Origin: Bacteroidota bacterium
GTDB taxonomy: Bacteria > Bacteroidota > Bacteroidia > B-17B0 > Aurantibacillaceae
Assembly: GCA_018267825.1 (NCBI GenBank)
Contig: JAFDXR010000011.1
Location: 1 to 64,000 of the forward strand
Length of the DNA stretch: 64,000 nucleotides
Reading direction: 5' to 3'
A program made the translations under genes and the position numbers. Below, piece by piece: positions 1-64,000 of this stretch (positions within the stretch are counted from its first letter, which is position 1; every line of letters starts with the position of its first letter). A model generated the notes under the pieces. That model worked only from the letters and a program-made list of their open reading frames with translations. It had not been told where the DNA came from and did no database searches.

Positions 1-425
1 ACGCAGACGCGCACAGATCGGCACCACTCATCATGACGAGCGAAGCAATCTCAGTCCTCTTTCTTTCTCGCAGATATGCGCAGATTTAGAACACGCAGAT
101 TCACGCAGAAGAATAACAGTCTTTCAGCGGAAATCAGCGTATTCATCGGCGGAAATCAGCGGGAACCTTGCACGCAGACACGCACAGATCGGTGCCACCC
201 ATCATGACGAGCGAAACAATCTCAGTCCTCTTTCTTTCTCGCAGATCCACGCAGATTTAGAACACGCAGATTCACGCAGAAGAATAACAGCCTTTCAGCG
301 AAAATCAGCGTATTCATCGGCAGAAATCAGCGGGAACCTTGCACGCAGACACGCGCAAATCGGCACCACTCATCATGACGAGCGAAGCAATCTCAGTCCT
401 CTTTCTCTCTCGCAGATAAACGCAG
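1..425. repeat. 171-bp tandem repeats, about 2.5 copies
   Basis: The same block starts at about 2, 172 and 343, giving a period of 171 bases with only scattered substitutions. Each unit contains several short words built on CGCAGAT and TCAGCG plus a conserved stretch around ATCATGACGAGCGAAGC. No reading frame runs through it. A diverged relative of the block lies at about 43610-43700. The left end may continue beyond the window. It looks like a non-coding interspersed Bacteroidota repeat; its function is unknown. Confidence 0.85.
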
Positions 426-452
426 CTCAAAAGCGGGATGTAAAGTCGGAGA

Positions 453-1463
453 TCAGAACGTATTTACACCGTTAACGGTTGTATACTTCATGGTGTATTT
501 CACACCGGGATTCATATACTTATAGGCGCTGTGGCTCATTAGTGCCGCTTCGTGGAAACCGCAAAGAATGAGTTTCAGTTTATTTTTATACGTATTGATA
601 TCACCAATGGCATAAATACCTTCCACGTTGGTAGAGTAATCATCGGTATTTACTTCAATGGCATTTTTATCAATATTGAGTCCCCATTTTTCGATAGGCC
701 CCAGTTTAGGACTTAATCCAAACAAAGGAATCAGGTGATCGGTTTCTATGGTTGTTGCTTCGTTGGTTTTACTGTTCACCATCGACACGCTATTCAGTTT
801 ACCATTACCACTCACGGCCGACAAATTCGTATTCAGCAATAGTTTGATTTTTCCATCTTCAGCCAGTTTCATGACTTTGTTTACACTGTCGGGGGCTCCG
901 CGGAACGATTCGCTGCGGTGAACCAGCGTTAATTCGGAGCAGATATCGCTCAGGAAAATAGTCCAGTCGAGGGCGCTGTCGCCACCGCCGGCAATTACCA
1001 TTTTCTGGTTGCGGTATTTCTCCGGATCCAGGATCATGTAATTGATTCCTTTTCCGTTTTCAAATTGCGTGAGGCCTTCCACTTCCGGTTTACGTGGTTC
1101 GAAACAACCAAGTCCACCGGCAATCACTACCACTTTCGCATGCACTTCGGTGCCCATATTGGTAGTCAGCACAAAGTCGCGTTCGCCGCGTTTATCAAGG
1201 CTTTCTACGCGTTCGCCAAACGTAAAGGTAGGCTTAAACGGTTCTGCCTGTTTCATGAGGTTATCTACCAGTTCCTGTGCCAGTACGGTTGGGTAACCCG
1301 GGATATCGTAAATAGGTTTTTTGGGATATATTTCAGAAAGCTGTCCACCCGCCTGAGGAAGGTAGTCGATCAGGTGACAACGCATTTTTAAGAGTCCGGC
1401 TTCAAAAATGGCGAACAAACCTACAGGGCCTGCGCCTATAATGGCGATATCGGTGGTAATCAT
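453..1463 (-). CDS. Ferredoxin--NADP reductase, thioredoxin-reductase-like type
   Basis: A cytoplasmic FAD/NADP flavoprotein that would pass electrons between NADPH and ferredoxin. The N-terminus has the FAD dinucleotide fold IIGAGPVG, and a second fold VIAGGGDSALDW near residue 160 binds the nicotinamide nucleotide. The CxxC redox pair of true thioredoxin reductases is absent, which places it in the YumC/FNR2 type. A longer frame starts at 1484, but a good promoter lies at 1482-1513, so the ATG at 1463 (336 residues) is preferred. It stands alone on the minus strand. Alternative: an uncharacterised paralogue of thioredoxin reductase. Confidence 0.85.
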   Translation of the reverse strand: MITTDIAIIGAGPVGLFAIFEAGLLKMRCHLIDYLPQAGGQLSEIYPKKPIYDIPGYPTVLAQELVDNLMKQAEPFKPTFTFGERVESLDKRGERDFVLTTNMGTEVHAKVVVIAGGLGCFEPRKPEVEGLTQFENGKGINYMILDPEKYRNQKMVIAGGGDSALDWTIFLSDICSELTLVHRSESFRGAPDSVNKVMKLAEDGKIKLLLNTNLSAVSGNGKLNSVSMVNSKTNEATTIETDHLIPLFGLSPKLGPIEKWGLNIDKNAIEVNTDDYSTNVEGIYAIGDINTYKNKLKLILCGFHEAALMSHSAYKYMNPGVKYTMKYTTVNGVNTF

Positions 1464-1481
1464 GTGATTGAAAAATTTTGG

Positions 1482-1513
1482 CAAAGGTACAAAAACGTTA
1501 AAACCTACCCAAA
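1482..1513 (-). promoter_or_regulatory. Bacteroidota promoter of the ferredoxin-NADP reductase gene
   Basis: Read on the minus strand, TTTG (1510-1513), 20 bases, then TACCTTTG (1482-1489). This matches the Bacteroidota primary sigma pattern TTTG-N17-21-TAnnTTTG. It lies 19 bases upstream of the ATG at 1463 and rules out the longer start at 1484. Confidence 0.65.
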
Positions 1514-1526
1514 TATGGAGGCCCGC

Positions 1527-2009
1527 TTATGCTTTTTTATGAGCCAAAACCTCCTGATATTTCTCATTCAGGTATTTCCAGGCCTCCGGGCGGTATTCGA
1601 AAAGAATTTCGCGCTGCACCGAATCATTCCTGTTCCCATATTTTCCGAGGCTGAAATTCTTCACAGAAATGAAAACACCTGAGCGGGCAAAATAATCATC
1701 AACCTGTTCTTCTGTAATGGTCTTTCGACCATGCCTATCAATACGTACCAGTGAAACCAGCGGCATACTCTCCCATGCAACCAGGGTATTTCGCATAAGC
1801 CCGCGTTCCCTGGCACCAACAGAGTCGATCGTGATCCGGTTAAAGGACTGTTTCAGCAGTATGACAAGGGTAAACGGCAGGAAATAAAAACACAAATACC
1901 ATGTTTGGAAAATAATAACCAAGGTCACAATCGCTAATAGAAATAGACCCGTCAGGGAAAAGAAAATAATATTTGGCCCGGTATTGAAATTGACTTTGCT
2001 GAAAGTCAT
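1527..2009 (-). CDS. Small membrane protein of unknown function
   Basis: 160 residues. Two hydrophobic helices close to the N-terminus (about 12-35 and 37-52) form a hairpin, followed by a soluble domain of about 105 residues rich in beta-strand patterns and charged residues. This layout is seen in small PH-like or YcxB-like membrane proteins, but no signature residues confirm that. It lies 15 bases downstream of the NifU-type gene and could share its transcript. No function can be assigned. Confidence 0.6.
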   Translation of the reverse strand: MTFSKVNFNTGPNIIFFSLTGLFLLAIVTLVIIFQTWYLCFYFLPFTLVILLKQSFNRITIDSVGARERGLMRNTLVAWESMPLVSLVRIDRHGRKTITEEQVDDYFARSGVFISVKNFSLGKYGNRNDSVQREILFEYRPEAWKYLNEKYQEVLAHKKA

Positions 2010-2024
2010 ACAGGAGGGGATGAA

Positions 2025-2264
2025 TCAACTATTGATGGCCTGAACGGCTTTGATTTCGGGAACCGCGCGCTTGATGGTTTCTTCAATGCCGGCTTTCATG
2101 GTCATGTGGCTCATGCTGCAGGTGCTGCAGGCGCCCTTTAACTGGAGCATTACGGTTTTCTCGTCGGTTACTTCCAACACTTCCACATCGCCACCATCGG
2201 CCTCCAGGTATGGGCGGATGCTTTTAAGGGCTTCTTCTACTTTATCTACCAGTTCTTTGCTCAT
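2025..2264 (-). CDS. NifU C-terminal domain protein (Fe-S scaffold)
   Basis: 79 residues made almost entirely of a NifU C-terminal (Nfu) domain. It starts with a helix and EADGGDVEVLEV, and carries the paired cysteines in GACSTCSMS near residue 46 that bind a transient Fe-S cluster. It would deliver clusters to apo-proteins in the cytoplasm, for example the Fe-S enzymes encoded nearby. The length is normal for a single-domain Nfu protein. The ATG at 2264 follows an A-rich stretch. The gene lies 57 bases downstream of icd with a hairpin between. Confidence 0.85.
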   Translation of the reverse strand: MSKELVDKVEEALKSIRPYLEADGGDVEVLEVTDEKTVMLQLKGACSTCSMSHMTMKAGIEETIKRAVPEIKAVQAINS

Positions 2265-2271
2265 GTAAAAT

Positions 2272-2306
2272 AATTCCCGGATTATCTGAATTGATAACCC
2301 GGGAAT
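2272..2306 (-). terminator. Intrinsic terminator after icd
   Basis: A long hairpin with arms AATTCCCGG-TTATC and GATAA-CCGGGAATA and a 6-base loop lies between the icd stop (2322) and the nifU-type start (2264). On the minus strand it is followed by TTATTTTAC. It probably ends most icd transcripts. Confidence 0.6.
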
Positions 2307-2321
2307 ACAAAGGTACGATTT

Positions 2322-3551
2322 TTATTTACCCAATGCTTTTTTCAGGTTTGTATCCAGGGCATCGAGGAATTCTTCGGTATACAGGTAGTGTTCACCATGG
2401 TTTACTTTGTTACCATAGGCACAAACTGCTAAATCCTTGGTCATTTTACCGCTTTCTACAGTTTCCACACACACTTTTTCGAGGGTCTGGCAGAAATTGA
2501 TCAGGTCTTTGTTTCCATCCAGTTTACCACGGAACTCCAGGCCGCGTGTCCATGCGAAGATAGATGCGATCGGGTTTGTAGAGGTTGGTTTACCGGCCTG
2601 GTGATCGCGGTAGTGACGGGTTACTGTACCATGCGCTGCTTCAGCTTCCATGATTTTTCCATCCGGAGTAACCAATACAGAGGTCATCAATCCTAATGAA
2701 CCAAAGCCCTGTGCTACGGAGTCAGACTGTACGTCGCCATCGTAGTTTTTACAAGCCCATACGAAATTACCATTCCATTTTAAAGCAGAAGCTACCATGT
2801 CGTCGATAAGACGGTGTTCGTAAACAATACCGGCTGCTTCGAATTTCGCTTTATAATCGGCTTGATAAATCTCTTCGAAAATATCTTTGAAACGACCATC
2901 GTATTTTTTGAGGATGGTGTTTTTGGTAGACAGGTATAACGGCCATTTTTTGCTCAGAGCCATGTTGAAACAGGAGTGTGCAAAACCGCGGATCGACTCT
3001 TCGGTGTTGTACATGCCCATAGCAACGCCCGGACCTTTGAATTTGAAAATTTCGTTTTCGATCACTTGTCCGTCATCTCCTACAAATTTCATGGTCAGTG
3101 TTCCTTTACCCGGAATCACAACATCTGTAGCGCGGTACTGATCACCAAACGCATGACGACCTACAATGATCGGCGCAGTCCAGTTGCTTACCAGGCGTGG
3201 TACGTTTTTGCAAACGATAGGCTCGCGGAAAACGGTTCCGTCCAGAATATTACGAATGGTTCCGTTCGGCGATTTCCACATTTGTTTCAGGTTGAATTCC
3301 TTTACACGGGCCTCGTCGGGTGTGATGGTGGCACATTTAATACCAACCTGGTATTTTTTAATGGCTTCAGCAGCGTCGATGGTCACCTGGTCATTGGTTT
3401 GATCGCGGTATTCGATACCAAGGTCATAGTATTTGATATCTACATCCAGATACGGTAATATCAGTTTGTCTTTGATAAATTTCCAGATGATGCGGGTCAT
3501 TTCATCCCCATCTAATTCAACCACCGGGTTGGCTACTTTAATTTTGCTCAT
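2322..3551 (-). CDS. icd: NADP-dependent isocitrate dehydrogenase
   Basis: Oxidative decarboxylation of isocitrate to 2-oxoglutarate in the TCA cycle, making NADPH. The 409-residue length, the start [18 protein letters not shown] and the segment [18 protein letters not shown] are those of the eukaryotic-type homodimeric NADP enzyme rather than the E. coli type. [11 protein letters not shown] and [12 protein letters not shown] supply conserved metal and coenzyme-binding segments. It is transcribed alone; a TATATTTG minus-10-like element lies about 36 bases upstream of the ATG. No anomalies seen. Confidence 0.95.
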
Positions 3552-3586
3552 ATGATCGTGTTTTTATTAATATTTTTTTAAGCACC

Positions 3587-3594
3587 CAAATATA
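3587..3594 (-). promoter_or_regulatory. Minus-7 element upstream of icd
   Basis: TATATTTG on the minus strand fits TAnnTTTG and lies 36 bases before the icd ATG. I could not find a convincing TTTG at the expected upstream distance, so this is a partial match. Confidence 0.4.
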
Positions 3595-3684
3595 TGTTTT
3601 TTCCCATAACAGCTGCGGAAAATTGTCGAAAAATAGCCCCTGTTGTAGATAAGTCGCCCGGTGAAAAAGTCCGGCACGGCGTAA

Positions 3685-4647
3685 TCAGGCCTTTGATGAA
3701 AGTTTCTGTGCCAACATCTCATAATACCGGGTTGCCGGACCGAGATATGCAGGGCGTTGATCATGGCTCAGTATCTCTTTAAAGGCCACTGCCGGATGTT
3801 TGGAATGATACCGGCTTCGCTCCCCGATCTGCTGCATTTCCTCAGCCGACCAATGATGACCTGACATAGCCGCTATACCCCGGATCATGTTTGCCGGCCC
3901 ATCTGCATAATTGAACCAGAGCGAGGGGCCTGATTTTTCGCGCAGTTCCAGGTACACCTGCAAATAGCGTTCGAGCACAAGGGCCGTGTATGCATCCTGA
4001 TCGAGGTGGCTGATTGCATCGGGTGTGAATCCGAACACGGCCGGCTCAATAACTCCCGGCACGGCCTGCATGCCACGGTGCTTGCGATGCGACTGCAACA
4101 CATCGTATGGATCGCGATACAGAAACACACAAGGTACATGGGGATAAAGGCGGCGAAACGTATCGTAAAAAAACACATGCCAGCTGTCGAGTTTTATAAA
4201 CAACTGATTTTCGTTACCCTTTCGCTTCTGCCCGTAGAGCCGGATGGCAGCCTGCAGAGCCTTGTCTTTCTCTGTTTCGGTTAGCGAAACCGAGCGAAGA
4301 ATCTCATCAAAAAAAGGTACTTCGGCCAGAGAAACAGAACCGGAAGGAATGGCCAGCATCTGCGACAGAAGTGTGGATCCGCACCGGGAAATATGAAATA
4401 TAAATGCTGTAGGCTCTACGGATTCGACAGCATCAGCCAGCATCTCCAGTTCACTGATAGCGCTTACACAGGCAAAAGGTTTGGAGTTAAACGGATGACT
4501 CAGGCATTTAGCCAGGGTTTCATCAAAAAAAGGATCTGTATATGGTATATCATCCGCATAGAGCCATTTGCAAAGCAACTGCTCCTGTTGCCGGATGAGA
4601 CGGGCCGGAATCCATTTCTGCATATCGGACATTTTCTGCTGCATCAA
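3685..4647 (-). CDS. Sulfotransferase-like protein
   Basis: 320 residues. The 5'-phosphosulfate-binding loop of sulfotransferases is visible as FHISRCGSTLLSQML near residue 97. Later segments such as FLYRDPYDVLQSHRKHRG match the 3'-phosphate-binding region (R and S residues) of the PAPS fold. It would transfer sulfate from PAPS to an unidentified acceptor. Its ATG overlaps the stop of the upstream hydroxylase-like gene by 4 bases, so the two are very likely translated together and act on the same substrate. Acceptor and product cannot be inferred. Confidence 0.7.
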   Translation of the reverse strand: MMQQKMSDMQKWIPARLIRQQEQLLCKWLYADDIPYTDPFFDETLAKCLSHPFNSKPFACVSAISELEMLADAVESVEPTAFIFHISRCGSTLLSQMLAIPSGSVSLAEVPFFDEILRSVSLTETEKDKALQAAIRLYGQKRKGNENQLFIKLDSWHVFFYDTFRRLYPHVPCVFLYRDPYDVLQSHRKHRGMQAVPGVIEPAVFGFTPDAISHLDQDAYTALVLERYLQVYLELREKSGPSLWFNYADGPANMIRGIAAMSGHHWSAEEMQQIGERSRYHSKHPAVAFKEILSHDQRPAYLGPATRYYEMLAQKLSSKA

Positions 4648-5345
4648 TTGCCCTGGATCTCCAGTTTCAGTTTCCGGACCAGTTCCCTGGAAGCCTCTGT
4701 ATCCATGGTTTCCAGAGCCTCAATCATTTTCAGTTTGGTGTCACGATCATAAGCCAGGTTTTGTTTTTCTTCCTCAAAATCATAACCGGCACCGGCAAAA
4801 ATCGCATCCGACCAGGCATTGCGTTTCCCGTCGATAATCAGGTGAATGCGCGGTTCGGAACCATTATTCTGAACGCTGTGCGGCAGATGAAAATTGGCAT
4901 ACCAGCATTCACCGGGCTGCATATCCATATCCACACCATCTACACGGAAAACAACCTGCGGCACTGTTTTTATGGGGATGTGTAAGCGAAAAAAACCATA
5001 CTCATAGCCCTGGTGAAGATCGCGGTGTTCTTTGATATGACTGCCGGGAGACAATGATAATAAACGAACGGCTTCGATCTCACATAAAAACCCGTCTACA
5101 ATCGATTTGAAATAAGTGCATGTTTCGAGCAGGGGTGTATTCTGAAAGCCCGTTGCTGCCGGGAGCGCATATATATCGTCGGTATTTCCCGAGGCCGAAC
5201 GCAGCGCAATACTGGTCCATTCTCCCGAATAATCGGCTGTATTGAAATGAGACTGCCAGTGCGTTTTCACACATTCATCCAGGTCAGTCAGAAGCCGGTT
5301 TACGTTATACTGAAGCGGCAGTTTCAAAAAGCGGTTTCTACTCAT
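4644..5345 (-). CDS. Aspartyl/asparaginyl beta-hydroxylase-like oxygenase
   Basis: 233 residues of the AspH/Asp_Arg_Hydrox double-stranded beta-helix family of Fe(II)/2-oxoglutarate enzymes. The iron-binding pair appears as HIKEHRDLH near residue 108 and LPHSVQNNG near residue 157, and RIHLIIDG supplies the 2-oxoglutarate arginine. It would hydroxylate an aspartate or asparagine side chain or a small acidic metabolite. It is the first gene of a two-gene operon with the sulfotransferase, suggesting hydroxylation followed by sulfation, which is inference only. Confidence 0.75.
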   Translation of the reverse strand: MSRNRFLKLPLQYNVNRLLTDLDECVKTHWQSHFNTADYSGEWTSIALRSASGNTDDIYALPAATGFQNTPLLETCTYFKSIVDGFLCEIEAVRLLSLSPGSHIKEHRDLHQGYEYGFFRLHIPIKTVPQVVFRVDGVDMDMQPGECWYANFHLPHSVQNNGSEPRIHLIIDGKRNAWSDAIFAGAGYDFEEEKQNLAYDRDTKLKMIEALETMDTEASRELVRKLKLEIQGN

Positions 5346-5434
5346 GATACGGGAGTTTAGTTAAGCCTGATGATGTAAAGATAACACAAGACCCGATATC
5401 CGGAAAGCCGAACGGTGTTTTGGATAAAATTGAT

Positions 5435-5442
5435 TATTTTTG
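5435..5442 (+). promoter_or_regulatory. Minus-7 element before the phosphatidylserine decarboxylase gene
   Basis: TATTTTTG fits TAnnTTTG. It lies inside the longest possible reading frame (GTG at 5415), which argues that translation really starts at ATG 5454 or 5460 and that the leader is very short. Confidence 0.45.
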
Positions 5443-5459
5443 CCCAAATTCTGATGATC

Positions 5460-6119
5460 ATGAAATTCCACCGCGAAGGTATTCCAACTCTCATTATAAC
5501 GTTGCTGTTTGGCGCTATTATTACATTCATTGCGCATTATTTCTTTCCCACATTTGCAATCGCACATTGGTTTGCTTACCTGCTGAGCGGCTTCCTGCTG
5601 ATTGTGGTACTCCAGTTTTTCCGCCACCCCACACGTAAACATACACTGAACGATAACGCTATTATTGCTCCGGCCGATGGAAAAGTGGTAGTGATTGAAG
5701 AAACCGAAGAAGGTGAATACTTCAAAGATAAACGCATCCAGGTTTCAATTTTTATGTCGCCGGTGAATGTTCACGTAAACCGCTACCCGATTGCCGGGGA
5801 GGTAACTTATGCGAAATACCACGCCGGTAAATTTATGGTAGCCTCTTTACCGAAGTCGAGCACTGAAAACGAACGCACCAGCATTGTGGTGAAACATAAA
5901 ACCAACGGACAATCTGTATTATTCAGACAGGTAGCCGGAGCACTGGCCCGCCGTATTGTGATGTACAGCAAAGTAGGCGATAAAGCCGTGCAGTGCGGCG
6001 AAATGGGTTTTATTAAATTCGGTTCGCGCGTGGATTTGTACCTCCCGACAAACGCCAAGATCAAGGTAAATATCGGCGAGATGGTAAAAGGTTCTCAAAC
6101 CGTTATTGCTGAATTCTGA
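5460..6119 (+). CDS. psd: Phosphatidylserine decarboxylase, short form
   Basis: Makes phosphatidylethanolamine from phosphatidylserine at the inner membrane. Residues 8-50 form two hydrophobic segments, followed by the catalytic domain with APADGKVV, FMSPVNVHVNR and the self-cleavage region near GEMGFIKFGSRVD, where the GS pair would yield the pyruvoyl group. At about 219 residues it is the short Bacteroidota/PsdII-like type. ATG 5454 and 5460 are both possible; the GTG at 5415 overlaps a promoter element. ispF follows 1 base after its stop. Confidence 0.88.
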   Translation: MKFHREGIPTLIITLLFGAIITFIAHYFFPTFAIAHWFAYLLSGFLLIVVLQFFRHPTRKHTLNDNAIIAPADGKVVVIEETEEGEYFKDKRIQVSIFMSPVNVHVNRYPIAGEVTYAKYHAGKFMVASLPKSSTENERTSIVVKHKTNGQSVLFRQVAGALARRIVMYSKVGDKAVQCGEMGFIKFGSRVDLYLPTNAKIKVNIGEMVKGSQTVIAEF

Positions 6120-6120
6120 T

Positions 6121-6603
6121 ATGGTTAATATCCGCATAGGTTTTGGATACGATGTACACCCGCTTGGCGAAGAACGTGAGTTATGGCTTGGCGGCATTAA
6201 ACTGGAATTCGACAAAGGCTGTGTAGGTCACAGTGATGCCGATGTGTTACTGCATGCCATCTGCGACGCCCTGCTGGGTGCAGCCAATCTGCGCGATATC
6301 GGTTTTCATTTCCCGAACACAAATCCCAAATACAAAGGTGCCGACAGTAAACTCCTGCTCGCTGAAGTAATGACCCTGCTCGATCAGCATGGCTATGCCG
6401 TGGGTAACGTGGATGCGACGCTAAGCCTGGAAGCCCCGAAAATAAATCCACATATTAAACACATGCAGGATGTACTTGCGCCTATCATGCACATCAGCAT
6501 CAATGATATTTCTATTAAAGCCACCACCAACGAAAAGCTTGGTTACGTAGGGCGTGGCGAGGGTGTAAACGCCTATGCTGTTGCTTTGATCTACAAAAAA
6601 TAA
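6121..6603 (+). CDS. ispF: 2-C-methyl-D-erythritol 2,4-cyclodiphosphate synthase
   Basis: MEP-pathway enzyme that cyclises CDP-methylerythritol phosphate with loss of CMP, feeding isoprenoids including the carotenoids encoded at 28-34 kb. Visible signatures are GFGYDVHPL (zinc ligands D and H), GHSDADVLLHAICDALLG, DIGFHFP and TTNEKLGYVGRGEG. The ATG at 6121 directly follows the psd stop, so the two are probably cotranscribed. 160 residues is the normal length. Confidence 0.95.
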   Translation: MVNIRIGFGYDVHPLGEERELWLGGIKLEFDKGCVGHSDADVLLHAICDALLGAANLRDIGFHFPNTNPKYKGADSKLLLAEVMTLLDQHGYAVGNVDATLSLEAPKINPHIKHMQDVLAPIMHISINDISIKATTNEKLGYVGRGEGVNAYAVALIYKK

Positions 6604-6725
6604 AAGGCCTTCCCTCTTTTGCTATTCTAATATTAGACAATACCCTGGCGTATCGTTTGTAAAATGAGGCTACACGCTTGTTTGCCTTCTTTTTTTCATT
6701 ATCTTTATTCTCCCAAATTTGTTTT

Positions 6726-7223
6726 ATGAGTAAACAGATCGAAAAACTCACCCTCCATTCTGAATTCGAAGTTTATGCTTCGGAAGCCGACCTCCTGCCC
6801 GAAGAACAGGACCTTGTGAAAAAGGCCAAGGAAGCTCTACAGGCAGCTTACGCCCCATACTCTCATTTTTTTGTAGGGGCTGCCGTATTGCTCGGAAATG
6901 GAGAAGTGATCATTGGCAATAACCAGGAAAATGCTGCTTACCCATCCGGACTTTGTGCCGAACGTGTTGCTATTTTCCATGCTGGTGCCCGGTTTCCGGG
7001 AGTTCCCGTAAAAACAATTGCCATTTCATGCAAAGCTCAAAACCAGGTCATTAATGATCCGGTGAGTCCCTGTGGAGCCTGCCGGCAGGCCATTGCCGAA
7101 TACGAAACCCGCTATGCGAGCCCTATCCGCATTATCATGTCGGGCGAGAGCGGAAAGATTTATGTGGCCAATAGCATCGAAGCCTTGCTGCCACTGATGT
7201 TTAACCGAAAATACCTCAAATAA
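6726..7223 (+). CDS. cdd: Cytidine deaminase
   Basis: Pyrimidine salvage: deaminates cytidine and deoxycytidine to uridines in the cytoplasm. The 165-residue protein has the catalytic glutamate and first zinc ligand in SGLCAERVAIFHA and the PCxxC ligands in SPCGACRQAIAEY. AAYAPYSHFFVGAA is the usual N-terminal signature. The start is the ATG at 6726; a longer in-frame ATG at 6678 would lie in AT-rich promoter sequence containing TATCTTTA (6700-6707). It is monocistronic. Confidence 0.93.
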   Translation: MSKQIEKLTLHSEFEVYASEADLLPEEQDLVKKAKEALQAAYAPYSHFFVGAAVLLGNGEVIIGNNQENAAYPSGLCAERVAIFHAGARFPGVPVKTIAISCKAQNQVINDPVSPCGACRQAIAEYETRYASPIRIIMSGESGKIYVANSIEALLPLMFNRKYLK

Positions 7224-7242
7224 TTCCCTTGTTTTAATTTGC

Positions 7243-7271
7243 TTTGGTATCCATATTTTCTGCTATTTTTG
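7243..7271 (+). promoter_or_regulatory. Promoter of pdhA
   Basis: TTTG (7243-7246), 17 bases, TATTTTTG (7264-7271): a full match to the Bacteroidota promoter pattern, 24 bases before the pdhA ATG. Confidence 0.65.
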
Positions 7272-7295
7272 TAACATTAAATAAAGTGGCTTTTT

Positions 7296-8306
7296 ATGGC
7301 TAAAACAGCAGAAAAAAAATCGAAGTTCTCCAAGGAACAATATATGAAGTGGTACGAGTCTATGCTCCTGATGCGCCGCTTCGAAGAAAAAACCGGACAG
7401 GTTTATGTTCAACAAAAAATCAAAGGCTTTTGCCACCTGTATATAGGCCAGGAAGCCATTGTAGCAGGAACTGTCAGCGCTACTAAAAAAGAAGACAAAC
7501 ACATTACTGCCTACCGCGATCACGCCCATCCTATCGGGTTGGGACTTCACCCAAAATATGTGATGGCCGAAATGTATGCCAAAATCACCGGCTGCAGCAA
7601 AGGGAAAGGCGGTTCCATGCATATTTTCAGTAAAGAACACAACTTCCTGGGAGGTCATGGTATTGTAGGCGGGCAGGTCCCTCTGGGAGCCGGCATTGCC
7701 TTTGCCGAAAAATACCTGGGTACCGACAATGTATGTGTATGTTCGATGGGCGATGGTGCTGTGCGCCAGGGTGCCCTGCACGAAGCCTTTAACATGGCCA
7801 TGACATGGAAATTACCGGTGGTATTTATCGTGGAGAATAACATGTATGCGATGGGAACTTCGGTAGAACGTACCAGTAACGTACATGACCTCTGGAAACT
7901 GGGTCTGGCTTACGACATGCCATCCAAACCGGTAGACGGACTCACCGTAGAAAGCGTTCACGAAGCCATGGAGGAAGCTGTTGCCCGTGCACGTCGCGGC
8001 GACGGACCAACTTTCCTGGAAATGAAAACATACCGTTACAAAGGCCACTCGATGAGTGATGCCCAGACTTACCGTACAAAAGAAGAAGTAAAAGAATACC
8101 AGAAACAGGATCCGATCGAAAAAGTGATTGACACGATGAAGAAAAACGGCTGGATTGATGATGCCGGTATTGAAGCTGCCGAAGCGCGTGTAAAAGCCCT
8201 GGTGGATGAGTCGGTGCAATTTGCTGAAGAAAGTCCATACCCGGATCCAAGTGAATTGTACAAGGATGTGTATGCGGATGCGGATTACCCGTATATTCTG
8301 GAGTAA
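7296..8306 (+). CDS. pdhA: Pyruvate dehydrogenase E1 component, alpha subunit
   Basis: Thiamine-diphosphate-dependent decarboxylation of pyruvate in the pyruvate dehydrogenase complex. The TPP/Mg motif begins at GDGAVRQGALHEAFNMA and ends with NNMYAMGTS; HITAYRDHAHP and the phosphorylation-loop-like YRYKGHSMSDAQTYR also match E1 alpha. 336 residues is typical. The beta subunit gene is not in this window, so it must lie elsewhere. The E2 gene follows after an inserted S23-type gene. The first residues are lysine-rich. Confidence 0.93.
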   Translation: MAKTAEKKSKFSKEQYMKWYESMLLMRRFEEKTGQVYVQQKIKGFCHLYIGQEAIVAGTVSATKKEDKHITAYRDHAHPIGLGLHPKYVMAEMYAKITGCSKGKGGSMHIFSKEHNFLGGHGIVGGQVPLGAGIAFAEKYLGTDNVCVCSMGDGAVRQGALHEAFNMAMTWKLPVVFIVENNMYAMGTSVERTSNVHDLWKLGLAYDMPSKPVDGLTVESVHEAMEEAVARARRGDGPTFLEMKTYRYKGHSMSDAQTYRTKEEVKEYQKQDPIEKVIDTMKKNGWIDDAGIEAAEARVKALVDESVQFAEESPYPDPSELYKDVYADADYPYILE

Positions 8307-8311
8307 TTTTA

Positions 8312-8329
8312 AATTCTTAGTTTTTAGTG
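8312..8329 (+). repeat. Left arm of an inverted repeat around the S23-pdhC segment
   Basis: AATTCTTAGTTTTTAGTG here matches the reverse complement of 10366-10383 at 17 of 18 bases. The pair brackets the S23-type gene and the E2 gene. Similar AT-rich spacers recur (19773-19832), so chance or a spacer habit is possible. Confidence 0.4.
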
Positions 8330-8337
8330 TTTAATTT

Positions 8338-8727
8338 TTGAAAGATCAGGAACTATATAAAGAAAGTATTATTCAACAGAAAACATTTGATTTTTCGTTG
8401 AGAATAATAGAACTCTATAAAAAACTAATCACAAAAGATAATAATCCAATTATTAAGCAACTATTAAGGAGTGGTACATCTATTGGGGCCAACGTGAATG
8501 AAGCAAGCGCCGGACAATCAAAGAGAGATTTTGTTATGAAAATGGCTATTGCATCAAAAGAAGCACGGGAAACTATGTACTGGTTAAGGCTTCTGAATGA
8601 CTCAAAATGGTACGACATTGACTTAAAGCAATACATTCATGATTCAAATGAGATCATAAAAATTCTGACCAAAATTGTAAAAACATCTCAGGAAAATTTA
8701 TTGAAAACAAAAGCAATTAAGAACTAA
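8338..8727 (+). CDS. S23-type four-helix bundle protein
   Basis: 129 residues, all-helical. It has the hallmark LLRSGTSIGANVNEASAGQ followed by FVMKMAIASKEARETMYWL, which defines the four-helix/23S rRNA intervening-sequence (IVP) family, widespread and often mobile-looking in Bacteroidota. Its biochemical role is not established. The only nearby start is the TTG at 8338; no ATG precedes the conserved core. It separates pdhA from pdhC and is visibly more A+T-rich than both, consistent with later insertion. Confidence 0.85.
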   Translation: MKDQELYKESIIQQKTFDFSLRIIELYKKLITKDNNPIIKQLLRSGTSIGANVNEASAGQSKRDFVMKMAIASKEARETMYWLRLLNDSKWYDIDLKQYIHDSNEIIKILTKIVKTSQENLLKTKAIKN

Positions 8728-8753
8728 ACACTTAACATTAACAACTGACTATA

Positions 8754-10355
8754 ATGGCTGAAATTGTAAGGATGCCCAAATTAAGTGATACCATGACAGA
8801 AGGTGTGGTAGCAAAATGGCACAAAAAAGTGGGCGACAAAGTAAAAAGCGGTGAATTGCTGGCCGATATCGAAACTGATAAAGCCACCATGGAATTTGAA
8901 TCATTCCAGGATGGTGTATTGCTTCACATCGGCGTTCAGGAAAAACAAGCAGCTCCCGTTGATTCTATTCTGGCCATTCTTGGAAAAGAAGGTGAAGATA
9001 TTTCTGCCCTGATCTCCGGTGCTACTGCAAAACCTGAAACAAAAACAGAAACCCCGGCAGCAACCCAGGCAACCACTGTTGCAGCTACTGCACTTCCTGC
9101 CAGCATACAGGTTGTTCGCATGCCTAAACTGAGCGACACCATGACAGAAGGCGTGGTAGCCAAATGGCATAAAAACGTTGGTGATAAAGTAAAAAGCGGC
9201 GAATTACTCGCCGATATCGAAACCGATAAAGCCACCATGGAATTTGAATCATTCCAGGATGGCGTGCTTTTACACAAAGGTGTGGAAGAAGGTAAGGGCG
9301 CAGCCGTAGATAGCGTGCTGGCCATTTTAGGAAAAGGCGATGAAGATATTAAAACCGTTCTTGCTTCTCTGGCAGCTCCTGCTGCCGATGGCGATAAAGT
9401 GCCCTTCCCGAAAAAAGAAAACACATCGTCATCTGTGAGTTCGACCACAGCAACACCGGCAACACAAACTGCCGCTAGCAGCAACGACAGTCGCATCAAA
9501 GCATCGCCACTGGCCAAAGCATTAGCCAAGGAAAAAGGCATCGACCTGAGCCAGGTTACAGGCACGGGTGACAATGGCCGTATTACCAAACAGGATGTTG
9601 AGTCCTTTAATCCGGCAAATACCAAAGTAAAAAGCGGCAGTGCGTCAACCGTTAGTTCGGTAGCCCTCGGCCAGGAAAGTTATACCGATGAGCCGGCTTC
9701 GCAAATGCGCAAAGTCATTGCCCGCAGATTGATGGAAAGCAAGAGTTCGGCTCCCCATTTCTATTTAACCATCGAAGTCGACATGGACAATGCCATGGCA
9801 TCGCGTGCAGCCATCAACAATTTGCCTGACACCAAAGTATCGTTTAACGACCTGGTGATCAAAGCCTGTGCAGCAGCCCTGCGTCGCCATCCGCGTGTAA
9901 ACAGCAGCTGGATGGGCGATAAGATCCGACTGAAACATCATATTCATATTGGTGTTGCTGTTGCGATCGAAGATGGACTGGTAGTACCAGTGGTTCGTTT
10001 TGCCGACCAGAAATCACTGACGCAAATATCAGGCGAAGTGAAAGACCTCAGCAAACGCGCCAAGGATCGCAAATTGCAGCCAACTGAAATGGAAGGCAAT
10101 ACATTTACTGTATCGAACCTGGGTATGTTCGGCATCGAATCATTCACATCCATCATCAACAGTCCGGAATCCTGTATTCTCTCGGTTGGTGCGATACGCC
10201 AGGTACCTGTGGTGAAAAACAACCAGGTGGTTCCGGGCAATGTCATGAAACTGACCCTCGCCTGCGACCACCGCTCTGTAGACGGTGCAACCGGTGCAGC
10301 ATTTTTACAAACGTTAAAACTGTTTATTGAAAACCCGGTAACAATTCTTGCTTAA
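8754..10355 (+). CDS. pdhC: Pyruvate dehydrogenase E2, dihydrolipoamide acetyltransferase
   Basis: Transfers acetyl groups to CoA within the pyruvate dehydrogenase complex. Domain order over 533 residues: lipoyl domain 1 (about 3-80, lipoyl lysine in ETDKATMEF), Ala/Thr/Pro-rich linker, lipoyl domain 2 (about 120-200, nearly identical), linker, E1/E3-binding domain (about 245-282, SPLAKALAKEKGIDLSQVTG) and the catalytic domain with SNLGMFGIESFTSI and the active site DHRSVDG near the C-terminus. The two lipoyl cores share a 38-base identical stretch (8877-8914 and 9225-9262). Confidence 0.95.
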   Translation: MAEIVRMPKLSDTMTEGVVAKWHKKVGDKVKSGELLADIETDKATMEFESFQDGVLLHIGVQEKQAAPVDSILAILGKEGEDISALISGATAKPETKTETPAATQATTVAATALPASIQVVRMPKLSDTMTEGVVAKWHKNVGDKVKSGELLADIETDKATMEFESFQDGVLLHKGVEEGKGAAVDSVLAILGKGDEDIKTVLASLAAPAADGDKVPFPKKENTSSSVSSTTATPATQTAASSNDSRIKASPLAKALAKEKGIDLSQVTGTGDNGRITKQDVESFNPANTKVKSGSASTVSSVALGQESYTDEPASQMRKVIARRLMESKSSAPHFYLTIEVDMDNAMASRAAINNLPDTKVSFNDLVIKACAAALRRHPRVNSSWMGDKIRLKHHIHIGVAVAIEDGLVVPVVRFADQKSLTQISGEVKDLSKRAKDRKLQPTEMEGNTFTVSNLGMFGIESFTSIINSPESCILSVGAIRQVPVVKNNQVVPGNVMKLTLACDHRSVDGATGAAFLQTLKLFIENPVTILA

Positions 10356-10365
10356 TTTTATTAAG

Positions 10366-10383
10366 CACTAAAAACCAAGAATT
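10366..10383 (-). repeat. Right arm of the inverted repeat around the S23-pdhC segment
   Basis: Reverse complement of 8312-8329 with one mismatch. It lies just after the pdhC stop, before the crotonase gene. Confidence 0.4.
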
Positions 10384-10395
10384 AAAAACTCTAAT

Positions 10396-11154
10396 ATGGA
10401 AGGCTACGTAAAATCAGAAATAAAAAACGGAATTGCATACATCACATTCTTTCATCCGCAGAGTAACTCTATGCCTGGCACTCAGCTCCGCAACCTCGCG
10501 GCTGAAGTCGAAAAGATGGGAAAAGATGCTCAGGCGAAAGTAATCGTTCTGCAAAGTGAGGGTGACAAGGCATTTTGTGCAGGTGCCAGTTTCGATGAAT
10601 TGATTTCCATAAAAGATATTGATACAGGTTTAAAGTTCTTCTCGGGCTTTGCGGCGGTGATTAATGCCATGCGCAAAGCTCCTAAATTTGTGATTGCCCG
10701 TGTGCAGGGAAAAGCTGTTGGTGGCGGTGTTGGCATTGCCTCTGCTGCGGATTATACTTTTGCGGTTGAGGGTGCTTCTGTAAAACTCAGTGAATTGGCT
10801 GTAGGGATTGGCCCGTTCGTAGTAGGCCCTGCCGTTGAACGCAAAGTGGGCACATCTGCTTTCTGCCAGCTAACCATCAATGCCACCGAATGGCAAAGCG
10901 CTCAGTGGGCCAAAGAAAAAGGCCTGTATGCCGAGTTGTTTGCAAATGCAGCTGATATGGACAAAGGCATTGAAGCGCTTGCTTCGAAACTGGCAGCCAG
11001 CAACCCGGAAGCTATGGCCATGCTTAAAAAAGTGATGTGGGAAGGCACCGAAAACTGGGACACACTCCTGGTAGAACGTGCGGGTATGAGCGGCACCTTA
11101 GTGCTTTCTGAATTCACCGTGAACGCCATCAATAAATTCAAGCAAAAAGCTTAA
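10396..11154 (+). CDS. Enoyl-CoA hydratase/isomerase family protein
   Basis: 252-residue crotonase fold. The oxyanion-hole segments are KAFCAGASFDEL (about residue 56) and KAVGGGVGIASAADYTFA (about 105). The usual catalytic glutamates at about 115 and 135 are not in clear canonical positions (SELAVGIGP is present), so the exact reaction is uncertain. It could act in fatty-acid, branched-chain or phenylacetate beta-oxidation; proximity to pdhC rather than the paa genes gives no decision. The next gene starts 1 base after its stop. Confidence 0.8.
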   Translation: MEGYVKSEIKNGIAYITFFHPQSNSMPGTQLRNLAAEVEKMGKDAQAKVIVLQSEGDKAFCAGASFDELISIKDIDTGLKFFSGFAAVINAMRKAPKFVIARVQGKAVGGGVGIASAADYTFAVEGASVKLSELAVGIGPFVVGPAVERKVGTSAFCQLTINATEWQSAQWAKEKGLYAELFANAADMDKGIEALASKLAASNPEAMAMLKKVMWEGTENWDTLLVERAGMSGTLVLSEFTVNAINKFKQKA

Positions 11155-11155
11155 C

Positions 11156-11578
11156 ATGAAATTCCAGGCTGGCAACCGAACCAAATTGTGGTATGGCCTG
11201 TTTATTTTATTTATTTCTTCTGTTTCTTTTTCTCAAAAAGTTATTGGCCCCGACAGTCTTGGTATCTATACCGTGACGGAACATCCGCCGGAATATCCCG
11301 GAGGAGTAACAGCGATGATGAAATTTATTCTACAAAAATTTGAATTTCCCTGCCAGGCGCGTGAGCAAGGGATCGGTAAAACCCCTAGTGCACGTTTTGT
11401 TGTTGAGGAGGATGGCAGTATTACCCATATAACCATACCTAAAAAAAGTGACAGCCCGGAACTGGATCAGGCAGTCATCCAGGTCATCTCTAAACTATCT
11501 CCTTTTAAGCCAGCCCTGCATAACGGGAAGGCCGTCAGGTGCTATGTTTACCTGCCAATCCATATATGTTTCAAATAG
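11156..11578 (+). CDS. Secreted TonB C-terminal domain-like protein
   Basis: 140 residues. The hydrophobic segment about 13-24 ending in VSFSQ reads as a signal peptide. The rest resembles the TonB C-terminal domain found in many Bacteroidota proteins: EYPGGVTAMMKFILQKFEFP, ARFVVEEDGSITHITI and SPFKPALHNGKAVRCYVYLPI. Such stand-alone domains are periplasmic; whether it energises a receptor is unknown, since no TonB transmembrane/proline-rich part exists. It sits 1 base after the crotonase stop and 13 bases before the hydrolase start, so it is within an operon. Confidence 0.7.
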   Translation: MKFQAGNRTKLWYGLFILFISSVSFSQKVIGPDSLGIYTVTEHPPEYPGGVTAMMKFILQKFEFPCQAREQGIGKTPSARFVVEEDGSITHITIPKKSDSPELDQAVIQVISKLSPFKPALHNGKAVRCYVYLPIHICFK

Positions 11579-11591
11579 GCACATTTAAGAA

Positions 11592-12278
11592 ATGACACCA
11601 ATTATCTTACTTCATGGAGCCGTAGGTGCAGCCGATCAGCTGGAACCGCTGAAAGAAATTCTATCGGCAGACGGGCGGCCGGTCTATAGTTTCAGCTTCT
11701 CCGGACATGGCCACAGTCCTTTCCCGGCCGATGAATTCAGCATCGATACATTTTCCAATGAGCTGCATGCTTTCATCCTTTCGCATGAATTGCATAAGCC
11801 GCATGTCTTCGGATACAGCATGGGCGGCTATGTGGCTCTACACCTGGCATACAAACACCCTGATTTACTTGGAAAAATAGCAACCCTCGGCACCAAATTT
11901 AAATGGGATCCTGAGACAGCGCATAAAGAAATAAAAATGCTGGAGCCCGACACTATTCAGTTAAAAGTGCCGAAGTTTGCCGAAGCCCTGAAACAAAGAC
12001 ATGGCGCCAGCTGGAAAGACCTCCTGTTTCATACATCACACCTGATGATAGGCCTTGGCCACCATCCCGTACTGAATGACGATGTACTGGAAAACATACA
12101 CAACCCTGTGATGCTGGGCCTTGGCGATTTTGATGTGATGGTAGGTCTGGATGAAACGCTGCACGTGAGAAACAAACTCGAAAACAGTTCCATGTACATG
12201 CTTCCGAACACAAAGCATCCTATTGAATCAGTAAATGCCGGCTTATTATCGCAGATGTTGCTCAGCTATTTCCGTTAA
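11592..12278 (+). CDS. Alpha/beta-hydrolase
   Basis: 228 residues. The fold is shown by the HG oxyanion region ILLHGAVG at the start, the nucleophile elbow HVFGYSMGGYVALHLA (serine near residue 77), an acidic residue around LGLGDFDVMVG and the final histidine in NTKHPIE. The substrate is unknown; family members include esterases and C-C hydrolases. It is the last gene of the plus-strand group. Its stop overlaps by 4 bases the stop of the convergent cupin gene. Confidence 0.8.
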   Translation: MTPIILLHGAVGAADQLEPLKEILSADGRPVYSFSFSGHGHSPFPADEFSIDTFSNELHAFILSHELHKPHVFGYSMGGYVALHLAYKHPDLLGKIATLGTKFKWDPETAHKEIKMLEPDTIQLKVPKFAEALKQRHGASWKDLLFHTSHLMIGLGHHPVLNDDVLENIHNPVMLGLGDFDVMVGLDETLHVRNKLENSSMYMLPNTKHPIESVNAGLLSQMLLSYFR

Positions 12279-13222
12279 GCCGCATGTGGCAAAGGTTCAC
12301 TGTTATGCTGGATCTCAGGTTCAGGGAGTTCATCGTGCTCAATCAATCCATACTCCCGCAATTCCCAATCGGTGATCGCCTTATCAGCTCTGCGGTGCGC
12401 CAACTTCATTTTATAGTTAAGCCACCGTTTGCCCAGTAAGACACTCATGAGTTTATCGATCCACAGCCGATACGTGAGATTACCCAAACCCTGCAATTTG
12501 TATATGATGCTGTGTGCCATTTTCCGGTAAGCCACTGCAAATCCACCTTCCTGGTACATCATGTAATGCCAGTAACCACTGGGCATAAACAGCGAGTCGC
12601 CGTGTTCGAGGGTAATATCATACCCCTTCACGTATTTCAACCCCGGAAATTTATCATAATCCGGATTTGCAAAATCAGCGATGCTGAATGTATTGAATGG
12701 TGTTTTGTACAAAAGATCGTTATACTCGGGTGCAAACAGCAGAATGCGCTTACGACCGGTAAACTGTGTATGCAACACATTACTCATGTCAATATCATAA
12801 TGCATCCTTACATGCGTATCTACACCACCAAAAAACATGAAGCCTATTTTACCGAGTAAGCCTTTAAAAATACCGGGGCACGGAAATTCTTTTCGCAGGC
12901 TTTCATCGTGTTTAAAACCATCGAACAAAAATAAACGGTAACGGGCTTTTTCAGGCCTGGTGATGTGATCCGCAAATTCGTGAAAAGGCATGGTTAAATC
13001 GCCGTGTGTGTAGGCTGTTATTTTTGGGAGCGTATTATCATACACTTCCACAGTCACATGTCCCAGCTTTTGTTTCATGTATTCGATAGACCAGAGCCGG
13101 CCCGCCTCTGTGCCATCCAGGAGTCCTTTAATGATAACGGGCTTTTGCCTTTGGAAATACTCCCTGAATAACTCCTGCTCATTAATACCATCTATGGTAT
13201 CTATCTTAAGTGACAAATCCAT
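12275..13222 (-). CDS. JmjC-like cupin (Cupin_8) protein
   Basis: About 315 residues. It matches the cupin-8/FIH-like family of Fe(II)/2-oxoglutarate hydroxylases: FKQLL-like N-terminal helices (YFQRQKPVIIKGLL), the iron-binding HYDIDMSNVLHTQFTG (H..D pair) and the distal histidine in GDSLFMPSGYWHYMMY. Members hydroxylate protein side chains or tRNA; the target here is unknown. A longer frame begins at 13252, but the ATG at 13222 (MDLSLKIDTIDG) fits the family start better. The stop is convergent with the hydrolase. Confidence 0.8.
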   Translation of the reverse strand: MDLSLKIDTIDGINEQELFREYFQRQKPVIIKGLLDGTEAGRLWSIEYMKQKLGHVTVEVYDNTLPKITAYTHGDLTMPFHEFADHITRPEKARYRLFLFDGFKHDESLRKEFPCPGIFKGLLGKIGFMFFGGVDTHVRMHYDIDMSNVLHTQFTGRKRILLFAPEYNDLLYKTPFNTFSIADFANPDYDKFPGLKYVKGYDITLEHGDSLFMPSGYWHYMMYQEGGFAVAYRKMAHSIIYKLQGLGNLTYRLWIDKLMSVLLGKRWLNYKMKLAHRRADKAITDWELREYGLIEHDELPEPEIQHNSEPLPHAA

Positions 13223-13317
13223 ATACAACGTGTTTATTAATATGCATAACAAAAATAATACACGTTGGTTTATGATGAATCAACACGGGCTCTTAAATAA
13301 TGCTAAAATGGGGATAA

Positions 13318-15213
13318 TTAATGAATAACAACCAGCTTACGGTGTTCTGTACGACCATCTGTATCAATCTCAACCATGTATGTTCCCGCAGGTAGTTCCG
13401 ACAGTTGGACACTGTACTCGAGCTGATCGTCCTGAAGGACTATAATTTTTTCGGCAACAACCGTGGCTGTCATGCTGCGGATAATGAGCTGAGCCTGCTT
13501 GTATTCCAGGCTTTTGAATTTCACCATGAGTTCACTACCTGAACGAACCGGGTTCGGATAAATATCTACAAAAGAATCTTCTTTGTCTTCGATAGTCACA
13601 CTAACCCAATTGGTATAGTGCTCACTTCCATCTATATCAACCTGTTTCAGCCTGTAATAGTTTGGCCCGACAACAGGCGATGTGTGAATATACTCATAGG
13701 TACTGTAATTGCCTTCAGCCTGGATGGTAGAGATTTCTTTGGCATCGCTGGCAGCATCTGTACTGTATATCAGAACAAAGTAATTGTTCTGTATTTCCAT
13801 GGCTGTTTTCCATTGCACCGAAACCGTATTGTTAGCGTCGTTCAGTGTGGCATTGAAACTGAGCATCTCTACCGGCAGTGGGCCTGTGGATGCCGGAATA
13901 ACGCCGCCATTGGCCGGTCCACTACCACTTACACCGCTAACGGTCCCTGTACAACCGACACAACTGAGTCCGCCGTTTCCGGGTGTTGTACTTGTTGTGA
14001 CATTGGCTGTAGGCTGTGCCCCTGAAAATACAACAACACCTTGTCCGCCACCGCCTCCGCCGCCATGTACTGAGCCTGAGGTATTGCTAAACCCTCCGTT
14101 ACCACCACTCGATGTAATCGTGAGCGGGCAGGAACCTGAAACACTATATGTACCTATATTCAAAACAATAGAGCCACCGGCGCCGGCGCCGCCTGATCCA
14201 TCGTTTGAAGCATTGGCAGGTGTATTCCCATTGGATGTGATGGAAATTCCGGCACAGCTGTTTGTTTTCAGCATATCTGCCTTTATAAATATAATTCCGC
14301 CGCCTGCACCACCAGGCGTACCGACGCCATCATTTTCGTGTCCGCCCCCGCCGCCGCCGCCCATAAATACGCGCGACGCGCTGATACTCGAACTTAATGA
14401 GAGCCCTCCGAGGCCACCTGCCGACGGGGCACAACCCGTACCTGCAGGCACCCAGCCAAGACCGCCGTCGCCACCTGCAGAGTAATTACCGCCGCCGCCG
14501 CCACCGGAGTTCACATCATTACCGCCGCCGCCGCCGTTTAATAATTTAGCACGTCCACCACCATAAGCGGCCGTTGTGTTTTTATAAATCCCTTCGCCTT
14601 TACCTGCGTAACGCATCGCAATGGATGTGGCATAGGTGGAGTTATCGCAGCTGCTGTAGCCGTTTGGTGTATTTTTGGAACCGCCTCTGAAACCTGAACC
14701 TGTAGCTGTAATGCTGCTATTCAGAGTCAATGTACCATTTACAACAAACGCCGTTACTCCACCCACGGTGCCATTCCAGGCCGCTGTTGTAATAGCTGAA
14801 CTCACTGTATAATTCGGTGAACCTAACGTTGGATATGAAATAAGCTGTACCGCTGCATTCGTATTGATATGATAGGTATTGGAAAGATTTGCTGTTAATA
14901 CCACAGAATTAGGAAGTCCGGCCGACTCGGTATGCGAAGCAACCATGGCTACTTCGTAAAGACCTGCAGACTGAATACTTCCCAGGTTCCCAAAACTGGA
15001 AGCGTTGGTGGTGTTTGTCCCGATAGCATTATCCTGCATCTGCATCACAATAACATATTCACCATCTTCAAACGTATCGTAGGTCTCCGTGGTGTTGGAC
15101 AGGGTAAGGGTTTTACCACTGATTGCGGTAATATTGGCAAATCCATTGACAGGATTTTGCGAAAAAAACCTGCAATAAAGCAATAGCAATAAAAATAATC
15201 CAAAAACTCTCAT
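13318..15213 (-). CDS. Glycine-rich secreted protein with T9SS sorting domain
   Basis: 631 residues. An N-terminal signal segment (FGLFLLLLLYCRFFSQ) is followed by a beta-rich region, then a strongly glycine-rich stretch at about residues 205-410 with runs of 6-8 glycines. The C-terminal part starts with LPVEMLSFNATL and ends in a type A sorting domain (IYPNPVRSGSELMVKF ... AGTYMVEIDTDG). It would cross the outer membrane by the type IX system and be attached or released. A cell-surface or matrix role is likely, but no enzyme motif is visible. Transcribed alone. Confidence 0.8.
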   Translation of the reverse strand: MRVFGLFLLLLLYCRFFSQNPVNGFANITAISGKTLTLSNTTETYDTFEDGEYVIVMQMQDNAIGTNTTNASSFGNLGSIQSAGLYEVAMVASHTESAGLPNSVVLTANLSNTYHINTNAAVQLISYPTLGSPNYTVSSAITTAAWNGTVGGVTAFVVNGTLTLNSSITATGSGFRGGSKNTPNGYSSCDNSTYATSIAMRYAGKGEGIYKNTTAAYGGGRAKLLNGGGGGNDVNSGGGGGGNYSAGGDGGLGWVPAGTGCAPSAGGLGGLSLSSSISASRVFMGGGGGGGHENDGVGTPGGAGGGIIFIKADMLKTNSCAGISITSNGNTPANASNDGSGGAGAGGSIVLNIGTYSVSGSCPLTITSSGGNGGFSNTSGSVHGGGGGGGQGVVVFSGAQPTANVTTSTTPGNGGLSCVGCTGTVSGVSGSGPANGGVIPASTGPLPVEMLSFNATLNDANNTVSVQWKTAMEIQNNYFVLIYSTDAASDAKEISTIQAEGNYSTYEYIHTSPVVGPNYYRLKQVDIDGSEHYTNWVSVTIEDKEDSFVDIYPNPVRSGSELMVKFKSLEYKQAQLIIRSMTATVVAEKIIVLQDDQLEYSVQLSELPAGTYMVEIDTDGRTEHRKLVVIH

Positions 15214-15311
15214 ACTCGGGATAATGAGAAAATGCTAAGGCCAAGTTAGTATAATTTGCGTAAAGGCAATATAAAATTTTGCCTATTTCTTCGGGTTAAC
15301 GAGGGTTTACT

Positions 15312-16088
15312 CTATTCGCCTTTGAAAACCGGTTTGCGTTTTTCAAGGAAAGCTTTTACTCCTTCGTTGTAGTCGTAGCTCTTTGCGGATTCAACCTGCA
15401 TGTCGCGTTCCATGTCGAGTTGCTGAGCCAGTGTATTCTGATACGATGCATTGAGCAATCGTTTGGTGAGGCCAATGGCTTTGGTAGGCATAGCCGCCAT
15501 GTGTTGCGCATTGACCAGGGCCTGGCTTAACAAATCCTTGTCGTCGAATATTTTGTAAACCATACCATACTGCATGGCTTCTTCGGCAGTGGCTTTATCC
15601 CCGGTCATCATCAGGGCGCTTGCCATATTGAAACCGATGAGGCGCGGAAGCATAAATGTTCCACCGCTATCCGGAATGAGCCCGATTTTGCTGAATGCCT
15701 GGATAAAACTGGCTGAACGTGCCGCAAATACAATATCGCAGGCCAGTGCAATGTTTGCCCCAGCTCCTGCAGCTACACCATTGACCGCTGCAATAATTGG
15801 TTTTTCAATATGACGAATGCGCATAATGATAGGATTGTAATGCTCCTCCACAATACGTTCAATACCGGGGCCGCTGTTGTCAATCGCTTCGGCCAGATCC
15901 TGTCCGGCACAGAAGGCTTTGCCTTCGCCTGTGAGCACAATGGCGCGTACGGTTTTATTTTTTTCAGCCTCATCGAGTGCAGCATGTAGCTGCAAGGCCA
16001 TTTCGCGGTTAAAGCTATTGAACTTGTCGGGGCGGTTTAATCGGATAACAGCCACATTTCCCTGTAATTCGGTAATGATGAAAGACAT
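15312..16088 (-). CDS. paaG: 2-(1,2-epoxy-1,2-dihydrophenyl)acetyl-CoA isomerase
   Basis: Crotonase-fold enzyme, 258 residues, that would convert ring-1,2-epoxyphenylacetyl-CoA to the oxepin in phenylacetate breakdown. Key segments are GKAFCAGQDLAEA (about residue 56), AVNGVAAGAGANIALACD (about 103) and FSKIGLIPDSGGTFMLPR (about 130, with the aspartate typical of PaaG). It ends with KRKPVFKGE, as many enoyl-CoA hydratases do. It lies on the same strand as paaABCD, separated by a histidine kinase. A generic enoyl-CoA hydratase remains possible, but PaaG fits best. Confidence 0.85.
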   Translation of the reverse strand: MSFIITELQGNVAVIRLNRPDKFNSFNREMALQLHAALDEAEKNKTVRAIVLTGEGKAFCAGQDLAEAIDNSGPGIERIVEEHYNPIIMRIRHIEKPIIAAVNGVAAGAGANIALACDIVFAARSASFIQAFSKIGLIPDSGGTFMLPRLIGFNMASALMMTGDKATAEEAMQYGMVYKIFDDKDLLSQALVNAQHMAAMPTKAIGLTKRLLNASYQNTLAQQLDMERDMQVESAKSYDYNEGVKAFLEKRKPVFKGE

Positions 16089-16114
16089 ATTGAATTTTTT
16101 GCTAAAAATGCTAT

Positions 16115-17611
16115 TTATTTCTTAGAGAAGGAAATTTTATATGCTGTTCCTTCGCCCGGTTTATTGGTGCGCTGGCAGGTGCCATCAATCTGGTCGACAA
16201 GTCCATTCAGAATATCGAGGCCTATCGACTTGGCCGGAATTTTTGAATCATCGAAGCCAACCCCATTATCCCTGATTGTAAGGAATACCTGCTTGTTGTT
16301 TTCAAGCAGGGAGATTTCGATCACACCGTCTTTACGCCCATTAAATGCATGCTTATAGGCATTGGTAATGAGTTCATTGACAATAAGCGCCAGTGGAATG
16401 GCCGACGAAATATCGAGGTGAACGTCGGTAATACCTTTCACCAGTTTAATATGCTGAGAGGCGCTGTAGGAATGTCCCAGGTGATCCAGAATCTCATTGA
16501 GGTATTCCTTGAAGTTCAGCTGTGCATAGGATTTGGCTTTGTAAATGAGCTCATGCACTGTAGCAATGGAGTTCAGGCGGTCTTTACATTCCTCGAACAG
16601 TCGACGGTGATATTCATCATGCGATTTTTCGGCCTGAAGATTCATCAGGCTGGCTACAATACTCAGGTTATTTTTTACGCGGTGGTGTATTTCCTGCAAC
16701 AGCACTTTTTGTTCGTTCAGCGAAATTTCGAGCGACTGCCGTGCTTTCTTCTTTTCATACGTTTCCAGGGCCAGCGAGATCATCTGGGCCGTTACCAGTC
16801 CGAATTTCTGTTCCTGCAATGTCCATTCGCGCGGCGAGCCAACATTTTCAAAACAGATCACGCCAATCATTTCACCTTCAATACGAACGGGGATATCCAT
16901 AAGAGCCTGAATGTTGTGAGGTTTGAGGTAAAACTCATATAGTTCGGCCGTTTTGGTTTCGGTAAATGCATCGCTGGTAATGATGATCTTCTCCGTTTCG
17001 AACAGCGAAAAATAAAACGGCATAGCGATACGTGGCAAAGCCGATTGCGGCACCAGTTTGTTTTCGCGGGCATCGAAATTTCCGATACACTGAATTTCCG
17101 TTTTATCTTTATCAAATACCCAGGCATTCACACGGGTGGTATTGGTCGCCCGCGACGAAAGTTCGAGAATTTCATAAATGGCCTCATCCAATTTACCCTC
17201 ACGTATTTTCCGTGATTTGGAAAGGTTTTCGATGGTCAGCGCTTTCTTAATGATATCTTTCCTGACAATTTGCTGCTGCGTATTGTCGCGAATGAAAATA
17301 GCATAAAACAGCTCCCCGTCTTTCTCGATCTGTGAGGCACGGAACACCACATTGATGTAGGTCCTGGTCTTGTGACGGATATTATCGGTGAAGAAGCATT
17401 CGCCGAAGCGGTCCACTTTATTGTATAATGTTTCGAGTCGTGTTTCGGGATTAATGAAAAAATAAGGGAGTCCGTGTTCCTTGATTTCTTCGGCAGTATA
17501 TCCAAGCAGGTGCGAAATGCCATTGGAAATAAACACCACTTCACTCTTGTTATTCAGAATGATGACATGTTCGAGAAACTGATGGATGATATCCGGGAAA
17601 ATATCGGTCAT
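16115..17611 (-). CDS. Sensor histidine kinase, PAS-GAF-HisKA_2 type
   Basis: 498 residues without membrane segments. Order: PAS domain (about 5-120, VFISNGISHLLGYTAEEI), GAF-like domain (about 145-285), dimerisation/phosphoacceptor box LLQEIHHRVKNNLSIVASLM (histidine near 317) of the HisKA_2/HWE-like kind, and an HATPase_c domain with VNELITNAYKHAF, IRDNGVGFDDSKIP and SIGLDILNGLVDQI. It would sense a cytoplasmic signal. No response regulator is adjacent. It sits between paaD and paaG, so a role in phenylacetate control is possible but unproven. Confidence 0.88.
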   Translation of the reverse strand: MTDIFPDIIHQFLEHVIILNNKSEVVFISNGISHLLGYTAEEIKEHGLPYFFINPETRLETLYNKVDRFGECFFTDNIRHKTRTYINVVFRASQIEKDGELFYAIFIRDNTQQQIVRKDIIKKALTIENLSKSRKIREGKLDEAIYEILELSSRATNTTRVNAWVFDKDKTEIQCIGNFDARENKLVPQSALPRIAMPFYFSLFETEKIIITSDAFTETKTAELYEFYLKPHNIQALMDIPVRIEGEMIGVICFENVGSPREWTLQEQKFGLVTAQMISLALETYEKKKARQSLEISLNEQKVLLQEIHHRVKNNLSIVASLMNLQAEKSHDEYHRRLFEECKDRLNSIATVHELIYKAKSYAQLNFKEYLNEILDHLGHSYSASQHIKLVKGITDVHLDISSAIPLALIVNELITNAYKHAFNGRKDGVIEISLLENNKQVFLTIRDNGVGFDDSKIPAKSIGLDILNGLVDQIDGTCQRTNKPGEGTAYKISFSKK

Positions 17612-17621
17612 GCGCTTCGGG

Positions 17622-17637
17622 ATTTACTTAAGTAAAT
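17622..17637. promoter_or_regulatory. Perfect 16-base palindrome upstream of the histidine kinase
   Basis: ATTTACTTAAGTAAAT lies 10 bases before the kinase ATG. The inner TTACTTAAGTAA occurs again at 27330-27341. It may be an operator, or just AT-rich symmetry. Confidence 0.35.
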
Positions 17638-17723
17638 GTAAAAAAAAATAGCAAGTACGCAAGGATTCTGAAGTGCAAATCAGAATGGGTTAACAAGGAG
17701 CATCCACGTGTAACGCCGTGAAA

Positions 17724-18212
17724 CTAAATACACTTGAAATAATCGAAAGGTTCCAGGCAGTCTTTGCACTGATAGAGCGCTTTGCAGGCGGTGCTTCCGA
17801 ACTGGGAAATGAGTTGTGTATTGGCCGACCGGCAGCGCGGGCATAACACGGTTTTCTGTTTGCCGGTAAGCCAGCTTTTATCCTGTGTGGTATGCTCCGG
17901 TGGCGCAATGCCGTAACGGCGGAGTTTCTCTTTGGCTTCTTCCGGAATCCAGTCGGTTGTCCAGGGCGGATCAAAAACGGTTTTCACAATAACCTCTTCG
18001 AATCCTTCCTTTTTCAGGATAGCGCGCACATCATCTTCAATCTGTTTCATGGCCGGGCAACCACTGTAAGTGGGGGTTATTTTCACCTCAACCGCAGAGC
18101 CGTTCACCTGTATGTCGCGGATCACACCCAGCTCCACAATAGATATAACCGGAATCTCGGGATCCGGCACCTGTTGCAGAATAGAGAGAATATGCCCGGG
18201 ACTGTGCAGCAT
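17724..18212 (-). CDS. paaD: Phenylacetyl-CoA epoxidase subunit PaaD
   Basis: 162 residues. The N-terminal MIP18/DUF59-type domain has VPDPEIPVISIVELGVI and PTYSGCPAMKQIEDDV, and the C-terminal part carries four cysteines in CPRCRSANT and QCKDCLEPFDYFKC, a zinc-ribbon-like Fe-S or zinc site. PaaD is thought to help assemble or mature the epoxidase Fe centres. Its ATG follows directly on the stop codon of a 33-residue membrane miniprotein (TAA then ATG), so translation is coupled to the genes upstream. Confidence 0.92.
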   Translation of the reverse strand: MLHSPGHILSILQQVPDPEIPVISIVELGVIRDIQVNGSAVEVKITPTYSGCPAMKQIEDDVRAILKKEGFEEVIVKTVFDPPWTTDWIPEEAKEKLRRYGIAPPEHTTQDKSWLTGKQKTVLCPRCRSANTQLISQFGSTACKALYQCKDCLEPFDYFKCI

Positions 18213-18314
18213 TTACAAAATAAAAATAGCGGCAATAATCATAATCACAATAATGACGATGTATTGCCAGACATCAACAAAATACGGGGAAAGTTTTTTC
18301 CAGGTTTCTTTCAT
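18213..18314 (-). CDS. 33-residue single-span membrane miniprotein in the paa operon
   Basis: A reading frame of 33 codons plus stop: MKETWKKLSPYFVDVW followed by one strongly hydrophobic helix (YIVIIVIMIIAAIFIL, residues 18-33) that runs to the C-terminus. Its ATG overlaps the TGA of the upstream gene (ATGA), and its TAA is followed without a gap by the paaD ATG, so it is packed with translational coupling on both sides. A charged, amphipathic N-terminus with a bare C-terminal helix suggests an inner-membrane tail-anchored peptide. I do not recognise a family. It could be missed by gene callers because of its size. Confidence 0.6.
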   Translation of the reverse strand: MKETWKKLSPYFVDVWQYIVIIVIMIIAAIFIL

Positions 18315-18676
18315 TCTACCATGATCTTGTAAGAAGCAGTATTATACGGGCCTGAACAACCTGCATCTATCTTCTCAATAAAAAATTTATCGCCTTTTTT
18401 CCAGGCTGTAAATAATCCCAATTTGTCCTCAGGCATGTTCGAATCGGCACGACCACCATATTTTACAATCGCTGTCTGCTGTGATGAATGTATGATCATG
18501 ACGAAGTTAAACTGGTATACGATACAATCAGAAGGTATTTCGGCAACAATATCGTGCAATGATTTAGCGGCCTTTAACTGTGCTTCGGTTATTCTGACAA
18601 CCACGCTTTTTGATCTGGTCTGGGCAAATACCCCAAACGACATCACAAGCAAAATGGCACAAAGCAGTTTTTTCAT
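18311..18676 (-). CDS. Exported 121-residue protein, possible GldM C-terminal-like fold
   Basis: A signal peptide (MKKLLCAILLVMSFGVFAQ) precedes about 100 residues with the pattern ITEAQLKAAKSLHDIVAEIP, VYQFNFVMIIH, WKKGDKFFIEKIDAGCSGP and YKIMVE. The order strand, helix, strand and the GDKFFIEKI/GP/YKI ending resemble the C-terminal domain of the gliding protein GldM. This is pattern recognition only. It starts 6 bases after paaC and overlaps the miniprotein by 4 bases, so it is fully inside the paa operon, which is unexpected for an exported protein. Confidence 0.6.
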   Translation of the reverse strand: MKKLLCAILLVMSFGVFAQTRSKSVVVRITEAQLKAAKSLHDIVAEIPSDCIVYQFNFVMIIHSSQQTAIVKYGGRADSNMPEDKLGLFTAWKKGDKFFIEKIDAGCSGPYNTASYKIMVE

Positions 18677-18682
18677 GGTTTA

Positions 18683-19435
18683 TTACCATTTAGCGGTAGG
18701 ATGCATGCGTGGCAGGTGCTGCATTTCGGCCAGCAAATACCCGAGGTGTTCGGTGTGTATGCCGTCGAGGCTGCCGCGCTGCATGAATACATTCTCCGGT
18801 TTTTTCAGATTTGCTTTACGGATGAGTTCATCTACGTGGGTTTCCCATTTCGCCTGAATATCCTGAAGGTTTACGGCAACACCTTGTGCCAGAAGTTCTT
18901 TTTCCGACCCGGGGGTTTCAAATAATTCCTGTGTATACTGCCACAGTTCATTGAGGGCGTCCTGTGCACGCTGATGACTCTCATCGGTGCCATTGCCGAA
19001 ACGTTCGAGCCATGATGCGGAATGACGTACATGGTAGGTCACTTCCTTGATGGCTTTCTGGGCAATGCCACTTAACGTTGTATCCTTGCTTTTGGCAAGT
19101 TCTTTATAGAGGTATAAATGATATACATCCATGATTACCTGGCGCACCATGGTTTTGGCATAATCGCCATTGGGTTGTTCGGTAATCAGTGGATTAAAAA
19201 ATTCGCGCTCATTGCGGAAGAACGCCAGATCATCGTCTGTGCGGCCTTTTCCTTCTACCTGCGCAGCATACTCTAGAAACGATTTGGCTGTACCAAGTGT
19301 ATCGAGGGCAATGTTGGTAAGGGCCAGATCTTCTTCCAGGAAAGGGCCATGACCGGTCCATTCGCTCAGGCGCTGTGCCAGAATCAGGGAACTATCGCCC
19401 AGGCGTAATGTATATTGAAATAATGCGTTGCTCAT
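18683..19435 (-). CDS. paaC: Phenylacetyl-CoA epoxidase structural subunit PaaC
   Basis: 250 residues, all-helical ferritin-like fold without a complete di-iron site, partner of catalytic PaaA in the PaaABC core. Recognisable segments are LGDSSLILAQRLSEWTGHGP near the start, LALTNIALDTLGTAKSFLEY and EVTYHVRHSASWLERFGNGT, and the end EMQHLPRMHPTAKW, all typical of PaaC. It follows paaB by 34 bases and is followed by the exported 121-residue protein after 6 bases. Confidence 0.95.
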   Translation of the reverse strand: MSNALFQYTLRLGDSSLILAQRLSEWTGHGPFLEEDLALTNIALDTLGTAKSFLEYAAQVEGKGRTDDDLAFFRNEREFFNPLITEQPNGDYAKTMVRQVIMDVYHLYLYKELAKSKDTTLSGIAQKAIKEVTYHVRHSASWLERFGNGTDESHQRAQDALNELWQYTQELFETPGSEKELLAQGVAVNLQDIQAKWETHVDELIRKANLKKPENVFMQRGSLDGIHTEHLGYLLAEMQHLPRMHPTAKW

Positions 19436-19469
19436 TGGATTTACAGAATAATAAATAGTCTACTATACA

Positions 19470-19757
19470 TTACATGTGCTTGATCGCATCCGGAATCTGG
19501 TAAAATGTAGGATGACGGTACACCTTATCGTTGGCCGGCTCAAAGAAAGGCCCCATATCTTCGGGACTGCTGGCCACAATGGCTGATGACGGAACTACCC
19601 AAAGTGCCATGCCTTCGCCGCGACGTGTATATAGATCGCGGGCATTCTGCAATGCCATTTCTTTATCGAAAGCGTGTAAGCTGCCACAATGTACAAAGGG
19701 TTGACCTGATTTACGTTGAACAAATACTTCCCATACCGGGCCTTGAGAATCAGACAT
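19470..19757 (-). CDS. paaB: Phenylacetyl-CoA epoxidase subunit PaaB
   Basis: 95 residues. PaaB bridges the PaaAC heterodimers in the epoxidase complex. WEVFVQRKSGQPFVHCGSLH, ALQNARDLYTRRGEGMALWV and the proline-rich end are characteristic. The ATG at 19757 is chosen over the in-frame TTG at 19763. The 86-base gap to paaA contains a three-fold, roughly 20-base tandem repeat. Confidence 0.94.
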   Translation of the reverse strand: MSDSQGPVWEVFVQRKSGQPFVHCGSLHAFDKEMALQNARDLYTRRGEGMALWVVPSSAIVASSPEDMGPFFEPANDKVYRHPTFYQIPDAIKHM

Positions 19758-19772
19758 AATCAAATTGGATTT

Positions 19773-19832
19773 TAGTATTTAGATATTAGTTCAGTATTGA
19801 GATATTAGATTACAGTATCGAGAGCTTAGACC
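19773..19832. repeat. Three-fold 20-base tandem repeat between paaA and paaB
   Basis: Units start at 19773, 19792 and 19813 and share the frame AGTATTnAGATATTAGA with growing divergence. It fills most of the paaA-paaB gap and would be transcribed in the operon messenger. No hairpin of note. Confidence 0.6.
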
Positions 19833-19843
19833 TGGGAAAAGCC

Positions 19844-20791
19844 TCAGGCGGCTACAGCTGTAGATTCGCCTTTCTTTTTAGCATAAGCCGCCGCCGCCTC
19901 ACGCACCCATGCACCATTCTTATGCGCATCGTTACGGGCTTTGAGGCGTTGCTTATTGCATGGACCATTACCATTGATCACGTTTTTGAACTCCACCCAG
20001 TCAGGCTCACTGAAATCGTAACCCTGTTTGGCTTCATTCCATGTGAGTTTTTCATCCGGCACAGTCAAGCCAAGGTATTCGGCCTGCGGCACGGTCTGGT
20101 TCACGAAACGCTGACGCAGCTGATCATTTGTCTCGCGTTTAATGCGCCATTTGATGGCATTTTCGCTGTTCGGGCTGTCTTTATCCGGCGGGCCGAACAT
20201 CATCATGGTTGGGTACCACCAGCGGTTGAGGGCATCCTGTGCCATTTGTTTTTGCTCCGGTGTACCAAAAGCCAGATGGGTCATAATTTCATACCCCTGG
20301 CGCTGGTGAAAGCTTTCTTCTTTGCAGATACGCACCATGGCACGGCTGTATGGGCCGTAAGACGAGCGTTGAAGCATCACCTGGTTCATGATAGCGGCAC
20401 CGTCAACCAACCAGCCTATAGCTCCTACATCGGCCCAGGTAAGGGTCGGGTAGTTGAAGATGGATGAATATTTTGCTTTGCCGGTATGCAAGGCATCGAG
20501 CAGCTCATCGCGGCTCACACCGAGTGTTTCGGCAGCTGTATAGAGGTACAATCCATGGCCTCCTTCGTCCTGAACTTTGGCCAGCAGCACTATTTTGCTT
20601 CGCAGGCTCGGGGCGCGGGTAATCCAGTTACCTTCAGGCAGCATACCTACAATTTCAGAGTGGGCGTGCTGGGAGATCTGGCGGATCAGGTGTTTACGGT
20701 AATTATCCGGCATCCAGTCCTTCGGTTCGATAAAATCATTTTTAGCGAGCTTGGACTCAAAAATGTCTTCAAAATTGATGTTTTGTTCCAT
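19844..20791 (-). CDS. paaA: Phenylacetyl-CoA epoxidase catalytic subunit PaaA
   Basis: 315 residues. The di-iron monooxygenase subunit that epoxidises the aromatic ring of phenylacetyl-CoA. Ligand-bearing helices are visible as [20 protein letters not shown] and [15 protein letters not shown] (E..H pattern), with [15 protein letters not shown] before them. A longer frame starts at 20941 but runs through the promoter at 20818-20848, so the ATG at 20791 ([11 protein letters not shown]) is right. First gene of the minus-strand paa operon; paaE is divergent. Confidence 0.95.
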
Positions 20792-20817
20792 GTAAGCGGA
20801 TCGTGTTAGTGAGTAAG

Positions 20818-20848
20818 CAAATTTAACTGAAAAAGCATGAATTTCAAA
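20818..20848 (-). promoter_or_regulatory. Promoter of the paaABC operon
   Basis: On the minus strand, TTTG (20845-20848), 19 bases, TAAATTTG (20818-20825), 26 bases before the paaA ATG. It is a full Bacteroidota-type match and fixes the paaA start. Confidence 0.7.
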
Positions 20849-21021
20849 GGAAAGGGGGGCTATAATTTGCCCGGAAAGCCGGCAAAACGATTTAACCGGG
20901 AGCAAAAGGTCACCCGGTTTCATGGAGTCACGATCATTCATGGGATATGGGCAGATGGCTGATCGTGGATTTCATTGAGAACCGTCATATTTTAAAATGC
21001 TGATATTCTAAGTAATTATCT

Positions 21022-21029
21022 TATTTTTG
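21022..21029 (+). promoter_or_regulatory. Minus-7 element of paaE
   Basis: TATTTTTG matches TAnnTTTG and lies 19 bases before the paaE ATG. No TTTG is found at the usual distance upstream, so an activator may be needed. Confidence 0.45.
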
Positions 21030-21048
21030 CCAATCTTAAATTTTAGCA

Positions 21049-22122
21049 ATGGCCCGTTTTCACACTTTAAAAGTAAAAGACATACGCCGCGAAACTGCTG
21101 ATGCCGTTTCAGTGGCATTCGACATCCCACCACAACTGCAAACCGAATACCAATTCAAGCAGGGCCAGTATATTACACTAAAACTGACCGTCAATGGTGA
21201 AGAAATCCGTCGTTCATACAGTATATGTACAAGCCCGTACAGCGAAAAAGAGCTGCGGGTGGCCATTAAGGAAGTGAAAGACGGCCGTGCTTCTACCCTG
21301 ATAAACCGTTCACTGAAAGTGGGCGACACGATAGAGGTGATGACACCCATGGGAAATTTCCATTCGGTGTTATCGGGCAGCAATAAAAAAAGCTACGTGC
21401 TGTTTGCCGGTGGCAGTGGCATCACGCCAATGATGAGTATTCTGAAAAGTGTGCTGTATATCGAAAAACAAAGCCACGTCACACTGGTATATGCCAACCG
21501 CGATGAAGACTCTGTGATTTTTAAAGCTGAGATTGAAAAACTGGCTTCTGAAAATGCAGATAAGCTGAAAGTGGTGAATGTATATGACAATCCGAAAGGC
21601 CAGGTGGCTGATCTTTGCAAAGGCCTGATCACTATTGACAAAACCAAAGCCCTGATTGAAAATTACGGTGGCGTGAATGCCGACGAATATTTTATCTGCG
21701 GCCCGGGCCCGATGATGGAAAACATCAAACAGGCCCTGGAAGATTTAAAAATCCAAAAAGAAAAAATTCATATCGAATACTTTACAACGGTTGCTGAAGC
21801 TGTTGCAAAAGCAGAAGGCGGCGACACTGTACATGCCAATGTAAAAAGCAAGGTGACTGTATTGCAATACGGTGTTGAAACGCAGTTTGAACTCGAAACA
21901 AGCAGCATCAGTATTCTGGATGCCAGTATCGAAGCCGGTGTGGACGCACCGTTCAGCTGCAAAGGCGCTGTATGCTGTACCTGCCGCGCCAAAATTCTGG
22001 AAGGCCAGGTGAAGATGGATGCCAACTTTGCACTGACCGACAAGGAAGTGGAAGAAGGCTTTATTCTTACCTGTCAGTCGCACCCGATCACTGAGAAAGT
22101 GGTGATCGATTATGACGCGTAA
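21049..22122 (+). CDS. paaE: Phenylacetyl-CoA epoxidase reductase subunit PaaE
   Basis: 357 residues. It passes electrons from NADPH to the PaaA di-iron centre. The FAD domain has RRSYSICTSPYSE, the NAD(P) domain has FAGGSGITPMMSIL and EYFICGPGPMMENIK, and the C-terminal plant-type ferredoxin domain has the 2Fe-2S cysteines in CKGAVCCTCRAK and LTCQSHP. It is divergent from paaABC instead of following paaD as in E. coli. A strong terminator follows. Confidence 0.94.
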   Translation: MARFHTLKVKDIRRETADAVSVAFDIPPQLQTEYQFKQGQYITLKLTVNGEEIRRSYSICTSPYSEKELRVAIKEVKDGRASTLINRSLKVGDTIEVMTPMGNFHSVLSGSNKKSYVLFAGGSGITPMMSILKSVLYIEKQSHVTLVYANRDEDSVIFKAEIEKLASENADKLKVVNVYDNPKGQVADLCKGLITIDKTKALIENYGGVNADEYFICGPGPMMENIKQALEDLKIQKEKIHIEYFTTVAEAVAKAEGGDTVHANVKSKVTVLQYGVETQFELETSSISILDASIEAGVDAPFSCKGAVCCTCRAKILEGQVKMDANFALTDKEVEEGFILTCQSHPITEKVVIDYDA

Positions 22123-22142
22123 ACACCGCAACGATTTTTACG

Positions 22143-22173
22143 AAAAAAGCCCCGGCAATGCCGGGGCTTTTTT
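22143..22173 (+). terminator. Intrinsic terminator of paaE
   Basis: Arms AAGCCCCGGCA and TGCCGGGGCTT with a very short loop, followed by TTTTTT, 20 bases after the paaE stop. The symmetric A-run on the other side could also serve the minus strand. Confidence 0.85.
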
Positions 22174-22269
22174 ATGATATCAGCGGCGCATACAGGCCAA
22201 ATGGATCACTGGAATTTCACAACAGCTCCATGCCGATGCTTACAATATTAAAATTACCGGGCCGGCATA

Positions 22270-25200
22270 TTACCTTGCTATGACAAAACTCTTCAATTGC
22301 GTACCCGACATGCCTTCTACTTTGATCCAATACATGCCTTCCGCCAAAGACTCAATGTTTATTTGCTTTATTCGTGTTTCTTTAGCCATGATACTTTCAC
22401 ATTGCACAACCTGTCCAAATGAGTTATAGATAAAAATCCGTCCGGCTGCAGCACCAAACATTCCGGTCATCGAGGCGCTCCACTGTAAACTTATAGACGT
22501 GTTTGCAGGGTTTGGCTGTAAAATGAATAAATTATCGCCATCATCACCCACCTGCACGTCCCTGATACCTGCGTATGTATAAGTGTTATCAAAATTTGTT
22601 TGTTTGAGGCGGTAATAGCTCAAACCGCTGTAGGGTGACGTATCGGCATCCTGATAATTCAGCTGTGTATTGCTATTACCGGCCCCGTTTCTTTGCAGAA
22701 CAAATTCCCAGTTTTGCGCATCCAGAGACCGCTCTATTGTAAAATAATCGTTATTAACCTCAGAGGCTGTCTGCCAGGCTAAATCCACATGCCGGCCTGT
22801 TTTATTATAAGTGGCTGTAAAATCCAATAATCCCACAGGTAAAGGTGTCAGACTGCTGCTTGATGCAATCGTAAGATACAGGCTGCTGTTCTGAGGAATA
22901 TGCGTATTACTGATGCCGCTGATGGTAATAATTGGAGCGGCATAACTGATGCTTATACCTGTACCGTCGCCGTTGAAATAACAATTGGTGGTTCCTGCTG
23001 CAAAATTACCGTCGTCGTCAATCAAAACCCGCAGATCTGCTACATTCAAACTGGCAGTGGCGCAGGCATTGAGCTTAATATCCAAAGCAAAACTATTTGA
23101 AAAGTTTGTGTTGCTTATTTTCCACTCCCGCTCAATACGTCCGTACAAGGAACAGGATGCCGGCCTCTCGTTGTTATTGCTCCCTGCGCACAAACGACCA
23201 GGACTGGCACCTATTACTATATAGGCCGTGTTGGTAGAAATCGCCCCTGCGTTTGAGGCATTGTTAGCGGCCAGTGTACCAATGTATACACGCAGGGAGT
23301 CGTCATTGGTTTTGCTTTGCTTTTGATTCAGGGAACCGGCATCGTCGCGGGCAATCCCTATAATGTTGTTGGTGTAGGTTGTGGTCAGTGCAAATACTGT
23401 TGTGCCGGTTGTAGCAAAATAATTGTGTGAAAGCGATGTGCTGTATTTTATAGCCAGATAGGACTCTATACGTTCATGCTCGGCCTGGGACAAAGCACCT
23501 GTATAAAGTATAAATTCTGGTATTTTGCCGGTGAAAGGGTTGTTAGCCGCGTCTGCTGCTATATCATTATCACCCATTTGAAAAGTCGTATTAGTAGCCA
23601 CGTAAGGACTATACGTGCTTTTAGAAGCCTGTTGTGTACCGTCAATGTATAAAGCTTCCTGTGGTGCGGCCCCGGTATTATGCACGCCATTGGTATTGGC
23701 CTTATAGGAGGATAAGTGTAATTTATTGGCGCCGAAAATGCTGGTATGATTATACGAAACCCTGTTGGTAGTTGGTAAATCTATGTCTCCATTGGTAGCA
23801 CCGCCGAAATTCATACTAATGGAAAAACGATCTACCCCTGAGGTTCCCTGGTATATCACCCAATCAAAGTCGGTATTGCTATCGTCAATATAGGGAAGAT
23901 AATAATTGAATTGAGGGTAAGAAGTAGACGCAACAAAGAGTCCCGGAGCAGCCCGCTGCAGATTATTATCAGTAAAAACAGCATAGGGATTGTAATTACA
24001 CAAGCCAAGGCTCCCGTTTTTAAAAACAGGTTTTAGAGCTGCGGTTGCCTGAGAAAGGTGCAACGCGCTGCTGGTTTGATCGTTCCATTGTTGCATGGCG
24101 TTTCCATCGCTGGCTGAGGTGATGCCGTTATCACTATATACATCAGCATCTGCTTTATACCAGGCTCTTAATCCCGCAGATACTCCACCGGGAGAGCCCG
24201 TGATCTTTGTGGCTAATGTAAACTTGGTGCCCGTTGTAAAATCAATCGTCCCTGCCCATAAATTTCCGGATGTATTTGTAAGCGCTATGACTACACCGTC
24301 AGTGTAATTACCATCGGCATTAGGATCGGTTACTAAATAATACGAAGTGCCGGTCAATAAAGCAGGTACATCGAAGGTGGCATTGCCAACATCAAATTGT
24401 ACGTTCACTGAACCAACCGTACCGGCTTCCTGAACCTGCCATTGGCGGCTTAAAATATTGTATCCTGCCGGAACACCGGTGCTGGTCCATGAGGCTGCTC
24501 CTCCGTTATCGGCTACCACCTCAAAACTCAAATCGGCACTTAAGGCTGTCCGGGAAACATCCTGATTGGCAAGTACAAAATTATTGGTGGTTGCCAGGGT
24601 TAATATACTGCCTGCGTTAACCGAGCCCGATACTTTTTGACTCAGCGCAGAGGCATCGTCTCTGCCTATCCCAAAAATGTTTTTATTAAAGCCTGTCGCC
24701 GCAGAGGCTGCATTCCACATGTTGGTACCGTCACTCGCCAGATAACTGGTAGGACTTGTCTGATCCAGGGTTATGCCATATTTCAGAGCCAGATAGGATT
24801 CTATTTTTTGTATATCTGTGGCACTTGTTCCGGTATTGGTATTGTAGTGTATAACTTCTGCAATAACACCGGGAAAAATTCTGGTCGGGAGCCCACCATA
24901 AGTCCTTCCGCCGATCTGAAAGATTCCATCCGGTGTAATAACTCCGCCGCCCCCGCAAACTGACATTCCTAAAGAATTCAGATACGTCCGGGCACTGTTT
25001 GAGGAGGTGACCTGATCATAATCCGTTCGTACCAGTACTTTTTGGTTTAACTGGTTGGGGGTTCCGGAGCAAAATATTCCGGAGCCATCCACGCCATAAA
25101 AGCCCGTTGAAGGATCGAAATTTGCCCCCATTGCCCCTGCGGGACTCAGCGCATAGGTGTTTGAACAACATCTTGCTGCAGATGCCGTATTTTGCGACAC

Positions 25201-26778
25201 CACAAAAAACAGTGCCGGATTAGCCGGTGCCGATGCAAAGGTCCCGGTCAGCATTTTACCTGAAGTTCCGGTGAATACTATTGCCGGATTGTAATTAAAA
25301 TAATTGGTATTCAGGGTAATGTCGCTGGAGGCCGCCTGAGAAGCCTGGGCAGTCATGGGCGTAGCTGCCTGATTGGTCCATTGAGTTACGTTTGAACCAC
25401 TCGTGCTTACTCCCAGATCGGCTTTTGTCCATAACCACAGGTTAGAACTGACACCACCGGGCGAGCCCGTAATCATTGATGCTAATGTGAATTTAGTGCC
25501 TGTTGTAAAATCAAACGTACCGGCCCATAAATTTCCGGACGTATTTGTAAGCGCTATGGCTACACCATCTGCGTAATTACCATCGGCATTAGGATCGGTT
25601 ACTAAATAATAAGAGGTGCCGGTCAATAAAGCAGGTACATCAAAGGTGGCATTGCCGACATCAAATTGTACATTCACTGAACCAACCGTACCGGCTTCCT
25701 GAACCTGCCATTGGCGGCTTAAAATATTGTATCCTGCCGGAACACCGGTGCTGGTCCATGAGGCTGCTCCTCCGTTATCGGCCACCACCTCAAAACTCAA
25801 ATCGGCACTTAAGGCTGTCCGGGAAACATCCTGATTGGCAAGTACAAAGTTATTGGTGGTTGCCAGAGTGAGGATACTGCCAGCATGAATCGAACTCGAT
25901 ACTTTTTGGTTGAGGGCTGAACCATCGTCTCTGCCCAAGCCAAATATTCTATTATTGAAGCCTGCTGCCGCTGCCGCAGAGTTCCACATAATGGTAGTGC
26001 CATTACTGGCTATATAATCGGTAGCTGTGGTTTGATTTAAGCTAATGCCGTATTTGAGGGCTAAGTAGGAGCTTATCTTTTGCCTGTTAACACCTGCCTG
26101 AGAGGAATTGTAAACTATTACTTCTGCAATGCCGCTGTTATTTGACAACGGTTCTGTAGCTCTGCTAGCAATAGTTGGTATAGCGGAAAATGGCACCGGG
26201 TCTCCTCCGGCGGTATTGCTTAAAGAAGCATAATTATATCTGATAACATCGGCCGACCCTGGTGTAGAAGAATAATCAGAGTTCATCAAAGCAAAAGGGA
26301 TGCTATTGCCAAGTGGATTACCTGAGTAAACTCCTGCGCCTCCACAATATAGAACACCACCTTCTGTATGGAAAAAATAATTTCCCGAAGCTAATGAGGT
26401 GTTTCCCACAATAGCTCCTGAGGAATTAACTCCACTCGTATTAGTAATACTAGCAACTACAAAGGCTTCTGTTATATTAGAAATAGACGTATTACCTTTA
26501 AAGTAGCTACTACCATCAAATTTAATATACGGATTAAAATTGAGGGCATTAGCAGTATATTGAGGCGTTCCTAGTACGGAAAAGGTATTAACCCCTGCGT
26601 TATCTGTCCACGCTGTTACAGTAGAACCTGAAGTTGTAATACCCAAGTCGGCTTTTGTCCATAACCGCAGGTTAGAACTGACGCCACCCGGACTCTGGGC
26701 GCAAGTATTTTCTATCTGCAGCGCCAGACAAAATAACACAAGTAAGCAGGTCCTTTTTGTTTTTTTCGCTGACTCCAT
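22270..26778 (-). CDS. Large modular T9SS-secreted protein
   Basis: About 1502 residues from the ATG at 26778, which gives a clean signal peptide (KKTKRTCLLVLFCLALQ ... CAQ). A longer start at 26859 would place 27 residues before it. Three modules each begin with SPGGVSxxLxxWxKAD and contain a LamG-like/jelly-roll domain plus a segment naming a crystal-like IFGIGRDD motif. Modules 1 and 2 are almost identical over about 140 residues. The end is a T9SS type A domain (LPVGLLDFTATYN, QPNPANTSISLQW, GMYWIKVEG). A surface adhesin or glycan-binding protein is likely; no catalytic motif seen. Confidence 0.8.
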   Translation of the reverse strand: MESAKKTKRTCLLVLFCLALQIENTCAQSPGGVSSNLRLWTKADLGITTSGSTVTAWTDNAGVNTFSVLGTPQYTANALNFNPYIKFDGSSYFKGNTSISNITEAFVVASITNTSGVNSSGAIVGNTSLASGNYFFHTEGGVLYCGGAGVYSGNPLGNSIPFALMNSDYSSTPGSADVIRYNYASLSNTAGGDPVPFSAIPTIASRATEPLSNNSGIAEVIVYNSSQAGVNRQKISSYLALKYGISLNQTTATDYIASNGTTIMWNSAAAAAGFNNRIFGLGRDDGSALNQKVSSSIHAGSILTLATTNNFVLANQDVSRTALSADLSFEVVADNGGAASWTSTGVPAGYNILSRQWQVQEAGTVGSVNVQFDVGNATFDVPALLTGTSYYLVTDPNADGNYADGVAIALTNTSGNLWAGTFDFTTGTKFTLASMITGSPGGVSSNLWLWTKADLGVSTSGSNVTQWTNQAATPMTAQASQAASSDITLNTNYFNYNPAIVFTGTSGKMLTGTFASAPANPALFFVVSQNTASAARCCSNTYALSPAGAMGANFDPSTGFYGVDGSGIFCSGTPNQLNQKVLVRTDYDQVTSSNSARTYLNSLGMSVCGGGGVITPDGIFQIGGRTYGGLPTRIFPGVIAEVIHYNTNTGTSATDIQKIESYLALKYGITLDQTSPTSYLASDGTNMWNAASAATGFNKNIFGIGRDDASALSQKVSGSVNAGSILTLATTNNFVLANQDVSRTALSADLSFEVVADNGGAASWTSTGVPAGYNILSRQWQVQEAGTVGSVNVQFDVGNATFDVPALLTGTSYYLVTDPNADGNYTDGVVIALTNTSGNLWAGTIDFTTGTKFTLATKITGSPGGVSAGLRAWYKADADVYSDNGITSASDGNAMQQWNDQTSSALHLSQATAALKPVFKNGSLGLCNYNPYAVFTDNNLQRAAPGLFVASTSYPQFNYYLPYIDDSNTDFDWVIYQGTSGVDRFSISMNFGGATNGDIDLPTTNRVSYNHTSIFGANKLHLSSYKANTNGVHNTGAAPQEALYIDGTQQASKSTYSPYVATNTTFQMGDNDIAADAANNPFTGKIPEFILYTGALSQAEHERIESYLAIKYSTSLSHNYFATTGTTVFALTTTYTNNIIGIARDDAGSLNQKQSKTNDDSLRVYIGTLAANNASNAGAISTNTAYIVIGASPGRLCAGSNNNERPASCSLYGRIEREWKISNTNFSNSFALDIKLNACATASLNVADLRVLIDDDGNFAAGTTNCYFNGDGTGISISYAAPIITISGISNTHIPQNSSLYLTIASSSSLTPLPVGLLDFTATYNKTGRHVDLAWQTASEVNNDYFTIERSLDAQNWEFVLQRNGAGNSNTQLNYQDADTSPYSGLSYYRLKQTNFDNTYTYAGIRDVQVGDDGDNLFILQPNPANTSISLQWSASMTGMFGAAAGRIFIYNSFGQVVQCESIMAKETRIKQINIESLAEGMYWIKVEGMSGTQLKSFVIAR
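24185..24600. repeat. Internal duplication in the T9SS protein gene, copy A
   Basis: Over 90% identical by eye to 25454-25869, at an offset of 1269 bases (423 codons). The identity drops abruptly outside this stretch, while the protein modules remain homologous. Confidence 0.8.
25454..25869. repeat. Internal duplication in the T9SS protein gene, copy B
   Basis: Partner of 24185-24600. The near-identity at synonymous positions points to recent duplication or gene conversion between modules. Confidence 0.8.
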
Positions 26779-26859
26779 GACGCTTCTTCTGTACTCCGGA
26801 AGAAATTTATCTTCGCTTCCCGCGAAGTTCACATGTCTGTTTACTTTAGTTGTTATCAT

Positions 26860-27463
26860 ATTCCTTGTTTTTAGTATTATATATTGACTCCTTATTTTAT
26901 CGGCCTTTCAAAACAAGCACATTGAAACCGGGATATATCAGAACGATATCATTCTCATCATCCCATAATCAAACACAAAACAACCACCGGGTAAGAATAT
27001 ATCACCATGTTATATTCTTCTGCACAGTTAGTTTAGCCTAATATGCTATGTTGTTCAGATGTTAAATTGGTTCGTATGTGTGCTTCTGTTTCGAATATTA
27101 ATACAGCAATAAAAACTATAAACAGAAAATGGAAAACAACAGGCTTATCTACAGCCTGCGCAGGTGCACTCTTGCAATAGAAACTTCTTAGGGAGTAATC
27201 GGAAGGCGGGAACTCTTTTGCTGATTTACTTAATTGATATCCACCAACGTTTACAGTAGTTTCATTTTTGTAATGAAAAATCTATGAAAAGATATTCAAA
27301 AATTTCAAGTGGAAAAAGAAAATTCTGATTTACTTAAGTAAGTAAAATAATACTAAAAAAACACTGCCGGCAGCATTCACATGTATCGCCTGAGAAAAAA
27401 GAGTTGCCCTTAAAAGAGGTCCGGACAAGACCATATCCGTCGCATGCAGCATAGCCATGCAGC
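26860..27463. other. Gene-free interval upstream of the T9SS protein
   Basis: About 600 bases of A+T-rich sequence. It holds a hairpin with 9-base arms AAGAATATA and TATATTCTT (26993-27001 and 27011-27019, 9-base loop) and a second copy of the palindrome core TTACTTAAGTAA (27330-27341). The 63-codon plus-strand frame here has no protein-like features. I see no RNA gene. Confidence 0.5.
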
Positions 27464-28381
27464 TCAGATCCACTCGGTTTCTTCTTTAAAGCCGAGGGGT
27501 AGGTAGGTCAGGTACTGCACCATACGTGGGTATTTTCCGTGGTTGGCGGTAGCTGCATGAGGCAGTGCTGCATGCCATATCACAAAATCGCCGGCCTGGC
27601 CTGTTACCGGTATTGCCTTTAAACTCCGGGGTGCTGCTTCGCGGGGATTTTCGTCCGGCGCCAATTGCTGCAACCAGTTACCAATGGATTTATGAAAGCC
27701 GGGCACGCAATGAAATGCACCATCCTGCGGACCGCAATCTGTAAGATAAAGCAGGCCCTGCAAGGAAAAAGCGATGGGTTGTTTCAGGCTGGTATCCCAG
27801 TGTAACGGACTTCCGCGAAATGAAAAAGAATTTGTTTCCGGGGGATTAAAACTCACCTTGTCGATTGTCATCACAATATCCTTGCGCGCATAGAGTTGCT
27901 CATAGGCTTTGCGGATGCGCGCAGTCTGCCGGTTTTTGTTCAGTGCCGGATGGTTGGTAAAGTTCAGCATCAGGCCACCCTGTGCGCTATGGCTTTTATA
28001 CCAGCCCTCGTGATCCAGGAGCGAGGTTCCCAGGAAATCCAGGATCGCCTGTTGTGCTGCTTCACAATCGGTGCGTGAAACAACCTGCTTCAAAACCACA
28101 TAGCCGTTTTCGTCCCAGAAATCAAGGTCCTCTCTGCTGAGGGCCGGTTCATCATCTGTGGCCAGGAGGCTATAAGCCGGATCACGTTCCGCTTCGATCC
28201 ATTTTTTAAACATGGTCAGATCCGGTTTTTCGCGGTAGAGAAACTGCAGTGTTTTTTCCATACCGATTCCCTGCTTATACAAGGCTTCTATTTCGAGGCT
28301 CCAGGAGTTTTCCGCAGCATCTGCGAGACCGCCTGGTTTTACTGTACGTTCCCACAATTTCTCGAGGTAAGTCCAATCCAT
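27464..28381 (-). CDS. Phytanoyl-CoA dioxygenase (PhyH) family oxygenase
   Basis: 305 residues. An Fe(II)/2-oxoglutarate oxygenase: the HxD pair is in SPLHWDTSL (about residue 193), the distal histidine in WHAALPHAA (about 265), and the 2-oxoglutarate arginine is probably the R of YPRMVQYLTYLP. LDFWDENGYVVLKQVV opens the catalytic domain. It is the last gene of the crtI-crtB-idi operon, 48 bases after idi, where Flavobacteria usually have crtZ. A carotenoid or fatty-acid substrate is plausible; nothing in the sequence decides. Confidence 0.8.
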   Translation of the reverse strand: MDWTYLEKLWERTVKPGGLADAAENSWSLEIEALYKQGIGMEKTLQFLYREKPDLTMFKKWIEAERDPAYSLLATDDEPALSREDLDFWDENGYVVLKQVVSRTDCEAAQQAILDFLGTSLLDHEGWYKSHSAQGGLMLNFTNHPALNKNRQTARIRKAYEQLYARKDIVMTIDKVSFNPPETNSFSFRGSPLHWDTSLKQPIAFSLQGLLYLTDCGPQDGAFHCVPGFHKSIGNWLQQLAPDENPREAAPRSLKAIPVTGQAGDFVIWHAALPHAATANHGKYPRMVQYLTYLPLGFKEETEWI

Positions 28382-28429
28382 ACAAAGTTTTTTTGTTATT
28401 CTGTTTTCTGTAGAAGCGTGTTGCCTGAT

Positions 28430-28936
28430 TTATTTAAAATGCGAGTCCATGATGATTTTAAACCAGGATGTATATTCTTCGGGGTACATCTGCATATCGC
28501 GGCGGATATCTGCCAGGGAGCTCCATTTATATTCGGCTACTTCCATAGGATCAGGCAGGGGCGTATCGTTGCTGTTTCCGGTAAATATATGATCCAGTTC
28601 GTGTTCGGTAAGCCCGTTGTCGAATACTGTTTTATAGATAAAGCTGGTGTTGAACTGAAGCTCGGCATGCAATCCCATTTCTTCGTAAAGGCGTCGGCCG
28701 GCAGCCTCTTTCGTGCTTTCGCCGGGCCATGGATGGCTGCAGCAGGTATTTGTCCAGAGTCCGGCACTATGGTATTTGCCTGCGGCACGGCGTTGCAGCA
28801 ACAATTCGCGGTGGCTGTTAAAGATAAAAACCGAAATAGCCCGGTGAAGCAATCCTTTCTGATGAGCCTCCAGTTTCTCCATCTGTCCGAGCTCACGATC
28901 CTGTTCGTCTACCAATATAACCTTATCGTGTTGCAT
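28430..28936 (-). CDS. idi: Isopentenyl-diphosphate delta-isomerase, type 1
   Basis: 168 residues, Nudix fold. Interconverts IPP and DMAPP to prime carotenoid synthesis. The catalytic cysteine lies in TNTCCSHPW and the metal-binding glutamates in RRLYEEMGL and EHELDHIF. It starts VILVDEQDRELGQMEKLEAH as type 1 enzymes do. It lies 18 bases after crtB in the same operon. Confidence 0.93.
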   Translation of the reverse strand: MQHDKVILVDEQDRELGQMEKLEAHQKGLLHRAISVFIFNSHRELLLQRRAAGKYHSAGLWTNTCCSHPWPGESTKEAAGRRLYEEMGLHAELQFNTSFIYKTVFDNGLTEHELDHIFTGNSNDTPLPDPMEVAEYKWSSLADIRRDMQMYPEEYTSWFKIIMDSHFK

Positions 28937-28954
28937 AGATGGCCGCAGGGCCTG

Positions 28955-29791
28955 TTACAGGAGATTTAAACTGTGGCGCACATAGGAGCCTGCAAACAAC
29001 ACCATTTTCCGGGTATTCGGAATACTGATGCGTTCTTCCAGGATTTTCTCAGGTTGCAGCGATTGAATTTTATGAAATAACTGCCTGTAATAAATGTAAG
29101 CCACGTATACACCGAAACGTGATTTCTTGGGCAGCAGGCGGATGCCCTCAAGTCCTTTATTGAAATCCGCTTCAATATCGCATTCGATTTCGTGTTTGGT
29201 TTCTGCACTGAGTTTATCGAGGTCGAGGTGCGGAAAATACACACGTCCCATACCCAGGTAATCGGCATGCAGATCGCGGAGGAAATTTATTTTCTGGAAT
29301 GCCGAGCCCAGGGCCATGGCATATCCTTTTAATTCGTCGTAACGCCTGGAGTCGCCTTCTACAAATACTTTCAGGCACATGAGACCAACGACTTCGGCGC
29401 TACCCAGAATATATTCCTTATAGCCTTCCAGGTCGTATGACTTTTTTTCGAGATCCATTTCCATACTTTTCAGAAATGTGTCCACGAGCGACAGATCGAT
29501 ATGGTAGTCATTCACTACTTTCTGAAAGCTGTTGAGAACCGGATTGAGGCTGATGCCGCGTTCGATGGCATGATAAGTATCGCGTTTGAATTCGGTCAGC
29601 AGTTGTTTTTTATCGAAGTCGTGAAAGGTGTCCACAATTTCATCGGCAAAACGCACAAAGCCATAAATACCATAGATCGGTTCCCTGAACTGCTTGTTCA
29701 GAAAACGAATCCCGAGCGAGAATGAGGTGCTGTAGGTATTCGTCACCAGTTTACTGGAGCTCTTGCTGACTCTGTCGAATAGTTCCTTCAT
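28955..29791 (-). CDS. crtB: Phytoene synthase
   Basis: 278 residues. Condenses two geranylgeranyl diphosphates to phytoene. The two aspartate-rich motifs are DEIVDTFHD (about residue 50) and NFLRDLHADYLGMGRVYFP (about 175). The short length and the crtI neighbour fit CrtB rather than squalene synthase. It follows crtI by 94 bases; the GGPP synthase gene crtE is not in this window. Confidence 0.93.
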   Translation of the reverse strand: MKELFDRVSKSSSKLVTNTYSTSFSLGIRFLNKQFREPIYGIYGFVRFADEIVDTFHDFDKKQLLTEFKRDTYHAIERGISLNPVLNSFQKVVNDYHIDLSLVDTFLKSMEMDLEKKSYDLEGYKEYILGSAEVVGLMCLKVFVEGDSRRYDELKGYAMALGSAFQKINFLRDLHADYLGMGRVYFPHLDLDKLSAETKHEIECDIEADFNKGLEGIRLLPKKSRFGVYVAYIYYRQLFHKIQSLQPEKILEERISIPNTRKMVLFAGSYVRHSLNLL

Positions 29792-29885
29792 AGAATGACC
29801 GTATGAAGATACTAAATTTTATGAAAATGCCGATATGCGGCTTTTACAGCATTGTTAAAATTGTTGAACCTGAAGCGACGAAAAT

Positions 29886-31373
29886 TCAGGAGCCCTGTTT
29901 TGTCTGCAGATACTTCCTGACCTGCTCTGCTGCCAGTTTCCCCGAAATGAGACATGGCGGAACACCCGGCCCCGGCACGGTGAACTGCCCTGTGTAAAAC
30001 AGATTATGTACTTTGGCACTCACCAGCTTTGGTTTGAGGATGGCTGTTTGCAGCAGTGTGTTGGCAAGTCCGTAAGCATTGCCTTTAAACGAGTTGTATT
30101 CTTTCACAAAATCGCGCATGCAGAAATCGCGGCGGTATACAATGTTTTCGCGAAACGACATGCCGATATGAGATTCAATACGTTTTACTGACAGATCAAA
30201 ATAGCGATCGCGGATTTCCGCAGTGTCTTCGAGTCCGGGTGCTACAGGAATCAGGATCACCAGGTTTTCCTGTCCGGCCGGTGCCACCGTGGGATCCGTT
30301 TTGGAAGAACAGCTCACATACAACAAGGGCTTCTCAGGCCAGCGTACATCTTTGTATATATCGTTAGCGTGCTGTTCGAAATCTTCATCGAAAAACAGGT
30401 TGTGATGCAATAAATGATCCAGTGGTTTATTGACCCCCACATAATATAATATGGCCGATGGCGCCAGCTTGCGTGATTCCCAGTAAGCTGAAGAATAGCG
30501 CCTGTATGGTGCATCGAGCAGCGTTTGCTCTGTAAACTGGTAATCGGCCGATGATACCAGTGCATCGAAACCCTGCTGTGGTTTGGTGCCTTTGAGTTGT
30601 TTAGCTGTGTGGCCTTCCACATCTATCCTGGAGACATCGGCATTCAGCTCAAATGTTACGCCCAGCTCCAGGGCCAGGCTGTGCATGGCTTCCACCACTT
30701 TAACCATGCCGCCCTGCGGATACCATGTTCCGCCAACCATATCGGCATAATTCATGAGGCTGTAAAGGGCCGGTGTATTTTTCGGCAATGCGCCCAGGAA
30801 CAACACCGGAAATTCAAGCAGCTGGACCAGGTGCGGGTCTTTGAAATATTTGCGGATGTGCGTGTGAATGGATTTAAGTACATCGAGTTTGAACAGACCT
30901 TTCAGAAATCGCATGTCCATAAACTCGGTGATCGATAAGCCGGGCCTGTAAACCAGGTCCTGCATACCAACCTGGTATTTGTATTCCGCTTCCTTCAGAA
31001 ATTGTTTCAGTTTTTCGCCGGCGCCTTTTTCAACCGATTCAAACAGGGCATAAAGTTCGTTGATATCGGAAGGCACATCAATCACGCGGTCTTTAAAAAA
31101 GACTTTATATGATGGAGAGAGCCGGATGAGTTCATAGTAATCAGACGTGCGTTTGCCAAAGTCGGCAAAAAATGCATCGAATACATCCGGCATCCAGTAC
31201 CAGCTCGGGCCCATATCGTATACAAAGCCCGACTCCGAAAGGCTTCGTGCACGGCCCCCGACGCGATCGTGTTTTTCGACTACGGTAACCGAGTATCCCA
31301 TTTTAGCCAGGTAACAGGCACTTGATAAGCCTGAAAATCCGGAACCGATCACTGTAACTTTACCTGTTGGCAT
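29886..31373 (-). CDS. crtI: Phytoene desaturase
   Basis: 495 residues. FAD-dependent desaturation of phytoene to lycopene. The N-terminal dinucleotide motif VTVIGSGFSGLSSACYLAKM is followed by VVEKHDRVGGRARS and YDMGPSWYWMPDVF, and the C-terminal family segment is FYTGQFTVPGPGVPPCLIS. First gene of the operon crtI-crtB-idi-phyH and divergent from the second desaturase, with a 160-base shared upstream region. Confidence 0.93.
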   Translation of the reverse strand: MPTGKVTVIGSGFSGLSSACYLAKMGYSVTVVEKHDRVGGRARSLSESGFVYDMGPSWYWMPDVFDAFFADFGKRTSDYYELIRLSPSYKVFFKDRVIDVPSDINELYALFESVEKGAGEKLKQFLKEAEYKYQVGMQDLVYRPGLSITEFMDMRFLKGLFKLDVLKSIHTHIRKYFKDPHLVQLLEFPVLFLGALPKNTPALYSLMNYADMVGGTWYPQGGMVKVVEAMHSLALELGVTFELNADVSRIDVEGHTAKQLKGTKPQQGFDALVSSADYQFTEQTLLDAPYRRYSSAYWESRKLAPSAILYYVGVNKPLDHLLHHNLFFDEDFEQHANDIYKDVRWPEKPLLYVSCSSKTDPTVAPAGQENLVILIPVAPGLEDTAEIRDRYFDLSVKRIESHIGMSFRENIVYRRDFCMRDFVKEYNSFKGNAYGLANTLLQTAILKPKLVSAKVHNLFYTGQFTVPGPGVPPCLISGKLAAEQVRKYLQTKQGS

Positions 31374-31533
31374 CTGTCTTTTTCTTTAAGGCTTTAAACT
31401 TACGCAATAATTGCAAACCTTTAAAAAAATCGTCTGCCGGAATATAAACTGACATCTATCATCGTCGCATGTTTCGGTTTAAAGTGATACATTCGGGGAG
31501 ATTTTTTATCGCTGTATCTTAAACATTTTCTGG

Positions 31534-33018
31534 ATGATGTCGTCGCAAAAACATATTGTTGTAATTGGTTCGGGAGTGGCCGGACTGGCAGCAGCCGTGC
31601 GCCTTTCGGCTGCCGGATTCAAAGTAACCGTTGTAGAAGCCAACAGTTATGTGGGGGGCAAACTGACCTCACAGGACCTGGGCGCTTACCGTTTCGACAT
31701 GGGGCCTTCGGTATTTACACTTCCTGAACTCATAGATGAACTCACGGCGGTGAGCGGGATCCATCAACCCTTTCAATACATCAGTCTGCCAAGCATCTGC
31801 AATTATTTTTACGAAGATGGTACCCGCCTGAAAGCTTATCCCGACAAAGAAAAATTTGCTGCTGAAGTCGCTGAGAAACTGGGGGAGAGCAAAGAGTCCG
31901 TCTATAAGCAGCTCCGCTTCAGCGGCCTGCTTTATACCATGCTCTCCGATATCTTCATGCGCCAGTCGCTGCATAAACTCTCCAATTTTCTGAATCTCAA
32001 AACGGCCAAAGCCATCCTGAATATCGGCAAGTTCAAAATGAACAAAACGATGAACGAGGTCAACAGTGCCAATTTCAAAAATCCGAAAACTGTTCAGCTG
32101 TTCAATCGCTTTGCCACATACAACGGTTCGGATCCTTACCAGGCGCCGGCCATTATCAATATCATTGCGCATCTCGAACACAACATCGGCGCTTTTGCAC
32201 CTGTGGGCGGCATGCATGATATTACCAAACACCTGCACAGCCTGAGTGTGCAATTGGGTGCAGAATACAAACTGAATACACGTGTCAGCAAAATCCTGCT
32301 CGACGGCAATACCGTTGTGGGTGTGGCTACCAGCCAGGGCGATATAAAAGCCGATATGATCGTGAGCGATGCCGACATCAAACACGTGTACGGCAAACTC
32401 CTCGACCCGCATCACTCACCACGGAAAATACTGGAGCAGGAAAAATCCCTGTCGGCCCTTATTTTTTACTGGGGTATTAAAAAAGAATTCAAGGAACTGG
32501 GACTTCACAATATTCTTTTCAGTGGCAATGGTGAAGCGGAGTTCAGGTGTGTATTCCGCGACAAGAAACCTTATCATGATCCGACGACCTATATCAATAT
32601 TACTTCCAAGGTAACACCTACCGATGCTCCGGCGGGTTGCGAGAACTGGTTTGTGATGGTGAATGTACCACATAATGCATCGGGCAAACCCATAGAATAT
32701 GTACAGGAGATGCGTAAGCACATTGTAGCCAAAATAAACCGCGTGCTCAATACCGACATAGAACAATACATAGAGGTTGAAGATGTGCAGGATCCCTACC
32801 TCATTGAGCAGCGCACCAGTTCTGCCGGGGGCTCTTTGTACGGCAATGCTTCCAATAATAAATATGCTGCTTTTCTGCGGCATGCCAATTTCAGCAGCAG
32901 GATCAAAAACCTGTATTTCTGTGGAGGCAGCGTGCATCCGGGCGGTGGTATTCCGCTCGGCCTGCTGAGTGCTAAAATTGTGAGCGATATGATTCGTGAG
33001 AAAGAAGGTAAAGCCTGA
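31534..33018 (+). CDS. crtD: CrtD-like carotenoid 3,4-desaturase
   Basis: 494 residues, second CrtI-family flavoprotein of the cluster. It has VVIGSGVAGLAAAVRLSA, VVEANSYVGGKL, RFDMGPSVFTLPELID and the C-terminal FCGGSVHPGGGIPLGLL. The gap between GP and the active region and the adjacency to CruF and cyclase genes favour 1-hydroxycarotenoid 3,4-desaturase (CrtD) over a second phytoene desaturase, but the two cannot be separated with certainty by eye. The next gene overlaps its 3' end by 23 bases if the GTG at 32996 is used. Confidence 0.8.
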   Translation: MMSSQKHIVVIGSGVAGLAAAVRLSAAGFKVTVVEANSYVGGKLTSQDLGAYRFDMGPSVFTLPELIDELTAVSGIHQPFQYISLPSICNYFYEDGTRLKAYPDKEKFAAEVAEKLGESKESVYKQLRFSGLLYTMLSDIFMRQSLHKLSNFLNLKTAKAILNIGKFKMNKTMNEVNSANFKNPKTVQLFNRFATYNGSDPYQAPAIINIIAHLEHNIGAFAPVGGMHDITKHLHSLSVQLGAEYKLNTRVSKILLDGNTVVGVATSQGDIKADMIVSDADIKHVYGKLLDPHHSPRKILEQEKSLSALIFYWGIKKEFKELGLHNILFSGNGEAEFRCVFRDKKPYHDPTTYINITSKVTPTDAPAGCENWFVMVNVPHNASGKPIEYVQEMRKHIVAKINRVLNTDIEQYIEVEDVQDPYLIEQRTSSAGGSLYGNASNNKYAAFLRHANFSSRIKNLYFCGGSVHPGGGIPLGLLSAKIVSDMIREKEGKA

Positions 33019-34360
33019 AACTGAATTTGTATCTTCGCAGGAAACAAACACCTGTTTGACATTCATTAAAACATACTGGCGCGTGGGCATCCTGCTCCTG
33101 TTTCACCTCATTGGCTTTTGCGGCCTCCTGGTGAATCCCCTGTATTTCAGTAGTCTCACGCCCTATAACCTCTTATTATCAGCCGCGCTTGTCCTGTCGG
33201 CTGCGTGGAAACAATCCCTGTCGTTCTGGCTATCGGCCTTCGGGCTGATCCTGGCCGGCATTGGTATTGAAATAGCAGGCGTGCGCAGCGGCGTCATTTT
33301 CGGGCATTATACATATGGCGAAGCCCTGGGTTTTAAATTGCCGGATGTCCCCCTGCTCATTGGCATTAACTGGCTGCTCCTGCTCTATGGCTGCATACAA
33401 TGGACGCGCCAGCTGCATCCCGTGCCGGCTGCATTTATCACCGCCCTGCTCATGACCACCCTCGATTTTTTTATTGAGCAGGTGGCGCCGCGTTTCGATT
33501 TCTGGTACTGGCAAAACGACCATGTACCGGGCCGTAATTTTGTGGCCTGGTTTATCATTTCATTTTTCCTCAGCCTGGTGGCAAGCCGCTGGCTCAGACC
33601 CCGGGAAAATCACACTGTCAAATGGTTTCTGGTGATTCAGTATATTTTCTTCATTGGTTTATTTACTGCTACCTATACATTCAATCCGCATCATACCTAC
33701 CTGTGGCTCGACATAGCCAGTGTGTTTTTCCCTTTTGTGCTCAGCTTCGATAAAAAAGTAGCCTTTTATAAATCGTGGAAATACCTGTGGCCGGGCGTTA
33801 TCATCAATGCGATTTTCTTTATTGCATGGGATATATGGTTTACCGACAAGGGGATCTGGAGTTTCAGCCCCGGTTATATTTCCGGAATATACCTGTTTAA
33901 CCTGCCCATTGAAGAGGTTTTGTTTTTTATTTGCGCACCCTATGCCTGCGTGTTTATTTATGATGTACTGCGGGCCTATATCTCCAGGGATCTTATAAAT
34001 ACACATGCGCGAAAAATAAGTATCGTATTAAGTGTACTGATGCTGCTGGCCTGTGTGGTGTTTTATAACCGCACCTATACCCTGTTCAACTCTGCCGTAG
34101 CGCTGGTGCTGGTGGTGGTCAACGAGTTTGTTTTCAAGAACCGTTTCATGGGTTGGTTTTACCTGGCCTTCCTGGTGTCGCTTATTCCTTTTCTTCTTTT
34201 CGACGGGCTGATCACAGCTATCCCAATTGTAAGTTACAATGATGCCGAAAATTCAGGAATACGGATATACAGCATCCCACTCGAAGACCTGTTCTACTGC
34301 CTGAGCCTGCTGTTGTTCCCCGTGCAGGTAATGGAGTACCTGAGAAAGAAAAAGGTTTAA
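32996..34360 (+). CDS. CruF hydratase fused to a two-part lycopene cyclase (CrtYc-CrtYd)
   Basis: 454 residues, about 13 membrane spans. Residues about 28-215 match CruF (carotenoid 1',2'-hydratase): GIEIAGVRSGVIFGHYTYG, PLLIGINWLLLLYG, LDFFIEQVAPRFDFWYW. Residues about 225-325 match lycopene cyclase domain c (YLWLDIASVFFPFVLSF, FIAWDIWF, NLPIEEVLFFI). Residues about 335-450 match domain d (FLLFDGLITAIPIVSYND, SIPLEDLFYCLSLLL). It would add water at one end and cyclise the other. The start is unclear: GTG 32996 or TTG 33053, as no ATG precedes the first helix. Confidence 0.82.
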   Translation: MRKKVKPETEFVSSQETNTCLTFIKTYWRVGILLLFHLIGFCGLLVNPLYFSSLTPYNLLLSAALVLSAAWKQSLSFWLSAFGLILAGIGIEIAGVRSGVIFGHYTYGEALGFKLPDVPLLIGINWLLLLYGCIQWTRQLHPVPAAFITALLMTTLDFFIEQVAPRFDFWYWQNDHVPGRNFVAWFIISFFLSLVASRWLRPRENHTVKWFLVIQYIFFIGLFTATYTFNPHHTYLWLDIASVFFPFVLSFDKKVAFYKSWKYLWPGVIINAIFFIAWDIWFTDKGIWSFSPGYISGIYLFNLPIEEVLFFICAPYACVFIYDVLRAYISRDLINTHARKISIVLSVLMLLACVVFYNRTYTLFNSAVALVLVVVNEFVFKNRFMGWFYLAFLVSLIPFLLFDGLITAIPIVSYNDAENSGIRIYSIPLEDLFYCLSLLLFPVQVMEYLRKKKV

Positions 34361-34796
34361 TGTTTTGCTCCTACGGAGCAATGAATCCAGACATGACGGA
34401 TGATTATTAATAATATTTGGCCCCGCCGGGGCCGGGGAACCAGTTATGCGGACCAAGGTTTACAGAACCTGCAGAAAAGCCCCGGAGGGGCTTGACATGA
34501 TTAATATAAGTAGACATGATTTTACTGCCTGCGGCTCCGGAGGAGCCGAACATATCCCTGTTTAGTTTTTTTCTTGGTGGTAAATCCGGCGGGCCATGGA
34601 TCGGGCGTCTTACATGAACTTTCATACACGAAAAATTGCACAATCATTCTAACCCCGCACCCCCAGCCCAGGAGGGACAAACCATTTAGAATCCCCACCT
34701 CCTACCCTTTATTCAGACTAATTAACAAAAACCCTTATTTCTGTGAATAATTCCGGGCGCTCCATGCCCCGTGAATGTTGTATATTAGCTATCCCT
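34361..34796. other. Intergenic hairpin array between the carotenoid genes and mutS
   Basis: 436 bases without a gene. Its first 190 bases hold four short palindromes, annotated next; two related phrases near GACATGAT separate them. The remainder is a C-rich and then A-rich approach to mutS. A partial minus-7 element TATATTAG (34781-34788) lies just before the mutS ATG. Confidence 0.6.
34365..34548. repeat. Array of four REP-like hairpins
   Basis: Stems of 6-7 bases with 3-base loops at 34365-34381 (TTGCTCC/GGAGCAA), 34419-34433 (GGCCCC/GGGGCC), 34477-34493 (AAGCCCC/GGGGCTT) and 34532-34548 (CGGCTCC/GGAGCCG). The stems differ in sequence but all stay perfectly paired, and the loops centre on GGA, GCC or TAC. 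Interspersed palindromes of this kind are known from Bacteroidota and are often linked to REP-associated transposases; none is encoded here. Confidence 0.7.
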
Positions 34797-37442
34797 ATGG
34801 CAAAAACGACAGAAGTAAAAGAGACTCCCTTAATGAAGCAATATAACAGCATCAAGGCGAAATACCCGGATGCTATTTTACTGTTTCGTGTCGGCGATTT
34901 TTACGAGACCTTTGGTGAAGATGCAATAAAGGCTTCGAAAGTACTTGGTATCACCCTGACGAAACGTGCCAACGGGTCGGCCTCTCACATCGAACTGGCC
35001 GGATTTCCGCATCACTCCCTCGATTCATACCTGCCCAAACTGGTACGTGCCGGTTACCGTGTAGCGATCTGCGATCAACTCGAAGATCCCAAAATGGTAA
35101 AAGGTATTGTGAAACGCGGCATCACCGAGCTTGTTACGCCGGGTGTCAGTTTCAATGATAAAGTACTGGAACACCGCAGCAACAATTTTCTCGCGAGTAT
35201 CCACCTCGAAAAAGACATGGCCGGGGTATCGTTCCTGGATGTGAGCACCGGCGAATTCCTCATTGCGGAAGGCACACACACCTATATCGAAAAACTCATC
35301 CAGAGTTTTAAACCCAACGAAATTCTATATCAGAAAAATAAACGCCAGGCGCTCATTGACCTGATCGGCGAACGTTTCTATATTTTCGGGCTCGACGACT
35401 GGGCATTTACCCGCGACTTTGGCTACGAAGCCCTCACCAAACATTTTGGCACCAACTCACTCAAGGGGTTTGGTGTCGACAACCTCGCACTGGCTATAGC
35501 CTCCTGTGGCGCTATTCTGCACTACCTGGGCGAAACCAAGCACGATAAACTGCAACACATCACTGCTGTATCGCGCGTGGAAGAAGATCAGTATGTGTGG
35601 CTCGACCGCTTTACTGTTCGCAACCTCGAGCTCTTTGGTTCCAACCACGACAATGGCAAATGCCTCGTGGATATTCTCGACCGCTCGGTAACACCGATGG
35701 GTTCGCGCCTGCTCAAACGCTGGCTGGCCCTGCCGCTTAAGTCTATCCCGGCGATCCAGGAACGACTCGATGTGGTTGATTTTTTCAGCAAAGACCAGGC
35801 GTTGCAGGAAAGCCTGCGCACACAGTTCGACGAGATCGGCGACCTCGAACGCCTCATTTCGAAAGTGGCTGCAGGCAAGATCAATCCGCGGGAGCTGGTA
35901 CACCTGCGCAAATCGCTGGCCATTATCGGCGATATCAAAGCGCAGACAGAGGCCTGCAATCATGCCCCGATTCAGAAAATAGCCGAGCAGCTCAACCCAT
36001 GCGATCTCATGCGCCAGCGCCTCGAAAACGAAATCCATGAAGAAGCGCCGGTGAACGTGCTCAAAGGCAACGTGATTGCCAAAGGTGTGAATGCCGAACT
36101 TGATGAACTGCGCGCCATTGCCTTTTCGGGTAAGGATTACCTGCTGCAGATTCAGCAGCGCGAAAGCGAGCGCACCGGCATTCCGTCGCTCAAGGTGTCG
36201 TACAACAATGTGTTTGGATATTACCTGGAGGTAACACATACGCATAAAGACAAAGTGCCGCAGGACTGGATCCGGAAGCAAACTCTTACCAATGCCGAGC
36301 GTTACATTACGCCGGAATTAAAAACCTACGAAGAAAAAATTCTGGGTGCTGAGGAAAAGATCGGTGCCCTCGAAATTGCTCTCTACGAAGCCCTGGTGCG
36401 CGACCTGGCCGATTATATTATCCCGGTGCAGCTCAATGCATCGCTGATAGCCCGCCTCGACTGCCTCGTGGCTTTTGCCCGCCTGGCTTATGAAAACGGT
36501 TATGTGAAACCAACCCTCAACGATCAGTATGCCATCCGTATTTCGGAAGGCCGTCACCCGGTTATTGAAAAACAATTGCCCCTGGGAACTGATTATGTGA
36601 GCAACTCCATTTTTCTCGACAATGACACCTGCCAGGTGATGATGATCACAGGCCCTAACATGAGTGGTAAATCGGCCCTGTTGCGCCAGACGGCCCTCAT
36701 TGTGCTCATGGCCCAGATCGGCTGTTTTGTGCCTGCACAGAGCGCCGAAATTGGCATTGTAGACAAAATTTTTACCCGCGTGGGTGCCAGCGATAATATT
36801 TCGTCGGGCGAATCGACCTTTATGGTGGAGATGAACGAAACGGCAAGCATCCTCAATAACCTGAGCAACCGCAGCCTGATATTACTCGATGAGATCGGGC
36901 GCGGCACCTCTACCTACGATGGGATTTCCATTGCCTGGGCCATTGCCGAGTTCATTCATTCGCATCCGAAACATAAAGCCAAGACCCTTTTTGCCACGCA
37001 CTACCACGAACTCAACGAGATGACCAATTATTTTCCGCGGATCCGCAATTTCAATGTATCGGTGAAGGAGGTCAACAATAAAATCATTTTCCTGCGTAAG
37101 CTGGCAGAAGGCGGCAGCGAGCATAGTTTCGGGATTCATGTGGCCCGTATGGCCGGTATGCCGCGGCAGGTGGTTGACCGGGCCGGTGAGATCCTGAAAA
37201 AACTTGAAAAAGAGCATGAAATGGAGCTGGCCGAGAGTATAGAGCCGATGCGGCAGGAACAGGGGGCAGCAGCCCCGAAAACCAGGGGGAAAGACGATTT
37301 CCAGCTCAGTTTCTTCCAGCTCAACGACCCGGTACTGGAGCAGGTACGGGAGCAGGTGATGAAAACCGATATTAATACACTGACTCCGGTGGAGGCCCTG
37401 ATGAAACTCAATGATATAAAGCGATTGATTGGCGGGGATTAA
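34797..37442 (+). CDS. mutS: DNA mismatch repair protein MutS
   Basis: 881 residues from the ATG at 34797. The GTG at 34743 gives 18 extra residues without homologous character. MutS I carries the mismatch-reading FYE in [13 protein letters not shown]. The ATPase has Walker [14 protein letters not shown], the signature [11 protein letters not shown], Walker [17 protein letters not shown] and the histidine loop [13 protein letters not shown]. The C-terminus ends in the helix-turn-helix and a variable tail. It finds mispairs and recruits MutL. Full length and intact, transcribed alone. Confidence 0.95.
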
Positions 37443-37459
37443 TTTTTTTGAGGAAAAAT

Positions 37460-37489
37460 TTTGCGAAATTGAAAAAACCAGTATCTTTG
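37460..37489 (+). promoter_or_regulatory. Promoter of the tRNA pair
   Basis: TTTG (37460-37463), 18 bases, TATCTTTG (37482-37489), 41 bases before tRNA-Gly. It is a full Bacteroidota promoter match and typical of stable RNA genes. Confidence 0.7.
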
Positions 37490-37530
37490 CAGTCCCGATT
37501 TGAAAAAACCGGATGTTCTTTAAAATACAA

Positions 37531-37603
37531 GCGGAAATAGCTCAGTTGGTAGAGCGTAACCTTGCCAAGGTTAAGGTCGCGGGTTCGAGACCCGTTTTCC
37601 GCT
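37531..37603 (+). tRNA. tRNA-Gly (GCC)
   Basis: 73 bases. Acceptor GCGGAAA pairs with TTTCCGC; the D-arm has AGCTCAGTTGGTAGAGC, the anticodon loop TTGCCAA (anticodon GCC at 37564-37566) is on a 5-bp stem, and the T-arm has GGGTTCGAGACCC. No CCA is encoded. Confidence 0.95.
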
Positions 37604-37604
37604 C

Positions 37605-37636
37605 AAAGAGCAGCCCTTTACGGGCTGTTTTTTTTG
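37605..37636 (+). terminator. Terminator-like hairpin between the two tRNA genes
   Basis: Arms CAGCCC and GGGCTG (37611-37627, 5-base loop) followed by a run of T. It separates the glycine and leucine tRNAs, so the leucine tRNA may depend on readthrough or its own promoter. Confidence 0.75.
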
Positions 37637-37646
37637 TAACCATTTT

Positions 37647-37731
37647 GCTCTGGTGGTGGAATTGGTAGACACGCAGGACTTAAAATCCTGTGACCTTAAC
37701 AGTCGTGCGGGTTCAAGTCCCGCCCGGAGTA
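37647..37731 (+). tRNA. tRNA-Leu (UAA)
   Basis: 85 bases with a long variable arm, as in leucine tRNAs. D-arm GGTGGAATTGGTAGACACG, anticodon stem CAGGA/TCCTG with loop CTTAAAA (anticodon TAA at 37681-37683), T-arm GCGGGTTCAAGTCCCGC. The first acceptor pair is G-T (G-U). No CCA is encoded. Confidence 0.95.
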
Positions 37732-37741
37732 CAAGTAAATG

Positions 37742-37773
37742 AAAGGATTGATGCATGGCATCAATCCTTTTTT
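37742..37773 (+). terminator. Terminator after tRNA-Leu
   Basis: Arms AAAGGATTGATGC and GCATCAATCCTTT with a 3-base loop, followed by TTT. It lies 10 bases after the tRNA. Confidence 0.8.
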
Positions 37774-37789
37774 GCTTTGAGGACTTGCC

Positions 37790-38034
37790 AAGCTCGCTTG
37801 AGCAAGACTGAAAAAACAAAAAAGTAATGCCGCGATAGCGGCGTTGACTTTCATTGGCTACTCTACCCGAAGGGACTCGCCGTTAGGCAATTCCCGCCAG
37901 CACCAACATCTATCCAATCAAGCTCGCTTGAATGACAGACGAAAAGCAAAAAAGCAATGCCGCGACAGAGGCATTGACTTTCATTTGCACGATGACTCAG
38001 AAGGGCCCGCGGTGAAACCGCAATCCCATAATTC
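37790..38034. repeat. Degenerate 130-base direct repeat
   Basis: Copies begin AAGCTCGCTTGA at 37790 and 37920 and stay alignable for about 110 bases, sharing AAAAAAGnAATGCCGCGA and GACTTTCATT. A third, partial relative lies at about 38366-38416 (matching the 3' part of copy two). No frame is shared between copies, so they are treated as non-coding. Confidence 0.65.
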
Positions 38035-38420
38035 ATTTTATACTTTCGTTTTTCTTTTGTCTTGAAACAAAAGAAACAAAAATTCAAGGCTCTATACCTT
38101 TTTTCTAAAATTCAGAGTCTCTCAAGCTGATGATTTAAAGCGCTTCGCGAGAGGCCTAAATCATCTTCGCTCTTCCCTTCGCCCTTTGAGTGCCACTGAA
38201 TTTCTTAACGAAAAAATGTATAAGGCCGGCATTCTGCAAATTCCACGATAAACAAAGCGAGAGCGGCGTGACTCCTCTGATTTTTCTTCACTCCCATTCC
38301 GCTTCCTAATTCCTTTTATTAAGAATGATGTTAGATTTTCAAAAAATTGAAGTGTATAAAATTGGCCTTCATTTGCACCATGACACAGAAGAACCAGCGG
38401 TGAAGCTGCAATTCCTTCAA
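38035..38420. other. Gene-free interval with decayed repeat material
   Basis: About 385 bases without a credible gene. It contains the partial third repeat copy and A+T-rich filler. Short frames on both strands here lack starts or consistent composition. Confidence 0.5.
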
Positions 38421-38440
38421 AATAGGTAATTATACCTATT
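38421..38440. promoter_or_regulatory. Palindrome with ATAGGTA/TACCTAT arms, site 1
   Basis: A perfect dyad: arms AATAGGTA and TACCTATT around ATTA. The same element occurs at 44510-44525 and 56227-56244, each time upstream of a plus-strand gene. Here it is about 105 bases before the 38547 gene. Probably an operator of a shared regulator. Confidence 0.5.
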
Positions 38441-38546
38441 TCAAATTTGAAAGAAATGGTGTTATTTTATATTAAACCATCAAGATTATTGGATCGAATC
38501 CAGTAACCCTGATCTAATTCAAGCATGGGCCAAGGCTAAGATAACT

Positions 38547-38954
38547 ATGGCCCCAGAAATCCAACAACTGATTGATGATAGGAAAAAACTCGAGGTATTT
38601 TTCAGTAATGGCTCCAATTGGTCTGTACAATTCATCCAGAATGACACCATCATTCGTGAGGACTATTTAAGTGTCGAGAAAGTAGATAATGACCTGTATT
38701 TCAGAGTCAATAACTATGAACTCTTTTTAATATCAAACATTCAATTCCCTGATAATGAAAGTATCCGTTTTGTAAAGACGCGAATCGATCAACACATTCC
38801 TGTCCTGAATAATGAAGACAGCACTGAAGTTACTCTAAGCTACAAATCCGATAATAGTTTTTATGGCCATGAAAAAAACATTCTTGTCATTTATCGACCG
38901 GCATCAGGCTATGGCTTGAATAATCTTGCTATTCCAATTACCTATAAAAGTTAA
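38547..38954 (+). CDS. Hypothetical protein, possibly 5'-truncated
   Basis: 135 residues from ATG 38547, mixed alpha/beta, no signal peptide, no family recognised. The same frame stays open upstream to a TGA at 38447-38449, and the upstream codons read like protein (WIESSNPDLIQAWAKAKI), yet no start codon occurs there. Either the gene lost its 5' end, or translation begins internally at 38547. A terminator follows directly. It lies between repeats and a decayed amidohydrolase, so decay is plausible. Confidence 0.5.
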   Translation: MAPEIQQLIDDRKKLEVFFSNGSNWSVQFIQNDTIIREDYLSVEKVDNDLYFRVNNYELFLISNIQFPDNESIRFVKTRIDQHIPVLNNEDSTEVTLSYKSDNSFYGHEKNILVIYRPASGYGLNNLAIPITYKS

Positions 38955-38986
38955 AAAGCCCCGGCACATAGTACCGGGGCCTTTTG
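38953..38986 (+). terminator. Strong intrinsic terminator
   Basis: Arms AAAGCCCCGGCAC-like and GTACCGGGGCCTTTT around a short loop, directly at the stop of the 38547 gene and followed by T-rich sequence. Confidence 0.8.
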
Positions 38987-39025
38987 TAATATTAGGGTTA
39001 CTGGTTGGGAAATCAAATATACTAA

Positions 39026-39247
39026 TTACTGCCCTGTGAATAAAAACAGTTTGATATCATCTTCCGCGATCCGTTTAAAATCACTCTCTCCTAATGCAGC
39101 GCGTAGTTTTACAATAAACTCTTTCTCACTTTCTTCCTGCTCCACCATGTAATAATCTGAACCAAACAGGATTTTGTTTTTCACCTGCGGATCCAGCAGT
39201 AAGACTTTGATCGGCGGAAACAGATCTTCTTTATACACTCCAGAACC
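39026..39247 (-). pseudogene. C-terminal remnant of an amidohydrolase
   Basis: On the minus strand, 73 codons end in a stop: VYKEDLFPPIKVLLLDP, KNKILFGSDYYMVEQE, EKEFIVKLRAALGES, FKRIAEDDIKLFLF. This is the typical end of the metal-dependent amidohydrolase-2 family (aspartate of FGSDYY as a metal ligand). The rest of the enzyme is missing; the frame continues upstream only as sequence antisense to the XRE gene. No start codon belongs to it, so it is a fragment. Confidence 0.65.
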
Positions 39248-39357
39248 CCCACCAGCAAAATCCAAGAACCTTTTCCGGGAAATACTGTAAAAACAACCGG
39301 TGGTTGTCGAAAAACAACGGATTGTAGCTGATATACAACTATAAGTAATTGGCTTTA

Positions 39358-39390
39358 TTTGCAGAGCGCCTGCGGGGCAGGGTAACTTTG
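39358..39390 (+). promoter_or_regulatory. Promoter of the XRE-pentapeptide gene
   Basis: TTTG (39358-39361), 21 bases, TAACTTTG (39383-39390), 23 bases before the ATG. A full match to the Bacteroidota pattern. Confidence 0.6.
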
Positions 39391-39413
39391 CGGGATCACA
39401 AAAACAATTTATC

Positions 39414-40322
39414 ATGATGCTGAATTCAAAAACAATTGGCAATAAAATTGCCGAAGCCAGAAAGAAAATCAACCTTTCACAGGCCGAGCTGGCCGCGCAG
39501 GTTTCCATAAGTCCCCAGGCCGTGGGCAAATGGGAACGCGGAGAGTCTATGCCCGACATCACCACCCTAAACCGGCTGGCAGAAATCTTCGGAGTCGATC
39601 TCAATTACTTCGCCAACAACCTTCGCACCGAAGAAAGCGAAACCAACCTGCCCGGGAAACCCGATCTGCAGGCAGCCGGGAATTCAAAAAGCGGCACAGC
39701 CAAAAAATTTGACTGGAACTGGGATATGTCGCAGGGAAACTGGGTGGATGCCGATTTTTCGGGCCTGAAAAACCTGAAAGAGAAATTCAGTTCCTCCAAC
39801 ATGAAGAACTGCCGCTTTGTGAACGCCGATCTGTCGGGCCTCATGCTCGGAAAAAACAATATTGAACTGTGCGATTTTTCTTCTGCCGATATGAGAAACA
39901 GCCAGGTTCAATCTTCGAACCTGCTGAACAACCAATTCAAAAACGGCTCTTTTATCGATGCCGGTTTTTCAAAAAATAATATCGGGAAATGCGATTTCAC
40001 CGGAGCCAATTTCTCCGGCGCTGAATTCCTCGATGGTTTCTTTGAGAACAATACTGTGACCGGGGCCGTATGGAAATTCACTTCGTTTAAAAACATGGGC
40101 ATCAGCGATGTGACCTTCGAGGGCACCTTGGAAGACTGCAATTTTGACAATTGCGCCTTTTACAATGTCAAGTTTAAAAATGCCACCATCCTGAACAGTT
40201 TCTTCAAGTACAACCGAAAATTTAAAAAAGTGCAGTTCATCGATTGCCGGGTAGACAGTATCACCTATGCCTTTCTGAAAAACAACGAAGCAAACCTGAC
40301 AGGTATTTCGCTGCTGGAGTGA
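39414..40322 (+). CDS. XRE helix-turn-helix protein with pentapeptide-repeat C-terminus
   Basis: 302 residues. Residues about 5-62 form a Cro/cI-type HTH (IGNKIAEARKKINLSQAELA, VSISPQAVGKWERGESMP, LAEIFGVDLNYF). After a linker, residues about 95-300 are a series of A(D/N)LXX-like five-residue steps such as NADLSG, SADMRN, GANFSG and NCRFVN, predicted to form a right-handed beta-helix. The gene has its own promoter and no operon partner. DNA binding at one end and a DNA-mimic or protein-binding helix at the other is a plausible reading; the target is unknown. Confidence 0.8.
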   Translation: MMLNSKTIGNKIAEARKKINLSQAELAAQVSISPQAVGKWERGESMPDITTLNRLAEIFGVDLNYFANNLRTEESETNLPGKPDLQAAGNSKSGTAKKFDWNWDMSQGNWVDADFSGLKNLKEKFSSSNMKNCRFVNADLSGLMLGKNNIELCDFSSADMRNSQVQSSNLLNNQFKNGSFIDAGFSKNNIGKCDFTGANFSGAEFLDGFFENNTVTGAVWKFTSFKNMGISDVTFEGTLEDCNFDNCAFYNVKFKNATILNSFFKYNRKFKKVQFIDCRVDSITYAFLKNNEANLTGISLLE

Positions 40323-40335
40323 TGCCAGGTGAAAC

Positions 40336-40683
40336 CAATGTTTCTGTAATATTCGCACTTTGCAGGTGATAACACCTGCAATGGCACTAAACCTGCCCTG
40401 CTACAAAATTCAAACTACAACAGCCTGATCATATTCAACCTCAGAATGTATTAATGCTTCTGCAACATTCGTATTTTGCAGGTGTTATCACCTGCAATGG
40501 CACTAAACCTGCCCTGCTATAAAATTCAAGCTATAACAGCCTGATCTTATTCAACCTTAGAATGCATTAATGCTTCTGCAACATTCGTGTTTTGCAGGTG
40601 TTATCACCTGCAATGGCGCTAAACCTGCCCTGTTATAAAATTCAAACTACAACAGACTGATCTTATTCAACCTCAGAATTTAT
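40336..40683. repeat. Three 116-base tandem repeats with a conserved dyad
   Basis: Copies begin at 40336, 40452 and 40568. Each carries a perfect hairpin with 9-base arms TTGCAGGTG and CACCTGCAA (starting at 40361, 40477 and 40593). The 4-base centre is ATAA in copy 1 and its reverse complement TTAT in copies 2 and 3. A similar hairpin (arms TGGTTGGTG and CACCAACCA around TTAT) lies at 43801-43822. No coding frame. Confidence 0.85.
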
Positions 40684-40709
40684 TCAGGCTTTTTTTATAA
40701 AATTGCGGT

Positions 40710-41084
40710 GTGGTTAAGGCCCCCCTATATCTTATACTTGTGGCCTACATAAGCATTCAGCTAAAACCGCTGACGGCCGTTGTAGCAGATGTGCTCGCCC
40801 ATACATTCTGGGAAGCACAACACCTGGCCCATGCACACCACGATCATGACCACCATCACCTGGAAGAAGAATTATCCGAACCAGATGACCATGATCATGA
40901 ACACAGTGTTCCCAACGAAAAATCTGGCCAGAAATCCGGTCAGGAACTACAGGAACATATTACGACGGCAACACACTTTCATTTTTCCGGTTTTTTTGTA
41001 ATCACCTTCTACGGTAGATTTTGTAATATGCTGCTACAAGCCTGTTCACAGGCCGTCATAACTCCTCCACCCGAACTATCATAG
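40710..41084 (+). CDS. Histidine-rich small exported protein
   Basis: 124 residues starting at a GTG. A hydrophobic segment (about 5-25) is followed by a metal-binding-looking stretch of alternating H, D and E around residues 43-65 (AHHDHDHHH and DDHDHEH). The tail contains HFHFSGFF and a second hydrophobic patch. It precedes a TonB receptor by 142 bases on the same strand. A role in binding zinc, nickel or copper at the envelope is likely; no family recognised. The start codon is uncertain. Confidence 0.6.
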   Translation: MVKAPLYLILVAYISIQLKPLTAVVADVLAHTFWEAQHLAHAHHDHDHHHLEEELSEPDDHDHEHSVPNEKSGQKSGQELQEHITTATHFHFSGFFVITFYGRFCNMLLQACSQAVITPPPELS

Positions 41085-41226
41085 CCTTTCCGGTTCTGTA
41101 TTATGCTGCCATGTATTCCGGCGGCTCTGCATTTGCATGTCTGTGAGTTATCCGATAACCCACACGCCATGTCATACACGTATTCATACTTTTATTTATT
41201 CTTTAATTCTTAAAAATTCATGACCT

Positions 41227-43524
41227 ATGAAGAAACGGTGCATGTATGTTTTGATACTACACCTGTTCCCGACGTATGCATTATTGGCCCAAACGGGCAC
41301 CATCCGCGGAACTGTAAGTGATCAAACAACAGGGATCATCCTATCGGATGTTTCCATCAGTATAGACCAAACCAATAACCATGTGCATAGCAACGGTAAG
41401 GGAAATTTCATGTTGGTGAATCTTGCCTATGGTGCTTACGAACTCGAATTTGAAAAAGCCGGGTACGAAAAACAAACACAAAAAATAATCATCAACTCAA
41501 CAGATACTTTAAATCTGCCTGTATCGCTGGTATCAAAATCCATTAGCCTGGGCGAAATTGCCATTGCCGCCGACAAGCCCGTATCTGCTGCTTCCTCATC
41601 ATACATCAGCCAGGCGAGCTTCTCAAATCGTCCGAAAAACTCAGCACAGGATTTACTACGTTTAGTACCGGGGTTGTTCATCGCACAACACGCCGGTGGC
41701 GGTAAAGCCGAACAAATTTTTATCCGGGGTTTCGACTGCGATCATGGTACCGACATTGCGACCTTTGTAGATGGCCTGCCTGTGAATATGCCCAGCCATG
41801 GGCATGGACAGGGTTATGCCGATCTGCATTTTCTCATTCCCGAAGTAGTTGAAGGCATGAACGTGTTCAAAGGAACATCTTCTCCACTTTATGGCGATTT
41901 TGCGACAGGGGCAGCTGTTAACTTTAAAACTTACGACTCGCTCCCCAACAATCTCATACAACTCGAAGGAGGCTCTGTGCCGCAAACAGGTTCGATGACC
42001 AGTACACGGGGCCTGGCCCTGCTTAAACTTCCATTCAGCCCTGGCAAGGTATCGTCGTATTTTGCCGCCGATGTTATCAATAACAGTGGTTATTTCAAGA
42101 TCAACCAGGATTTCAAACGTGTCAATATTTTCTCCAAAACCACAGTGGCCCTGAACGATTACAGTAAAATTCAGCTGACTGTATCGGGCTTTGGTTCCTC
42201 CTGGAATGCCTCCGGCCAAATCCCGGAAAGGGCCGTTGCTTCCGGTTTGATCTCCCGCTATGGCAGCATAGACCCTAACGAAGGTGGAACGACTCAACGT
42301 AACAACTACAACCTGGTTTACAACACAAAGCTGGGTTCAGGTGAGTTTGAAGCCCAGGCCTATGTCAGCACATACCGTTTCAAACTCTTTTCGGACTTTA
42401 CCTTTTTCCTCAACGATCCGGTAAACGGCGATATGATTGAACAGGATGACAATCGTACGGTGCGCGGACTCAACTGTAAATATACAAGCGGGCATACACT
42501 GTTGGGAATGCACAACCGCTTTACGCTGGGTGCCACATACCGTTCTGATGAAATTGAAAATCAACTGTGGCATGCCCCACAGCGAATCCGCCTGAACGCC
42601 GAAGCTCATGCGCTCATTCACCAGCGCTCCAGTGCCATATACATGAATGAAGTGTTCCGGTTCAGCAGTCATTTCAGAGCCGAAGTGGGTTTGCGTTACG
42701 ATTATTTTGTATTTGATGTGGAAGACCTGATTCCAACAGACTCCGCGCATAAAAACTACACAGGATTCAATTACCAGTCGGCCTTTAATCCTAAACTCAA
42801 CCTGATCTATACAGCGAACGACCGTTTGCAATTCTTTTTCAATACTGGCAGTGGCTACCATTCTAACGACGCGCGTTCAGTAGTGCAAGACAAAACACAG
42901 CACCACTTACCCATAGCAGTGAGTACGGAGCTTGGCACATTGTTTCACATCCGCAAAACGGTGATATCAGCGGCCGTGTGGGCTATGGACCTGAGTAACG
43001 AACTCGTGTATGTAGGCGACGATGGTACAACCGAAAACCGGGGCGCCAGCCGGAGGTATGGGGTGGATGTGAGCCTGAGATCACAGATATTAACCTGGTT
43101 ATTTGCTGATGCGGATCTCAATTTTTCGCAAGGCCGCCTCATTGACACACTTTTTGGACAACAACGAAAAACCAATTACTACATTCCATTAGCCCCTGTT
43201 CTCACCTCTACGGGAGGTTTAACTGCTAAATTCAACAATGGATTGGAATTCAGTTTACGGTACCGGTATATGAAAGACCGCCCTGCCAATGAATCCAATA
43301 CCATCGTTGCGCATGGCTATTGTGTAATGGATTTTACGGCCAATTACAAAGTAAAACGTTATAAATTCGGGTTGGTGATCGAAAACCTCCTGAACACTCA
43401 ATGGAACGAAGCACAATTCGATACCGAAACCCGCCTGCGCAATGAAAGCAAACCTATAGACGAATTGCACTTCACACCGGGCACACCGTTTTATGCCAAG
43501 CTGATTGTGGGCTATGTGTTTTAG
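41227..43524 (+). CDS. TonB-dependent outer-membrane receptor, probably for a metal
   Basis: 765 residues. Signal peptide (LHLFPTYALLAQ), a carboxypeptidase-like/CarboxypepD_reg domain (TGTIRGTVSDQTTGIILSDV, about 23-105), a plug domain and a beta-barrel ending in aromatic FYAKLIVGYVF. The plug contains FIRGFDCDHGTDIATF and PSHGHGQGYADLH, a histidine-rich loop suited to metal ligands. With the histidine-rich neighbour upstream this suggests metal uptake, like ZnuD or related receptors. It lacks a SusD partner, so it is not a glycan system. Confidence 0.85.
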   Translation: MKKRCMYVLILHLFPTYALLAQTGTIRGTVSDQTTGIILSDVSISIDQTNNHVHSNGKGNFMLVNLAYGAYELEFEKAGYEKQTQKIIINSTDTLNLPVSLVSKSISLGEIAIAADKPVSAASSSYISQASFSNRPKNSAQDLLRLVPGLFIAQHAGGGKAEQIFIRGFDCDHGTDIATFVDGLPVNMPSHGHGQGYADLHFLIPEVVEGMNVFKGTSSPLYGDFATGAAVNFKTYDSLPNNLIQLEGGSVPQTGSMTSTRGLALLKLPFSPGKVSSYFAADVINNSGYFKINQDFKRVNIFSKTTVALNDYSKIQLTVSGFGSSWNASGQIPERAVASGLISRYGSIDPNEGGTTQRNNYNLVYNTKLGSGEFEAQAYVSTYRFKLFSDFTFFLNDPVNGDMIEQDDNRTVRGLNCKYTSGHTLLGMHNRFTLGATYRSDEIENQLWHAPQRIRLNAEAHALIHQRSSAIYMNEVFRFSSHFRAEVGLRYDYFVFDVEDLIPTDSAHKNYTGFNYQSAFNPKLNLIYTANDRLQFFFNTGSGYHSNDARSVVQDKTQHHLPIAVSTELGTLFHIRKTVISAAVWAMDLSNELVYVGDDGTTENRGASRRYGVDVSLRSQILTWLFADADLNFSQGRLIDTLFGQQRKTNYYIPLAPVLTSTGGLTAKFNNGLEFSLRYRYMKDRPANESNTIVAHGYCVMDFTANYKVKRYKFGLVIENLLNTQWNEAQFDTETRLRNESKPIDELHFTPGTPFYAKLIVGYVF

Positions 43525-43973
43525 TGTTATTTTGGTTTAAGGACCTATTGACATCAAACCAGACACTTGTTATTCCGGCCAAAGCGGGGGAATCTCTGTT
43601 TCGTTTTTCATTATTTCACGCAGATGCGCGCAGATTAAGAACCCGCAGATTCTTTGCAGATGGTCACCAGTCATTGCGAGCGAAGCGCCTCCGCTATGCG
43701 CCTATGCTGAAGCTTCAGCGCAAGCATAAGCTTCAGCGGCACGCGGAGCGAAATAATCTCTGCTCACGGATCGGATTCAGAAGCCACAGATTTCCGGCCC
43801 TGGTTGGTGTTATCACCAACCACAATCTCTGACCTGAAAGCTCTACAAACTCCCGTAATCCAGGGCAAATAACCAGTCAAACCCTCTGTAATGCAGATTA
43901 TACTGTATTTTGCTACAAATTATGGCAACGTTTAGCTACCTGACGTGGTAACTTTATATTAAAATTAAACGCC
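43525..43973. other. Repeat-rich intergenic region
   Basis: About 450 bases. It holds a diverged relative of the 171-base repeat (about 43610-43700), a 14-base palindrome GCTGAAGCTTCAGC (43706-43719) and a hairpin with arms TGGTTGGTG/CACCAACCA around TTAT (43801-43822). The 102-codon frame through it is treated as spurious. Confidence 0.55.
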
Positions 43974-44234
43974 ATGAGAACAGTGAAACAAAGCACCCAA
44001 ATGGATCTTTTTCCGGAGCTTATTGCCGCATACAGAGCCGAGCAATTGCGTAAAATCAGGCAGGAAGTGCAACAACAGGAAGTTGAAAGGCATGCGCACA
44101 TGAAAACCATTCACTATGCCGATAAGCCCATCGGTCTCAAAAACAAAACCCTCTGGCACGATGCCCTGGCCAATGAACTGTCAGAGGCCCTGAGATCGGC
44201 TCCGCTTTATAACAGGCTCGGCAAAACCGCCTGA
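43974..44234 (+). CDS. Small helical protein of unknown function
   Basis: 86 residues, strongly helical, charged: MDLFPELIAAYRAEQLRKIR and QEVQQQEVERHAHMKTIHY suggest one long helix of about 40 residues, followed by a short second part. No signal peptide or metal site. It stands alone between two repeat-rich intervals. The start is the ATG at 43974. No family recognised. Confidence 0.5.
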   Translation: MRTVKQSTQMDLFPELIAAYRAEQLRKIRQEVQQQEVERHAHMKTIHYADKPIGLKNKTLWHDALANELSEALRSAPLYNRLGKTA

Positions 44235-44509
44235 TCGACAACTTTATTTGCAACCTGCAAACAAAGCTGTATTTCTTTCCGCAACCCGGCTTTTGCCGCG
44301 TCTATACTGTTTCCTGTTATTTTGAAGAAAAAAAATCCATTCGCAGTTAACATAAACTTAACCTGGGCCTTCCCTTAAACAATAACACCTCTAATCCGAC
44401 GTCATTTAAGGGTTTGATATGATCTTCCGGGGAACAACAAATCAACATATATGCATCAACTCATGCATATAATACGTATTTTCCGCCGCGCTACTCCCCT
44501 CATTCCAAT

Positions 44510-44525
44510 TAGGTAATTATACCTA
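44510..44525. promoter_or_regulatory. Palindrome with TAGGTA/TACCTA arms, site 2
   Basis: Arms TAGGTA and TACCTA around ATTA, 15 bases ahead of the TAATTTTG element, so it covers the position of the missing minus-33 box. This placement fits an activator or repressor site. Confidence 0.5.
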
Positions 44526-44540
44526 TTTCACATCTCAGTA

Positions 44541-44548
44541 TAATTTTG
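44541..44548 (+). promoter_or_regulatory. Minus-7 element before the 44641 gene
   Basis: TAATTTTG matches TAnnTTTG. The upstream TTTG is absent; a dyad occupies its position. Confidence 0.45.
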
Positions 44549-44640
44549 TTACTTTAGGTATACATCTATAACAATTAAGAACGCATGGCACGCTATTATT
44601 TTATAGCAGGTCTATGCACACCCGTTTCAACCGGCCAGAG

Positions 44641-45057
44641 ATGCGATATACCACATGCATACTCCTATTCGTACTTGCAAATATGCTTTGCTCCGGGCAG
44701 GCTATGTTTTTTGACAAGCTGAATGGCTCCACCTGGACTTCAACTCCGGGAGTTACAGATTCCACGGTCCTCCACTCCAAACAAATTGCTTTATCGAAGC
44801 TGAGTTTCCCAAAAGATTCCATCCATAAAAATGTTTCTATCTGGAATTTCAAAGATGGTGTATTAACCATTCTGAACTACGACCCCAGGTATAAAACGGA
44901 AACAGGTCCAATCACATACACATACGAAACCCTTGCAGACAAAGGCATTCTGAAACTCGCAGGTATGGGGCATGCTGTTTTAAACTACAAAACCGGTATC
45001 GTATCGACAGGAAATTATGTGCTACTGATCCGTTCTAAAGAGAAAAAAACAAAATAA
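44641..45057 (+). CDS. Secreted hypothetical protein
   Basis: 138 residues from the ATG at 44641, which gives a clean signal peptide (TTCILLFVLANMLCSGQA); an upstream ATG at 44614 would add 9 residues before it. The mature part is beta-rich with NGSTWTSTPGVTDSTV and a C-terminal lysine-rich tail (SKEKKTK), resembling small lipocalin-like Bacteroidota proteins. It is 25 bases before the sensor kinase and probably cotranscribed. Confidence 0.6.
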   Translation: MRYTTCILLFVLANMLCSGQAMFFDKLNGSTWTSTPGVTDSTVLHSKQIALSKLSFPKDSIHKNVSIWNFKDGVLTILNYDPRYKTETGPITYTYETLADKGILKLAGMGHAVLNYKTGIVSTGNYVLLIRSKEKKTK

Positions 45058-45082
45058 AACGCCATGCAGGGTTTAATCGACT

Positions 45083-46120
45083 ATGAAAGAGGATAAAAAA
45101 AATAAGGATTACCGCGCTGAGTTTTTCGAGAAGTCTGAAATGCTGATCTCGCTCTACGACAAAAACCTGAACCTTCTCGACGCCAACACCGCTTTTCTGA
45201 AAGCACTGCGTTTCGAAAAAAAGGACATCCTCGGCAAGAACATCAGCGTTATATCGCCGGATTGCAAACCCTCCGGGCGCTATGCGATTTACGAAGACAT
45301 TATAAAAACCGGTAAAACATTCGTAACCGACCAGGTAAGGCTTCATCCCAGCCTTGGGAGCATTTACATTCGCCTCACCGCTTTTAAGGTGGGAGAAGGG
45401 CTGGGAATTTCCAGCAAAGAAATCACTGACCTGATGGAAACCATCGATGACCTGGAAACCTTCATTTATAAAACTTCGCACGATGTTCGCTCTCCTATTT
45501 CAACAACCCTTGGCCTGATCAACGTTGCGCAGCACGACCTGAAAGACAATGCCATGGCCCTGCATTACCTCGGTATGTTAAAGCAACAGGCAGAAACGCT
45601 TGACCAGATTGTGATGCGGCTGCTCGAAACGACAAAAATACGGCAGGGGAAAACAAAGCTGCACCTCATCGACTTTGAAGAAGAAATAAGCCAGGTTATT
45701 TTTTCTTTCTCAACAACCGAAGGTTTTGACCGCATCCGGTTCGAAAAAAACATTCAGGTAACGCATAAATTCTATTCCGACAAAGCACTGGTCTGCACCA
45801 TTTTTCAGAACCTCATTCACAATGCTATTAAATACCGTGGCCAGGACAGGAAAGACCCCTATATCCGGATACATGTTGCTGATGAAGGACGGGGAATAAA
45901 AATAACCATTGCCGACAACGGGATTGGCATTTCGGAGGAAGCACAAAAAGAAGTATTCAAGATGTTTTTCAGAGGCACCAGCATTGCCAGTGGCAGTGGA
46001 CTTGGCCTGTATACCGTAAAACATTGTGTGAAAAAACTGGGCGGACAGATTTCTCTCGAAAGCAAAGCGGGCGAAGGCACTACATTCAGCATCTATCTGC
46101 CTAACGCCTCGGATGAATAA
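45083..46120 (+). CDS. PAS-domain sensor histidine kinase
   Basis: 345 residues, no membrane segment. A PAS domain (about 13-110, ISLYDKNLNLLDANTAFLKAL) is followed by the HisKA box TSHDVRSPISTTLGLI (histidine near 133) and a HATPase_c domain with FQNLIHNAIKYRG, IADNGIGISEEA and SGSGLGLYTVKHCV. It is second in the operon with the small secreted protein. No response regulator is adjacent. Confidence 0.88.
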   Translation: MKEDKKNKDYRAEFFEKSEMLISLYDKNLNLLDANTAFLKALRFEKKDILGKNISVISPDCKPSGRYAIYEDIIKTGKTFVTDQVRLHPSLGSIYIRLTAFKVGEGLGISSKEITDLMETIDDLETFIYKTSHDVRSPISTTLGLINVAQHDLKDNAMALHYLGMLKQQAETLDQIVMRLLETTKIRQGKTKLHLIDFEEEISQVIFSFSTTEGFDRIRFEKNIQVTHKFYSDKALVCTIFQNLIHNAIKYRGQDRKDPYIRIHVADEGRGIKITIADNGIGISEEAQKEVFKMFFRGTSIASGSGLGLYTVKHCVKKLGGQISLESKAGEGTTFSIYLPNASDE

Positions 46121-46191
46121 GCTTGTTTAATACCTGCTCTGTAAAAACCAATCCTCATTAAAAAAATTTACTTTTACTCAAAACCCAACAC

Positions 46192-46536
46192 ATGAGCCAC
46201 ATTCCTTTTCAAAGCATAGACTGGAGCAACATCGAAAAAACCGAACACAAGGGCGAAAGTGGTGTGGCCTACTGGCAAACTCTGCAGTTTCCGGGCCTTC
46301 GTGTGCGTGTGGTAGAATACTCCCCCGGCTACCTCGCCGATCATTGGTGCCGGAAAGGGCATATTGTTCACTGCCTCGAAGGAGACTTTGTGAGTGAACT
46401 CAGTACCGGCGAAAAAATAAAACTTATAAAAGGCCAGAGCTATGTGGTATCCGATGATCTCAGCTCTCACCGCTCCATCTCCGCCCATGGCGTGAAACTC
46501 CTGATCGTGGACGGCGATTTCCTGAAGAAAACCTGA
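46192..46536 (+). CDS. DHCW-motif cupin protein
   Basis: 114 residues, single cupin fold. The family motif is around GYLADHWCRKGHIVHCLEGD (residues about 44-64), with H and C side chains that may hold a metal, and a closing strand VSDDLSSHRSISAHG. Members are small and their role is not established. It lies 71 bases after the kinase. Confidence 0.75.
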   Translation: MSHIPFQSIDWSNIEKTEHKGESGVAYWQTLQFPGLRVRVVEYSPGYLADHWCRKGHIVHCLEGDFVSELSTGEKIKLIKGQSYVVSDDLSSHRSISAHGVKLLIVDGDFLKKT

Positions 46537-46630
46537 CGAAAACCCTTACTATTCCCCGTAAACAAAGAGCTCTTTGCTTTTTATTTTCCTGAAAAACATG
46601 TATCTTAAAGGGATAAAGTGTTTTTAAACA

Positions 46631-47689
46631 ATGACCATCCGCACATCTCAATTAAACACATGGTATGACAATATTCGCCTGCGTCCAGCCATGTATCTGG
46701 GAAATACAGACACTTACGGTTTCAAACAGCTCCTTGAATATCTTTTTTCAGACATCCTGAAACAGAACTCTGAAAACCCTGTTTTTGACATAACGTTTCT
46801 TCCCGACAACAAGATCGTTCTCCGCTTCAGCGGAATCTCAACCGATAAGATCCCTGGCTCCCTTGCGCAGATGCAAAAAGAAGATAGCACAATGACGGAG
46901 TTGGGCCTTCCTGTTATTATTGCACTGAGCACTGAAATTACCATCACAATAAACAGCACTGATCGCTCATACACTTTCCATGGAATGAAAGGCTCATTCG
47001 AAAGCCACACAAATAGCATCACCACAGGTGAACCCGTGATGATCGTGGAAGCGACTATAGACATGAGTATCCTCAAAAATTTCCACTTTCACTATGACCA
47101 CCTAACAGGTTTTTTCCGGCAATTCACTTTTCTGAATCCAGGGCTCAAAATCATCGCCAGCGATAAAACAAACAATGACTTTCAGAGAAATGTCTTTCTC
47201 GCCCCCAGAGGGATCTTTGATCAACTTGACTATTATGCCTCCAAGAATATACATTATAGTGATTTTTCAGGAGTAGAAATCGAAGACTCAATAAATGATT
47301 ACTCCTATCAGATTACCATTTCTGCTATTTCCTGCTATCCATATCAGCCATTTACGAAAACCTATGCGGGCAATACAGAACTATATTATGGCGGCTCACT
47401 CCAAGACGGTATTTTAGACGGCGTCACCCAGGTCATAAGGCAAGCCGCTGAAAAGCAAAACACAAAGGTATTGATAAACAGAAAAAAACTAAAGCAACAA
47501 TTGACCATTATTGCTGCCGTAAAAGGCAAAGACTATTCTTATGCCGGAAGCACAAAGCGCAAACTGGATATGCCGCAGTTACGTAAAGATGTAAAGACCC
47601 TTGTAGCAAACAAATTATTAAACTACTTTTCATCAAGTCCGGAAATCACTGATAAGCTTTTGGGTAGATTCCTTGATTTACGTACTTAA
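46631..47689 (+). CDS. Degenerate GyrB-like protein without Toprim
   Basis: 352 residues. It aligns by pattern to the N-terminal half of GyrB: RLRPAMYLGNTDTYGFKQLL (versus RPGMYIG), the transducer strand FRQFTFLNPGLKIIASD and GGSLQDGILDGVTQVIRQAA (versus the S5-like segment before the Toprim). The ATPase motifs are broken: the N-box asparagine is replaced and no DGRGIP box is seen. The Toprim half is missing. It therefore probably binds a nucleotide or protein without gyrase activity. The 230-residue gene follows 31 bases later. Confidence 0.7.
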   Translation: MTIRTSQLNTWYDNIRLRPAMYLGNTDTYGFKQLLEYLFSDILKQNSENPVFDITFLPDNKIVLRFSGISTDKIPGSLAQMQKEDSTMTELGLPVIIALSTEITITINSTDRSYTFHGMKGSFESHTNSITTGEPVMIVEATIDMSILKNFHFHYDHLTGFFRQFTFLNPGLKIIASDKTNNDFQRNVFLAPRGIFDQLDYYASKNIHYSDFSGVEIEDSINDYSYQITISAISCYPYQPFTKTYAGNTELYYGGSLQDGILDGVTQVIRQAAEKQNTKVLINRKKLKQQLTIIAAVKGKDYSYAGSTKRKLDMPQLRKDVKTLVANKLLNYFSSSPEITDKLLGRFLDLRT

Positions 47690-47720
47690 CAGCATTCTAA
47701 AGCAACAACTATAAATTTCA

Positions 47721-48413
47721 TTGAATATGTTCGGTTTTTTTAAAAAGAAAAATAAACCCAAGGAATCAGAAGTTCAACAGCCACAAGCGAGTAAATACCA
47801 TTTTAAATGGTATGATATCGGACCGGAAAATCCATTTAACAAACGCCTGCTCGACTGCCGCAGCCTTACAGAAAGCATGCTATCCGCCACATCCGATGAG
47901 TCCATTGCCAGATCCTTTGCTCATCAAAGACACAGTATAGGCGAGGAGTTTGTTGGCTTTGAATTTAATCGCAAAGCCTCTTTGCCCGTTCACCTCGTAT
48001 ATCCCCACAACGGTTCAAAAATAGAGGGCGCCGCTTATAAAGCAAAAAGCATGGAAGATAAGTGGGATATCTATGCATGGAATAACATATTCTATTTTGT
48101 AAGGAGCTGGACCGGAAAAATTGAATACAAAGCGTTTTTCGCTGCATCAGAAAACACATTCCTCATAGACAAAATTGAATACGACAGTGCTGAGCATGCC
48201 AATGAAGATTCTACGATTATTGAAAACAATGTGCATTTCTTACTGATGACCCTTGCCTTTGGTCGGATCTATCCGCACAAAGTTCCCAAAACGATTACCG
48301 GGGATGAAAACATAGCCCTTTATTCTTTTGCCTTATTCGGCAGGAACTGCTGGTATGCTACTTACGAGGATATCACTGACACTACTATTACAACAAGACC
48401 ACAAAATACTTAA
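47721..48413 (+). CDS. Unknown protein paired with the GyrB-like gene
   Basis: 230 residues. A lysine-rich start (FGFFKKKNKPK) leads into a mixed alpha/beta domain with LDCRSLTESMLSATSDESIA, SFAHQRHSIGEEFVGF and many aromatic residues. No signal peptide, no membrane helix, no recognised catalytic motif. The ATG at 47721 (or 47727) is 31 bases after the GyrB-like stop, so the two form an operon. Function unknown; it is the only clue to the GyrB-like partner. Confidence 0.6.
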   Translation: MNMFGFFKKKNKPKESEVQQPQASKYHFKWYDIGPENPFNKRLLDCRSLTESMLSATSDESIARSFAHQRHSIGEEFVGFEFNRKASLPVHLVYPHNGSKIEGAAYKAKSMEDKWDIYAWNNIFYFVRSWTGKIEYKAFFAASENTFLIDKIEYDSAEHANEDSTIIENNVHFLLMTLAFGRIYPHKVPKTITGDENIALYSFALFGRNCWYATYEDITDTTITTRPQNT

Positions 48414-48448
48414 ATAAAAAATCCCGGAGAACCAAGCATCCTCCGGGA
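48411..48448 (-). terminator. Terminator of the RND efflux operon
   Basis: Arms TCCCGGAG (48422-48429) and CTCCGGGA (48441-48448), followed on the minus strand by ATTTTTTATTT. It ends transcription running down from the outer-membrane factor gene. Confidence 0.75.
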
Positions 48449-48473
48449 AATCACAATCCTTTATCGTATCCTG

Positions 48474-49907
48474 TTAATTCCAGCCACCACCGAGTGCCTG
48501 GTAAATATTAACACGGGCATTCATCTGCTGTTTTTTGGTTTCGATCAACTCGAATTTCGATTCGAGGGCATCGCGCTGCGTAAGCAATACCTCCATATAA
48601 TCGGCACGAGCCGATTTGAAGAGGCCGGTCGAAATATCGATCGATTGCGTGAGTGCCTGCACCTGTTTTGATTTGAGATCGTAACTCTTGCGCAGGTTGT
48701 TGATGTTCGACAACTGGTTGGCCACCTCAATATAAGCCTGCAGAATGGTACGCTCGTAGTTGTAAGCAGCCTGCACCTGTTTGGAGTTAGCCGAATAGTA
48801 ATTGGCTTTGATGGCATTCCGGTTGATCAGCGGAGCTACCAGTTCTCCGGCCAGCGAATACAATAACGACTGCGGGGTATTGATGAGGAACTGCGGATTA
48901 AACGCTCTGTATCCGGCACTCCCGGTAATCATAAAGGTCGGGTAAAAATCAGCGCGGGCCACTTTGATATCGAGGCGTGCGGCAATGAGTGCCTGCTCTG
49001 CCTGTTTGATATCCGGGCGATTCGCCAGCAACTGCGATGGAATACCGGCATGAATCGTATCGACCACCATGTCTGTAAAGCCTTTCGAATCGCGCGACAC
49101 AGGCTGCGGGAAACGACCCACCAGGAAATTGATGCGGTTTTCCGTTTCTGTAATCTGCTGCATGATGTAGTACTGGCGGCTTTGGTTTTTGAGCACTTCG
49201 GCTTCAAACTTACGCACCGCGAGTTCCGTTACCTTGGCTGCTGTTTTCTCGAGCTTCACGATCTCCAGAGCGTTCTGCTGGATCTCGATGTTCTTACGCA
49301 GAATATCAAGCTGGTTGTCGAGCGCCAGTAATTCATAATACGAATTGGAGATCTCAGCGATCAGGTGTGTCACCATAAAGTTCCGGCCTTCGATGGTCGA
49401 CAGGTATTTATGGATCGCTGATTTTTTAGAGTTGCGCAGTTTTTTCCAGATATCCACTTCCCATGAGGCGTTCAAGCCGATCACATAATTCGGAAGCGGA
49501 TCCGGGAATTTCTTCCCGGGCATAATCTGGTTGGTAGCATCGCTTGCGCCCTGGCTGGTATACAATCCCACTTTCTCAACACCCGCGCCGGCACCGGCAC
49601 CAACAAACGGGAGATAAGCCCCTTTGCGTGCACGTACTTCGTTGCGTGCAATATTGATTTCCTGCAGCATGATATTGAGTTCCTGGTTTCTTTTCAGGGC
49701 CGAATCAATAAGCGCCTCCAGGTAAGGATCGGTGAAAAAATCCTTCCACCTGGTTTTAGCCGTATTGAGTGTATCCTTGCCGCCATTGTAACTGTCAGGT
49801 ACTTTTTTATTCTCTGCACGCTGGGCCACCCGTGGTATACAGGCTGTGTATACCACGGATATGCAGGCAATTCCTATGTATTTATATAATCTCTTTTTAT
49901 TTAGCAT
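48474..49907 (-). CDS. RND efflux outer-membrane factor (TolC/OprM-like)
   Basis: About 477 residues. Outer-membrane channel of the tripartite pump. The start at 49907 (MLNKKRLYKY) gives a lipoprotein signal ending in VVYTAC; 49922 is an alternative. NodT-family signatures are SYYELLALDNQLDIL, RNMELN-like helices, and LLANRPDIKQAEQAL. It overlaps the 3' end of the RND pump gene by about 11 bases, so it is translationally coupled. Confidence 0.9.
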   Translation of the reverse strand: MLNKKRLYKYIGIACISVVYTACIPRVAQRAENKKVPDSYNGGKDTLNTAKTRWKDFFTDPYLEALIDSALKRNQELNIMLQEINIARNEVRARKGAYLPFVGAGAGAGVEKVGLYTSQGASDATNQIMPGKKFPDPLPNYVIGLNASWEVDIWKKLRNSKKSAIHKYLSTIEGRNFMVTHLIAEISNSYYELLALDNQLDILRKNIEIQQNALEIVKLEKTAAKVTELAVRKFEAEVLKNQSRQYYIMQQITETENRINFLVGRFPQPVSRDSKGFTDMVVDTIHAGIPSQLLANRPDIKQAEQALIAARLDIKVARADFYPTFMITGSAGYRAFNPQFLINTPQSLLYSLAGELVAPLINRNAIKANYYSANSKQVQAAYNYERTILQAYIEVANQLSNINNLRKSYDLKSKQVQALTQSIDISTGLFKSARADYMEVLLTQRDALESKFELIETKKQQMNARVNIYQALGGGWN

Positions 49908-52900
49908 GATCGTCACTTTCATCGGTTTGTGGAAAATTATCTATTTGATGAACAAAATTTTCGGTTAATGAATCGTCTTCTTCGTTTTTAATAAGTCTAC
50001 GTCCCTCTGCCATTTTTCCAAAAATGAAATACAAGCCCGGTACGATCACTACACCAAACACGGTTCCGAAGAGCATACCGCCCAGTGCCGAAGAACCAAT
50101 AGTACGGTTACCGATAGCTCCTGCACCGTGTGCAAGCACCAGCGGAATCAAGCCCGCAATAAAGGCGAAGGAGGTCATGAGGATCGGACGGAAACGTACC
50201 TTGGCCCCTTCGATGGCTGCTTCAAGTACCGTGGCTCCATCACGCTGCTTCTGCACGGCAAACTCCACGATCAGTACCGCGTTCTTACCGAGTAAGCCCA
50301 CGAGCATCACGAGCCCCACCTGGGCATAGATGTCGTTGGCGAGCCCCATACTTTTAATTAAGAGGAATGATCCGAAAACCCCTGCAGGCAGCGAGAACAC
50401 AACTGCAAGCGGAATAATGAAGCTTTCGTATTGTGCCGCAAGAACGAAATACACGAACACCAGTACAATAATGAAAATATAAATGGCTTCATTACCACGG
50501 CGTGTTTCATCATAAGACAAGGCTGCCCAGTCAATATCAAAACCATGTGGCAGTGATTTCGCCGCTACTTCCTGTACAGCTTTAATCGCCTCACCGCTAC
50601 TGTAACCCCTGGCCGGTGCACCCCTGATGGCAGCCGTGTTATACATGTTGTAACGGTTGATCTCATTGGCACCCTGTTTCTTTTTAATTTTCATGAAAGC
50701 CGAGAAAGGAACCATTTCGTCCTTGTCGTTCTTCACATACAGGTTCATGATATCGGTTGGGATCCGTCGGAACTCCGGCGAAGCCTGCACGAATACTTTA
50801 AAGAAACGCTGGTATTTGATGAAACCGAGTTCATAGGTACTACCCACATAAATAGAAAGTGTGTTCATGGCATTACCAATGGTTACGCCTTTCTGCATGG
50901 CCAGTTCATTATCGATCTCTATTTCATACTGCGGGTAGTTGGCGCTGAAGAAGGTAAATAACCCCGTGATCTCTTTGCGTTTGCCCAGTTCTTTCATGAA
51001 ATCCCTGGTTACCCTGTCGAGCTGGTTATAATCCCCGCTATTGGTTTTATCGAGAAGCTGTAAGGCAAAACCACCGGCAGCACCGAAGCCCGGCACAGCA
51101 GGCGGATCGAAGAACTCGATGGTAGCACCCGGAATTTCCTTTGCTTTTTCTTCGAGTTCATAAATAATCTCGCTCACCGTATGCTTACGCTCCGACCATG
51201 GTTTGAGGTTGATCAGACAGGTACCGGCATTGGATCCGCGACCTTCGGTAAGTACCTCGTAACCGGCAATGGATGATACCGATTGAACGCCTTCCACTTT
51301 CTGGATAATCTCTTCGAGTTTATTGGAAAGATCATTGGTACGTTCGAGTGTGGAACCCGGAGGTGTTTGAATGATCGCATATAACATCCCCTGGTCTTCA
51401 CTTGGAATGAAGCCCGTAGGCAGATTGTTACTAATCAGGAAAATACCAAGGCTGAAAACTGCAAATAAAATAACGGTTACAATCCTGCGATGCGCAATGA
51501 GTTTCAATAAGCCTACATAGCGGCCTGTGAGTTTTTCAAAACCACGGTTGAAGCTGTCGATGAAACGGTTCAACCATGTTTTTCTGCGCGGCTTGCCGTG
51601 TGTGTTTTTCAGGATCATGGCACAAAGCACCGGTGTTACAGTCAGCGCCACAATTCCCGAAAGCACGATAGACGACGCCATGGTGATGGAGAACTGCCTG
51701 TAGAATGTACCTACGGGACCTGTCATGAACGACACCGGTACGAATACCGATACCATGAGTAAGGTAATGGCAATAACCGCCCCACTGATCTCCTTGATTA
51801 CTTTGCGTACAGCATTGTATGGCGAGAGATGCTCTTCTTCCATCTTGGCGTGCACCGCCTCCACGACGACGATGGCGTCGTCGACGACAATCCCGATCGC
51901 GAGTACGAGTGCGAAGAGTGTGATCATATTGATGGTGAGTCCGAAGAGCTGGATGAATACAAACGCACCGATGAGAGAGATGGGTACAGCCAGTGTCGGA
52001 ATAAGCGTAGAACGCCAGTCGCCGAGGAATATGAACACCACGAGTGCCACAAGGATAAAGGCATCACGCAGGGTGTGAATTACGTTTTCGATAGAGGCGT
52101 CGAGGAAGTTCGAAACGTCGTAACTGATCTCATAATCCATACCCGGCGGGAATGTTTTCTTGAGTTCATCGAGTTTCACTTTCACTTTTTCAATCACCTC
52201 GCTCGCATTACTGCCGTAGGTTTGCTTAAGTACCATCGCTGCCGAAGGGTGGCCGTTCATGTTGGAGTAAATATCGTAATACTCACTGCCTAGTGTCACG
52301 GAAGCCACATCTTTGAGGCGAAGCATTTCCCCGTCGGGATTTGCCTTGATGATTACATTTTCATATTGCTTGGGATCGTTGAATCGGTCGGAATAAGCCA
52401 GTACATACTCTAGGGCTTCGGCCTGTTTACTGTCACCGCGACCAATACGACCGGGTTTTCCGATAATACTCTGATCGCTAAGCGCCTGCATGACTTCATC
52501 GGGCGAAATTTTATAGGCACGCATCCTGTCGGGATTGAGCCATACACGCATGGCGTACTGGCGGCTACCGAGGATCCTTACCTGCCCGATCCCGTTGATC
52601 CTTTGCAGTTCAGGCACCATGTTGACCCCTGCATAGTTGAACAGGAATTTCATGTTAGCGTTTTTATCCTTACTGTAGAGGTTCACATACATGAGCATAC
52701 TCGGAATAACCGGGGTAATAATAACCCCTTCGCGTTGTACCAGTATAGGCAGCCTGTTTGTAACCTGTTGTACACGGTTCGACACCTGTACCAGGGCCTG
52801 GTTGATATCTGTACCCGGATTAAAAATAACCTGGATATTGGCCTCACCCGCACTCGTGGCATCGGAGGTCATGTAGCGCATGCCCCAGGCACCGTTGATG

Positions 52901-53103
52901 GATTGCTCGAGCGGAATGATCACCGATTCGGCCAGCGACTTGGCACTGGCACCGGGATAGGATGCGCTCACCATCACCACCGGCGGTGCTACCTCCGGGA
53001 ATTGTGATGTAGGCAGTGTTTTAATAGCCAGCATCCCCATGAAGAGGATAACGAGCGATATAACGATGGCTAATACCGGCCTATGAATGAATTTATTGAA
53101 CAT
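49897..53103 (-). CDS. RND multidrug efflux pump, inner-membrane subunit (HAE1/AcrB type)
   Basis: 1068 residues, 12 membrane spans with two large periplasmic loops. It starts MFNKFIHRPVLAIVISLVI and has the HAE1 signatures TSQFPEVAPPVV, LYSKDKNANMKFLFNY, the proton-relay region FALVLAIGIVVDDAIVVVEA (paired aspartates) and LVMLVGLLGKNAVLIVEFA. Proton-driven export of drugs or dyes is likely; substrate cannot be predicted. Middle gene of the operon adaptor-pump-channel. Confidence 0.95.
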   Translation of the reverse strand: MFNKFIHRPVLAIVISLVILFMGMLAIKTLPTSQFPEVAPPVVMVSASYPGASAKSLAESVIIPLEQSINGAWGMRYMTSDATSAGEANIQVIFNPGTDINQALVQVSNRVQQVTNRLPILVQREGVIITPVIPSMLMYVNLYSKDKNANMKFLFNYAGVNMVPELQRINGIGQVRILGSRQYAMRVWLNPDRMRAYKISPDEVMQALSDQSIIGKPGRIGRGDSKQAEALEYVLAYSDRFNDPKQYENVIIKANPDGEMLRLKDVASVTLGSEYYDIYSNMNGHPSAAMVLKQTYGSNASEVIEKVKVKLDELKKTFPPGMDYEISYDVSNFLDASIENVIHTLRDAFILVALVVFIFLGDWRSTLIPTLAVPISLIGAFVFIQLFGLTINMITLFALVLAIGIVVDDAIVVVEAVHAKMEEEHLSPYNAVRKVIKEISGAVIAITLLMVSVFVPVSFMTGPVGTFYRQFSITMASSIVLSGIVALTVTPVLCAMILKNTHGKPRRKTWLNRFIDSFNRGFEKLTGRYVGLLKLIAHRRIVTVILFAVFSLGIFLISNNLPTGFIPSEDQGMLYAIIQTPPGSTLERTNDLSNKLEEIIQKVEGVQSVSSIAGYEVLTEGRGSNAGTCLINLKPWSERKHTVSEIIYELEEKAKEIPGATIEFFDPPAVPGFGAAGGFALQLLDKTNSGDYNQLDRVTRDFMKELGKRKEITGLFTFFSANYPQYEIEIDNELAMQKGVTIGNAMNTLSIYVGSTYELGFIKYQRFFKVFVQASPEFRRIPTDIMNLYVKNDKDEMVPFSAFMKIKKKQGANEINRYNMYNTAAIRGAPARGYSSGEAIKAVQEVAAKSLPHGFDIDWAALSYDETRRGNEAIYIFIIVLVFVYFVLAAQYESFIIPLAVVFSLPAGVFGSFLLIKSMGLANDIYAQVGLVMLVGLLGKNAVLIVEFAVQKQRDGATVLEAAIEGAKVRFRPILMTSFAFIAGLIPLVLAHGAGAIGNRTIGSSALGGMLFGTVFGVVIVPGLYFIFGKMAEGRRLIKNEEDDSLTENFVHQIDNFPQTDESDDHAK

Positions 53104-53129
53104 TTTACGTTTTTATTTAACTGTTTACA

Positions 53130-54212
53130 TTACTCAACATATACTTTCAATGTCGGAATCACTTTCTTAGGCTCCTGGTATTCGTAAGTGATCTTATCAT
53201 TGTCTTTCACCTTACGGATACCTTCGAGCATGATGCGCTCGTTCTCATTCAGCCCATCTTTAATGATATAGAGATCCGGCATTTCCGAAGCGATGTTGAT
53301 CTCCCTGGAATGCACAATATTGTTTTTATCCACCACATACACATATTTCTTTTCAAGAATTTCGAAAGTAGCTTTCTGCGGAATAATGATGGCATTCTTC
53401 AGCGGAATGCTCATCTGAATATTTCCTGTTTCACCGTGACGGAGGAGTCCTTCAGGGTTCGGGAAAGTAGCCCTGAAAGCGATGTTACCGGTTTCGTTGT
53501 TGAAGTCGGCTTCAATGGTTTTCACTTCACCCGATTGATTGAAGAGCTGATTATTTGCCATAAGCAGGTTTACTTTCAGCAGGTTTTCGGTAGTAGCATT
53601 TGTTTTATAGTTCAGGTATTCCGCTTCGGGCACGTTAAAATAAACCCACATCTGGCTATTGTCAGAGAGTGTGGTCAGCAGATCGCCCTCATCCACGAGG
53701 CTTCCCTGTCTTACATGGAAGTGATCCATGATCCCATCGAAAGGTGCCTTGATCTCCGTAAACTGAAGATGTGTCTGGGCCAGCATCAGTTCTGCTTTGG
53801 CTTTGTCGAACTTCGCTTTGGCCAGAGCCAGCTCATTCGGCGACACCACGTTGCTGTCGGCCAATCGTTTGGTATTCAGGTATTCGATCTCCGCAAAATT
53901 GGCTTCGGCCTGTGCTTTCTGGAGCTCTGCGTTATAAATCAACGGCATGATCTGGAACATGAGCTGTCCTTCTTTTACAAACTGCCCCTCATCCACATAA
54001 ATTTTTTGCAGATACCCGCGTTCCAGAGCTCTTAACTCGATGTGCTGTATGGAGCGGATCTGGCATACATAATCCCTTGTAATCAGGGTGTCTTTTTTCC
54101 ATGGACTGGTCACCAGGAATTTGGTTTCCTCTTCCTTTTCTTCTTTTTCGGATTTACAGCCGGTGATGCTGATCAGGGCACACATGCTAACGAAAATGAG
54201 TGTTTTCCTCAT
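53130..54212 (-). CDS. RND efflux periplasmic adaptor subunit
   Basis: 360 residues, lipoprotein (SMCALISITGC, cleavage before Cys near residue 19). Membrane-fusion-protein layout: lipoyl half (YLQKIYVDEGQFVKEGQL), coiled-coil hairpin (EIEYLNTKRLADSNVVSPNE), second lipoyl half (IKAPFDGIMDHF) and beta-barrel. It links the RND pump to the outer-membrane channel. First gene of the three, 26 bases before the pump. Confidence 0.92.
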   Translation of the reverse strand: MRKTLIFVSMCALISITGCKSEKEEKEEETKFLVTSPWKKDTLITRDYVCQIRSIQHIELRALERGYLQKIYVDEGQFVKEGQLMFQIMPLIYNAELQKAQAEANFAEIEYLNTKRLADSNVVSPNELALAKAKFDKAKAELMLAQTHLQFTEIKAPFDGIMDHFHVRQGSLVDEGDLLTTLSDNSQMWVYFNVPEAEYLNYKTNATTENLLKVNLLMANNQLFNQSGEVKTIEADFNNETGNIAFRATFPNPEGLLRHGETGNIQMSIPLKNAIIIPQKATFEILEKKYVYVVDKNNIVHSREINIASEMPDLYIIKDGLNENERIMLEGIRKVKDNDKITYEYQEPKKVIPTLKVYVE

Positions 54213-54371
54213 AATGATGTTGTTCTTTTTTAACGATACGGTTTTGTTGATGATTTTTTTGTTGTGTTTGTCACAACGAACTGATCCGGTGTTAGTTATT
54301 TGCTTGTGAAAACGGAACAGTAAAAATAACCTGGTGGAGAGTCAGGCCGCAGGTGCAGCCTGAACCGGCTA

Positions 54372-54890
54372 CTATATTCTGAATACCTCGAACATGAGGT
54401 AAAGTTGAAACGGCTTATACGAAAGTTCCCTGTTGAATGAATACATGCTTGCTGCTTGGGTTGAATGGTAATCGTTTGCAGGGGCTAAGAAAACGGAAGT
54501 GGAATAATTGCTTCCGGTTAAGAGTTTTCTGAATGAAATAAGATCATCATCTTCTTCGTTTTCGAAAAGAGGAATGAAAAGGCGAACGTTTTGTTTTTCT
54601 GCATGGAATTCAGAAGCTTTCGTTAAACATGAAAGATCGGTTTGCAGACTGGCTGTTTGACTCAGCTCTGACATACAGCTATTTTTCTCTGTATCCGTAT
54701 GCCGTGAAGTACGACTGTGAGCGTGTGCAAAAACAGATGTGCTCATACTCAGAAGAAACAGTAAAAACACGAATGTTTTTTTACCGGAGATCCGACCGAT
54801 GAGATTCCGGCAGGCTAAACCCATCCAGTATGCCATTTGGGGCAACATACGGGAATTTGTATTTTGGGAGCTCAGGGCCAGGGATAACAT
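54372..54890 (-). CDS. Small exported protein upstream of the efflux operon
   Basis: 172 residues or 158 from ATG 54848. A signal-like segment (KKTFVFLLFLLSMSTSVFAHAHS) precedes a Ser/Thr- and His-containing part and a conserved-looking end (FQLYLMFEVFRI) of the kind seen in small proteins preceding Bacteroidota efflux or receptor genes. No function is known. It is 160 bases before the adaptor gene and could be cotranscribed. Confidence 0.55.
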   Translation of the reverse strand: MLSLALSSQNTNSRMLPQMAYWMGLACRNLIGRISGKKTFVFLLFLLSMSTSVFAHAHSRTSRHTDTEKNSCMSELSQTASLQTDLSCLTKASEFHAEKQNVRLFIPLFENEEDDDLISFRKLLTGSNYSTSVFLAPANDYHSTQAASMYSFNRELSYKPFQLYLMFEVFRI

Positions 54891-54916
54891 GGAGATTTTG
54901 TGAGGGCATTAATTAA

Positions 54917-54942
54917 ACGATGCAAAATTCGAAATTCATCGT
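54917..54942. promoter_or_regulatory. Dyad between the efflux operon and the LysR gene
   Basis: ACGATG, 14 bases, CATCGT, with a second inner symmetry AATTCGAA. Such T-N11-A-like dyads in divergent regions are typical LysR sites; the assignment is inferred from position. Confidence 0.4.
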
Positions 54943-55108
54943 AACATATTTGTATTTATATTTTTTATATATACCATAAATTATCTTTATGTTTAACTTC
55001 CGCAACAAACTCTAAAAATATGTTAAAGTCAGTCAGTTGGATATACGGAAAAGCTTGTTATGAGAGAAATTTCAAATGCAATTCCTCTGACTGATTATAA
55101 TTTATATT

Positions 55109-55116
55109 TATATTTG
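55109..55116 (+). promoter_or_regulatory. Minus-7 element of the LysR gene
   Basis: TATATTTG, 24 bases before the LysR ATG, fits TAnnTTTG. No clear TTTG at the expected distance. Confidence 0.45.
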
Positions 55117-55140
55117 ACATCATTTACATAAATCACTTTT

Positions 55141-56070
55141 ATGGATTATACACTTCACCAGTTACACGTATTCACCAAGGTGGTTCAGCTCAAAAGTATC
55201 ACACGCGCTTCCGAAGAGCTGCATATGACCCAGCCTGCCGTATCAATCCAATTGAAAAATCTCCAGGAGCAGTTCGATATCCCATTAACCGAGGTTGTCG
55301 GAAGACAGCTCTATATCACTGATTTCGGGCATGAGATCTATAAAATGGCCGAACGGATCCTCGACGAAGTAAATGCCATCAATTATAAAACCATGGCTTA
55401 TAAAGGGCATCTGACAGGCCGCCTGGTCATCTCAGCCGTGTCGACCGGAAAATATGTGATGCCTTTTTTTTTAACAGAATTTATCAAACAGAACGATGGG
55501 ATCGACCTGGTCATAGACGTCACAAACAAATCGGGGGTGATAAAAAGCCTGCAGAATAACGAAGTGGATTTTGCACTCGTTTCCGTTTTGCCGGAAGGCA
55601 TGGACGTGCATCATGAAGCTCTTGTGGATAATGAGTTGGTGCTGGTTGGCAACAAGCACGAAAAAAAACCAAAAAAGCCCATCACCAAAAGCGAGATCAA
55701 TGAAATGTCATTGATTTTCAGGGAAGAAGGTTCCGGAACACGCCTGGTGATGGAACGCTATTTCAAAAAACACAAAATGAAGGTGCGTCGTAAAATGGAA
55801 CTCACCTCCAATGAAGCTGTGAAACAGGCTGTTATTGCAGGTCTTGGCAATGCCATCATTCCTGTAATCGGCATCCGGAATGAAATTCTCACCGGTGAAT
55901 TGAAAATTCTTCCCGCTGTAGGATTTCCCATCAAATCGAAATGGCTCCTCATCTGGCTGAAGAAAAAGAAACTCTCGCCCGTGGCCGAAGCCTACCTCGA
56001 ATACCTGCGCAACAACAAAGAGCAGATGCTGAAACAGCATTTTTCATGGATCGAAAAAATTCACACATAA
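55141..56070 (+). CDS. LysR-family transcriptional regulator
   Basis: 309 residues. Winged HTH at the N-terminus (LHVFTKVVQLKSITRASEEL, HMTQPAVSIQLKNLQEQF), then a periplasmic-binding-protein-like effector domain (about 88-300). The signature VVGRQLYITDFGHEIY ends the DNA-binding part. It is divergent from the RND operon and its small upstream gene, with a dyad in between, so it probably regulates them. The effector is unknown. Confidence 0.92.
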   Translation: MDYTLHQLHVFTKVVQLKSITRASEELHMTQPAVSIQLKNLQEQFDIPLTEVVGRQLYITDFGHEIYKMAERILDEVNAINYKTMAYKGHLTGRLVISAVSTGKYVMPFFLTEFIKQNDGIDLVIDVTNKSGVIKSLQNNEVDFALVSVLPEGMDVHHEALVDNELVLVGNKHEKKPKKPITKSEINEMSLIFREEGSGTRLVMERYFKKHKMKVRRKMELTSNEAVKQAVIAGLGNAIIPVIGIRNEILTGELKILPAVGFPIKSKWLLIWLKKKKLSPVAEAYLEYLRNNKEQMLKQHFSWIEKIHT

Positions 56071-56226
56071 CAGCACAATCCCAGGTGTAAACCGCAAAGG
56101 CTCCGCCTGGCCTTTGCACAGCCGATAACGATAAATTAACATGGTCATAACGGATTTCCGTGATGCTGAACACCTGTTTCGGAATCTACTTTTCTTCTTC
56201 CGGGTATTTTTACCTGCATTTTCAAA

Positions 56227-56244
56227 ATAGGTATTTCTACCTAT
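56227..56244. promoter_or_regulatory. Palindrome with ATAGGTA/TACCTAT arms, site 3
   Basis: Arms ATAGGTA and TACCTAT around TTTC, 62 bases before the 56306 gene. Third instance of the recurrent dyad. Confidence 0.5.
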
Positions 56245-56305
56245 AGTCAATTCGGTTAATTGTTGTTGTTTTACAGCAATTAACCAAAACCCAATAACCT
56301 CTTTT

Positions 56306-57691
56306 ATGAAACACATTATTACCCTGTTTATCGGAGTTGCCAGCCTGTTTATATGCGGCTGTCACCGCAGCTCTGAAACTACCGGCAGCGCCGGTTCAAC
56401 ACCAACATTTACACTCACTGTGAGTGAAGACACCAGTTTCAGAAACCTGCCTGAACTCATGTCGTTTGTGCATGCTGTCAGCCAGGGAAAATGGATCATG
56501 TTCTCCGGCCGTACCAACGGTTTCCACGGTTTCGGCGTTAACCAGAATTTCCCGAAACGCCTCGCTGATAGTCTTATTTATGTATATGATCCCGCCATAC
56601 AGCGTCTCTACACCATGGAAATTCCCAGCTATGGAGGTGATACCGGCAATGTATTCCTGTGTACCAACCTCGCCAGCACCCAACAGGGAGGCTATCTCTA
56701 TGCCTGCGGGGGCTACGGTGTAACAAACGACACCAACGTATCGGCCAATAAAACCTATTCTTATTTCATGCGCATGCAACTCGACAATGCCATAGAAGCT
56801 GTGATGACAAACAACCCGGCGAAGTTCAAAAAAGCTATCAACTGGGGTAAAAGCGACCTGGTGCGGGCCACCGGCGGAGAACTCTACTGTATGCCCGATG
56901 GCCGTTTTTACATGAACCTCGGCCATAATTTTGAAGGCACCTATGCCGGTACAAACAGTATACAACGCTACCTCGATACCATTAAATTATTCAACCTTAC
57001 CGTCAACGGCTTTAATGGCGTAAACAGCCTTACACTCCTTCCGGCAGGAATTATTACCGATGGCCTGCCTGATACCACCACACAGTTTCACCGTCGCGAC
57101 CTGGTTGTAGCTCCGTCTGTACTCGCCGATGGCAGCAGCATCGGGCTGGCTATTTACGGGGGCGTGTTTACCTACACGCCGGGCGGTATTCAGTCTGCCG
57201 GAAATCCTTTCTCTCACCCGATTTATGTAGATTATTCGAAAAACCCCTCTTACCGTGTAGACAGCTATAACCAGTGGACAAACATTTACTCCACTGCCTT
57301 TGTGAGCATGTACGACAGCAGCTCCAAATCCATGATGACCAGCCTGCTCGGCGGCATCGGCGATTCCCAGGCTAATTTCAGTGCTGCCAACTGGACCAAA
57401 GTGATCAGTACCAATATCCGTTCTTTTGCCAATAACAAGGATACAACCATGCTGCTCGCCAATCCTGATTCCCTGCCAGGCTATATCGGCGCCGAAGCCG
57501 TATTTATACCACACCCGGGAATTACATATTACAACGCCAATTACAAAATTCTGAATTACGCCGCTTTAACAGACGGACAAGTGATCGGTTATATCTATGG
57601 TGGTATCCAATCCGACGGACCATCACCCAACAGTGCATCAAAATCGACACACGCCTCAAACAAAGTATACAAGGTTGTGATCCACAAATAA
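56306..57691 (+). CDS. Lipoprotein, probable beta-propeller
   Basis: 461 residues, signal ending in SLFICGC. The mature protein repeats strand-loop motifs with glycines and aromatic ends, including GGYLYACGGYG, GYIYGGIQSDG and LAIYGGVFTYTPGG, which read like kelch/propeller blades. No enzyme motif. Cell-surface or periplasmic role unknown. It has its own terminator and the recurrent dyad upstream. Confidence 0.65.
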   Translation: MKHIITLFIGVASLFICGCHRSSETTGSAGSTPTFTLTVSEDTSFRNLPELMSFVHAVSQGKWIMFSGRTNGFHGFGVNQNFPKRLADSLIYVYDPAIQRLYTMEIPSYGGDTGNVFLCTNLASTQQGGYLYACGGYGVTNDTNVSANKTYSYFMRMQLDNAIEAVMTNNPAKFKKAINWGKSDLVRATGGELYCMPDGRFYMNLGHNFEGTYAGTNSIQRYLDTIKLFNLTVNGFNGVNSLTLLPAGIITDGLPDTTTQFHRRDLVVAPSVLADGSSIGLAIYGGVFTYTPGGIQSAGNPFSHPIYVDYSKNPSYRVDSYNQWTNIYSTAFVSMYDSSSKSMMTSLLGGIGDSQANFSAANWTKVISTNIRSFANNKDTTMLLANPDSLPGYIGAEAVFIPHPGITYYNANYKILNYAALTDGQVIGYIYGGIQSDGPSPNSASKSTHASNKVYKVVIHK

Positions 57692-57692
57692 T

Positions 57693-57723
57693 AAAAAAGT
57701 CCGCTCCGGCGGACTTTTTTATT
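57693..57723 (+). terminator. Intrinsic terminator after the lipoprotein
   Basis: Arms AAGTCCGC and GCGGACTT with a short loop, followed by TTTTTATTTT. The A-run before it may also make it act for the convergent metalloprotease gene. Confidence 0.8.
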
Positions 57724-57750
57724 TTACAGTATTTTGCACTTTTGCAGAAA

Positions 57751-60700
57751 TCACTCCCGCATCACCTTCCGTCTCAACAAGCCCCTCTCTGTATAAACCT
57801 GTACCACATATACACCTGGTGCAAGTTCTCCGAGCTCCATAGTTGTTTGCAGCTGGCGGATATTGGTTTTAACCGCTACGATCTGCCCCATGTTATTGAT
57901 CACTTCTACTTTCAGTATAACAATATCGCTGCTGATATGAATGTATGAACATGTCGGGTTGGGGTACAGACTCCAGGAATCCGGTGTAGCAACAGCTTCA
58001 TTAATACCCACACAGGTATTTACTATAATTGAAAGCGAGCCGGTGCTGCTACAACCGTTTGCATTGGTATAGGTATAATATACAGGCTGAGTACCCGCAC
58101 TCATAGGTGTAAACACATTGGCGCTGACGTGAGCCCCGCTATAATTACCTCCTGCCGGTGAACCGCTCAGCGTAAAACTACTCCCGACGCAACCGCTTAC
58201 AGGTAAACTGTTCAGTAACACATGCGGAATTGTATCGATCGTTATCGTTTTGGTAGTAGTTGCCATGCAACCACCGCTGATCACCTGCAGAGATAAAGTT
58301 GCCACCCCGGTGCCACCCGAGATAAGCTGAATGGATGGTATATTGTTTGGTCCGGATATAACCGCATTGGTCGCCTGCCAATTGTAAGTGGCACCGGGCA
58401 CATTCAGAGTGCTGTAACTGTTCGCGAAGGTATTGCCTTTGCAGATAGACGATGGTCCGCTGATAGATGCAGAGGCCCCCACCACACTGATGGTTTTGGT
58501 AAATACCGGAATACTCTGGCCATTGTAGCTCAGGGTAAGACTAACGGTATACACCCCGCCGCTTGTGTAACTGTGCGACACCACAGCACCAGCGACAGAC
58601 GGGCTGCCGTCGCCAAAATTCCAGCTGGCATTGTAAATCGCCCAGCACGGGCTCAGGGAATAGGAATACGTGGTACAATTCACATTCTGGATCAGCAAAG
58701 GATCTACTTCAGCGGGCTTATCGGCTTCCACATAATTCACGAGCGACAGATTAGTAGAACAGTTCGGATATGCCGGATTAAATGCAACAGCAGAACCCAT
58801 ACCCGAGAGTGTCGGCGAGTCGGGATTAACAATCTGTCCCAGGTACCAGTAGTTATTGGAATCGAAATAAATATTATTGTCGGGCCCCACTTCCATGTAA
58901 CCCCACGACTGCGGGCCGTAATTAGCTGAAGAACTGGTATACGTTGCCAGTACCGACATGCTGCTTACAGCCACCTTCTGAATAAATCCTGTGGATGTAC
59001 CGGAATATTTCAGATACAGGTAATTACCGTTCGGACTGAAAAGTCCTGCAATACAGCAACTGTTGGTTTGCAAGGGTAATGTGACAGGAACCGGAACCTC
59101 ATTGGATACAACACCCGTCGCTGCATTAAAATCGTATAACATAAAGTGTCCGGAACAGCTGTTACAAATCAGTCTATTTCCGGCTGCGTTGGACTTGATC
59201 CCGCCCAAACCGATTGGCGGGTTCGGAACAATGGAAACCACAGGAGCAGAACTTGTATTAAATCCATTGGCATTGATCAGGAATGCATAAAAACCCCCGT
59301 TGGTTGAGCTATTGACATAGGCACGCAGGATCATCCAGTAATCCACACCATTGCAATGGGGAACAATGCACAAATCTTCCGTCAGAAAAGTCATGTTAGA
59401 CGGGTTGACATTCGGATCGGTCCAGCTCTGGTAAGGGCTCACCTGTTTATTCACAGCATCATAAATAACACAGGATACTTTATCATAAGCACTTAACGCT
59501 GACCCGATTGTTTCATTGGGAGGCGCACAGATCAAAGCATACTTATTGGGTTGTTTAGGCATCGGGAAGCTCATGAATCCAAACACCGAAGAACCTTTGT
59601 AGGCCGGACTGACCAAGCTGATATCCCAGCCAAACAGAGGGCTTGTATTTACCTTGGTGTGTGTGTTATCCCACAGATCAACACCGTCTGAATAAAACAA
59701 CAGATTCCCCAGGGAATCACTCATGCTCACCGCCATTTCAAAACAACGAATGGTCTGTTTCTGTTTTACCAGGTTATTCGGTACGGCAGTACCACTCGCA
59801 AAGGAGATGGAGCAGGAATCACCGAATAACCAGTTGCTCCTGTTCAGTTTCTTCGGATCCAGTGTGCAGCTTGTCACTGCCAAAGGTACACTGTCCGTTA
59901 CACTCACCGTACCATCGCTCACGGTCAGTTTCGCATAATAAATACCCGGTGCCGTGTATGTAACCGATACACTGTTGGTGTTTGCTGTGGCCGGTGTGCC
60001 GCCATTAAATACCCAATGCCAGGAACTGGCTGTATTTCCGGGAGTGCTGTTCGACAAGGCAACGGGTGTATTCAGGCAACTACTGCCCATTGGTTTTATA
60101 ATGCTGATGTATAACGTTGAGTTGGAGCATCCGCCTGTGCCCATTACACCGGTAGCTGCAAGGTTCCCCGTTTGCCATAGGGTAGAGCGGATTGTATTCA
60201 GGGTAGCATGCATGCGAAGTGTCTGGTCCTGTGTGAACGTATTCATGCAGTCATCATCGGCATAGCTCATGTAATCTTCGATCATATCATTGGCTGTTGT
60301 GCCTGTAGAATATGTGGCCACGCATGTGTTGGGCACCGGCGCATTGCAACTGATGTTTTGTGTGGTGCAGGGTTCAATGTCGCAGATCATATCGCCGTTC
60401 AGGTCGCAGGCATCACTTCCTGAACCGGCAGCATTGGCGCCGGCACAACCTCCTTCAAAAATATGCATCAGGTTGAAATAATGTCCCGCTTCATGTACAA
60501 GCACTTTCCCCTGTGTAAGTCCGTAACCCAAAGCAAAACTATTGCCCGTTGTGTTGTCGCCGATAACATCAGCACGCATCACGATACCATCCAATGGATA
60601 AGCACCCATGAGTGGCTTAGGAGCGTAGCCCATGGTGATTCCGGAGGTACTGCTATTACCGATCGATGACACAACCCAGATATTCAGGTAGTTTCCGAAA

Positions 60701-61284
60701 GGAAAATAGGAAGCGGAAGGATGGGTCAGTGCAAGCAATGAAGCAGCTCCGCTATTGCTCATCTGGTGGTTGGTGAGTGTATTATCCGCGTAGCGCATCA
60801 CCCCTTTTTCGACACCACCCGGGCCATTGTAAAAAGACACAGACGAAGGCATCGGTGTTGAAGCCAGGCAAAACTGAATATGCGTATTTTGCGCATAAGA
60901 AGCATGGCTCTGGCCATTGTATGCCGGATAATTTTTCGCGAAGGCAGCATTCAGGGCATTTACCTGCGACAGAATCTGCATATACGAAACATTGGCTCCA
61001 CTCCCATAAGCATCACCCACCGGGTGCACAATGTGAAATACCACGGGAATCACGTAGCTTGTTGTACTGGCTACACGTGATGCATTTCCATTACCCGCCG
61101 GAAAGTGCGCATCGATATACCCCTTGATCTGCAGATTCATGTCCTGCATAATCCGGTTATAATCACGGATATTACTTTGCTGAATGGTCTCAATAGCCTT
61201 ATCGCCGCAGGACGGACTTTGTGCTGTGGCAGCAGAAAAATAAATGAGAGATAAAAAAAGCAGTAAGCTGGAAAATAATTTCAT
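57751..61284 (-). CDS. Secreted M43 metalloprotease with PKD domains and T9SS tail
   Basis: 1177 residues. Signal peptide (LLLFLSLIYFSAATAQ). The M43/pappalysin zinc site HEAGHYFNLMH lies at 264-274 with the Met-turn in DYMSYADDDCMNTF. Cysteine pairs follow. A PKD domain (about 405-470) precedes a central beta-propeller-like part, then further PKD-like domains and a T9SS type A sorting domain (WSLYPNPTCSYIHI, GVYVVQVYTERG). An extracellular, probably proteolytic virulence- or nutrition-type enzyme. Convergent with the lipoprotein gene. Confidence 0.9.
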   Translation of the reverse strand: MKLFSSLLLFLSLIYFSAATAQSPSCGDKAIETIQQSNIRDYNRIMQDMNLQIKGYIDAHFPAGNGNASRVASTTSYVIPVVFHIVHPVGDAYGSGANVSYMQILSQVNALNAAFAKNYPAYNGQSHASYAQNTHIQFCLASTPMPSSVSFYNGPGGVEKGVMRYADNTLTNHQMSNSGAASLLALTHPSASYFPFGNYLNIWVVSSIGNSSTSGITMGYAPKPLMGAYPLDGIVMRADVIGDNTTGNSFALGYGLTQGKVLVHEAGHYFNLMHIFEGGCAGANAAGSGSDACDLNGDMICDIEPCTTQNISCNAPVPNTCVATYSTGTTANDMIEDYMSYADDDCMNTFTQDQTLRMHATLNTIRSTLWQTGNLAATGVMGTGGCSNSTLYISIIKPMGSSCLNTPVALSNSTPGNTASSWHWVFNGGTPATANTNSVSVTYTAPGIYYAKLTVSDGTVSVTDSVPLAVTSCTLDPKKLNRSNWLFGDSCSISFASGTAVPNNLVKQKQTIRCFEMAVSMSDSLGNLLFYSDGVDLWDNTHTKVNTSPLFGWDISLVSPAYKGSSVFGFMSFPMPKQPNKYALICAPPNETIGSALSAYDKVSCVIYDAVNKQVSPYQSWTDPNVNPSNMTFLTEDLCIVPHCNGVDYWMILRAYVNSSTNGGFYAFLINANGFNTSSAPVVSIVPNPPIGLGGIKSNAAGNRLICNSCSGHFMLYDFNAATGVVSNEVPVPVTLPLQTNSCCIAGLFSPNGNYLYLKYSGTSTGFIQKVAVSSMSVLATYTSSSANYGPQSWGYMEVGPDNNIYFDSNNYWYLGQIVNPDSPTLSGMGSAVAFNPAYPNCSTNLSLVNYVEADKPAEVDPLLIQNVNCTTYSYSLSPCWAIYNASWNFGDGSPSVAGAVVSHSYTSGGVYTVSLTLSYNGQSIPVFTKTISVVGASASISGPSSICKGNTFANSYSTLNVPGATYNWQATNAVISGPNNIPSIQLISGGTGVATLSLQVISGGCMATTTKTITIDTIPHVLLNSLPVSGCVGSSFTLSGSPAGGNYSGAHVSANVFTPMSAGTQPVYYTYTNANGCSSTGSLSIIVNTCVGINEAVATPDSWSLYPNPTCSYIHISSDIVILKVEVINNMGQIVAVKTNIRQLQTTMELGELAPGVYVVQVYTERGLLRRKVMRE

Positions 61285-61651
61285 GGTCTTTCAGTTTCAA
61301 TGTGCGCAAAGGCACGTGGTACATCTCGCTTTACTCACATAGCTATAAATCATAAGTGAAAACCGAAATCCACGGGAATTATCGGATTCATTGATTCTTA
61401 TAAGCCTGTAAAGTGTTTTCCAAAATTAAACTTCCTGAACGATACGCAGTACATCAATTGAGTAAAGGCTTCTGCTGACTTCGTAAGTTCTCTTCCCGCA
61501 TTTCGCAAAAAACCCGATATCGCTTAACCCCAACGTGACCATAATCAACTTCGAAATTTCATACAACGACTTATAACTTAGTGAGGATAGCCACGGGTGA
61601 AAAAAACAAACCCACAATATTTTGCTATTCCCCGCGTTTCTACCTTAATCT
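61285..61651. other. Gene-free interval
   Basis: About 370 bases of mixed composition. The 63-codon minus-strand frame here lacks protein-like features. The protease gene may be read from a TGCCTTTG-like element at 61307-61314. Nothing else stands out. Confidence 0.45.
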
Positions 61652-62227
61652 ATGAAAGTCTACAACACTAAGTTCAAATTTGAATTTCAGACAGTGTTCA
61701 TTATCCTGCTGTTTTTGACCACACATTCGCTTTGTTCATATTCTCTACAGAAATCCGACAGTGCAATGCATCTGGCGGGCGACACACTCAAACAATCTGT
61801 CAGAAACACAACATACATAGAACTGGCCGGAAATGCCGGCTATTACTCTTTCAATTATGAGCGTCTTTTTCCGCTCAGAACAAAAATCGGGGTTTCTGCC
61901 AGGATCGGCTATTCCCTGTCTCAGGCCAGGCCACAACATGCCCTGTTGCATGGCGGAGCTTCACAATTAATACCCATCGAACTATCTTTCCTTCTTGGTA
62001 AAACACACAAACTGGAAACCGGCATTGGGTACACACCATTAATACGAACTTACAGAGGTGACTTTTATGACCTGAATAATTACACCGGTTTTCGTGTAGG
62101 GTACCGTTATCAGCCTCCGAAAGAAGACTTCTTCTTTAAAGTCGGGGTTTTACTGGCGCGAAATATCGATCCGTATATTTCACGTTCCTTTATCACCGCA
62201 GGTATTGCTTTTGGTCATTCATTTTAA
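61652..62227 (+). CDS. Secreted probable outer-membrane beta-barrel protein
   Basis: 191 residues. A signal segment (FQTVFIILLFLTTHSLC) is followed by alternating hydrophobic strands with glycines and aromatic residues (TYIELAGNAGYYSFNYERLF, IGVSARIGYSLSQ, FRVGYRYQPPK, FKVGVLLARNIDPY), typical of small outer-membrane barrels such as OmpA-like or PorP-like proteins. No peptidoglycan-binding motif. Function unknown. Confidence 0.6.
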   Translation: MKVYNTKFKFEFQTVFIILLFLTTHSLCSYSLQKSDSAMHLAGDTLKQSVRNTTYIELAGNAGYYSFNYERLFPLRTKIGVSARIGYSLSQARPQHALLHGGASQLIPIELSFLLGKTHKLETGIGYTPLIRTYRGDFYDLNNYTGFRVGYRYQPPKEDFFFKVGVLLARNIDPYISRSFITAGIAFGHSF

Positions 62228-62237
62228 AACTCATCCT

Positions 62238-62612
62238 ATGAAATTCATCCTCAGCACATTATTTTGCCTCACCCTTTTTTTGTTGGGTAGTTGTAAGAAA
62301 GATTATCCGAAAGATATACCAACCTGGCTCAAACATGACATTGCCCAACTGAAACGAACCGGCTCCTGCCCAAAACGCCAGGCCTGTATTCAAGGAGCGG
62401 GCATCTGGATCGAAGAATGTAAGGAAAGCACAACCAATACCACCTTATACAGATTTGGCAGTATTGATCCGGATGCTTACGACTATTATTCTGCGGATGG
62501 TGTATATGTTGGCACAAGTAGCACCTGGACAAATTCTCCTACAATGGGGCCATACCTCAATGCCAACATTTATGTTACCCGCAAAATCTGGACGGCGCAA
62601 GGTTGCAAATAG
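62238..62612 (+). CDS. Small lipoprotein
   Basis: 124 residues from ATG 62238, with lipobox LFLLGSC (Cys near residue 18). The mature part has four cysteines (CPKRQACIQG and later) and ends QGCK. No family recognised. The ATG at 62205 is rejected as it overlaps the previous gene and lacks a signal. Confidence 0.6.
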   Translation: MKFILSTLFCLTLFLLGSCKKDYPKDIPTWLKHDIAQLKRTGSCPKRQACIQGAGIWIEECKESTTNTTLYRFGSIDPDAYDYYSADGVYVGTSSTWTNSPTMGPYLNANIYVTRKIWTAQGCK

Positions 62613-62714
62613 AACATTCGGGGGCAACACCGGTTAATGGAAACACAGGAACAACCAAACAAAATCTCATTATATTTACGCTGTATGTATAATCCAATAG
62701 CAGCGTACAACACT

Positions 62715-63287
62715 ATGAAAGTAAAATTTCTTGTTCTCGTTTTTTCTATACTGGGAATTAGCAGCACGCTGGCTCAGTCTAAAGGGACAAAATTTTCTGA
62801 CAATGAAAAATTCGGAAAATATTATCAGATCGCCTCTACCGGTGTCTATGCCCCATTCCCCGGAGAACCCCATATTTCGCCTGTTCAGGACAATTTCATG
62901 CTGACAACAGCCAGCTATCAATATGCTTATCCTGAAAAAGGCACACACACCAATTATCTGTATGGAGTAGATGTTTACACTTTTAAAAATGACACCCTCT
63001 TAAAAAGTGATGATGCAAAAGTTGCTCATATAGCCAGGAGCATGAGTTACTTTCTGGAGACCATGCAACATGGGAAAATGCTCAGGAATGAAAATGGTCG
63101 TTTTCAGGAAGCTCCATGTGTATGGCAAAAAACAAAAATAAGTCTGCCTGAATTGGGTGAAATTTACATTAACGCCGTTATTTTTTCACATAATAAAACC
63201 GTCATCCGAATATATACATTTACGCCTTTAGAGAAAGATGACAATGCACTTATAGAAGCCTACTTCAATTCGGTAAAGTATCAATAA
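62715..63287 (+). CDS. Secreted hypothetical protein
   Basis: 190 residues from ATG 62715, giving the signal peptide KVKFLVLVFSILGISSTLAQ. The remainder is a mixed fold with KFSDNEKFGKYYQI, FPGEPHISPVQDNFMLT and a helical end. Similar to small Bacteroidota proteins of unknown role. The ATG at 62637 is less likely. Confidence 0.6.
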   Translation: MKVKFLVLVFSILGISSTLAQSKGTKFSDNEKFGKYYQIASTGVYAPFPGEPHISPVQDNFMLTTASYQYAYPEKGTHTNYLYGVDVYTFKNDTLLKSDDAKVAHIARSMSYFLETMQHGKMLRNENGRFQEAPCVWQKTKISLPELGEIYINAVIFSHNKTVIRIYTFTPLEKDDNALIEAYFNSVKYQ

Positions 63288-63409
63288 CTACCACCTACAC
63301 ACTGTCTACCGGAAGTGGCAGCAAAAAAATTGCGGAAATCAATTGATATGATATCTTTATAATAGAGATTAGCTTTTCCGGCAACAGTCTCTGGCTAATT
63401 ACGTTTTTC

Positions 63410-64000
63410 ATGAAACAAAAAACCCTTGAAATCATTGCTTTCAGTTTGTTCCTTCTCGCTTTAATTTCTTTAAGAACCGAGAGTTCAATAGCTTATGCAT
63501 TTTCCATCATCATTCGCTTAATTCTGTTTCTGCTATTTTCAATCGGAGGGTATTTAATATTCAACGCTCCACAGGAAATACGCTTTGGAAGATTTCTATC
63601 TGTATTAAACGGAATCATCCTTGGTGTTGTCTGTTTTTTCATCCTCGAGGTCATAACGGTATCCGTTATTTACAACTCCAAATTAATTTGGTCCATAATT
63701 TCTATTATATCCATTTTGATTGCAATTCTAATGCTGATTTTATTCCTAAGTAACTATGGAAAAAAAGAAGTTAAATCTTATCTCAGAGCTGTTGTTATCC
63801 GCAACAGCGTGCCATTAATTTTTCTTGTTTTACTTACACTTCTACCAAATAAATTTCGCACAACCATTTTCTATGGGTCGAACTCCAATAAATACAAGAG
63901 TATTCTGCAAGAAGAATGTATCCAAAATGCATTCGAACAGGCTGAACGGAATGAGACTGATAAATCGGTTGAATCAGCACTTCTAGCTATACACTATGGG
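63410..64000 (+). CDS. Membrane protein, cut by the window end
   Basis: Open from ATG 63410 to the edge (197 codons, no stop). About five hydrophobic helices (near residues 7-25, 31-50, 62-85, 92-115 and 128-148), then a soluble stretch with SILQEECIQNAFEQAERNE. Unknown family. Confidence 0.6.
   Translation, partial: MKQKTLEIIAFSLFLLALISLRTESSIAYAFSIIIRLILFLLFSIGGYLIFNAPQEIRFGRFLSVLNGIILGVVCFFILEVITVSVIYNSKLIWSIISIISILIAILMLILFLSNYGKKEVKSYLRAVVIRNSVPLIFLVLLTLLPNKFRTTIFYGSNSNKYKSILQEECIQNAFEQAERNETDKSVESALLAIHYG

Follow-up and report, generated by a model that had tools for sequence, protein, structure and literature searches.

What do two small, uncharacterised genes do inside an operon for phenylacetate breakdown? 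Within the window, by which we mean the whole 64,000-nucleotide stretch of Bacteroidota DNA analysed here, the minus-strand gene order is paaA, paaB, paaC, a 121-residue frame, a 33-residue frame and paaD. Neither of the small proteins is known to be a subunit of PaaABCDE. The features of the locus are as follows:

15312–16088, minus strand: paaG-like enoyl-CoA isomerase, downstream (TIGR02280, 328 bits against a cut-off of 345)
17724–18212, minus strand: paaD (TIGR02159), its start codon abutting the miniprotein stop
18213–18314, minus strand: 33-residue single-span miniprotein, MKETWKKLSPYFVDVWQYIVIIVIMIIAAIFIL, with the family motif YFxDxWQY(L/I)
18311–18676, minus strand: 121-residue exported protein, a signal peptide plus a domain resembling the GldM C-terminal domain (PF12080), with two conserved cysteines, C51 and C107
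18683–19435, minus strand: paaC (TIGR02158), 6 bases upstream of the 121-residue gene
19470–19763, minus strand: paaB (TIGR02157)
19844–20941, minus strand: paaA (TIGR02156 matches residues 61–349)
21049–22122, plus strand: paaE-like reductase (TIGR02160, 383 bits against a cut-off of 420.8)

The window's paaA, paaB, paaC and paaD each score above their NCBIfam cut-offs, and the first ATG of the paaA frame is probably too early. The paaE-like gene is divergent from paaABC and stands outside the minus-strand run. The original prediction, made from the letters alone, described the two small frames as a translationally coupled pair, and this layout is borne out: the stop codon of the 121-residue frame (TGA, 18313–18311) overlaps the miniprotein start (ATG, 18314–18312) in an ATGA, and the miniprotein stop (TAA, 18215–18213) is followed immediately by the paaD ATG (18212). 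The signal peptide of the larger protein, of the Sec type (MKKLLCAILLVMSFGVFAQ), and the hydrophobic C-terminal helix of the smaller one are likewise both present. The paa run is not continuous: a gene for a sensor kinase, a PAS-GAF-HisKA_2 histidine kinase (16115–17611, minus strand), separates paaD from paaG. On the other side, the paa region adjoins a gene (22270–26859, minus strand) for a repetitive protein of 1529 residues that looks secreted and contains long repeated segments.

A frame as short as that of the miniprotein might be a chance frame, or a conserved DNA or RNA element, rather than a protein, a reading to which we give almost no credence. Chance is excluded because the frame recurs, at E<1e-6, in 71 of the 87 genomes of the same family (f1), because 11 of its 33 positions are invariant across 43 distinct paa-linked sequences, and because it is under purifying selection. 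Changes at the three codon positions come to 0.30/0.14/0.55 per codon (all pairs among 78 sequences), so that the third position dominates, and length and stop position are conserved. Comparisons with the closest sequences within the family gave pS values of 0.37–0.53 and pN values of 0.06–0.15. Two comparisons with close relatives gave pS 0.49 with pN 0.057 and pS 0.52 with pN 0.075, and the median dN/dS over unsaturated pairs was 0.24. The miniprotein has a lysine-rich N-terminus followed by about 20 hydrophobic residues up to its C-terminal end, its YFxDxWQY motif is invariant in f1, and it is usually single-copy per genome. Fifteen early orthologues are 73–91% identical to it, compared with only about 62–71% for the PaaC proteins of the same operons. 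The miniprotein is thus a true gene for a protein under purifying selection. The original prediction had proposed examining the conservation of the helix and the balance of synonymous and non-synonymous changes, and both came out on its side: frame and helix are kept in the family, and synonymous changes are in large excess, not equally frequent. At one locus (L205, 5523–5758, in G014; also in G007) the start of the miniprotein is tandemly duplicated; the extra frame shares the first 18 residues but continues into an unrelated end, and an intact copy follows, an arrangement that resembles the insertion of an element accompanied by duplication. An apparent fusion of the miniprotein into a 346-residue frame (L228/L345) was rejected as a stop-to-stop extension of the stand-alone miniprotein.

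Within f1, the miniprotein is closely associated with paaC. In 57 of 76 copies it follows paaC on the same strand at a distance of no more than 900 bp, 41 of those within 125 bp, and several of the other copies directly precede paaD, on broken contigs or in split operons. At 11 of the 57 paaC-linked loci there is no paaD downstream on the contig, and at seven paaD is about 2 kb away; the miniprotein stays beside paaC even where paaD is separated. A conserved N-terminus, WKKxSPYF, sets the paa-linked copies apart, with W5 in 93% and P10 in 98%, versus 27% and 32% elsewhere. In addition, a genome of another family (G220, f28) carries a general-type miniprotein in the same paaC-paaD slot, and its PaaC does not nest in f1. 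The persistent linkage, the distinctive N-terminus and the slot in G220 suggest that the association with paa is real in some lineages, and a paa-specific role in f1 is possible.

This tie is not uniform. The expectation that related paa operons would carry the miniprotein was upheld by the majority of f1 copies, but 14 of the 83 paaC-positive f1 genomes lack it. Many f1 genomes have a second, type-2 paa operon, whose PaaC is about 50% identical to that of the window, and in the f1 genomes the miniprotein was never found in type-2 operons. One type-2 paaC-paaD locus lies about 94 kb from the first (G000, contig C2, 112270–113474), outside the window. In genus g9, the miniprotein and paa are both present but apart. 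On a PaaC tree, carriers of the miniprotein are dispersed through the type-1 clade, which also has several members without it; the miniprotein was therefore probably ancestral in this clade and was lost or moved several times.

Profile searches extended the family to about 15 further families of Bacteroidia, while a phylum sample of 296 genomes gave no credible relative outside Bacteroidia, and none was found on plasmids. The relatives have in common an Asp-x-Trp core where the helix begins; in this core, Asp is invariant and Trp near-invariant, whatever the neighbours. These neighbours are diverse. The miniprotein follows an inositol monophosphatase gene in f6 and f19 (L334, L335), where lgt and a radical-SAM UPF0004 gene lie upstream; lgt is also upstream at L337, and inositol monophosphatase again precedes the miniprotein in f21. 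It follows an NfeD-like gene in f38 and f44 (L331–L333), with DUF983 on its other side at L332 (f38), and PorP/SprF precedes it at L198, L199, L216 and L338, f38 included. It stands between MazG and ispH in f4 (L326–L330), and after SulP, DabAB and DUF167 in f31 (L188). The last locus is an inorganic-carbon uptake context, where a single run (13–5340) comprises the end of DabA, a DabB-like antiporter, SulP, DUF2490, DUF167 and the miniprotein. The few named carriers are a Fluviicola MAG and, weakly, Reichenbachiella faecimaris (E 2e-4, a divergent candidate). Cox-like genes near L184/L186 raised the idea of a respiratory subunit, which was rejected since the pattern holds in one family only. 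Outside f1, the co-occurrence with paaC (50 of 57, nominal Fisher p 0.002) was discounted, since it is uncorrected for kinship and the genome draws differ. The miniprotein also occurs in genomes where paaC was not detected, the complete G184 among them. No entry in Pfam, NCBIfam or PDB covers the miniprotein, and its profiles gave chance hits only against PDB sequences. Curated family models, such as those of CydX and AcrZ, gave no match for the window miniprotein and only scattered weak hits for 39 relatives. Its sequence may be contained, without a function, in global small-ORF catalogues such as PMC11364881.

Our preferred reading, held with moderate confidence, is that the miniprotein belongs to an undescribed family of 32–43-residue single-span inner-membrane proteins of Bacteroidia, and that it acts as a general small membrane protein in the style of AcrZ and CydX, hitchhiking in operons while its partner is encoded elsewhere. 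A general membrane function, rather than one in phenylacetate breakdown, is probable because the family spans many Bacteroidia and occupies a phenylacetate operon in just some of the lineages. The miniprotein is conserved in sequence even as its surroundings vary, which is most easily explained if its partner or target is encoded elsewhere. Of the two parallels, CydX serves as a small subunit within a larger complex and AcrZ modulates AcrB (PMC7267776, PMC4325964). The miniprotein is of the same size class and likewise has a single hydrophobic helix, although no sequence relationship was detected (no credible Pfam or NCBIfam family) and it is restricted to Bacteroidia in the sample searched. 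Its small size, N-terminal lysines, interfacial aromatic/Asp motif and helix running to the C-terminus fit a lateral membrane partner of the AcrZ/CydX type. The predicted topology is N-inside, with a lysine-rich cytoplasmic end, an interfacial YFxDxWQY segment and a membrane helix ending the chain. By analogy, the miniprotein may bind laterally to the transmembrane helices of a larger inner-membrane protein, probably making contact through its invariant Asp and its Trp, Gln and Tyr residues, and might tune or stabilise that protein as AcrZ and CydX do their partners. Its gene has no fixed home and lies at the end of other operons or within them, often by stop-start coupling. It would have settled after paaC in an ancestor of the f1 type-1 paa operon, a slot that the optional, periplasmic 121-residue companion may also have entered. 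More tentatively, the D-x-W-conserved proteins of 33–43 residues could be a widespread, unannotated core membrane component of Bacteroidia, either a small subunit of one of the group's major inner-membrane complexes or a regulator of it, missed because they fall below the usual gene-calling limits.

The original prediction favoured another role: at the membrane, the miniprotein, alone or together with the exported protein, would anchor the phenylacetyl-CoA epoxidase or regulate it. The predominance of paaC-linked copies in f1, the survival of this linkage when paaD departs, the WKKxSPYF N-terminus and the occupied slot in G220 all speak for it, and both small proteins share the paa operon. However, both are missing from other paa operons, type-1 operons among them, and an epoxidase subunit expected wherever PaaABCD occurs would not be absent from 14 of 83 f1 genomes and from the type-2 operons. 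The same core motif is also found next to unrelated genes in other families, as well as in genomes where no paaC was detected, many paaC genomes have no miniprotein, and genus g9 keeps the two apart. We therefore disfavour the epoxidase tether and consider it rather unlikely. Less likely still is a joint action with NfeD/SPFH-type membrane-domain proteins in lipid or protein quality control; NfeD-like genes lie upstream at three loci (L331, L332, L333), a DUF983 membrane protein adjoins the miniprotein in several families and SPFH-type genes follow paaC at two loci that lack it, but most loci have a neighbour of neither type, and the pattern was noticed after the fact in small numbers. Size and hydrophobicity would also suit a type I toxin-like peptide that depolarises the membrane, yet such a peptide is hardly expected to show purifying selection, a motif conserved over many families, coupled translation within metabolic operons and usually one copy per genome; we regard this reading as very improbable. 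The suspected accessory gene of an enzyme more likely encodes a membrane protein of general function that moves between operons, and the case warns that operon position alone is unsafe for reading function. For Bacteroidia, our analysis brings to light a strongly conserved protein family that had no name, and it provides a list of loci and organisms for a partner search.

Fifteen relatives of the 121-residue protein (alignment A3) are only 18–35% identical to it, but all have in common the signal peptide, a pair of near-invariant cysteines and the consensus K-x-G-x-K-x-x-I-E-x-I-K. The suggested relationship to GldM holds. PF12080 (GldM_4th), the GldM C-terminal domain of the T9SS/gliding motor (reviewed in PMC7463736), is matched by nine of the 16 family members; the window protein reaches 15.3 bits (E 0.031) against a Pfam gathering score of 24.6 bits, and relatives at the same place reach 27.6 bits (G005) and 24.4 bits (G041; 24.9 with neighbours in frame). 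Alignment of A3 with the GldM C-terminal domains of the same bacteria (A4) by hhalign gave a probability of 96.6% with E 4.8e-10 over 82 columns, which shows homology at the level of sequence profiles. In contrast to GldM, with its N-terminal membrane helix and several periplasmic domains, the protein consists of a signal peptide and one domain and bears the two cysteines; the most fitting description is a GldM_4-type periplasmic domain standing alone. AlphaFold, given this single sequence, produced a poor model (pLDDT 44). As a companion of the miniprotein, the exported protein is optional and evolves fast, occurring in one to three tandem copies; where present it is usually coupled to the miniprotein, as here, but the pair is not obligate, as most miniprotein loci lack it upstream.

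The slot after paaC has also been taken by other genes, encoding a BD-FAE-type hydrolase, T9SS cargo, SpoIIE-TPR, DUF4159 and SPFH proteins in addition to the exported protein. In genus g9 (L230, L232–L234, L247), paaC is followed by a gene of the DUF4159 type and by one for a second exported protein. At L248, a Band_7/SPFH gene (3003–3923) follows a type-1 paaC where the miniprotein is absent, and at L240, also without the miniprotein, paaC is followed by a 306-residue gene similar to it.
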